From contig DAIDGR010000008.1 in NCBI GenBank assembly GCA_027452265.1, positions 1-35,708 on the forward strand: DNA of 35,708 bases, read 5' to 3'. The first letter of the stretch is position 1. Each line of letters opens with the position of its first letter. The notes beneath the pieces were generated by a model. It was given only the letters and a program-made list of their open reading frames with translations. It ran no database searches and was not told the origin of the DNA. A program made the translations under genes and the position numbers. Shown piece after piece: positions 1 to 35,708 of this stretch. Source of the DNA: Caulobacteraceae bacterium (GTDB lineage Bacteria > Pseudomonadota > Alphaproteobacteria > Caulobacterales > Caulobacteraceae).

Positions 1-449
1 AGAGAGGAGAAGCGAAAGAGGAGCGCGGTGAGAATCCAGGTGGCGCCCGCCGCCAGGCCCGCCGGCCAGGCCAGAGCGAAGAGCACTCCGAAAAAGGTCG
101 CCACGCCTTTGCCGCCTTTGAAGCCCAGCCAGATGGGAAACAGGTGACCGACAAAGGCCGCGCCCGCCGCCAGGGGAAGAAGGCGAGGCCCGAACAGGGC
201 CGCCGCGATCAGAGCCGCCGCCGCGCCTTTACCGGCGTCGCCGATGAGGGTGATCAGAGCCAGGTCGCGACGCCCCGTCCGAAGCACATTGGTGGCCCCG
301 ATATTGCCGGATCCAACCTGACGGATATCCCCGGCGCCGCCCAGGCGCGCGGCGATCAGGCCGAACGGAATCGAGCCCAGCGCATAGCCGCCCACAAGGC
401 AGATCAGGGCCGGACCAAGCAAAGGGGACGCGAGAGCGGACTGGAACAT
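1..449 (-). CDS. plsY: Glycerol-3-phosphate acyltransferase PlsY, C-terminus beyond the window
   Basis: This integral inner-membrane enzyme transfers an acyl group from acyl-phosphate to glycerol-3-phosphate, the first committed step of phospholipid synthesis with PlsX. I translated it directly: it begins [20 protein letters not shown] and is open to the window edge (about 149 residues seen of roughly 200). Family signatures are present: the [10 protein letters not shown] segment of the first helix, [12 protein letters not shown] (glycerol-phosphate/acyl-phosphate loop) near residues 47-58, GDAGKGA near 70, and [18 protein letters not shown] near 101-118. Hydrophobic segments alternate with these loops, as expected for a multi-pass protein. 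It is the last gene of the minus-strand ruvX-pyrB-pyrX cluster, 75 bp after pyrX. The function is secure; only the 3' end is missing. Confidence 0.95.
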
Positions 450-524
450 GTCGTGAACTCTAGGCCAAGTCGGGGAAGGGCAGAAGGGGGAGAATAGGGC
501 GACCTGGCGGGTCGGTCCGCGACC

Positions 525-1829
525 CTAGGTCCGCGCCTCATGGATCACCCGGCCCTCGGCCAGGGTCAGCAGCACCTCGCCCTGCAAGCGCCGGCCGTCG
601 AAGGCCGAGTTCTTGGACTTCGAGGTCAGGGCCGCCGCGTCGATGATCCGTGGCGCATTGATATCCACCATGATCAGGTCTGCGGGCGCCCCCCGCGACA
701 GGCGGCCGAACTCACGTCCAAGCGCCTTGGCCGGGGCCAGGGTCACGGTCTCCAGAAGGCGGATCAGGGGCGCACGGCCTTCATGGTGCAGGGTCAGGAG
801 GGCCGGCAGCAGCGTTTCAAGCCCGATCGAGCCCGGCGCAGCCTCTTGGAACGGCAGGCGTTTGTCCTCCGCGGGCGCGGGGGCGTGAGCCGAGACCACA
901 AGGTCGATCAGGCCGCTGGCCAGAGCCTCGACCAGGGCCTCCCGATCCATTTCCCCCCGCAACGGCGGGGTCAGTTTCCAGAAGGTGCGATAGTCGCCGA
1001 TGTCCAGTTCGTTGAATGTCAGGTGATTGATCGAGACCGAGGCCTGGATAGGCAGGCCCGCCTCCTTGGCCCGCGCCAGAGGGGCGAGTGAAGCGGCGGT
1101 GCTGAGCTGGTCGCTCAACAGGCGCGCCCCGGCCCCCTTGGTCAGGTCCAACAGGGCGATGTCCCGCTCCAGCATGATCGTCTCGGCGGCGGCCGGCGAG
1201 CCTGCCAGGCCGAGGCGACCGGCAAATTCACTCTCGTGCGCGGCGGCGCCGTCGGTCAGCCAGGGATCAGCCGGCCGATGGGCGACCAGGACGTCCAGTC
1301 CACCGGCGTAGGCGAGCACCCGGCGCATGACCCGGGAGTCGACGATCGGACGGTCGGCGTCGCAGACAAAGGCGCAGCCCGCCTCGTGCATCAGGCCGAT
1401 CTCGGCCAGGGCCTTTCCCTCCAGCCCCTTGGTCGCCGCCCCGGCCGGAATGACGCGGCCGAGACCAATGTCGCGCGCCCGGCGGAGAATGAAGTCGACC
1501 ACTGCCGGATCGTCCACGGGCGGATCCGTATCCGGCATGACCGCCAACGTCGTGACGCCGCCGGCCGCGGCGGCGCGCAGGGCCGATTTTAAGGTTTCCT
1601 TGGGCTCGGAGCCGGGTTCCCCCGTCTTGGCGCGCAGGTCCACCAGTCCCGGACAGACAAGGGCGCCTGCCGCGTCAATCTCTCGGGCGCCGTCGGGCGC
1701 GCCAGGGGCGGTCGCCTGACGCGCGACATCTTCGATCCGGCCGTCTGCCACGAGCACGGAGCCGGGGCCGTCATAGCCGCTTGCCGGGTCAACCAGACGC
1801 GCGCCGCGAATGACAAGGGGAGGGCTCAC
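525..1829 (-). CDS. pyrX: Non-catalytic dihydroorotase homologue (PyrX / PyrC' type)
   Basis: A 434-residue amidohydrolase-fold protein of the dihydroorotase family, usually auto-annotated pyrC. It starts at a GTG that overlaps the pyrB stop by 4 nt (GTGA), so the two are translationally coupled. Active type I dihydroorotases have DxHxHxR after PGLVD; here the stretch is [14 protein letters not shown] (residues 60-73), so both metal-binding His are R66 and K68 and the substrate Arg is G70. The catalytic Asp in TDHAPH is also gone (SAHAPA, residues 313-318). The fold-defining parts remain: [12 protein letters not shown] near 90-101 and an ADLIMVD segment near the C-terminus. In Pseudomonas and relatives, such inactive homologues co-assemble with PyrB and are needed for its activity or stability, which I infer here. 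A true dihydroorotase must lie elsewhere in the genome. Confidence 0.88.
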
Positions 1830-2818
1830 GCGTTATCGAGCCTCGCGGCCAGGGAGGCGAGAATGGCCATGCGCACGGCGACGCCCATCTCCACCTGATC
1901 CTGGATCAGACTGATCTCCAGGTCGTCGGCGACGTCGGAGTCGATTTCCACGCCTCGGTTCATGGGGCCCGGGTGCATCACCCGGACGTGGGGCGCGGCG
2001 GCTCCGAGCTTTTCCCGATCCAGGCCGTAAAGGCGAAAATATTCCCGGGTCGAGGGGGCCAAAGCGCCCTGCATGCGCTCGAATTGCAAGCGCAGCATCA
2101 TGACGACATCGGCCCCGGCAATGCCGCGGCGCAGGTCATGTGAGACCTCCACGCCCCAGCGCGCCGCTTGCGGAGGCATCAGGGTCGGAGGGCCGACCAG
2201 GCGCACCCTCGCGCCCATCATGGTCAGAAGGCCGACATTGGAGCGGGCGACGCGGCTGTGCAACACATCGCCGCAGATGGCCACGGTCAGCCCGCCCAGA
2301 CGGCCAAAGGCCCGCCGCAGGCTGAGCGCGTCAAGCAGGGCCTGGGACGGATGTTCGTGCGCCCCGTCGCCGGCATTGACCACGCTGCAACCCACCTTTT
2401 GCGACAGCAGCGAGGCGGCCCCGGACGCAGCGTGACGGATGACCAGTATGTCCGGCTGCATGGCGTTGAGCGTCACGGCCGTATCGATCAGCGTCTCGCC
2501 CTTGGTGATCGATGAGGTGCGCGGGCTCATATTCACGACATCGGCGCCAAGCCGCTTGCCCGCCAGCTCGAATGAGCTCTGGGTCCGGGTCGAGGCCTCG
2601 AAGAAGATGTTGATCAGGGTCCGGCCCTTGAGCAGATCGACTTTCTTGCGCGCCTGGCGGTTGAGGGCGACAAAGTGCTCGGCCAGGTCCAGGAGAGCCG
2701 TGGCCTGGATCGGATCGAGATCGGTAACCGAAAGCAGGTGTCGCTTGGGGAACGGTTGCGCCAGGCGGCGGAGTTCCTCCAGGTCAGTCGCGGGCGTATC
2801 GGTCGCGGAAGACGGCAT
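1826..2818 (-). CDS. pyrB: Aspartate carbamoyltransferase catalytic chain
   Basis: This enzyme condenses carbamoyl phosphate with aspartate to N-carbamoyl-aspartate, the second step of de novo pyrimidine synthesis. The 330-residue protein carries the carbamoyl-phosphate motif [12 protein letters not shown] (near 74-85), the KGETL loop with its catalytic Lys near 105-109, the [12 protein letters not shown] segment (near 154-165) and [12 protein letters not shown] (near 281-292). No regulatory pyrI follows. Instead the stop overlaps the GTG start of the inactive dihydroorotase homologue, the arrangement of class A transcarbamoylases. It follows ruvX by 34 bp on the same strand. The N-terminal extension before the KRHLLS segment (about 24 residues) is typical of this class. 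Confidence 0.97.
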
Positions 2819-2852
2819 CGATCGTGGCTTCTAGACGTCTCTCCGATTCCGT

Positions 2853-3326
2853 TCAAACCGGGGCATGGCGCAGGCGATCAAGGGCCCCCTGCAGGATCCA
2901 GACCGCGGCCAGGCTGTCCACCTTGCGGGCCCGGGCGGCGCGGCTGGCGTCGGCCTCCTCGATCAGCATACGTTGAACGGCGGCGGTGGAGAGACGCTCG
3001 TCCCAAAACGCGATCGGCAGGTCGCGGCGGCGCAGGGTGTTGCGGGCGAAGGCCCGGGCCGACTGGCAGCGCGGCCCCTCGGTCCCGTCCATGTTGACGG
3101 GCAGGCCGATCACCCATCCCGCCGCCTCCCGGCTTTGCATCAGGCGCTCGAGCTCCGCCAGATCGACCTCGAAACGCTTGCGCGCGACGACGGCGAGGGA
3201 GCTGGCGATCATGCGTGAGGCGTCCGAGACGGCCACGCCGATGGTCTGGGTTCCCAGGTCAAGCCCCAGGACTGGCGCGCGCGGGGGCAGGGCGGCGGGA
3301 AGCTGGGCCAAATCGAGCACGGGCAT
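2853..3326 (-). CDS. ruvX: Putative pre-16S rRNA nuclease RuvX/YqgF
   Basis: RNase H-fold protein of the YqgF family, implicated in trimming the 5' end of pre-16S rRNA; 157 residues from the chosen ATG. Hallmarks are VLGLDLGTQTIGVAVSD (metal-binding Asp in the first strand, near residue 22), GLPVNMDGTEG in the middle, WDERLST (near 109-115) and KVDSLAAVWILQ near the C-terminus with the last acidic residue. An in-frame ATG lies 16 codons upstream (3374), but the 3326 start gives the usual family length and has AAAAGG about 6 nt ahead. It is the first gene of the minus-strand cluster with pyrB and is divergent from gatC across 114 bp. Confidence 0.93.
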   Translation of the reverse strand: MPVLDLAQLPAALPPRAPVLGLDLGTQTIGVAVSDASRMIASSLAVVARKRFEVDLAELERLMQSREAAGWVIGLPVNMDGTEGPRCQSARAFARNTLRRRDLPIAFWDERLSTAAVQRMLIEEADASRAARARKVDSLAAVWILQGALDRLRHAPV

Positions 3327-3440
3327 GGCGCCTTTTGCGCTCTCCTCGCGTCCTGTCAAACGGGGCCTTGTCAAAGCTGAGCGCCGCGCCTAACCGAAGC
3401 CGCCCATTTGCCTGGAGGCGCCGCTTAGACGGCGACCAAG

Positions 3441-3728
3441 ATGCCCCTCGACGCGCAGACCGTTCGCAAGGTCGCCAAGCTGGCCTGCCTGAAGATCCCC
3501 GAGGCGCGCCTTGCGCCCCTGGCCGAGGAGCTGAGCGGCATCCTCGCCTGGATCGAGCAGTTGGATGAAGTGGATGTGACGGGCGTTGAGCCGATGACCT
3601 CGGCGGTGGCCATCCGGCTTCCGATGCGCGAGGACGTGGTGACCGAGGGAGGCGATGCGGCGGCCATCCTGGCCAACGCACCCGCCCGCCACGACGGCTT
3701 CTTCAGCGTACCGAAGGTCGTCGAATGA
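3441..3728 (+). CDS. gatC: Asp-tRNA(Asn)/Glu-tRNA(Gln) amidotransferase subunit C
   Basis: A 95-residue subunit of the GatCAB amidotransferase, which converts mischarged Glu-tRNA(Gln) and Asp-tRNA(Asn) to the correct aminoacyl-tRNAs. GatC wraps around the GatA-GatB interface and stabilises it. The family pattern is visible: [14 protein letters not shown] at the N-terminus, a helix ending in [12 protein letters not shown], then the VTGVEPMTS turn and a C-terminal R/D-rich segment ending with [12 protein letters not shown]. Its stop overlaps the gatA start by 4 nt (ATGA), indicating translational coupling. gatB is 11 kb downstream on the same strand, so the three subunits are split between two loci. 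Confidence 0.95.
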
Positions 3729-5197
3729 GCGATCTCCTGTCTCTTAGCCTCACCGAAGCGCTCGCGGGTCTCTCGTCACGGCGCTTTTCAGCCGTCGAGC
3801 TGACCGAGGCCTACCTGGCGGAAATGACCGCCGCCCGGCCGCTCAACGCCTATGTGCTTGAGACTCCCGATCAGGCCCTGGCCATGGCGCGGGAGAGCGA
3901 CGCCCGGATTGCGCGTGGCGAGCTCCGCCCCCTGGAAGGGGCTCCACTCGGAATCAAGGACCTCTTCTGCACCAAGGGCGTGCGCTCGACCGCGGCGTCC
4001 AAAATCCTGAGCAACTTCGTCCCACCCTACGAGTCGACGGTCAGCGCCCAACTCTGGCGTGACGGGGCGGTGATGCTGGGCAAGCTGAACCTGGACGAGT
4101 TCGCCATGGGTTCGTCCAACGAGACCAGCGCCTTTGGCCCGGTGATCAATCCCTGGCGGGCGGAAGGCTCAAACCGCGCCCTGTCTCCCGGAGGCTCTTC
4201 GGGCGGATCGGCGGCGGCGGTAAGCGCGCGCCTGGCCCTGGGGGCCACGGCGACGGATACGGGCGGTTCAATTCGCCAGCCTGCGTCCCTGACCGGGACG
4301 GTGGGGGTGAAACCGACCTATGGGCGTTGTTCGCGCTGGGGCGTGGTGGCCTTCGCGTCCTCCCTCGACCAGGCCGGCCCCATCGCTCGGACCGTGGCCG
4401 ATGCGGCGCTCCTTTTGCGGTCCATGAGCGGCCACGACCCCAAGGACTCCACCAGCTTGCCCGTTGAGGTCCCGGACTTCACCGCCGCCGTGGGCAAAAG
4501 TCCAAAGGGCCTGCGCATCGGCGTGCCCAAGGAATATCGTGTCGAGGGAATGCCCGCCGAGATCGAGGCGCTGTGGAGCCAGGGCGTTACCTGGCTGAAG
4601 GACGCCGGATGCGAGATCGTCGAGGTGTCGCTGCCGCATACGCGATACGCGCTGCCGGCCTACTATATCATCGCCCCGGCTGAGGCCTCGTCCAACCTCG
4701 CGCGCTACGATGGCATGCGCTACGGGCTCCGCGCCCCCGGCGACAGCCTGCGCGAGGTCTATGAGGCGAGCCGCGCCGAGGGCTTTGGCGATGAGGTGCA
4801 ACGGCGGGTGATGATTGGCGCCTATGTGCTCTCGGCTGGCTATTACGACGCCTATTATCTGAAGGCGCAGAAGGTCAGGCGGCGCATTGCTGACGATTTC
4901 ACCGCCGCCTTTGACAAGGTGGACGCGCTTCTGACGCCAACGGCCCCGTCCGCGGCCTTCGCGCTCGGCGACGCCAAGGCTGACCCTGTGGCCATGTATC
5001 TCAACGACATCTTCACGGTGACGGTGAACCTGGCCGGTCTGCCCGCGATCAGCGTCCCGGGAGGTCTTGACCGGACGGGCCTTCCCCTCGGCCTGCAGCT
5101 CATCGGCCGCCCGCTGGATGAGGAAACCCTGTTTACCCTGGGCGCAGCGGTGGAAAAGGCGGCGGCCTTCACCGCGCGGCCCGATCGGTGGTGGTGA
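3725..5197 (+). CDS. gatA: Asp-tRNA(Asn)/Glu-tRNA(Gln) amidotransferase subunit A (glutaminase)
   Basis: A 490-residue amidase-signature enzyme that hydrolyses glutamine and channels ammonia to GatB. The Ser-cisSer-Lys triad is readable: K78 in GIKDLF, S158 in the [15 protein letters not shown] signature, and nucleophile S182 in [10 protein letters not shown]. The remaining core matches full-length GatA, including [23 protein letters not shown] (near 195-217), the [16 protein letters not shown] helix and the DALLTPTAP strand. Length is normal. It is coupled to gatC by a 4-nt overlap and followed after 7 bp by a small membrane protein, so all three are probably co-transcribed. Confidence 0.97.
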
Positions 5198-5204
5198 GAC
5201 GCCG

Positions 5205-5810
5205 GTGAACGGCGAGCGGTCAGCCCCCTCGCGCCGGCTCTGGCTGACTGTAGGCGAGATCGTGGCGGTCGCCGCTCTGGTGATCGCGGGACTGAACTAT
5301 TGGGACGCGCGCCAGGAACGGCTGGCCGCCGCTCGCCATCTGGCTCAGACCTCCAGCGCCGAAACGGCCTTCGTTGCGCGCGCCAGCCGCGCCCCGGATG
5401 GCCACAGCCTGACCCTGGCTCCGCTCAACCCGAGTGAGGTCATTACCAGCGAGCGCTATGTGTTTCCCCACGCCATTACGGCGGATGTGGAGTCGGTCAC
5501 GGCCGCGACGCCCGAGATCGCCGCCGACTGGGTGGCGCCCGGCGTAAAGCGCGCGGTCGGTGCGGCCGGTCTGAGGCGGCCAGGCGTGCTGGCCATCCCC
5601 GTGGTCATCGAGACCAGCTTCATCGAGGGCGGAGACGCCCATACCGACGCCTCGCTCTATCTCCTGGGTGTCGCCTGGCGCCCGCGCCTGCTGCTCGGAC
5701 CGCGCGTCACCCTGACCGGCCTGTCTCTGAGCCGCCGCGGGGTCAGGGGGGATCCTCAAAAGCTCGCGGACGCCGCCTGGTCGTCGCGCAAGACCCTGTC
5801 GACGCCGTAG
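5205..5810 (+). CDS. Uncharacterised single-pass membrane protein downstream of gatA
   Basis: I do not recognise a named family. The reading frame is open well upstream into gatA, but the sensible start is the GTG at 5205, 7 bp after the gatA stop, giving 201 residues that begin MNGERSAPSRRLWLTVGEIV. A short positively charged N-terminus is followed by one hydrophobic helix (about residues 14-32, VGEIVAVAALVIAGLNYW). Then comes a likely extracytoplasmic domain with no Cys, ending RKTLSTP. Part of this domain reads like a beta-rich periplasmic module (YVFPHAITADVESVTAA; VIETSFIEGGDAHTDASLYLL). Probably co-transcribed with gatCA. It converges on the minus-strand gene ending at 5832 with only 21 bp between them. 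Function unknown. Confidence 0.75.
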   Translation: MNGERSAPSRRLWLTVGEIVAVAALVIAGLNYWDARQERLAAARHLAQTSSAETAFVARASRAPDGHSLTLAPLNPSEVITSERYVFPHAITADVESVTAATPEIAADWVAPGVKRAVGAAGLRRPGVLAIPVVIETSFIEGGDAHTDASLYLLGVAWRPRLLLGPRVTLTGLSLSRRGVRGDPQKLADAAWSSRKTLSTP

Positions 5811-5831
5811 GGCGGGCGCGGCGAGCGGGCC

Positions 5832-8402
5832 TTAGCGCGCGTGTTCGGCCTCACTGAAGGGGTGGGCGCCGCAGGATCCGCAGACGCGCTCGCCCGCTGC
5901 GCCACTCAGAGCAAAATCGCCGCAGGCGGGACAGACTTCGGCTGGCTCGCTCGGCCTGACCGCCGAGCTGCTGCTGCGATGGACCGGCAGGAAGACGAGG
6001 TTGTCTGGCGCCGCGCCCCGCGAAAAGCCCTTGGAAATGAACCGCGCCACGGGCTGAGGTTCGGCTTCGCCCAGGCCCTCCCGGTCGAGGGGCTCAGGAT
6101 CGCCCGCCGCGAGGTCGCGCCGGTCGAGATAAGAGACGCCGAGCTCGCGGAAGACGTAGTCGAGGATCGAGGTGGCCGAGCGGATCTGGTCGTTGCCGGT
6201 CACCGCGCCGGCGGGATCGAAACGGGTGAAGACGAACGCGTCGACGAATTCATCCAGGGGAACGCCATATTGCAGGCCGATCGAGACCGCGATGGCGAAG
6301 TTGTTCATCAGCGAACGGAAGGCGGCGCCTTCCTTGTGCATGTCGATGAAGATCTCCCCCAGGGCCCCATCGTCATATTCGCCGGTGTGGAGATAGACCT
6401 TGTGGCCGCCCACCGTGGCCTTCTGGATATAGCCTTTGCGCCGGTCGGGCAGGCGCTGTCGGCCAGGGCTCGCGGGGATAACGCGCTCCACGACCCGCTC
6501 AACGATCTTCTCACGGAACTCGACGTTCGGCGTTCGCGTCTCTTCAGCCGGGGGAAGCTCAAGACAGAAGTCGATCCCGCGCGGCGCGCGCGCCAGGCGG
6601 ATCACCCGTAGACCCGCCTTGAACGCGGCCGCCTGGAGGGCAATCGCCTCGGCCACTGAGGCGGTTGCGGGAAGGGGGAGGGCCGGGGCGAGGGGCGCGT
6701 CGAAAACGCCATCCAAGGCCGCCGCCATGGCGATCCGCGCGCTGGAGGAAATCTCGTCGCCCGTGAGGAGGGCGTGGACGACCTGGGTGGAAAGGCCGGG
6801 CTGCGCGTCCAGGCGCCCATCGCCCATCACGTGACGTTCGGCTTCGGCGATCTCCTCGGAGGTGAACCCCGCCCGGCGTAGGGGCGAGTCGTGGACAGGA
6901 TCGCCGCCCAGCACGTCCCGCACAAAGCCCTCGCCCAGGACCGATGACGAGAACGCGTCCTCCAGGGTCCTGGCCGTGGTGAGGGCCGCTTCAACCGCCC
7001 GACGCTCCAATTCGGTGAAGCCGGCCGCCGCCAATCGCTCGGGGGTCAGGGCCGGCGCGCCGGCAAGGGTGCGCGTCCCGAACAGGGCGAGGCGCAGGCT
7101 GTTGATGTCGCCGCCGAGCCGCCGGAGTCCTTCGACAGCCGCAGGATGCAGGGACGGGAGGATCGTGCCGTCCGCGGTCTCGCTCCAGATGACCGGACCG
7201 CGCCAGGGTTCGGCGTCTAGCGAAACCCCGCCGAGGCGAAGGGCAAGTTCGGCGGAGGCTGCCGGCCCAGTCACCTCGAAATTGCGCCGGGCGAACCCCT
7301 CCGGCGCCTGAGGCGGCCGGCCGAGCCGTATGGCCAGGTCTCTGGACGCCGCGAGAGCACTTTTGTGGAGGCCCTTGACGATCTCCACGGCCCGGGCGCG
7401 CCCGCCGTCGCTGTCATAGGCGAGGCCTTCCGACGCGAGGCGTTCGGCCAGGCCGGCGACACCCAAGGCGACGCTTCGATGGTCACGCCGGGCATAGGCC
7501 TCCAAAGCGGTTTCGCTGAACCCGACCGAGACGTCGATATCGAGGGCTGTGACCATGAGGTAGGCCAGCTCTGCGATCCGCGCCGGATCGACCGCCTCAA
7601 CCAGATTGATAGCCGCCGTCGGTCCCGCGCGACTGCGCCAGCGCGCCTCCACGGCGGCGGAATGCCGCGCGATTTCAAGTGTCTCCCGGCTCCATACGGC
7701 GGCGGCCGTCGCGGTCTCGTCAGGCCCGGCGAGGACGCACGCGGCGTCGAATAAGGGGGCGGCGTCGAGGCCGGCGACGCCGAGGGCGATGGCGTCCGCC
7801 AGGTCCGCGTCGCTCGCCCCAGCCTCTCTCGCGGCGTGGCCCGCGCGGGCCAAGGCTTGGTTGGCGCGCGGATCGGCGCAGGCTGCGGCATCGCCTTCGC
7901 AACGCAGAACCGCCTGGCTCACCGCCCTGAGGCGGGAGTGAAGGTGCGAAGAGGGGGGCGAGATGGGCGAGGCCGTGGTCCTGGACGGGGGCGCGGAGCT
8001 GGGGTCCAGGGCGAGGGGATGCAGACGGGCTCCAAAGGCCAGGCGCGGACCGGGCGCCGCCTCACCCCGCAACAGCGCGCGGACGAGCTCGGCGCGAAAG
8101 GCGTGGGCTTCGTCGCGCGCGGTGAAATGGCCAAGCGCCAGTCCCCAGGTCGCCAGCCGCGCGGCATAGGCGTCGGGTCCGCCCGCCAGCCAGGCCTGGG
8201 CGGTCTCGTCCGCGGGCAGGGGCTCGATTTCGAGCGGGAGATCGCGGGGCAGCGTGTCCGCCCAGTCCAGCCAGGCCTCGACCCTGGCGTTCGACCAGCC
8301 CTCGGGGGCGAAGACCTCGATCTCTCCCTGGCCACGCTCCAGCCATCGGGGACCGCCGGCGACGTCGAAAGTCCGGGCCTGGATCCTGGAGCGGCGCGTC
8401 AT
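5832..8402 (-). CDS. Degenerate class II (B12-dependent) ribonucleotide reductase homologue with TSCPD domain and C-terminal zinc ribbon
   Basis: An 856-residue protein from an ATG with a strong GAGGAGG site 6 nt ahead; the frame runs on to 8858 but those residues look non-coding. Residues about 60-125 match the NrdJ N-terminal domain ([17 protein letters not shown]). The segment [24 protein letters not shown] matches the reductase core. Residues about 645-750 are nearly canonical NrdJ C-terminus: [40 protein letters not shown] and [16 protein letters not shown]. The tail has CPACG and CGSCG (about 824-848), a zinc ribbon like NrdJ's redox tail. Missing are the KYGSGTGSNFS loop, the NPCSE motif and the Cys of CNLASLNL (here GPTAAINL), and the middle is shortened. 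Reductase activity is therefore unlikely. Two NrdR-like boxes lie upstream. A regulatory or scaffold role is only inference. Confidence 0.85.
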
Positions 8403-8446
8403 GGGAAGCCTCCTCTTCGAGACGCTAGGAGAGGCGCAGCGCGGAG

Positions 8447-8462
8447 GCAATAGATGTTGGGT
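8447..8462. promoter_or_regulatory. Candidate NrdR box 1
   Basis: This 16-mer matches the NrdR consensus acaCwaTATaTwGtgt at 11 of 16 positions (core aatagatgttggg). On the minus strand it overlaps the place where a -10 element of the reductase-like gene would fall (8450-8455, 17 bp after a TTGTCC -35 at 8473-8478). Its pairing with the box at 8479-8494, 16 bp away, is what makes it credible; alone it would be weak. Confidence 0.5.
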
Positions 8463-8478
8463 CTCAACCGGTGGACAA

Positions 8479-8494
8479 CCGCTATATCTTGAGT
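8479..8494. promoter_or_regulatory. Candidate NrdR box 2
   Basis: This 16-mer matches the NrdR consensus at 12 of 16 positions, with the core CTATATCTTG intact apart from one base. It is separated from box 1 by exactly 16 bp (32 bp start to start, about three helical turns), the tandem spacing NrdR uses to bind cooperatively. The boxes sit in the 171-bp divergent region between the reductase-like gene and the NDUFA12-like gene. Binding is inferred, not shown. Confidence 0.6.
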
Positions 8495-8538
8495 GGATAG
8501 GAGACGACCGCGCAGCCATCGCCGCGCATCTGGGCCCC

Positions 8539-8573
8539 TGGACGCGGGCCGGCCTGCCGCCTATAGACCCGGC
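8539..8573 (+). promoter_or_regulatory. Candidate promoter giving a leaderless NDUFA12-like mRNA
   Basis: TGGACG (8539-8544) and TATAGA (8562-8567) are separated by 17 bp and match sigma-70 hexamers at 4 of 6 positions each. Transcription would begin about 7 nt after the -10, at or next to the GTG start at 8574. There is no Shine-Dalgarno sequence before that GTG, which fits a leaderless transcript, a common feature in Caulobacter. Prediction only. Confidence 0.4.
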
Positions 8574-8969
8574 GTGCTCAGAGATATCTTTACATGGTGG
8601 TTCGGCGCGACCATCGGCGCGCGCAACCAGATCCGTCGCTCGGCCCGGCTCGTGGGCCATGACGATACGGGCAACGCCTATTACGAGAGCGTGGATCCCA
8701 AGTTTTCCTATGACGGGCACACCCGTCGCTTCGTGATCTACAAGGGCTATGCCGACGCATCCAAGGTTCCGCCGGAATGGCACGGCTGGCTGCACCATAC
8801 CTTCGATGAGCCGCCGACCCGGGCGCCTTTGCCGCGCAAGGCCTGGGAAAAGGATCACAAGCCCAATCTGACCGGCACCATCTGGGCGTGGCGCCCTCGC
8901 GGCGCCCTGGCGCGGGGCGGAGAGCGGGCCGCCTCGAGCGGCGATTACGAGCCGTGGACCGGCGACTGA
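8574..8969 (+). CDS. NDUFA12-family NADH:ubiquinone oxidoreductase accessory protein
   Basis: Bacterial relative of the mitochondrial complex I subunit NDUFA12 (B17.2), an accessory subunit of respiratory complex I in alphaproteobacteria. The chosen GTG gives 131 residues beginning [17 protein letters not shown]. Family features follow in order: [16 protein letters not shown] (near 24-39), [26 protein letters not shown] (near 51-76), the DEPP segment, and [14 protein letters not shown] near 89-102. These are the W, H, P and G positions shared with B17.2. The reading frame extends upstream to 8493, but that part is not family-like. Its 3' end overlaps the likely GTG start of the DUF2155 gene by 16 nt. 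The pairing of NDUFA12 with DUF2155 and aat is common in this bacterial class. Confidence 0.9.
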
Positions 8970-9598
8970 TCCGCGCGACCTTCGTTTGGGCGAGCCTGGC
9001 CGTTCTGGCCGTCAGCGGCCCCGAGGGCCATGCCCAGGCTGTTATTCCGCCCGTTCCAACCATGATGACGCCCGCTGGGTCAGCGCCATCTGGGCCTGCT
9101 CCGGCCCGGCCCGGGACATCCGGGCCAGCGCTACCCGCGACCGCGCCTTCTGCCGCAACCCCTTCCGCGGCCCCCCCGGGAGGATCGCCTGACGTGCCTG
9201 TCGGGGCTTCGGCCGCGTCGCCCCCTTCCGGGCCTGGAGCCGCCTCCGGCTCGCCCCCCGGCAAGATCCCTGATCGACCAGAGCGCAGCCCGATCGCCGT
9301 CATTCGCGTGCTGGACAAAGTGACCGCCGAGACCCTGAGGTTCGCGGCGCCGGTGGGCCGGCCCGTACGCTACAAGGCGTTGGTGTTCCAGGTTAAGGCC
9401 TGTGAGACCTGGGGCGTGGGGACGGCGGATCCGCGTCCCTCGGCCTACCTCCTGGTCACAGCCGATTCACACGGACAGGCGCCACGGGAGGTGTTTCGCG
9501 GCTGGATGTTCGCCAAGGCTCCCGGGGTGCACGCCTTCGTCCACCCGATCTACGACGCCTGGCTCGAGGATTGCATCGCCCAGGCCCCGGGGGTCTGA
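8954..9598 (+). CDS. Secreted DUF2155 domain protein
   Basis: A 214-residue exported protein of unknown function. From GTG 8954 it begins [20 protein letters not shown], a clear signal peptide with likely cleavage after GHAQA (about residue 29). A low-complexity Pro/Ala/Ser/Gly linker (about 30-115) follows. The C-terminal DUF2155 domain (about 118-214) shows the family pattern: [12 protein letters not shown], a Cys in [33 protein letters not shown] near the end. The two Cys could pair in the periplasm. An in-frame ATG at 8888 would place 22 residues before the signal peptide, so I reject it. Its last 49 nt overlap the 3' end of aat on the other strand. Confidence 0.85.
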
Positions 9599-10209
9599 TC
9601 CGGCGCGCGCCGGAAGTCCGCATCGCAATTCAGAGCCTCGGAGAGCCGCGCGCGATACGCCGCCTGGGAAATCTCGACCGCCCCAAAAGACGCCAGGTGA
9701 TCGGTCATGAACTGCGCGTCGAGAAGGCGGAAGCCGCCGGCCCGCAAACGCGCCGCAAGATGCACCAGGGCGACCTTGCTGGCGTCGCGCTCGCTCGAGA
9801 ACATGCTTTCGCCAAAGAAGGCTCCGCCCAGGGCGATGCCGTATAGCCCGCCTACCAGACGTTCCTCGCGCCATGCCTCGACGCTGTGGGCCAGTCCGCG
9901 GGCGTGCAGCTCGCCGCAGAGACGTTCGATCGTGGTGTTGATCCAGGTTTCCCGACGCCCAGGGGCGGGCGCCGCGCATCGTTGGATGACCTCTGTGAAG
10001 GCCGTGTTGATGCGGATGCTGAAGCGGTCGCTGCGCACCGTACGCGCCAGCCGGCGAGAGATGTGCAGGCTCTCCAGGGGAAGGATGCCGCGCCGCGCCG
10101 GCTCAACCAGGAAGATCCGCGAATCGGCGCGCGAATCGGCCATGGGAAAGACGCCTCGTCGGTACCACGCCACAAGGTCGTCTGCGGTGATGGATCGGTT
10201 TTGCGTCAA
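9550..10209 (-). CDS. aat: Leucyl/phenylalanyl-tRNA-protein transferase
   Basis: Aat transfers Leu or Phe from tRNA to N-terminal Arg or Lys of proteins, creating N-end-rule degradation signals read by ClpS/ClpAP. The 219-residue protein has the expected motifs: ADDLVAWYRRGVFPMADSR (about 9-27), WVEP-like FLVEPARRGILPLE (about 31-44), the acceptor-site segment HSVEAWREERLVGGLYGIALGGAFFGESMFSS near 116-147, and LLDAQFMTDHLASFGA near 170-185. The only start that gives normal length is a TTG at 10209, which overlaps the TGA of a 44-codon upstream ORF (TTGA). The open frame extends to 10617 but is not family-like. The 3' end runs 49 nt into the DUF2155 gene on the opposite strand. Confidence 0.93.
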   Translation of the reverse strand: MTQNRSITADDLVAWYRRGVFPMADSRADSRIFLVEPARRGILPLESLHISRRLARTVRSDRFSIRINTAFTEVIQRCAAPAPGRRETWINTTIERLCGELHARGLAHSVEAWREERLVGGLYGIALGGAFFGESMFSSERDASKVALVHLAARLRAGGFRLLDAQFMTDHLASFGAVEISQAAYRARLSEALNCDADFRRAPDQTPGAWAMQSSSQAS

Positions 10210-10340
10210 CGGACCGGTGTGTGCTTGGGCGGGAAGCCCTTGAAGAAGCCGGTATCGATAAGGACCCGCGCCGCCCTGGCAAGATCGCAAGGCGGACCGA
10301 GAATAGGCGCTGAGGCCTTCTCGTGAGCCATCTGAGACAT
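10206..10340 (-). CDS. Possible small leader ORF coupled to aat (44 aa)
   Basis: A 44-codon ORF that begins MSQMAHEKASAPILGPPCDL and ends FFKGFPPKHTPVR. An in-frame TAA lies 24 nt upstream, so it cannot be longer. Its TGA overlaps the TTG start of aat by 4 nt, the same coupling architecture seen at gatC-gatA and pyrB-pyrX. Third-position G+C is about 70 per cent, intermediate for this genome. The ribosome binding site is weak. I do not recognise the peptide. It could be a real small protein, a coupling leader that makes the rare TTG start work, or chance. Confidence 0.4.
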   Translation of the reverse strand: MSQMAHEKASAPILGPPCDLARAARVLIDTGFFKGFPPKHTPVR

Positions 10341-10550
10341 GAACCCGGTTTTCCGGCTTTACCTGTCGAGGAGCCCGCGGGCAGACAAGGCCCGCACACT
10401 CGCCAGGACCGCTGGCCGTGAAGGGTCCTCTCCATGGCGCAATTCCTTCGAACTCGTCCCTTGGGGCCCAAACGCCCCCGGGCGCGGGCGGATTGCCAAG
10501 CGCCCCGCGACGGTGCTCAAACACCGCGTCATCGGCAGGGAGGGTGCGGT

Positions 10551-12101
10551 ATGACCAGATGGATGTGGACGGTTGGTGCGGCGTGTCTGGGCTTGGCGAC
10601 CACCGCCTTGGCCGCATCCGCGACGCCCGCCCCGGACCGCGCGCGCGGGATCGCTGCCGCCTGGCGACAAACCCACGAGACCCAGATTCTGACAGACTTC
10701 ACCACCTTCCTGGCCATGCCGGACGTGGCGACGACGATTCCAGACGTCGAGGCCAATGCGGCCTATCTTCAGGCTCAGCTCGAGGCGCGAGGTTTCGAGG
10801 TGCGAATTCTGAGGGCCGCGCCCGGAACGCCGCCGTCCGTGTTCGCGCTATTGAAGACGCCCGGCGCCACGCGCACGGTTCTCTATTACGCCCATTATGA
10901 CGGTCAGCCGATCAGTCAGAAGGGATGGGTCTCGCCGCCGTTCACGCCGACCATGCGTTCCGGTCCGCTCTCGGCCAACGCCCCTGTCGTGGACTGGCGC
11001 GCCGCGCCAGCGCCGCGCGACCCGCAGTGGCGAATCTTCGCGCGGGCGGCGGGCGACGACAAGGCCTCGATCCAGGCCCTGTTGAGCGCCTTTGACGCCA
11101 TGAAGGCGGCCGGGGTCGCGCCGTCGGTCAATATCAAGCTGTTCTATGAGGGGGAGGAAGAGCAGGGATCGCCGCACCTGCGCACGATCGTGGAGGCCAA
11201 TCGCGACCTTCTGAAGACCGACCTGATCGTGATGGGCGACGGCCCCATGCACCAGAGCGGCCGGCAGCTGGTCAATTTCGGTTCACGGGGCGTCATGGGC
11301 TTTACGCTCAAGGTCTACGGGCCGCTGAGACCTTTGCATGACGGCCACTATGGCAGTTGGGCGCCCAGTCCGGCGGTGGAGATGGCCTATCTGATCACCA
11401 GCCTTCGGGCTGAGAATGGCGACATCAAGATCCCGCACTTCTATGATGACGTGGTCCCGCCGAGCGCCGCCGATCTGGCCGCGCTCGCGGCGCTGCCGCC
11501 GATTGAGGGGCAACTTGAGCACGATCTCGGCTTCGCCCAGCCGATCACATCCGCGCGCCTCGCCGACAGCTATTTCCGCCCGACCCTGAACGTGCGCGCC
11601 GTGCATGTGGGTGATACCGGCCCCAACGCCGCCAACGCCATCGCCACCTCCGCCGAGGCCTCGTTTGATTTCCGCCTGGCGCCCGGCGAGACCCCCGCCC
11701 GCGTCAAGGTGCTGGTGACGGACGATCTGGCGCGCATGGGCTGGCGGGTGACAAGCGCCCCTCCGACGAGCGAGGAGCGCGCACGCTACGCCAAGATCGT
11801 CGAGTTGCACTGGGACCCCGGAGAGTCCACGGCTGTGCGCACGCCGCTCGACAATCCCGCGGCGCAGGCCGCCGTCCGGGCGATTTCGGCTGAGGAGGGT
11901 GGACCGATCCTGCAGATGCCCATGGTCGGGGCGAGTTCAGGCATGGCCGAGATGGTGGACGTCCTGAAGGTCCCGATGGTCGGCGTCAGCATCGCCAACT
12001 ATGACGACAATCAGCACGCCGAAAATGAGAACCTGAGGCTCAAGAACCTCTGGGACGGCATCGCCGTCTATACGGCCCTGCTCAGCGATTTGAACTGGTA
12101 G
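10551..12101 (+). CDS. Exported M20 family metallopeptidase
   Basis: A 516-residue zinc-dependent peptidase of the M20/M28 clan (dipeptidase or carboxypeptidase type), start ATG 10551 preceded by AGGGAGG. Residues 1-22 are a signal peptide (MTRWMWTVGAACLGLATTAL then AAS), so it should act in the periplasm. Metal and catalytic motifs are clear: YYAHYDGQP (H115, D117), ARAAGDDKAS (bridging D169 or D170) and FYEGEEEQGSP (E202-E204). The dimerisation domain follows (about 240-390) and a final metal-binding His should be in the NYDDNQHAENENLRL segment near the C-terminus. The substrate is not identifiable from sequence. It lies between aat and accC, which it faces tail to tail. Transcription is divergent from aat. 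Confidence 0.88.
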   Translation: MTRWMWTVGAACLGLATTALAASATPAPDRARGIAAAWRQTHETQILTDFTTFLAMPDVATTIPDVEANAAYLQAQLEARGFEVRILRAAPGTPPSVFALLKTPGATRTVLYYAHYDGQPISQKGWVSPPFTPTMRSGPLSANAPVVDWRAAPAPRDPQWRIFARAAGDDKASIQALLSAFDAMKAAGVAPSVNIKLFYEGEEEQGSPHLRTIVEANRDLLKTDLIVMGDGPMHQSGRQLVNFGSRGVMGFTLKVYGPLRPLHDGHYGSWAPSPAVEMAYLITSLRAENGDIKIPHFYDDVVPPSAADLAALAALPPIEGQLEHDLGFAQPITSARLADSYFRPTLNVRAVHVGDTGPNAANAIATSAEASFDFRLAPGETPARVKVLVTDDLARMGWRVTSAPPTSEERARYAKIVELHWDPGESTAVRTPLDNPAAQAAVRAISAEEGGPILQMPMVGASSGMAEMVDVLKVPMVGVSIANYDDNQHAENENLRLKNLWDGIAVYTALLSDLNW

Positions 12102-12157
12102 GCGCGTAAGCGGCTGACGCCGGGGCGACCGGTCCCCATCTGGGCGCTCAGTCTGGA

Positions 12158-12176
12158 CGAGCTCCGTGCGAGCTCG
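12158..12176. terminator. Hairpin between convergent M20 peptidase and accC genes
   Basis: A perfect 7-bp stem CGAGCTC / GAGCTCG with the loop CGTGC lies in the 99-bp convergent gap. There is no T-tract on either side, so classic intrinsic termination is uncertain. It may act as a bidirectional mRNA 3'-end structure. Confidence 0.35.
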
Positions 12177-12200
12177 GTGTTCGGGTATGGGCGCCTGGGC

Positions 12201-13544
12201 TCAGCCCTGGGCGGCGATCCACTTCTCAAGCCAATGAATGTTGTAGGCGCCAGCCTGGAAATCTGGCGCGTTCAGCAGGTCCTGAAAGAGAGGAATGGTG
12301 GTCTCGACCCCTCCGACGACCATTTCGGCCAGGGAGCGGCGCAGCCGGGCCAGGGCTTCATTGCGATCGCGCGCATGAACGATCAGCTTTCCCGCCAGAC
12401 TGTCATAGTAGGGCGGGATGGCGTAGCCGGCATAGAGCGCGGAATCGAGCCTTACACCCAGCCCCCCGGGCGCATGGAAGTCGGTCACCACGCCGGGCGA
12501 AGGCGTGAAGCTGCGGGGATTTTCAGCATTGATCCGGCACTCGATGGCGTGCCCCTCAAAGATCACCTGGTCCTGGGTGAAGGAGAGCGGCAGGCCGGCG
12601 GCGATACGGATCTGTTCGCGCACCAGATCGATTCCCGTGATGGCTTCTGTCACCGGGTGCTCGACCTGAAGGCGCGTGTTCATCTCGATGAAGAAGAACT
12701 CGCCGTTCTCATACAGGAACTCGATCGTTCCGACGCCCAGATAGCCGATGGCGCGCACCGCATCGACCACGACCTTGCCGATCTTGGCCCGGGCCTCGGC
12801 GTCGATCACCGGCGAGGGCGCCTCTTCGAGCATCTTCTGGTGGCGACGCTGCAGCGAGCAGTCGCGTTCGCCCAGATGGCACACGGCGCCAAACGAGTCG
12901 GCCACCACCTGCAACTCGATATGGCGCGGCGTCGACAGATAGCGCTCCATATAGACCGCATCGTCGCCGAACGAGGCCTTGGCTTCGGCTCGGGCGGTCG
13001 CGAAGGCTTCGCCTACCTCCTCACGTGTCTTGGCGACCTTCATGCCGCGCCCGCCGCCCCCGGCCGCGGCCTTGATCAGCACAGGATAGCCGATGGCGTC
13101 CGCCGCCCTGAGGGCGTCGGCCTCGGTCTCAAGCCCACCGTCGGAGCCCGGCACCACCGGAATTCCAGCGGCCTTGACTGCCTGCTTGGCCGCGATCTTG
13201 TCGCCCATGACGCGGATGTGTTCGGCCTTTGGGCCGATGAAGACGAAGCCATGGGCTTCGAGGATCTCAGCGAAGCGGGCATTCTCGGACAGAAATCCGT
13301 AGCCAGGGTGCACCGCCTGGGCGCCGGTGATTTCACAGGCGGCGATCAGGGCCGGGATGTTGAGATAACTTTTGGACGCCTGGGCGGGGCCGATACAGAC
13401 ACTCTCATCGGCCAGGCGAACATGCATGGCGTCCTTGTCCGCCTCCGAGTGCACGGCCACGGTGTGGATGCCCATTTCCTGGCAGGCGCGGTGCACCCGC
13501 AGGGCGATCTCGCCGCGATTGGCGATGAGGATCTTCTCGAACAT
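12201..13544 (-). CDS. accC: Acetyl-CoA carboxylase, biotin carboxylase subunit
   Basis: AccC carboxylates the biotin on AccB using ATP and bicarbonate, the first half-reaction of malonyl-CoA synthesis. The 447-residue protein begins [20 protein letters not shown], diagnostic of the family. It has the ATP-grasp glycine loop [13 protein letters not shown] (near 158-170), the [16 protein letters not shown] segment (near 225-240) and [14 protein letters not shown] (near 286-299) with the catalytic Glu and Arg. Length is normal. It sits 19 bp behind accB and forms an aroQ-accB-accC operon on the minus strand. A long open frame on the other strand (12177-13577) is only its antisense shadow. Confidence 0.98.
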
Positions 13545-13563
13545 CGGGGATTCGTGCTCCGCC

Positions 13564-14052
13564 TCAGGCGAGAATGACGAGAGCTTCGCCGTACTCGACT
13601 GGCTGACCGTCGATCACCAGGAACTCGGCGACGGAGCCGGCGCGTGGCGCAACGATCGGGTTCATCGTCTTCATCGCCTCGACCAGGAGCAGGGTCTGGC
13701 CCTCGGTGACCTTGTCGCCCACCTTGACGAAGGGCGGGGCGCCTGGCTGCGGCTGCAGATAGGCGGTGCCGACCATCGGCGATTTGACGAGATCCCCAGC
13801 GGCCCGAGCGGGGGCGGTGGGGGCTGCGACCGAAGGGGCGGCCGACGGCGCGGGACCGGCCGGCGTCACCGGCGCGGGTGCGGCGGCGATGAGGGCGGGC
13901 GGAGACGATTTGGAGACGCGCACGCGCACATCGCCATTCTCCATCTCGATCTCGGTCAGGCCGGTCTCGTTCAAGACTCCGGCCAGGTCCCGCACCAGCT
14001 TGATGTGGGCGGCGCGGTTGGCCTTGGACTGCTTATCCTCGACGTCAGGCAT
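13564..14052 (-). CDS. accB: Acetyl-CoA carboxylase biotin carboxyl carrier protein
   Basis: A 162-residue BCCP. The N-terminal AccC-docking segment ([21 protein letters not shown], about 16-36) is followed by a mobile Ala/Pro linker (about 51-85) and a C-terminal biotinyl domain (about 86-162). The biotin-accepting lysine is K128 in [10 protein letters not shown]. The motif reads AMKT rather than AMKM, which is common in alphaproteobacteria. It lies between aroQ (46 bp upstream) and accC (19 bp downstream) on the minus strand, so the three are very probably one transcript. Confidence 0.97.
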
Positions 14053-14098
14053 GCTCTCGATTTTCGGGGGCTGTTTCGGGGAAGGGCGGGAGTGACTT

Positions 14099-14542
14099 TC
14101 AGGCCGCCGAGATCAGACGGGCCAACGCATCCACGGCCAGTTCATAGCCGCTTGCGCCAAAGCCGCAAATGGTCCCGGTGGCGGCGAGGGACACGTAGCT
14201 GTGATGGCGGAAGGTTTCGCGGGCGGCGGGGTTGGAGAGGTGGCACTCGACGATCGGGATGGTCAGCGCCTTCAAAGCATCATGCAGGGCCACCGATGTG
14301 TGGCTATAGCCGCCGGGGTTGATGAGAAGGCCGCTCGCTCCGCGCCGCGCCTCCTGCACCCAGTCGATCAGCACGCCCTCGTGATTGCTTTGGCGGAAGT
14401 CCACGACAAGTCCGTGGGCGGCGGCCCGGCTGACACATAGCGCCCGCACATCGTCCAGGGTCTGCGTCCCATAGATGTGGGGTTCTCGCTCGCCCAACAG
14501 ATTGAGGTTGGGCCCATTCAACACGAAAATCGGTTTGGCCAT
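14099..14542 (-). CDS. aroQ: Type II 3-dehydroquinate dehydratase
   Basis: Converts 3-dehydroquinate to 3-dehydroshikimate in the shikimate pathway. The 147-residue protein begins [20 protein letters not shown], with the flexible catalytic Arg loop and the active-site Tyr in HIYG (near residue 27). Other family motifs are [12 protein letters not shown] (near 50-61), [16 protein letters not shown] (near 74-89) and the VECHLSNP substrate loop (near 97-104). The frame extends to 14617 but the extra residues are not family-like. It heads the accB-accC operon, an arrangement common in alphaproteobacteria. Confidence 0.96.
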
Positions 14543-14638
14543 GCGCCCCCGCCTCGGCAAGGCGCGCCTTTTATCGTTGTCGATCAACCGGAACAAGTGC
14601 GGCGCGGCGGAGATCACCGCGCCGGCTGAGGGGGAGGC

Positions 14639-14977
14639 CTACTTCTTGGCGGCGGCGTCCAGGTCAGCCTGAATCGCCTTGAGCTTGGTCTCGTCGAGGT
14701 CCGCCTCCGGGAAGGCGGAGATCGCGCGCAGTGTCATTCCCTTGATGTCATCCAGGCCGGGATAGGCCAGGAGCTTGGGGAAGTCCTTCTCGAGGACCGC
14801 GTGGGCGGCTGGGTCGGCCACAAGGTCGGAGATGGGGGTGGATTCCACCGACGGCGCGCCGGCCGCGGACGGAATCGGCGCCGCGGAGGCATCCGGGGTG
14901 GCCTGGGCATGGCTCACCGAGGCGAGGGCCAGTGCGGCCGCGCCGGCAGCGAGACTTGTCAGCAAGGTCTTGGTCAT
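14639..14977 (-). CDS. Small secreted alpha-helical protein, function unknown
   Basis: A 112-residue protein with a clear signal peptide (MTKTLLTSLAAGAAALALAS, cleavage probably after SHAQA, residue 25). After an Ala/Pro/Ser spacer there is a compact helical domain of about 60 residues (LVADPAAHAVLEKDFPKLL, then YPGLDDIKGMTLRAIS, ending DAAAKK). I recall this type of module (xDPxAxxVLxKxxPxLL...IKGMTLR) appended to secreted or lipoprotein proteins of Caulobacterales and Sphingomonadales, but I cannot name a function. It is 96 bp upstream of aroQ on the same strand and divergent from gatB across 125 bp. Confidence 0.8.
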   Translation of the reverse strand: MTKTLLTSLAAGAAALALASVSHAQATPDASAAPIPSAAGAPSVESTPISDLVADPAAHAVLEKDFPKLLAYPGLDDIKGMTLRAISAFPEADLDETKLKAIQADLDAAAKK

Positions 14978-15102
14978 GGGGCTCGCGCTCTTTGCAAAAG
15001 GGGGTTCACCGCCGTCGAGCCAAGGGCTTTGACGACCCGCTCAGCCTGACGGGCAAACAGCCCATTTGTCCAGGGGGCGGAGGGCGGTGTAACTAGCCGC
15101 CC

Positions 15103-16581
15103 ATGAGTGACATGACCCCGCCCACCATCGAAGGCGCGACCGGACCCTGGGAGGTCGTGCTCGGCCTCGAAGTGCATGCCCAGGTGGCGTCCAGAGCGAA
15201 ACTTTTCTCGGGAGCCGCCGTGGGATTCGGCGGCGCGCCCAATAGCCAGGTCAGCCTCGTCGACGCGGCGATGCCGGGTATGCTGCCGGTGATCAATCGG
15301 CGCTGCGTGGAGCAGGCGGTGATCACGGGATTGGGCCTCAACGCCAAGATCAATCTGTGGTCCCGTTTCGACCGAAAGAACTATTTCTATCCAGACCTGC
15401 CCCAGGGCTATCAGATCAGCCAGTACAAGGATCCGATCGTCGGGGAGGGGGTGCTCGAGGTCGAGCGCGATGACGGCTCGCTCTTCAGCGTCCGGATCGA
15501 GCGGTTGCACCTCGAGCAGGACGCGGGCAAGTCGATCCACGATATCGATCCCGACCACACGCTCGTCGACCTGAACCGGGCCGGTACGGCGCTGATGGAG
15601 ATCGTCTCCTATCCGGACATGCGGTCTTCAGAAGAAGCGGCGGCCTATGTGCGCAAGCTGCGGTCGATCCTGCGCTATCTGGGGACCTGTGACGGCGACC
15701 TGGAGAAGGGCAATCTTCGGGCCGATGTGAACGTCTCGGTCCGGCGCCCAGGCGAGCCCTATGGCACGCGTTGCGAGATCAAGAACGTCAACTCCTACCG
15801 CTACATCCAGCAGGCGATTGAGTTCGAGGCGCGGCGCCAGATCGCCATCCTGGAGGACGGCGGGACGATCGACCAGGAGACGCGCCTGTTCGACCCGTCC
15901 AAGGGCGAGACGCGGTCCATGCGCTCCAAGGAAGAGGCGCAGGATTATCGCTACTTCCCAGATCCCGATCTCTTGCCCCTGGAGCTTGATCCCGACTGGG
16001 TTGAGGCGATCCGCGCCGCTCTTCCCGAACTGCCCGACGCGAAGCGTGCGCGCTTTGTCTCGCAATACGGCCTGACGGCCTATGATGCGGGGGTCCTGGC
16101 CGCGGACCGGGCGCGGGCGGACTTCTTCGAGACGGCCGCCGCTGGGCGTGACGCGAAACTGGTGGCCAACTGGGTCACCAACGAGCTGGCCGCGGGTCTG
16201 ACGCGCGATGGCCTGGAGATCGAGGCGAGCCCGGTCAGCGCGGTCGATATCGCTGATCTCGTGCGGCTCATCGAAGAGGGCGTGATCTCCAGCAAGATCG
16301 CCCGCGAGGTGTTCGAGCACATGTGGGCGGGAGAGGGCGCCCCCAGCGCCATCGTCGAGGCCCGGGGATTGCGTCAGGTCAGCGACGTGGGCGCCTTGGA
16401 GGCCCTGATCGAGGCCCTGATCGCCGCCAATCCAGGCCAGGCGGCGGCGGTGCGCGCCAAGCCTCAGGCGGTGGGTTGGTTCGTCGGTCAGGTGATGCGC
16501 GAAACCGGAGGCAAGGCCAATCCCGGGGCCGTCAATCAGATCCTGAGAGCCAAGCTTGGGGTCGAGGACCCGGCCGGATGA
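15103..16581 (+). CDS. gatB: Asp-tRNA(Asn)/Glu-tRNA(Gln) amidotransferase subunit B
   Basis: The 492-residue kinase/amidase subunit of GatCAB. It phosphorylates the side-chain carboxylate of the mischarged Glu or Asp and accepts ammonia from GatA. Family motifs: [20 protein letters not shown] (about 18-37), the [14 protein letters not shown] segment (about 64-77), [20 protein letters not shown] (about 89-108), [10 protein letters not shown] (near 136-145) and [15 protein letters not shown] (near 166-180). The C-terminal third is the helical YqeY-like tRNA-binding tail, ending [14 protein letters not shown]. Length is normal. The partner genes gatC and gatA lie about 10 kb upstream, separated by unrelated operons. 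Confidence 0.97.
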
Positions 16582-16594
16582 CCCGGAAGGCTGT

Positions 16595-16609
16595 TTAACC
16601 TTCCCTTAG
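16595..16609 (+). promoter_or_regulatory. Candidate CtrA-binding site
   Basis: TTAA-N7-TTAG, one mismatch from the full CtrA site TTAA-N7-TTAA that controls cell-cycle genes in Caulobacterales. It lies 47 bp upstream of the Sel1-like gene start at 16656, a plausible promoter position. T-rich sites are rare in this GC-rich genome, but a single site can occur by chance. Confidence 0.35.
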
Positions 16610-16655
16610 GCATGAATGGTCAAGCTCTACGGGCCCCATACCGAGGGAGCCGCGT

Positions 16656-16922
16656 ATGTCCTGCCCGTACGACCCCCCAGGTTCCGCCCCAAGTCCCCCA
16701 AATGCGGCGAGCGGCTCAGAATTGTTCCGCCTTGGGCTTTCCTGTGTTTCGGCTCACGCGGGTCCCGCGGACTTGATTTCCGCCCATGCCCTGTTCGCTT
16801 TGGCCGCCCGCCGGGGATCGGTGGAGGCGCGGCTTTACCGGCGAGGGCTGGATCATGAGATGCCCTTGGTCGACCGGCTTCAGGCCGAGGACCTCGCCAA
16901 GGCCTGGTCGCGTCGCGGCTGA
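16656..16922 (+). CDS. Small Sel1-repeat-like protein
   Basis: An 88-residue cytoplasmic protein without signal peptide. The start at ATG 16656 has GAGGGAG 8 nt upstream. From residue 24 it reads like a single Sel1/TPR-type repeat: LFRLGLSCVSAHAGPADLIS, then AHALFALAARRGSVEARLYR, then an amphipathic capping helix (LVDRLQAEDLAKAWSRRG). This is the AHxWFxLAAxxGxxEA pattern of short Sel1 proteins of Caulobacterales, which usually mediate protein contacts. The overlapping frame at 16616-16858 lacks any such pattern. It follows gatB by 74 bp and meets the RND pump gene tail to tail. Confidence 0.7.
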   Translation: MSCPYDPPGSAPSPPNAASGSELFRLGLSCVSAHAGPADLISAHALFALAARRGSVEARLYRRGLDHEMPLVDRLQAEDLAKAWSRRG

Positions 16923-16923
16923 T

Positions 16924-16941
16924 TGGCGTGGCCTGACGCCA
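16924..16941. terminator. Short hairpin between convergent genes
   Basis: A 6-bp stem TGGCGT / ACGCCA with the loop GGCCTG lies in the 36-bp gap between the Sel1-like gene and the 3' end of the RND pump operon. There is no T-tract, so this is weak evidence for a terminator. Confidence 0.25.
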
Positions 16942-16958
16942 GCAAAGTGGTGAGGGGG

Positions 16959-19900
16959 TCAGGAGGCCGGGGCTTGCGAGGCCTCGCCCTCAAGGCCGCC
17001 GATCAGGCGGAACAGGGCGGGCATGACCCATAGAACGATCGGTCCCTGGGCCAGGAGCCCGGCGATGATTGCGATCGCCAGGGGTTGCTCCATGGCCGCC
17101 CCGGCTCCCAGCGCCAGGGCCAGCGGGATGAGGGCCAGGATCGCCGCCAGGGTGGTCATCGCGATCGGTCGCAGACGATTGGCGCCGGCCGTCACCAGGG
17201 CCTCGACCCTGTCCATCCCCTCAAGGAGCAGCGCGTCGAACTCCGTGAAATAGAAGATCGCCACCTCGGTCGTGATTCCAAGGATCATGGTCGCCCCCAT
17301 CAGGGCCATGATGTTCAGCTCGACGCCCGTGACCAGAAGCCCGATCGCCACGGCGGTCACCGACAACAGCGGCGCGGCCAGGATCGCGGCGGCGATCCGG
17401 AAATTCTCGAAAAGGAACAGCAGCAGGACAAAGAGCGCCCCCACGGCCCCCACGAAGACGACCGCCATGCCTCGAAAGGCCTCGATCTGTTGGGCGTAGA
17501 GGCCTCCGAGCTTGTAGGTGATCCCCGCGGGAAGGACTCCGGGCTTGTGCAGGAGGCCGATGATCTCCTTGGCCGCCGACCCGGTGTCGCGTCCTTCGAC
17601 CCGCGCCGTCACAGGCTCCATTCTCTGAAGGTCCTGGCGTTCAATCTCGGACTGACCGCTGACGGTGCTGAGGGTGGCGATGTCTTTCAGGGGAAAGAGG
17701 TGGCCATCCGCGGCCTTGAGCGGCGCGTCCAGGAGCTTGGCCTGGCGGTCGCGATCCAACGGGGGCGTCCAAACCCGGAGATTGACGAGATAGGCGCCCG
17801 ATTGCACCTGGGTGTCGACGACCCCTGAAATCAGGCCGCTGATCTGTCGCGCGGCCTCGGCGCGGTCGATCCCCTCCAGGGCGGCCTTTACCGGATCGAC
17901 GGTGACGGCCAGCGAGTCGCCCACGACCACGATGCCGTCCTTGATCTCGGTCACCCCCCGAACGCCCCCGATCAGGGCGGCGACGCGCTTCGCCGTATCC
18001 TGAAGTTGGCCATAGTCCGGGCCATAGAGCTGGATCTCGATGGGCTGTGGGACGTCGGTCAGGTCGCCGATCAGATCCTCCATCAACTGAGAGGTTTCGA
18101 TCTCCAGACCCGGGACCTGTTTCTGAATGTCCTCGCGGATATGGGTCATCACCTCGTCGATCGGGGGACGGGGACCGTTCTTCAGGCGGATGAAGATGTC
18201 CCCGGTATTCGGCTCGGTGAGCCCGCCTCCGAGCTGCGCGCCCGTGCGACGGGAGTAGGTCTCCACGGCTGGGTTCGCGCGGATCACGGCTTCGACCTGC
18301 CGGAGCAGCCGGTCTGTCTCGGAAAGGGAGGACCCCGGCGGCGCGATATAGTCGAGGGTAAACCCGCCCTCATCGACCTTCGGCATGAACCCCGAGCCCA
18401 CGTGCGTGAAGGCGACGATCCCGACCGCCCCAAAGGCCAGGGCGCAGATCAAGGTGACGCGCGGCGCCGCGAGCGCCGCGCGCAGCGTGGAGCGATAGAG
18501 GGATATCAGGCGACCGGACGTGTTGACAGGCGCGGCCGCCCGCCCGCTCAGAAGCCGCTCCGCGATGACAGGGACAACCCACCAGGCGAACAGGAACGAG
18601 ATCGCTAAGGCGCTCGCCATGGTCAGGGACAGGGCCTTGAAGAAGGCGCCCGTGACCCCTGAAAGGAACGCAAGGGGCGCAAAGATGACCAGGGTGGCGG
18701 CTGAGGAGCCAAACAGGGGCTTCAGGAACTCCGCCGCCGCCTCAGGGACAACCTCCTCGGCGCGCCTCTCCGTGCCCTGCATGCGACGCTCGACATGCTC
18801 GAGCATGACGATGGCGTCGTCGATGATCAGGCCGATGGCGGCCGCCATGCCCCCAAGGGTCATGATGTTGAAGCTTTGGCCGAGAATCGACAGCATGAGG
18901 GTGGTGACCGCCAGGGTCGCCGGCACCACGATGACGGCGGCCAGAGTGATCTTCCAGTCGCGGAGAAAGACGAAGAGGACCAGCCCGGCGAGGGCCACGC
19001 CCAAAACGATCGCGTCGCGCAGGGCGGACGCCGAACGGGTAATGAGTTGGCTCTGGTCGTACCAGTTGGCGTAGTTGACCTTGGCCGGTCCGAGCTTCTG
19101 CGCCGCCTTGAACACCTTCTGCGCGGCGGCCACGATCTGGACGGTGTTGCCGCCACGCTGCTGATAGAGATTGATCAGGACCGCGTCCTTGCCGTCCGCC
19201 GTGACGCGGATCCATTGAGGCGCGGGGGCGGCCGTCACCTTGGCGACGTCGCCCACGCGAACAACGCCCCCGGCCGCCGTGTGGATCGGTGCGTCGATGA
19301 TCTGGCGAATATCGGTGAGGCGAGAATCATTGAGGACCAGCAGCAGCTTGCCCCGGTCCTCCAGCTTTCCGGCGGCGCTCAGAATGTTGTCATTGGCGAT
19401 CGCGGCCGAGACGTCATTCAAGGTCAGGCCAAGGGCGCGAAGGGCCTCCGGGTCTATGGTGATCCGGTACTCGCCAACTTCCCCCCCCTGGCTCTCTGCC
19501 CGCATCACGCCGTTCACCGTCGTGAGCATGGGGGCCAGCACGCGATCAGCGAACTCGCGAAGCTCCACAAGGGAGGCCTTTGACGATGTCAGGCTATAGG
19601 CGGCGATGGGGAAGACGACAGGATCCATGCGCCGGGTCGCGTAGGTGACCCCAGACATGGCCTGGGTGGACTGGGACATGGCGGCGTCCACGCGCTGAAG
19701 CGCGAGGTCCATGTCGGAGCCCCAGCGAAAGTTGATCGAGACCTCCACTTCGCCGCGACTGGTGGTCGTGCGGATCGACTGCACGTCCTGCACGGCGCGC
19801 AGCGCCGATTCCACCGGACGGGTCACCATGGTTTCGGTCTGGTCGATCGGACGGTCTCCGGCGTCCACCGTCACCGCGATCCGGGGAAAGCGGACATTGG

Positions 19901-20012
19901 GGAACAGGGCGACGGGCAGGGCGAATCCGGCGGCGATCCCGCCGACCACGAGGATCGCGAGAAGTGTGAGGAGTGAGCGCCGTCGCGCCGAGACGATCTG
20001 GTGAAGGGTCAT
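16959..20012 (-). CDS. RND efflux transporter permease subunit
   Basis: A 1017-residue inner-membrane proton-driven pump of the HAE-1/AcrB-like RND type. Two halves each have a periplasmic porter domain flanked by membrane helices. TM1 is near 13-31 (LLTLLAILVVGGIAAGFALP). The second helix block of the first half (about 330-475) includes TM4 with IGLIIDDAIVMLEHVERRM near residue 398, whose paired Asp form the proton relay. The second half begins with a TM near 520-540. The HAE-like DD rather than the heavy-metal CzcA pattern points to organic substrates, but the actual substrate is not predictable. The ATG at 20012 overlaps the adaptor stop by 1 nt (TGATG). A TTG one codon earlier is less likely. 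Confidence 0.95.
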   Translation of the reverse strand: MTLHQIVSARRRSLLTLLAILVVGGIAAGFALPVALFPNVRFPRIAVTVDAGDRPIDQTETMVTRPVESALRAVQDVQSIRTTTSRGEVEVSINFRWGSDMDLALQRVDAAMSQSTQAMSGVTYATRRMDPVVFPIAAYSLTSSKASLVELREFADRVLAPMLTTVNGVMRAESQGGEVGEYRITIDPEALRALGLTLNDVSAAIANDNILSAAGKLEDRGKLLLVLNDSRLTDIRQIIDAPIHTAAGGVVRVGDVAKVTAAPAPQWIRVTADGKDAVLINLYQQRGGNTVQIVAAAQKVFKAAQKLGPAKVNYANWYDQSQLITRSASALRDAIVLGVALAGLVLFVFLRDWKITLAAVIVVPATLAVTTLMLSILGQSFNIMTLGGMAAAIGLIIDDAIVMLEHVERRMQGTERRAEEVVPEAAAEFLKPLFGSSAATLVIFAPLAFLSGVTGAFFKALSLTMASALAISFLFAWWVVPVIAERLLSGRAAAPVNTSGRLISLYRSTLRAALAAPRVTLICALAFGAVGIVAFTHVGSGFMPKVDEGGFTLDYIAPPGSSLSETDRLLRQVEAVIRANPAVETYSRRTGAQLGGGLTEPNTGDIFIRLKNGPRPPIDEVMTHIREDIQKQVPGLEIETSQLMEDLIGDLTDVPQPIEIQLYGPDYGQLQDTAKRVAALIGGVRGVTEIKDGIVVVGDSLAVTVDPVKAALEGIDRAEAARQISGLISGVVDTQVQSGAYLVNLRVWTPPLDRDRQAKLLDAPLKAADGHLFPLKDIATLSTVSGQSEIERQDLQRMEPVTARVEGRDTGSAAKEIIGLLHKPGVLPAGITYKLGGLYAQQIEAFRGMAVVFVGAVGALFVLLLFLFENFRIAAAILAAPLLSVTAVAIGLLVTGVELNIMALMGATMILGITTEVAIFYFTEFDALLLEGMDRVEALVTAGANRLRPIAMTTLAAILALIPLALALGAGAAMEQPLAIAIIAGLLAQGPIVLWVMPALFRLIGGLEGEASQAPAS

Positions 20013-21073
20013 CAACGACCGACCCGCACGTCCATGCCGTCCTGAAGCTGGTAGGCGCCGGTCAGGGCCACCAACTGTCCGGCCTGGATCGGGCCGCTCA
20101 CCTCAACTTCGTCGCCGACCTGGGGGCCTGGCCTGACGTTCACCCGCGAGGCCTTGCCCTTGGCGATCACGAATAGGTGGGCCCCGGTCTCGTCATAGAC
20201 GACCGCGCCGGCCGGGACGCTGAAGCCTTGATGAGAGCCCGCGACGATCCGGGCTTTGAGCGCCGCGCCGACCGGCTCGCCAGCCCCGGACAGAGGCGCT
20301 TCAACGGCGATTTGCTTGGTCGCGGGGTCAACCAGTCGTCCCACCTCGCTGAGGGTTGAGGTGAAGGCGCCGCCGCCAAAGACGGCTGTCATCGCGACCT
20401 TGTCGCCCACCTTCAGTTTTGCGGCGTCGCCTGGGCTGACCCATAGATGGGCGACCGACGGGGTCTGGCCTGAAAGCGTCACAAGCTCCGCCATGTCCGC
20501 GACCCGTTGTCCGGGTACGGCCGGCACGGTCAGCACGACGCCGCCGGCCGGGGCTTTGAGAACCACCGTGGCGTCGCCGGCGCCTTGAGCCTTGGCGGCG
20601 CTCCAAGCGGCTTGGGCGTCGGCGAGATTACGCTCCGCCAGGCTGACCTGGTCCGAGCCTACGAGATGCTGGGCGGCGAGGGTCTGGATGCGCGTCAGGT
20701 CCCGCTGGGCGGCGTTCAACGCGTTCTTCGCCTGGGCGAAAGCCAGGGCGGTTGTTGGGAGATCGCCAATCCGAACGAGCGGCTGGCCCTTCACCACCGG
20801 TTCGCCCGGGCGCACATAAACGGCGCGCACAATGACCGCGCGCGGCGCGGCGACCGTGGTCTGGCCCCCGGGGTCGGCCTGGACCGCGCCCGTCGCGAGG
20901 ACAACATCGTCGATCGGGCCCGTGTGCACCGGGGCGAGGGTGACGAGGGCCGCCCCGTCGACATCCTGGTCCCCCTCTCCGGAGCCATGGAAGAACAGGA
21001 TGGCGGATATGGCGATCATCGCGCAGGCGACGGCGGCCAAGCCGACCAGGACGGGTTTGGTCACGCGGCTCAC
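20012..21073 (-). CDS. RND efflux periplasmic adaptor (membrane fusion protein)
   Basis: A 353-residue HlyD/AcrA-type adaptor that bridges the pump and the outer-membrane channel. The N-terminal anchor helix (about 7-28, LVGLAAVACAMIAISAILFF) has no convincing lipobox. A lipoyl half-motif (VRAVYVRPGEPVVKGQPLVRIGD, near 81-103) is followed by a helical hairpin (about 107-163, with KNALNAAQRDLTRIQTLAAQ). The second lipoyl half and beta-barrel follow (GGVVLTVPAVPGQRVADMAE near 177-196, then WVSPGDAAKLKVGDKVAM). The start is a GTG overlapping nothing upstream except the channel stop by 4 nt (GTGA), giving coupled translation from the channel gene to the adaptor to the pump. Confidence 0.93.
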   Translation of the reverse strand: MSRVTKPVLVGLAAVACAMIAISAILFFHGSGEGDQDVDGAALVTLAPVHTGPIDDVVLATGAVQADPGGQTTVAAPRAVIVRAVYVRPGEPVVKGQPLVRIGDLPTTALAFAQAKNALNAAQRDLTRIQTLAAQHLVGSDQVSLAERNLADAQAAWSAAKAQGAGDATVVLKAPAGGVVLTVPAVPGQRVADMAELVTLSGQTPSVAHLWVSPGDAAKLKVGDKVAMTAVFGGGAFTSTLSEVGRLVDPATKQIAVEAPLSGAGEPVGAALKARIVAGSHQGFSVPAGAVVYDETGAHLFVIAKGKASRVNVRPGPQVGDEVEVSGPIQAGQLVALTGAYQLQDGMDVRVGR

Positions 21074-22476
21074 GGACGGATCTCCACGGGGGCTGGCGGC
21101 AGAAACAGGGCGCCTTCGAGCGTGATCTCTGAAAGCCGCGCGGCAAGGTCGCGGTCGGCAAGGTCGCTGACGCGGGCGGCATAGGTCTGCGCCGCCGTGA
21201 CATAGGTGGGGCCGTCGATGTCCCCCCTGGCGAATGCGACCTTTGCGGACTGCGCCAGGTCTTTCAGTCGGGGAAGCGCGCCCTGAAGGATGGCGATCTG
21301 TTCGCGTGCGGCGGAGAGGGTCGACATCTCCGCGGCCACATCCGCATCGGACTGATCGAGACGCGCCTGATATTCGGCCCGAAGTTGGTCGCGCGTCGCC
21401 GCCTCAACAGCGACCGGCCCGCGCGCCGTTCCAAAGACGGGGAGGGTGAGGGTCGCCTGCGGCCCGGTGGAGGCGATCCCCGTGTTATCCATGGCGCGGC
21501 TGAGGCCCACATTGAGAAGCGGAAACTGCGCCAGGACCGCCCGCCTCAGATTGGCTTGCTGGCTTTCATAGCCGGCCTGCAAGGCCAGAAGATCGGGGCG
21601 GCGAGTCGCGAGACTGGCGCGGGCCCGCTCCAAGGCGCCCCGATCCCAGCTGCGGTCGGCGGGCGTCTCCCTCAGAAGGAGTCGCGTCGTCGGCTTGAGG
21701 CCTAGCAGGGCGTTCAGATCGAGCCTCGCTCGTGCGGCCACCTGCCTTGCGGCGGTCAGCTGAGATTGCGCATCCACGCGAACGCCCTCGTCCGTCGCGG
21801 CTTGGGCCGCCGAAATGGAGCCGCGGGCCGACGCATCGCGCGCGCTCTGGGCTTCCGATTCGGCCGCCTGGGCGAAGGCGTCCAGGGCCGGCAGACGGGC
21901 TTCCTCGGCCAGGACGATCTCGGCAAGGGCCCGCGCCTGCTGGGCCACGCCCCATTCCGCCCAGAGGAGATCCAGATGGGCCTGTCTTTCCGTCGCCTTG
22001 GCGGCGTGCAGGGCCGGGGCGTGGGCGATCAGTCCGGCAATGTCCAGGCTGGGTGTGATCCCGTAGGCTGTCGCCGCAGGCTGGCCCGGGCCCACGAATT
22101 GGTTTGGGCCGGGAATGTCCGCCGAAAGGCTGACCTGCGGATCGGGAAGCAGGCGCGCCGCGAAGGTCTGGGCGGCGGCCACCCCGGCGGCGGCCCGCTT
22201 GGCGTTGAGATCGGGATCGTTCAGCACCGCCAGAATAGCGACGTCGACGGGCGTGAGGCCCGCCCGCGGGTCGATGACCTCACGACCCAGAGGAAGATCA
22301 GGGGGGCTCGTCGCGCGCGCGACAAGGCTGTCGAGCGAGTCGGTCGTCGACGGGCCCGTGGCCAAGGGGGCGGGGCCAGGCATGAGGCATGCCGACAGAC
22401 TGGCCGCCGCAACAATGGCCAGAACCGAACTCGCCGGGCGTCGTCGCAGAGGGAGCATTAGAGGAGGCGCGTGCAC
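21070..22476 (-). CDS. Outer-membrane efflux lipoprotein (TolC/OprM-like)
   Basis: A 468-residue outer-membrane channel of the tripartite pump. The start is a GTG at 22476 with GAGGA 9 nt upstream; an ATG 6 codons later lacks a ribosome site. The N-terminus ends in the lipobox LSAC, giving a lipidated Cys at residue 30. Two TolC-type repeats of long amphipathic helices follow, with KATERQAHLDLLWAEWGVAQ (near 160) and EAESEAQSARDASARGSIS in the first, and ARASLATRRPDLLALQAGYE and RDQLRAEYQARLDQSDADVA in the second. The RRPDLLAL motif is typical of OprM-like channels. It is the first gene of the efflux operon, divergent from the PadR regulator across 69 bp. Confidence 0.92.
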   Translation of the reverse strand: MHAPPLMLPLRRRPASSVLAIVAAASLSACLMPGPAPLATGPSTTDSLDSLVARATSPPDLPLGREVIDPRAGLTPVDVAILAVLNDPDLNAKRAAAGVAAAQTFAARLLPDPQVSLSADIPGPNQFVGPGQPAATAYGITPSLDIAGLIAHAPALHAAKATERQAHLDLLWAEWGVAQQARALAEIVLAEEARLPALDAFAQAAESEAQSARDASARGSISAAQAATDEGVRVDAQSQLTAARQVAARARLDLNALLGLKPTTRLLLRETPADRSWDRGALERARASLATRRPDLLALQAGYESQQANLRRAVLAQFPLLNVGLSRAMDNTGIASTGPQATLTLPVFGTARGPVAVEAATRDQLRAEYQARLDQSDADVAAEMSTLSAAREQIAILQGALPRLKDLAQSAKVAFARGDIDGPTYVTAAQTYAARVSDLADRDLAARLSEITLEGALFLPPAPVEIRP

Positions 22477-22545
22477 ATGCTACAATCCTCATTCAATGGA
22501 CGCGTCTGGGTTGAGATTCAATCCGACTTATGTAGAGTTTTTGCG
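22477..22545. promoter_or_regulatory. Divergent regulatory region between efflux operon and PadR gene
   Basis: This 69-bp region separates the starts of the efflux operon (minus) and the PadR gene (plus). It is AT-richer than its surroundings. ATTCAAT occurs twice (22491-22497 and 22516-22522, 25 bp apart) and CAATCC twice (22483-22488, 22519-22524). CTACA (22479-22483) is mirrored by TGTAG (22531-22535). These are candidate operator elements for the PadR protein, but I see no clean ATGT-N8-ACAT PadR box and no clear promoter. Confidence 0.5.
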
Positions 22546-22854
22546 ATGGTCCGTCTTCGCTCCGCCTCCCGCCAGACGCGATGCGTTCTTAGCGCGCTTC
22601 TGAAGCGGCCCGGGGCATGGCGTCATGGGTATGACCTTGCCCGGGAGGCGGGCCTGAGTTCAGGCACGCTTTATCCCATTCTCATCCGCCTTCACGAACG
22701 CGGGCTCCTTGACGCTCAGTGGCAAGCGCCGGCGGCGCGCGGGCGTCCGCCTCGTCACGCCTACCGTCTGTCCGCCGCCGGGGCTGCGTATGCGAGGTCC
22801 CTTGAGGGCCCGGAGGCCGTCGCCTTGACTGAAGTCCGCGAGGCCCTGGCGTGA
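22546..22854 (+). CDS. PadR family transcriptional regulator
   Basis: A 102-residue winged-helix regulator. It begins MVRLRSASRQTRCVLSALLK and shows the PadR core: a first helix ending ALLKRPGAWRHGYDLAREAG, a recognition helix SSGTLYPILIRLHERGLLDA, and a wing with GRPPRHAYRLSAAG (near 72-85). The C-terminal dimerisation helix is short, as in PadR subfamily 2. Divergent from the tripartite efflux operon, it is the obvious candidate repressor of that pump, by position. It is coupled by a 4-nt GTGA overlap to a small membrane protein. An upstream in-frame ATG at 22471 lies inside the channel gene's leader and is rejected. Confidence 0.9.
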   Translation: MVRLRSASRQTRCVLSALLKRPGAWRHGYDLAREAGLSSGTLYPILIRLHERGLLDAQWQAPAARGRPPRHAYRLSAAGAAYARSLEGPEAVALTEVREALA

Positions 22855-23396
22855 CGTCGGCGCGTTCCCTCAGCGATGGGCTGTCGCACGAGCTGGTCAG
22901 ACGTGCGGCGCGACGGCTTCGCATCGCCTATCCGGACTGGGCCGAGGCCGTGCTGGCGGAGCATGTTGCGGTCGAGGGCGGGATGCCCCGGCTCCTCTGG
23001 GCCGCGGGCGTCTGGATCGCCAGTCTCTCCGTGGTCAGGTGGGATCGGGGTTACGCGGCCGCACTCGTCGGCGCTCTCACGATCATCACGGCCTATCAGT
23101 GGAGCGCGGACGAGAGCATGAAGACCGTGGTCCTGATCTGCAGTCTCAGCCTTGGACTGGGCGCGCTCAGGCCGCAGGCCCATGTGGTCACCGGCCTTGT
23201 GGTCGGGGCTGTGGTCGGGGCGGTCAACGCCTTTGAAACCCTCACGGGCATCCACCCGGGCTACGAAGCCGTTCACCACAGCCTTGCCCGGCTGCTCGCC
23301 TTCATCGTGTTCATTCCCCCGGCGCTGGTGGCCAGCACCCTTGGCCGGCGGATCAGTCTGGCGGTCTCGGACCGACTGGAGCGCTCGCCCACCTGA
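22851..23396 (+). CDS. PadR-coupled four-helix membrane protein, unknown function
   Basis: A 181-residue membrane protein whose GTG start overlaps the PadR stop by 4 nt. After a soluble helix-rich N-terminus (about 1-44, with LSDGLSHELVRRAARRLRIA) there are probably four membrane segments: about 46-62 (LLWAAGVWIASLSVV), 68-83 (AAALVGALTIITAYQW), 92-124 (VVLICSLSLGLGAL and VVTGLVVGAVVGAVN) and 145-164 (LLAFIVFIPPALVASTLG). Many PadR genes are followed by a membrane protein with which they form a signalling pair, and the N-terminal helix pair here resembles those proteins. A sensory role is inference; I cannot name the family. Confidence 0.7.
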   Translation: MTSARSLSDGLSHELVRRAARRLRIAYPDWAEAVLAEHVAVEGGMPRLLWAAGVWIASLSVVRWDRGYAAALVGALTIITAYQWSADESMKTVVLICSLSLGLGALRPQAHVVTGLVVGAVVGAVNAFETLTGIHPGYEAVHHSLARLLAFIVFIPPALVASTLGRRISLAVSDRLERSPT

Positions 23397-23455
23397 CCGG
23401 CCTTGGCGAGGTCCGAAGCGGGTCGAGCCCGGTCGAGATCGGATTTGGCGCCAGA

Positions 23456-23548
23456 TGGCGGTGACGGAGGGATTCGAACCCTCGGTACGGCTTTATACCG
23501 TACAACGGTTTAGCAAACCGCCGCCTTCAGCCACTCGGCCACGTCACC
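23456..23548 (-). tRNA. tRNA-Ser(GCU)
   Basis: Class II tRNA with a long variable arm. The acceptor stem pairs GGTGACG (from 23548) with CGTCACC (to 23460), followed by discriminator G and an encoded CCA (23458-23456). The anticodon stem-loop GGTTTGCTAAACC places GCT at the anticodon, so it reads AGC/AGU serine codons. The T-loop GGTTCGAATCC and the variable stem TACGG...CCGTA are intact. I find no adjacent integrase or duplicated 3' end, so nothing suggests use as an integration site. Confidence 0.97.
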
Positions 23549-23741
23549 ATGCTCGGCAGGGGCAAAAGGCGCACCCCCGGTCCGGGAAGGGCGGTGCATA
23601 GCTCAAGGCCCCGGCCGGCACAACCAACCGTCAAGGGGCGTCGTTTCCGCGGCGCGGCCGGATGCAAGGCGCGGCTGGACCCCCGCCGTGTGCGGGACTA
23701 GCGTCGCGCGTCCGGAAAATGGCCGGGCCTGGGAGGACGGC

Positions 23742-24329
23742 ATGGGTGAGCGAGAATTTGAGCTGGGCGGAGTCAATCACATCGCTCTGGTGTGCAAGGA
23801 CATGGCCCGCACCGTGACCTTCTATCGCGACGTGCTGGGGCTCCCCCTGATCAAGACGATCGACCTGCCTCATGGCTCGGGCCAGCATTTCTTTTTCGAC
23901 ATCGGAAATGGCGACAGCCTAGCCTTCTTCTGGTTCCCGGATGCGCCAGACGCGGCGCCCGGCGTGGCCAGTGCGGGAGCGCTGCCGGGGCATGGCTCCA
24001 TGGTCAGCGCGCACGGGTCGATGAACCATATCGCGTTCAATGTTCCAGCCGATAAGTTCGACGCCTACTGCAAGAGACTGGGCGAGAAGGGGATCAAGCT
24101 CTCCCCCGTTCTCAACCACGATGACTCCGAGATGCAGGTCAGCCCAAGGATGCACGACGGGGTGTTTGTGCGTTCGGTCTATTTTTTCGATCCGGACGGG
24201 GTTTGCCTGGAGTTCGCGTGTTGGACACGCGCCTTCAGCGCCGCCGATGTGGCCCACGATCCGATGACCGCGCAGGGCGAACGGGCGTTGGGGCTCGTCA
24301 CCGGCGCCCGCGTCACCGTGGGGGCATAA
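23742..24329 (+). CDS. VOC (vicinal oxygen chelate) family protein
   Basis: A 195-residue glyoxalase/dioxygenase-fold protein. The ATG 23742 has GGGAGGA 5 nt upstream; the frame's earlier start is not needed. Two paired beta-alpha-beta-beta-beta modules are visible. The first has GGVNHIALVCKDMARTVTFY with H13 as a likely metal ligand and the FYRDVLGLPL signature. The second begins NHIAFNVPADKFDAYCKRLG and ends SVYFFDPDGVCLEFACW, where the Glu is the usual last metal ligand. The substrate cannot be told from sequence. The neighbouring quinone-oxidoreductase-like gene starts 4 bp after its stop on the same strand, so they probably form a two-gene operon. Confidence 0.88.
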   Translation: MGEREFELGGVNHIALVCKDMARTVTFYRDVLGLPLIKTIDLPHGSGQHFFFDIGNGDSLAFFWFPDAPDAAPGVASAGALPGHGSMVSAHGSMNHIAFNVPADKFDAYCKRLGEKGIKLSPVLNHDDSEMQVSPRMHDGVFVRSVYFFDPDGVCLEFACWTRAFSAADVAHDPMTAQGERALGLVTGARVTVGA

Positions 24330-24333
24330 GACC

Positions 24334-25296
24334 ATGAAGGCGGCAGTCTATGACCAAAACGGCGGGCCGGAGGTTCTGCGCTACGCCGAGGTCCCTGATC
24401 CGGTGTGTCACCCCTCTGGCGTGCTCATTCGCGTAGAGGCGATCAGCATCGAGGGGGGCGACACCCTCAATCGCGCCCGGGGCGCCCTGATCGAGCATCC
24501 GCACATCGTCGGCTACCAGGCCGCGGGCGAAATCATCGCCGTGGGCGAGAAGGTTACACATCTCCGGGTCGGTCAGAAGGTGGCCACCACCAACGCCTAT
24601 GGCTCGCACGCCGAACTCCGCGCGGTTCCAGCGCGCAACGCCTGGCCGATCCCGGACGGATACGATCCGAGATTTGCGTCAGTCATCCCGGTGACCTTTG
24701 GCACAGCCCATGAATGCCTTTTCGACGCCGGGCGTCTGAAGGCGGGCGAGACCGTTCTGGTCCAGGCCGGCGCCAGCGGCGTTGGCGTCGCGGCGATCCA
24801 GCTTGCCAAGAAGGCGGGCGCCCGGGTGATCGCGACGGCGTCAAGCGACGAGCGTCTGGAGCGGCTACGACCGCTCGGTCTCGACCACGGGATCAATTAT
24901 CGCCTGGAGGATCCGATCCAGAGCGTGATGCGCCTGACCGACAACAAGGGCGTCGATCTGGTCGTCGATTCGGTCGGCGGTCCGACCCTGCAGGCCTCGA
25001 TCTTGAGCCTGGGCTATCGCGGCCGGATCTCCATGGTCGGGGCGGCTGGACGTGAGCCCATGGTCGTGGATGTGGGCTCGATGATGGGCGGCAACCGCTC
25101 GCTTACCGGCGTTTTTCTCGGCGCGGAGATCACCACCGACCGCGTCCACAACATGATCCAAACGCTGATAGACGAGGCGGCGCGCGGCGATTGGACAGTG
25201 GTGATCGACCGTGAGTTTCCCTTGAGAGAAGCCGCCGCCGCGCACGCCTATATTGAGAGCCGCCAAGCCGTGGGGCGCGTGCTACTGATTCCGTGA
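24334..25296 (+). CDS. Zinc-independent NADPH:quinone oxidoreductase-like enzyme (MDR superfamily)
   Basis: A 320-residue medium-chain dehydrogenase/reductase. The N-terminal GroES-like domain (MKAAVYDQNGGPEVLRYAEV, then GYQAAGEIIAVGEKV near 66-80) is followed by a Rossmann domain with the cofactor loop AGASGVGVAAIQLAKKAGA (near 145-163) and TASSDERLERL. The Cys/His catalytic zinc ligands of alcohol dehydrogenases are absent, which places it with the quinone oxidoreductase or crotonyl-reductase branch. The substrate is unknown. It follows the VOC gene with a 4-bp gap, and its 3' end converges on the KGG gene. Confidence 0.9.
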   Translation: MKAAVYDQNGGPEVLRYAEVPDPVCHPSGVLIRVEAISIEGGDTLNRARGALIEHPHIVGYQAAGEIIAVGEKVTHLRVGQKVATTNAYGSHAELRAVPARNAWPIPDGYDPRFASVIPVTFGTAHECLFDAGRLKAGETVLVQAGASGVGVAAIQLAKKAGARVIATASSDERLERLRPLGLDHGINYRLEDPIQSVMRLTDNKGVDLVVDSVGGPTLQASILSLGYRGRISMVGAAGREPMVVDVGSMMGGNRSLTGVFLGAEITTDRVHNMIQTLIDEAARGDWTVVIDREFPLREAAAAHAYIESRQAVGRVLLIP

Positions 25297-25314
25297 CCTG
25301 AGCGGACACAGGTC
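25295..25314. terminator. Weak hairpin between convergent genes
   Basis: GACCTG / CAGGTC 6-bp stem with an 8-nt loop, overlapping the stop codon of the oxidoreductase gene and lying in the 26-bp gap before the KGG gene end. No T-tract follows in either direction, so its role is uncertain. Confidence 0.2.
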
Positions 25315-25322
25315 GAACCGCT

Positions 25323-25535
25323 TCAGTTGCTGTTGGGCTTTCGGCCGCCCCCACGCGAGGCCGCGCCGCCCTTGCGGCCGGCGGTCGCGGCCAGAGCCTT
25401 GTTCAGCGCAAAGCTACGCTTTTCCCGCGGCACGCTGGCGCCGCCCCGACGGGCGATCTCCCTGCGGCGCTCGGGATCCATGGCGGCGAAACCGCGCCGG
25501 CTTCGCGTCTGAGTTCCATTGTGGACCTCGGTCAT
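25323..25535 (-). CDS. Small KGG-motif general stress protein
   Basis: A 70-residue, strongly basic, low-complexity protein. It has the motifs of the KGG (stress-induced) family: RSRRGFAAMDPERRREIARRGG near 11-32, a kinked linker ASVPREKRSFA, and GRKGGAASRGGGRK near the C-terminus. The family includes starvation-, desiccation- or sporulation-induced small proteins of unknown molecular function. The start ATG has GGGAG 9 nt ahead. I looked for the EcfG/SigT promoter pattern GGAAC-N16/17-CGTT upstream and did not find a clean copy. Confidence 0.85.
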   Translation of the reverse strand: MTEVHNGTQTRSRRGFAAMDPERRREIARRGGASVPREKRSFALNKALAATAGRKGGAASRGGGRKPNSN

Positions 25536-25633
25536 CAGCTGGTGCTCCCTTTGGGTTCGACCCCGCGAAGGGTCTCGTAGGGATAACCGTCGAGGGGCGA
25601 TCGGGTTGCGGCGCGGCGCAAAAATTTATCAGT

Positions 25634-25667
25634 CCCGCCCGTAATCCTACGGTTCGGCGCGGGCGGG
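25634..25667 (-). terminator. Terminator-like hairpin after the sensor kinase gene
   Basis: A perfect 8-bp stem CCCGCCCG / CGGGCGGG with an 18-nt loop lies 12 bp past the kinase stop on the minus strand. It is followed on that strand by ACTGATAAATTTTTG, a T-rich run a few bases after the stem. This is a reasonable intrinsic terminator for the response regulator-kinase operon, though the loop is long and the T-run is offset. Confidence 0.45.
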
Positions 25668-25679
25668 TCAGGGGGGCGG

Positions 25680-27023
25680 TCAGGCGTCCGCGGGGCGCGG
25701 GAGCGGCAAGGAGACGCGCGCCCGCAGTCCGCCCTCGGGACGGTTCTTCAGCACCGCGTCGCCGCCATGCCCGCGGGCCACGGCGCGCACCACCGCCAGG
25801 CCAAGCCCGATTCCTCCCGTCTCGCGACTGCGTGAGGTTTCGACGCGGTGAAAAGGCTCGAACACCCGCTCGATGTCGTGCTCTGGGACGCCCGGGCCGT
25901 CGTCGTCGACCTCGATGATCGCCATGGAGCCCTCCCGGCTCACCCGCGCTCTCGCCGCCGAGCCGTATTTCAGGGCATTGTCCACGAGATTGACCACGAG
26001 GCGCTTCAGGGCCAACGGGTCGCCGTCGATGATCACCCGCTCGGCATGGTCGACCGAAGCGTCGGCGCCGGTGAGCGCGGCCTCGTCCATCACGGTCTCC
26101 ACCAAGGACGCAATCTCGAGCTTGCGCCGCTCGTGAGGCGTGGAGCTGTCGCGGATAAAGGCCATGGCCGAGGCGACCATCGCCTCCATCTGATCGATGT
26201 CGCGGATCAGCTTGGCCTGAAGGGGCTCATCCAGCCCGTCGATTCGAAAGCGCATCCGGGTCAGGGGCGTGCGAAGATCGTGGGCGATCGCCCCCAACAT
26301 GCCCATGCGCTCATCGACATAGCGCCGAAGACGGGCCTGCATGTCGTTGAAGGCGGCCGCGGCGGCAGCCACCTCGGCTGAGCCGGCCACGTCCAGCGGT
26401 GCGGCCATGGGGTCGCGGCCAAGGCGCTCGGCGCCCGCGGCCAGGGCTGCGATCGGCGCGGCCATTCGGCGTGAAAACATCCAGGAGAGCGGCGCCACCG
26501 CCGCGAGGGACGCCGCCAGGACAAACAAGAGCCGCTCCTGCCATGGATCGAGGCCAAAGGGGGTCGGACGGGCGCCGACCACCAGCCACGCGCCAGACGG
26601 CTGGCGAACATCCACCGAAAACCGGTCGACGAGCAGGGGCTCGGTGGCCTCAAGCAGCCACTCCCGTGGCGGCCGGGTCATGCCATAGGCGACAAACGGG
26701 CTCGACTTCTGATCGATAATGACATCGTCCGGCGCCAGGCCAAGGAAACGGGCGAGTTCATTGCGGAAGCGGGTGCGCCGCCCGCTCGGGGTCTGGGCTC
26801 TGGGGCGCTCCGGGCTGATGTGGGAGACAAAGCCGCTGAGATCCGGATTGCCCGTGGCCTCCGCGTTGCGCACGGCATTGGCGATTTCCGGAACCGTGTA
26901 GACCATCGGCCGGGGCGGGGGCAGGTTGAGGATCAGGATGACCGAAAGGGTCTGGGCGACGGCCAGACTGGTGATGATGAGGCCGAGCGTCTGAAGGAAT
27001 AGAGGCAGCCGCAAGGACGGCAT
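25680..27023 (-). CDS. Two-component sensor histidine kinase (HAMP-HisKA-HATPase)
   Basis: A 447-residue inner-membrane kinase. TM1 is about residues 8-33, a periplasmic sensor segment about 34-164, TM2 about 165-184, and the HAMP linker about 185-237. The dimerisation box is GAIAHDLRTPLTRMRF with phospho-acceptor H248. ATP-binding motifs are NLVDNALKYG (N box), DDGPGV (G1) and ETGGIGLGLAVVRA (G2). The periplasmic segment has RRTRFRNELARFLGLAPDD but no family I can name. The start ATG overlaps the upstream regulator stop by 1 nt (TGATG), so kinase and regulator are coupled. The signal is not deducible. Confidence 0.94.
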   Translation of the reverse strand: MPSLRLPLFLQTLGLIITSLAVAQTLSVILILNLPPPRPMVYTVPEIANAVRNAEATGNPDLSGFVSHISPERPRAQTPSGRRTRFRNELARFLGLAPDDVIIDQKSSPFVAYGMTRPPREWLLEATEPLLVDRFSVDVRQPSGAWLVVGARPTPFGLDPWQERLLFVLAASLAAVAPLSWMFSRRMAAPIAALAAGAERLGRDPMAAPLDVAGSAEVAAAAAAFNDMQARLRRYVDERMGMLGAIAHDLRTPLTRMRFRIDGLDEPLQAKLIRDIDQMEAMVASAMAFIRDSSTPHERRKLEIASLVETVMDEAALTGADASVDHAERVIIDGDPLALKRLVVNLVDNALKYGSAARARVSREGSMAIIEVDDDGPGVPEHDIERVFEPFHRVETSRSRETGGIGLGLAVVRAVARGHGGDAVLKNRPEGGLRARVSLPLPRPADA

Positions 27024-27775
27024 CAGGCGGTCCGGTTCACCTTCGGCGTGAAGATATAGCCCTCGCTGCGGACCGTGCGAATCAACTCGACCGCGCCGCC
27101 GCCGTCCTCAAGCTTGCGGCGCAGGCGGCTGATCTGAACGTCAATGGCGCGGTCGAAGGCATCCGACTGCGGTCCCCGCGCATATTCGAGGAGCTGGTCG
27201 CGGGTCAGGACACGCTGCGGGTGCTCCACGAAGGCGCGGAGCAGGGAGAACTCGCCGCTGGAGAGGTTCACCACAACTCCGCTCGGCGAGCGCAGCTCGT
27301 GGCGCACCAGATCCAGACGCCATCCCGCGAACTCGCAGGCCGCGCCAAGGTTGCCATCGGTCGGCGGCGCGTCGCGGCGTCGGCGCAGGACCGCCCGCAC
27401 CCGGGCAAGCAGCTCGCGCGGATTGCAGGGCTTGGGCAGGTAGTCGTCCGCGCCCAGCTCCAGGCCAATGATGCGGTCCGTCTCCTCGCCCATGGCGCTG
27501 AGCATGATCACGGCAGGTCCTTCGGGCCGCGCCAGGCGCCGACAGATGGACAGCCCGTCTTCTCCGGGGAGCATCAGGTCGAGAACCACAAGATCCGGTG
27601 ATTTGCGGGACATGGCGCGTTCCATTTCCGGACCGTCGGCCGCCGTCTCAACGGCGTAACCATGTCGCGACAAGAACTCCGACACGACATCCCGTATGCC
27701 TGGGTCGTCGTCGACGAGAAGAATGTGTTCTGCGGCCATGTCGGTTTCCAACGTCTGAGAATTCATTTGGTTCAT
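27023..27775 (-). CDS. OmpR/PhoB-type response regulator, partner of the adjacent kinase
   Basis: A 250-residue regulator. The receiver domain (about 17-130) has the acidic pair D22/D23, phospho-acceptor D66 in VVLDLMLPGEDG, the Ser switch in MLSAMGEE and K115 in DYLPKP. The winged-helix output domain (about 148-247) has LSSGEFSLLRAFVEHPQRVL and the C-terminal recognition segment VDVQISRLRRKLEDGG then IRTVRSEGYIF. I place the start at ATG 27775, which has GAGG 7 nt upstream. A downstream ATG at 27739 (MAAEHILL) is possible, and the 27973 frame extension is not. Two palindromes lie in its promoter (27799-27839), suggesting autoregulation. The upstream MBL gene is separated by 91 bp. Confidence 0.93.
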   Translation of the reverse strand: MNQMNSQTLETDMAAEHILLVDDDPGIRDVVSEFLSRHGYAVETAADGPEMERAMSRKSPDLVVLDLMLPGEDGLSICRRLARPEGPAVIMLSAMGEETDRIIGLELGADDYLPKPCNPRELLARVRAVLRRRRDAPPTDGNLGAACEFAGWRLDLVRHELRSPSGVVVNLSSGEFSLLRAFVEHPQRVLTRDQLLEYARGPQSDAFDRAIDVQISRLRRKLEDGGGAVELIRTVRSEGYIFTPKVNRTA

Positions 27776-27798
27776 CGCTTGGCCTCGAGGCAATTTTT

Positions 27799-27819
27799 CG
27801 AACGAACACGTTTCATTCG
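27799..27819. promoter_or_regulatory. Imperfect palindrome upstream of the response regulator
   Basis: CGAACGAA-CACGT-TTCATTCG pairs 7 of 8 bases across a 5-bp centre, 24 bp upstream of the regulator start. Position and symmetry fit an autoregulatory site of the two-component system or another repressor, but no known consensus is matched. Confidence 0.35.
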
Positions 27820-27825
27820 CGACAC

Positions 27826-27839
27826 AATTCACGGGAATT
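27826..27839. promoter_or_regulatory. Second palindrome upstream of the response regulator
   Basis: AATTC-ACGG-GAATT is a 5-bp inverted repeat with a 4-bp centre, 7 bp beyond the 27799-27819 palindrome. The AT-rich core in this GC-rich region suggests a promoter-proximal element. It is too short to identify a binding protein. Confidence 0.25.
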
Positions 27840-27866
27840 CCGACGGGTTGGAGTCTGCCACAAGTC

Positions 27867-28556
27867 TCAGGCCTGAGCCAACGCCGCGTCCGATACGAAT
27901 GGGTTGGTCCTGCGTTCCGCGCCGAAGGTGGAAATCTGATTGTGCCCGGGGACGAAAGTGACGTCGTCGCCAAGGGGCCAGAGCTTGCCGGTGATGGATT
28001 TGATCAGCTGGCCGTAATCCCCACGGGGGAAGTCGGTTCGGCCGATCGATCCGGCGAACAGAACATCGCCGACCTGAGCAAACCGGGCCTGGCGGTGAAA
28101 GAAGACCACATGGCCGGGGGTGTGTCCGGGACAGTGGAACACCTCAAAGTGCGTTTCGCCCAGGGTTACGATGTCGCCGTCGCCCAGCCAGCGCGATGGA
28201 ACGAAGGCCCGGGCTTCCGGCATGCCCCAGCGGGCGCCCGCCTCGGCCATGCCATCGATCCAGAACTGGTCGTCCGGATGGGGGCCTTCGATCGGAGCGC
28301 CGCTCGCTTCCTGAAGGGCGGACGCCCCACCGGCATGGTCGAGATGGGCGTGGGTCACCCAGATCTTCTCCAGGGTCAGGTCTTGCTGTTCGAGGATCGC
28401 GCGCAGGCGGCTGACCTCGCCGCCCGGATCGATCACGGCCGCTTTTCGAGTCTTCTGGCACCAGACAATGGTGCAGTTCTGCTGCAGCGGGGTCACGGGC
28501 GCGACAAGGGCGCGGATTGCGGGGGGCTCGAGGGAGGCGGACGACGCATCCGGCAT
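27867..28556 (-). CDS. MBL-fold hydrolase, GloC/YcbL-like (glyoxalase II type)
   Basis: A 229-residue metallo-beta-lactamase-fold hydrolase, probably acting on S-D-lactoylglutathione or related thioesters. Metal-binding motifs: WVTHAHLDHAGG with H69, H71, D73 and H74; VFHCPGHTPGHVVFF; GDVLFAGSIGRTDFPRGD with the bridging Asp; and PGHNQISTFGAERRTNPFV near the C-terminus. The last motif is usually PGHGPxTTIGxERRTNPF in YcbL/GloC, so the shape is typical with a local NQIS variation. It is divergent from the mmsB-like gene and upstream of the response regulator on the same strand. Confidence 0.9.
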   Translation of the reverse strand: MPDASSASLEPPAIRALVAPVTPLQQNCTIVWCQKTRKAAVIDPGGEVSRLRAILEQQDLTLEKIWVTHAHLDHAGGASALQEASGAPIEGPHPDDQFWIDGMAEAGARWGMPEARAFVPSRWLGDGDIVTLGETHFEVFHCPGHTPGHVVFFHRQARFAQVGDVLFAGSIGRTDFPRGDYGQLIKSITGKLWPLGDDVTFVPGHNQISTFGAERRTNPFVSDAALAQA

Positions 28557-28760
28557 GGCCAGTTTTCCAGACGTCTCAAGGCGATGGAGGGTTGGCGACG
28601 CTTCCGACTTACGCGCTTAAAGTCAATCCATCCGTAGCCTCAACGCCTGAGCCGCGACGACACGCGCGCGGGTCGGGGGGCCTGACGCCGGGATGGAGCT
28701 GTTCTAAGAGGCGTGCGGGGAAGGATGGTTCCCGGCGACGAGGCAAGAGCAAGGCGGCGC

Positions 28761-29654
28761 ATGACGACGATCGGATTCATTGGCCTCGGGCATATGGGGC
28801 TTGGAATGGCCGCCAATCTCGCCAAGGCTGGCGGAGAGGTCAGGGCCTACGACCTTTCGGACGCGGCCTTGGCCAAGGCGCGGGACGCGGGCTGCGTGAT
28901 CGTGGCGGGCGCCGCCGAGGCCGTCGCCGGCGCCGAAGCGGTGATCACCATGCTGCCGGCGGCGAGCCATGTGAGCGGGGTCTGGCGCGAGGCCATTCTG
29001 CCCAACGCGGCGGCGGGCGCCCTGCTGATCGACTGTTCGACGATCGACGTGGAGACGGCGCGCGCCCTGGCTGGCGAAGCCGTTGCAGCAGGCTTGCGAG
29101 CGGCGGACGCCCCGGTCTCTGGCGGCGTCGCCGGCGCCGAGGCCGGAACCCTCGCCTTTATGGTGGGGTGCCCTCAGGACCAGTTCGACGGGGTCAAGGC
29201 TGTGCTGGCGCCCATGGCGCGGACCATCACCCATGCCGGAGAGGCCGGGGCGGGGCAGGCCGCCAAGATCTGCAACAACATGCTTCTGGGCATCAGCATG
29301 GCCGGGGTCAGCGAGGCCTTCGCCCTGGCCGAGCGTCTGGGGCTCGACCCGGCGCGCTTCTTCGAGATTGCTTCGAACTCCTCGGGGCAATGTTGGTCGC
29401 TCACCAGCTATTGTCCCTGGCCAGGGCTTGTCCCGAGCGCGCCGGCCAATCGGGGCTATGAGGGCGGTTTCCTGACGGCGCTGATGTCCAAAGATCTGAA
29501 GCTGGCCCAGCAGGCCGCGGCAAAGGTCGGCGCGGCGACGCCTCTGGGGGCCCAGGCCCAGGCCACCTATGCCCTGTTTGAGGCCATGGGCTATGGCCAG
29601 AAAGATTTTTCGGCCCTATTGCAACTTTTGCGCGGCCGGGTCGCCGAACTTTAG
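28761..29654 (+). CDS. mmsB: 3-hydroxyisobutyrate dehydrogenase
   Basis: A 297-residue beta-hydroxyacid dehydrogenase oxidising 3-hydroxyisobutyrate to methylmalonate semialdehyde in valine degradation, using NAD. The Rossmann motif GFIGLGHMGLGMA (residues 5-17) is followed by DAPVSGGVAGAEAGTLAFMV (substrate loop, SGG at 120-122), catalytic K169 in GAGQAAKICNNMLLG, and the substrate segment CWSLTSYCPWPGLVP then KDLKLAQQAA. The CPWPGxVPxxPxNxxY signature is specific to HIBADH over tartronate-semialdehyde reductase. The start ATG has AAGG about 8 nt upstream; the earlier frame start at 28713 has no family support. Confidence 0.92.
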   Translation: MTTIGFIGLGHMGLGMAANLAKAGGEVRAYDLSDAALAKARDAGCVIVAGAAEAVAGAEAVITMLPAASHVSGVWREAILPNAAAGALLIDCSTIDVETARALAGEAVAAGLRAADAPVSGGVAGAEAGTLAFMVGCPQDQFDGVKAVLAPMARTITHAGEAGAGQAAKICNNMLLGISMAGVSEAFALAERLGLDPARFFEIASNSSGQCWSLTSYCPWPGLVPSAPANRGYEGGFLTALMSKDLKLAQQAAAKVGAATPLGAQAQATYALFEAMGYGQKDFSALLQLLRGRVAEL

Positions 29655-29735
29655 ACGGTCGCGTGCGCTTTCGCCTCATGCCGGGCGGGGGCAAGCCTGT
29701 CGATCAGGATGAACCGGAAAGGCCTCCGCGAGGAC

Positions 29736-30962
29736 ATGGACTACAAGGCCGCGTTCGAAGCCGCCGTGCGCAAGGTGCGCGATGAAGGACGGTATCGGGT
29801 TTTCGCCGATCTCAAACGCCACCGCGGCGCATTTCCGCGCGCCGATTGGCGGACCCCCTCGGGCAAGGTGCGCGAGGTCGTCGTTTGGTGCTCCAACGAC
29901 TATCTGGGCCAGGGGCAGAACGATGCGGTGATCGCCGCCATGCATCGCGCTCTGGATGAGGCCGGAGCCGGTTCGGGCGGGACGCGGAACATCTCGGGCA
30001 CCACCTCCTATCATGTGGAGCTGGAGCGCGAACTTGCGGACCTGCACGGCAAGCCCGCGGCCCTGCTGTTCACTTCGGGCTACGTCTCCAATCAGGCGAC
30101 TCTTGCGACGCTGCAGAAGATCCTTCCTGGGCTGATCATCTTCTCGGACGCCCTGAACCACAATTCGATGATCGCGGGCATCCGTCAGGGCGGCGGTCCG
30201 CGCCATATCTTTCGCCATAACGATCTCGAGCATCTGGAAAGCCTGCTGGCCGCCGCGCCGGCCGACTCTCCCAAGCTGGTGGCCTTCGAGAGCGTTTACT
30301 CGATGGACGGCGATATCGCCGATCTGGCGGCGACGGCGGCATTGGCCAAGCGCTACGGCGCCTTGACCTATCTCGACGAGGTGCATGCGGTGGGCCTCTA
30401 TGGCCCGCGCGGCGGCGGCGTCTCCGAGCGGGATGGCGTCGCCGACCAGATCGACATTATCGAGGGCACGCTCGGCAAGGCGTTCGGCGTCATGGGTGGC
30501 TACATCACCGGCGACGCCGTCCTGATCGACGCCATTCGCTCGCATGCGGATGGGTTTATCTTCACCACGTCTCTGCCGCCGGTTCTGAGCGCGGGGGCTC
30601 TTGAGAGCATCCGCTGGCTGAAGGCGCATGATGAAGTGCGCACCCAGCACCAGGAGCGAGCGGCGAGCCTGAAGCGGCGTCTTGTCGAGGCTGGCCTTCC
30701 GGTCATGCCCTCCGTCAGTCACATCGTACCGGTGCTGGTGGGCAACCCCGTGCATTGCAAGTTGATCTCGGACGTCCTGCTCGAGGATCACGGGATCTAC
30801 GTACAGCCGATCAACTATCCGACGGTTCCCAAGGGGACTGAGCGCCTCCGCTTTACGCCCACGCCGTTTCACACCGACGCCATGATGGACCAGCTCGTCG
30901 CCGCCCTGGAGGCTCTTTGGGCGCGGTGTAATATTCAGCGACTCGGCGGCCACGCCGCCTGA
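29736..30962 (+). CDS. hemA: 5-aminolevulinate synthase (C4 pathway)
   Basis: Condenses glycine with succinyl-CoA to 5-aminolevulinate with PLP, the first step of tetrapyrrole synthesis in alphaproteobacteria. From ATG 29736 the protein has 408 residues, the usual length. Visible motifs: [12 protein letters not shown] near 25-36, NDYLGQ near 54-59, [19 protein letters not shown] near 79-97, [13 protein letters not shown] near 214-226 (D214 and H217 contact PLP) and [13 protein letters not shown] with Schiff-base K248. An in-frame ATG at 29709 would add 9 residues; neither start has an ideal Shine-Dalgarno, and I chose the one matching relatives. It lies 81 bp after mmsB on the same strand. 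Confidence 0.96.
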
Positions 30963-31048
30963 TGGTCCAAGCCCCGGCCTGTCGTCGACCGCGCACCCCG
31001 CGTGGCCGTCCAATCTGATCTGTCGCGTCCGAATCCTGAGGAAATCCC

Positions 31049-32359
31049 GTGAGCCTCGTCCAAGACCTGACCCCCGCTTCTCACTCCGAGGGGCTCGCCA
31101 TGACCCCGCTCAAGGATCAGGACCCTGATCTCGCCGCCATGATGGGTCGCGAGCTCCACCGACAGCAGACGCAGATCGAATTGATCGCGTCAGAGAACAT
31201 CGTGTCCCGCGCGGTGCTCGAGGCTCAGGGCTCGGTGCTGACCAACAAATACGCCGAGGGCTATCCCGGGAAGCGCTATTACGGCGGCTGTGAATGGGTC
31301 GATGAGGTCGAAAGCCTGGCCATCGCCCGGGCCAAGCGTCTGTTCGACTGCGCCTGGGCCAATGTTCAGCCGCATTCCGGCTCGCAGGCCAACCAGGCCG
31401 TGTTCATGGCCCTGATGAAGCCCGGCGATACCTTCATGGGCATGGACCTCGCGGCCGGGGGGCACCTCACCCACGGCAAGTCGGTAAATCAGTCGGGTAA
31501 ATGGTTCCAGCCGATCTCCTATGGGGTGCGGCCGCAAGACGCCCTGATCGACTATGAGGCCATGGAAGAGTTGGCGGAGACCCATCGGCCCAAGGTGATT
31601 ATCGCTGGCGGATCGGCCTACAGTCGAACGATCGATTTCGCGCGCTTCCGCCGCGCCGCGGACAAGGCCGGCGCCCGGCTGATGGTCGATATGGCGCACT
31701 TTGCGGGCCTCGTGGCCGGTGGCGTCTTTCCAAGCCCGCTCGGCTTTGCCGATGTGGTGACGACGACGACCCACAAGACCCTGCGCGGCCCGCGCGGCGG
31801 ATTGATTCTCTCCAACGACCTGAAACTCGGCAAGAAGATCGACTCGTCCGTGTTCCCGGGGCTCCAGGGCGGACCGCTGATGCATGTCATCGCCGCCAAG
31901 GCGGTGGCGTTCGGCGAGGCGCTGCAGCCGGAATTCAAGAGCTATGCGGCGCGCGTCGTCGCCACCGCCCGCGCCCTGGCCGACTGTTTGATCTCGCGGG
32001 GACTGGCCATCGTCTCCAACGGCACCGACAGCCACCTCATGCTGGTGGATCTGAGGCCCAAGGGCGTAACCGGTCAGGCCGCCGAAATTGCCCTCGAGCG
32101 GGCTGGGATCACCTGCAACAAGAACGGCATTCCCTTTGATCCCCAGCCCCCGGCGGTGACCTCCGGACTTCGCCTGGGTACGCCGGCCGGCGCCACGCGT
32201 GGGTTTGGCGAATCGGAGTTCCGTCAGGTGGGCCACTGGATCGCCGATGTGATCGATGGGCTCGCCGCGAAGGGTGAGGGGGGGGATCCCGAGGTCGAAG
32301 CCCGGGTCCGCGGCGGGGTCGAGGCCCTGACCGCCCGCTTCCCGATCTACCGGGACTGA
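31049..32359 (+). CDS. glyA: Serine hydroxymethyltransferase
   Basis: Interconverts serine and glycine with tetrahydrofolate, supplying one-carbon units and glycine (also the substrate of hemA just upstream). The 436-residue protein starts at GTG 31049, with GAGGA 6-7 nt ahead. Family motifs: [13 protein letters not shown] near 45-57, [21 protein letters not shown] near 64-85, [12 protein letters not shown] near 131-142, and [14 protein letters not shown] with PLP-binding K243. The C-terminus [11 protein letters not shown] is typical. The stop is 4 bp before nrdR, so glyA-nrdR-nusB-thiL probably form one operon. Confidence 0.98.
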
Positions 32360-32363
32360 CGCC

Positions 32364-32888
32364 GTGCGCTGTCCTTTCTGCGGCGAGCTGGAAAGCCAGG
32401 TGAAGGACAGCCGTCCAAGCGAGGACGGTGCGGCGATCAGGCGGCGGCGCCAGTGTCCGCAGTGCGGCGGACGATTCACGACGTTCGAGCGGGTTCAGCT
32501 TCGTGAGCTGACCATCCTCAAGCGTTCGGGGCGGCGGGCGCCGTTCGACCGGGAGAAGCTGGTGCGCTCGATCATTGTCGCCGTGCGCAAGCGACCCGTG
32601 GATCCCGAGCGCATTGAGCGCATGGTCAATGGCATCACCCGTCGCCTGGAGAGCCTTGGCGAGACCGAGCTGCCCTCACACGTGGTCGGTGAAATGGTCA
32701 TGCGCGCCCTCAAGCAACTCGATGACGTGGCCTATGTCCGCTACGCGTCGGTCTATCGCGATTTTCGACATACCGACGACTTCGTCCGGTTTCTGGGCGA
32801 TGAGGGCCTGGGCGAAGACACGACCGAGGACGAGGGGGCTCTCGATGGGCCGGAGGCCGGACCAAAGGGCAGGGGGGAGGGGGCATGA
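32364..32888 (+). CDS. nrdR: Transcriptional repressor NrdR
   Basis: A 174-residue zinc-ribbon and ATP-cone repressor that senses ATP/dATP and shuts down ribonucleotide reductase genes at paired NrdR boxes. The GTG start gives MRCPFCG with the ribbon Cys C3, C6, C31 and C34 ([12 protein letters not shown]). The ATP-cone (about 49-139) includes [20 protein letters not shown] and [13 protein letters not shown]. The C-terminal tail (about 150-174) is longer than in E. coli, acidic then Gly/Arg-rich. The stop overlaps the nusB ATG by 4 nt. Paired NrdR-like boxes occur in this window at 8447-8494. Confidence 0.96.
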
Positions 32889-33340
32889 CCCGCGCGCCGC
32901 GTCAGGCGCGTTCGGTCGCCCGGCTGGCGGCTGTCCAGGCGCTTTACCAGATGGAGATGTCCGGCGCCGGCGTCGAGGCGGTGATCCGCGAGTTCGACCA
33001 GCACCGTTTTGACCGTGACCTGGAGGGAGAACCCCTGGCCCAGGCGGATGAAGCCTTCTTCGCCGACCTTTTGCGGGGTGTGGTGGGGGAGCGCGCGGCG
33101 ATTGATGCGCAAATCGCGGCCCGTCTGGCCGAAGGCTGGCGGCTTGAGCGATTGGACTCCACCGTTCGCGCGATTTTGAGATGCGCCGTGCACGAGTTGG
33201 AGGGCCCCTACGGCACCCCGGCGGAGGTGGCGATCAACGAATATGTCGAGGTGGCCAAGTCCTTTTTCGGCGTCGGCGCGGAGACGGCCTTCGTCAACGG
33301 CGTGCTGGACCGGCTGTCTGGCGATGACCGGTCCGCCTGA
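32885..33340 (+). CDS. nusB: Transcription antitermination factor NusB
   Basis: A 151-residue all-helical antitermination factor that binds boxA with NusE in rRNA operons. The N-terminal RNA-binding segment [19 protein letters not shown] (about 10-28) and the C-terminal [19 protein letters not shown] with FVNGVLDRL (about 104-145) are diagnostic. Its ATG overlaps the nrdR stop by 4 nt and its end overlaps the thiL start by 17 nt. Riboflavin genes, often present between nrdR and nusB in other alphaproteobacteria, are absent here. Confidence 0.96.
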
Positions 33341-34313
33341 CGAATTCGCCTGGATCGACAGGCTGCGTCGTCTGACGCGAGGCGATCCTCGCGCCCTGGA
33401 CCTGCGTGACGATGCGGCGGTGATTCAGGCCCGGCCCGGTCGCGATCTCGTCGTTTCGGTCGACGCCATGGTCGAGGGGGTCCATTTCCTGTCAGGCGAG
33501 CGCCCAGACCGGATCGCCCAAAGACTGTTGCGCACCAGCCTGTCGGACCTCGCGGCCAAGGCGGCCAGACCGTTCGGCTATTTCCTCACCACGGCTTGGC
33601 CGGCCGATCGCCCCTGGGCCTACCGCGACGCCTTCATCTCTGGCCTGGCCGAGGATGGAGACGCGTTTGGCGTGGCGCTACTGGGCGGAGACACCGTGAC
33701 GACCTCAGGGCCCTTGACGCTGAGCGCCACGGTCCTCGGCTGGGTTGAGGCGGGACGGGCGGTTCCGCGCTCAGGCGCGCGCGCCGGTGATGCTGCGGTG
33801 ATCTGCGGCGTGATCGGCGATGGGTGGCTGGGCCTGAAGGCCGCGCGCGGCGAGCTCTCTGATCCGGGAGGACGGCTGGCGAGCCATTATCGTACGCCCA
33901 GGCCCTTGCTCGCCCTGGCTGAGGCCCTGCGGACGCACGCCGCGGCGGCAGCGGACGTGTCCGACGGGCTTCTGGCGGATCTTGGTCATGTGGCGCGGGC
34001 CAGCGGATGTCTGGCGGTTGTCGATCTGGACCAGCTTCCTCTCTCGCTCTCAGCCGCCGCCTGGTGCGCGGATCAGGAAGACGAGGCCACAGCCCGTCTG
34101 GCCCTGGCCAGCGGCGGCGACGACTACGCTCTGGTCTGCGCGGTCACGCCGGGGGCGGTCGGCGCCTTTGTCGACGCCTGCGCGGCAAAGGGCGTTCCGG
34201 CCGCGTGCGCGGGTCAATTCCTGGCGGCCCAGGACGGCGAGGCGGCGGGCCTGATCCAGGCCCGGTTTCAGGGCCGGGACGTGCATGTGAGCGAAACGGG
34301 CTGGCGGCACTGA
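33324..34313 (+). CDS. thiL: Thiamine-monophosphate kinase
   Basis: Phosphorylates thiamine monophosphate to thiamine diphosphate using ATP. From ATG 33324 it has 329 residues, close to E. coli ThiL (325). Key PurM-like motifs: RDDAAVI near 28-34 (metal-binding Asp), [12 protein letters not shown] near 45-56, [10 protein letters not shown] near 75-84, [19 protein letters not shown] near 119-137, [18 protein letters not shown] near 211-228 and SGGDDYALV near 263-271. It overlaps nusB by 17 nt in another frame; a longer start inside nusB (33243) has no family support. Nothing in the downstream 268 bp is coding. Confidence 0.95.
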
Positions 34314-34329
34314 GGCGGCGGCCTCCCTA

Positions 34330-34393
34330 GCCTGAGCCTGGCCTCGCCTGAGCTTGGCCTCGCCTGTGCCTAGCCTCGCCTGAGCCTGGGCGG
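34330..34393. repeat. Four imperfect copies of a 16-bp tandem repeat
   Basis: The unit GCCTGAGCCTGGCCTC is repeated head to tail at 34330, 34346, 34362 and 34378. The second copy differs by one base and the third by two (GCCTGTGCCTAGCCTC). The fourth begins the same but diverges after GCCTGAGCCTGG. It is downstream of thiL and 189 bp before the pyrophosphatase start, so it could lie in a leader or terminator region. Confidence 0.9.
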
Positions 34394-34581
34394 CATCGAG
34401 CATGACAACACGCATCGCGCGTTGACGGCGGAGGCGTTTGGCGGCATTGCCCCCTGGCTTACACAGCCGAGCCTTCCCTTTCCGGAGGATTCGGCGTGTT
34501 CATTCATAGCCTCGCGCCAGGCTTTCAAAGAGACGCCCCTCAACGGGCGTCACGCCGGCGCCGCAAGGGGATTGTTGCAAG
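34394..34581. other. Non-coding region before the pyrophosphatase gene
   Basis: 188 bp with no gene I can support. It contains scattered short AT-containing patches (for example ATTGTTGCAA just ahead of the start codon), and the promoter of the following gene must be here or upstream of the repeats. I see no clean -35/-10 pair and no riboswitch fold that I can name. Confidence 0.4.
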
Positions 34582-35708
34582 ATGAGTTTGGCTTCCGGTC
34601 AAATCCTGACCCTGGTCATCGCTGCGGGCCTGCTCGCCGTGGCCTATGGCGTCATCCAATCCATGGTCCTGATGCGGGCTGACGCGGGTAACGCCAAGAT
34701 GCAGGAGATCGCCGCGGCGATCCAGGAAGGCGCTCAGGCCTATCTGCGTCGGCAATATATGACCATTGCGCTCGTCGGGGCGGCCATTTTGGCCTTGCTG
34801 TGGTTCCTGATTGGTCCGACCGAGGCGGTGGGTTTCCTGATCGGGGCCGTGCTGTCGGGCGCCGCTGGCTTCGCCGGGATGCTGATTTCGGTTCGCGCCA
34901 ACGTCCGTACCGCCCAGGCGGCCTCCAAGAGCCTGGCCGCGGGCCTGTCCCTTGCATTCCGCTCGGGCGCCGTGACCGGCATGCTGGTGGCGGGTTTCGC
35001 GCTGCTCGGCGTGGCCGGCTATTTCTTCTTCCTGACCGGAACGCTTCACCTGGACATGACCAGCCGTGAAGTCATCGACTCGCTGGTGTCGCTGGGCTTT
35101 GGCGCTTCGCTGATCTCGATCTTCGCGCGTCTGGGCGGCGGCATCTTCACCAAGGGCGCCGACGTGGGCGGCGACATGGTGGGCAAGGTCGAGGCGGGCA
35201 TCCCCGAAGATGACCCGCGCAATGCCGCGACCATCGCCGACAATGTGGGCGATAACGTCGGGGACTGCGCTGGAATGGCCGCGGACCTGTTCGAGACCTA
35301 TGCGGTCAGCACCGTGGCGACCATGGTGCTTGCGGCGATCTTCTTCCGCAACGCGACCGACGCTGTGGCCAATATGATGGTCCTGCCGCTGGCCATTTGC
35401 GCGGTCTGCATCGTCACCTCGATTATCGGGGCGTTCTTCGTGCGCCTCGGCCGCTCGAACAACATCATGGGCGCTCTGTATCAGGGCCTGATCGTCACTG
35501 GCCTGCTCTCCGCCGGCGCGGTCTGGTTCGTGATCAACCAACTGGTGCCGGCCGCCGGTGTTACGGCCGGCGACAAGCTGATCACGCCCACGGCCATGTT
35601 TGGCTGCGGTCTGACGGGCCTCGCGGTCACCGCCCTCATCGTCATCATCACCGAGTACTATACCGGCACGAACTTCCGTCCGGTGAAGTCGATCGCCAAG
35701 GCCTCGGT
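34582..35708 (+). CDS. hppA: Membrane-bound proton/sodium-translocating pyrophosphatase, N-terminal part
   Basis: A polytopic pump coupling pyrophosphate hydrolysis to ion transport across the inner membrane. About 375 residues are in the window (a full protein is usually around 700). TM helices are seen near 7-27, 60-78, 82-104, 128-150 and further on. The substrate site is clear: [20 protein letters not shown] (about 185-204) with the D194/D198 pair, then [20 protein letters not shown] (about 207-226) and [11 protein letters not shown] (about 228-238). The K-dependence determinant (a GNTT(A/K) site) lies in the missing half, so ion and K dependence cannot be told. Confidence 0.97.

Follow-up and report, generated by a model that had tools for sequence, protein, structure and literature searches.

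The nrdJ locus and its gene

The window (the whole stretch of 35,708 nucleotides of Caulobacteraceae DNA that was analysed) carries on its minus strand a gene for a protein of 856 residues related to the B12-dependent ribonucleotide reductase NrdJ, which is preceded by a strong ribosome-binding site, as originally predicted. The gene, its parts and its divergent neighbour are listed here by position in the window.

5832..8402, minus strand: nrdJ orthologue of 856 residues, predicted to be catalytically dead (open reading frame, domain models and orthologues)
5871..5933, minus strand: zinc ribbon C824-C827...C841-C844, all four putative zinc-ligand cysteines kept, shuttle pair gone
6123..6443, minus strand: TSCPD domain, residues 654-760, highly conserved
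6543..7133, minus strand: post-barrel region, residues 424-620, mostly helical, common to alphaproteobacterial NrdJ
7320..7616, minus strand: PF02867 remnant of the ribonucleotide reductase barrel, residues 263-361, the sole recognised barrel stretch
7602..7625, minus strand: GPTAAINL at residues 260-267, which is CNLASINL in catalytic NrdJ; the second redox cysteine of the active site is gone
8409..8414, minus strand: ribosome-binding site AGGAGG
8493..8969, plus strand: divergent neighbour NDUFA12 (frame taken from the earliest possible start), belonging to the conserved nrdJ locus

The only Pfam matches of the protein are a reductase barrel remnant with 47.7 bits (residues 263-361) and the TSCPD domain (residues 660-754), the latter with 39.1 bits for PF12637 against a cut-off of 22.8. 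The best NCBIfam model is NF005736, which describes alphaproteobacterial NrdJ with a length of 1222 residues, but the score of 331 bits does not reach the curated cut-off of this model (1737 bits), and the protein is about 350 residues shorter than alphaproteobacterial NrdJ. It is nevertheless homologous to this enzyme at both ends and shows the same domain order, its C-terminal domain is near-canonical when aligned with NrdJ relatives, and a PDB sequence search gives NrdJ of Rhodobacter sphaeroides (7b9p) as first match. The same structure is the best match to the full-length AF2 model (Foldseek, E 9.8e-20), with a TM-score of 0.45, which is a loose fit; this model has a mean pLDDT of 77, with high values for the greater part of residues 20-620, apart from approximately 125-149, and low ones in the TSCPD region. 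The C-terminal part was also modelled separately, and there the TSCPD domain is well predicted; with this second model, a Foldseek search of the PDB gave no match at E 0.001 or better, and IscU was not among the matches listed. Two further observations concern a motif RCEGD..ACADP with a cysteine pair at residues 167-175 (window 7878-7904), and three adjacent frames on the minus strand (16959-22476) which by eye resemble an RND efflux pump, a membrane fusion protein and an outer-membrane factor.

We compared the gene order at 80 nrdJ loci, of which 27 encode the dead form (defined below) and 52 a catalytic NrdJ; one locus (L058) was left uncounted. The genes for Aat, DUF2155 and NDUFA12 precede nrdJ in this order and orientation at 22 of the 27 dead loci, which belong to Caulobacter, Phenylobacterium, Brevundimonas, Maricaulis and Hyphomonas; a contig end truncates four of the remaining five, and the last one (L061, Brevundimonas) has none of the three genes. 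The same order is present at 8 of the 52 catalytic loci, including those of Robiginitomaculum (L085) and a member of the Parvibaculaceae (L072), with nrdJ set off by a gap in some cases, and five further catalytic loci have DUF2155 and NDUFA12. Many nrdJ loci of Rhodobacterales and Rhizobiales have none of the three. No second NrdJ was found in the own genome assembly (117 contigs, 98.9% complete), which does encode a class I reductase with an nrdA gene containing the NLCSE motif and an nrdB gene; the search for another reductase that had been proposed originally is thereby answered. This result and the synteny rule out that the gene is a paralogue, as had been assumed: judged by gene order, it is almost certainly the positional orthologue of nrdJ, residing in the ancestral nrdJ locus.

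Loss of catalytic motifs and the C-terminal module

We take NPCSE to represent the radical cysteine of the finger loop, and HACF and CNLAS the redox cysteine pair of the active site. In a sequence alignment with catalytic relatives, the 856-residue protein lacks NPCSE, both redox cysteines (the HACF and CNLAS motifs) and the APTGT loop, and no intact catalytic cysteine is found at an equivalent position. The absence of NPCSE, the reading GPTAAINL for CNLASLNL and the near-canonical C-terminal domain had all been pointed out originally and are confirmed. The shortening of the radical/redox segment is equally real: compared with catalytic relatives, a stretch of about 100-120 residues containing the first redox cysteine is largely gone, and most of a run of 19 residues directly before the NPCSE position is absent too.

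Relatives were scored for four motifs (NPCSE, CNLAS, ACF and APTGT), all counts being based on an HMM-based choice of reading frames. Of 170 relatives, 81 have neither NPCSE nor CNLAS, 88 have both, and a single cut frame (L058) could be placed in neither group. We call the first group dead; because it is defined by the missing NPCSE and CNLAS, these two absences are definitional, and the informative result is that no uncut relative is mixed: among the 150 non-duplicate, uncut relatives, the four motifs are jointly absent in 69 and jointly present in 81. In an earlier alignment, about three of the 60 rows taken as catalytic were without the motif letters and resemble wrong-frame ORFs. The column of the first redox cysteine is a gap in 46 of 46 dead rows and a cysteine in 47 of 47 catalytic rows; stray cysteines in dead rows (2/46 at the radical cysteine column and 1/46 at the CNLAS column) lie in poorly aligned stretches. 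The deletion directly before the NPCSE position has removed at least 15 of 19 residues in all 46 dead rows, and none of these residues is missing in the 47 catalytic rows. Chance is excluded as an explanation because the same losses are shared by orthologues across the family and outside it, and the alignments leave hardly any doubt that the gene product would be catalytically dead, as originally predicted.

The unplaced frame L058, from the Brevundimonas bin UBA2388, consists of a catalytic Paracoccus-like NrdJ core and a Brevundimonas tail of the dead type, joined near the TSCPD domain; its first part is 73-80% identical to its best matches, which come from Paracoccus and its kin. To judge by this composition, it is probably an assembly chimera.

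For the zinc domain of Stackebrandtia nassauensis NrdJd, Cys920, Cys923, Cys936 and Cys939 have been proposed as zinc ligands and Cys933 and Cys945 as an electron shuttle (PMC5704485). The dead protein has four zinc-ligand cysteines at equivalent positions, but not the redox pair Cys933/Cys945. The six-cysteine pattern of zinc ligands and shuttle pair is present in 86 of 86 non-duplicate catalytic relatives and in none of the 76 non-duplicate dead ones (0/75 with an uncut 3' end), and the four zinc-ligand cysteines are kept in 74 of these 76 (74/75 with an uncut 3' end), the exceptions being L044, whose 3' end is cut, and L059 from an Asticcacaulis bin, which has no ribbon at its end. The zinc ribbon, originally described as intact, is so as a zinc site with four cysteines, but the cysteines of the electron shuttle are gone. 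Mean identity within the TSCPD domain is 0.874 in dead forms (38 rows) compared with 0.880 (13 rows) and 0.842 (22 rows) in catalytic ones; these are raw identities uncorrected for divergence, and by this comparison the TSCPD domain is not relaxed in dead forms.

The folded domain in the long C-termini of class II enzymes is described as IscU-like in PMC9669993, and together with the zinc finger it represents the NrdJb of split enzymes; we equate this domain with TSCPD because of its same position. Dithiol exchange is given as the role of NrdJb in PMC4520616, and according to PMC5704485 the cysteine-rich domain of NrdJd (CRD) is also involved in oligomers induced by dATP or dGTP. The dead protein thus has the same C-terminal module as NrdJb of split class II reductases (Pseudomonas type), but the module is still fused to a barrel remnant, has lost the shuttle cysteines, and has no catalytic NrdJ partner in the assembly of its own genome. 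The loss of the shuttle pair makes electron transfer unlikely and leaves binding or the control of oligomers as conceivable functions. The zinc ribbon weakly resembles the TFIIB zinc domain (Pfam, E 0.09, under the cut-off).

Distribution, descent and selection

Within the Caulobacteraceae, 241 of 249 genomes gave a match at E 1e-5; five of these matches (G002, G049, G066, G224, G105) are weak, as expected for class I nrdA, and 236 genomes remain, so that the conservation assumed in the original prediction holds widely. The gene is dispensable, as 13 of the 249 genomes have no strong match. Genome G002, which is without the dead gene, contains a separate short class II NrdJ-like frame (L209) with an NPCGE motif that was perhaps acquired. 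Across the order, the NrdJ model matched in 397 of 398 genomes and its cut-off was passed in 78, all of them in two families (f4 and f5); in a control set, C. vibrioides matched the model, and none of the 14 controls reached the cut-off. Dead forms are found in the Caulobacteraceae (f1), in f2 and f3 and in part of f4.

In a gene tree of the post-barrel region, a single branch separates 46 dead from 47 catalytic rows (SH-aLRT 100, quick method), and a single f4 clade is rejected (p 0.001), with the reservation that long branches may contribute to this result. An RpoB tree of 26 genomes, in contrast, places the dead f4 species nearer to the catalytic f4 and f5 species than to f1-f3, which requires two changes; constraining the dead species to one clade was not rejected in this tree (p 0.11). 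Transfer or replacement within f4 may thus have taken place. Two separate losses in different lineages are not favoured, given the gene tree and the common 19-residue deletion. The gene tree rather suggests that alphaproteobacterial nrdJ would have lost catalysis once, in an ancestor of the Caulobacteraceae and neighbouring families.

Dead forms carry large deletions, and long open frames are retained in relatives. For 25 Caulobacteraceae pairs (16 after removing duplicate genomes), dN/dS ranges from 0.067 to 0.420 in the core and from 0 to 0.105 in the stretch from TSCPD to PDN; the zinc ligands and the TSCPD domain are thus preserved by strong purifying selection. The orthologues show no neutral decay, in agreement with the original view that this is not a decaying pseudogene, and the substitution pattern indicates that the dead gene has very probably retained a function. 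A gene that is kept and conserved without its chemistry suggests that it has a different job now.

NrdR-type boxes and a possible role without catalysis

Two candidate operator sites lie upstream of the gene, and a gene for the regulator NrdR is located in the same window.

8479..8494, minus strand: NrdR-type box 1, ACTCAAGATATAGCGG
8447..8462, minus strand: NrdR-type box 2, ACCCAACATCTATTGC, 32 bp from box 1
32367..32789, plus strand: nrdR, likely regulator of the dead nrdJ gene (TIGR00244, 173.7 bits)

By eye, nrdR directly follows a glyA-like frame at 31049-32359. Boxes were scored against what we take to be the NrdR consensus. Two palindromic NrdR-type boxes 31-32 bp apart, with each pair reaching at least 13/16, are present in 46 of 46 non-duplicate Caulobacteraceae upstream regions. 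Both the score and its threshold were chosen with these sequences in view, and the independent checks are nrdA, nrdB and NDUFA12. Block shuffles reach a score of 13 in 0.17%. A box pair is found upstream of nrdA in 28 of 30 genomes (13/14 in f1), and nrdB of the own genome has one as well. Upstream of NDUFA12, none of the 11 genomes that lack the dead gene (an absence read from genome searches) has a box pair, and the best score was 11/16; this rules out that the boxes belong to the divergent NDUFA12 gene. The spacing is the same as in PMC9110341, which describes paired boxes separated by about three helix turns, in which the GC pairs at positions 9/18 and 40/49 are conserved. In the second box a T often replaces the conserved G of the NrdR box.

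Outside the Caulobacteraceae, where a simple rule supplied most start sites, a box pair at the threshold precedes the dead gene in 0/6 cases in f2, in only 3/10 in f3 and in 0/9 dead members of f4, although nrdA carries box pairs in f2-f4. Among catalytic nrdJ genes, the threshold is reached by 24 of 51 outside the order and by 4 of 31 inside it. The boxes may have been left over from the former nrdJ promoter. In the Caulobacteraceae, the dead gene probably belongs to the NrdR regulon, with action of NrdR being predicted from the boxes.

The protein might serve deoxynucleotide metabolism as a scaffold or regulator without catalytic activity, in which the TSCPD and zinc-ribbon module, together with the eroded barrel, would bind a partner rather than move electrons. 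Such a partner would most likely be the class I reductase, with which it would share control by NrdR, or else a nucleotide acting as a signal. As a whole, the best explanation that we can offer, which is still a tentative one, is that the dead nrdJ orthologue serves, without catalysis of its own, as a partner or regulator in the NrdR regulon; with similar reserve, it may be supposed to act on or with the class I reductase or deoxynucleotide pools.

Alternatively, the TSCPD domain and zinc ribbon might be kept for a job other than deoxynucleotide metabolism, such as nucleic acid or protein binding, that already existed in catalytic NrdJ. We consider this unlikely, yet it would fit the nearly equal TSCPD conservation in dead and catalytic proteins, the persistence of the domain in lineages for which no pair of NrdR-type boxes was detected, and the faint TFIIB likeness of the ribbon. 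It accounts less well for the NrdR-type boxes kept in the Caulobacteraceae and for the core, which is also under purifying selection (dN/dS 0.067-0.420), so that the module would not be the sole working part.

Markedly less probable is a new chemistry in the core, for example by the C168/C175 pair that is common in the Caulobacteraceae: a motif RC.G...C occurs in 51 of 81 dead frames, nearly all from this family, and the AF2 model predicts an ordered core, but the pair is missing in 25 of 26 dead frames of f2-f4, and no known active-site pattern was found in the core. As 32 of 88 catalytic NrdJ have loosely similar cysteines, the pair may be inherited. An electron-transfer subunit resembling NrdJb and now serving the class I reductase would explain why the TSCPD domain and zinc ribbon of NrdJb type are kept; it is very improbable, however, as the six-cysteine pattern with the shuttle pair is seen in 0/75 dead relatives. 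Motif loss and large deletions are what a decaying pseudogene would show as well, but with dN/dS well below 1 in 25 of 25 pairs (0-0.105 for TSCPD in the Caulobacteraceae), conserved promoter boxes and long open frames in relatives there is scarcely any room for this interpretation. That the protein is a real B12-dependent ribonucleotide reductase, as its name in publications on C. crescentus implies, has next to no likelihood, since it has neither the cysteine motifs of the active site nor the shuttle pair, and the C. vibrioides control genome stays below the NrdJ cut-off.

In these publications, CCNA_01966 of C. crescentus is listed as NrdJ with a role in nucleotide reduction (PMC6538847) and as vitamin B12-dependent ribonucleotide reductase (PMC5869019); Table 1 of the latter also lists reads antisense to CCNA_01966 that co-purify with the stress RNA GsrN (log2 fold 11.3). 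The result for the C. vibrioides control and the finding that three Caulobacter loci (L041, L042, L048) are all dead lead us to infer that the C. crescentus homologue has probably been annotated wrongly as B12-dependent NrdJ. The complete scenario, in which a former B12-dependent NrdJ of the Caulobacterales became a non-catalytic pseudoenzyme that, under the control of NrdR, regulates the class I reductase or deoxynucleotide pools, arose once, was inherited through the families and was mis-annotated in C. crescentus, is possible, but we put it forward with considerable caution.

Kinases and proteases provide well-known examples of pseudoenzymes, but the retention of a dead ribonucleotide reductase by several bacterial families would, to our knowledge, be new. 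Our literature search, which was largely confined to freely accessible papers, found no report of a retained dead ribonucleotide reductase. The dead forms separate the poorly understood TSCPD domain from catalysis, and together with their catalytic relatives they represent a natural test of the role of this domain besides electron transfer. If CCNA_01966 is a dead form, the B12-dependent reductase of C. crescentus would not exist, which would alter the accounting of both B12 and deoxynucleotides in this organism.
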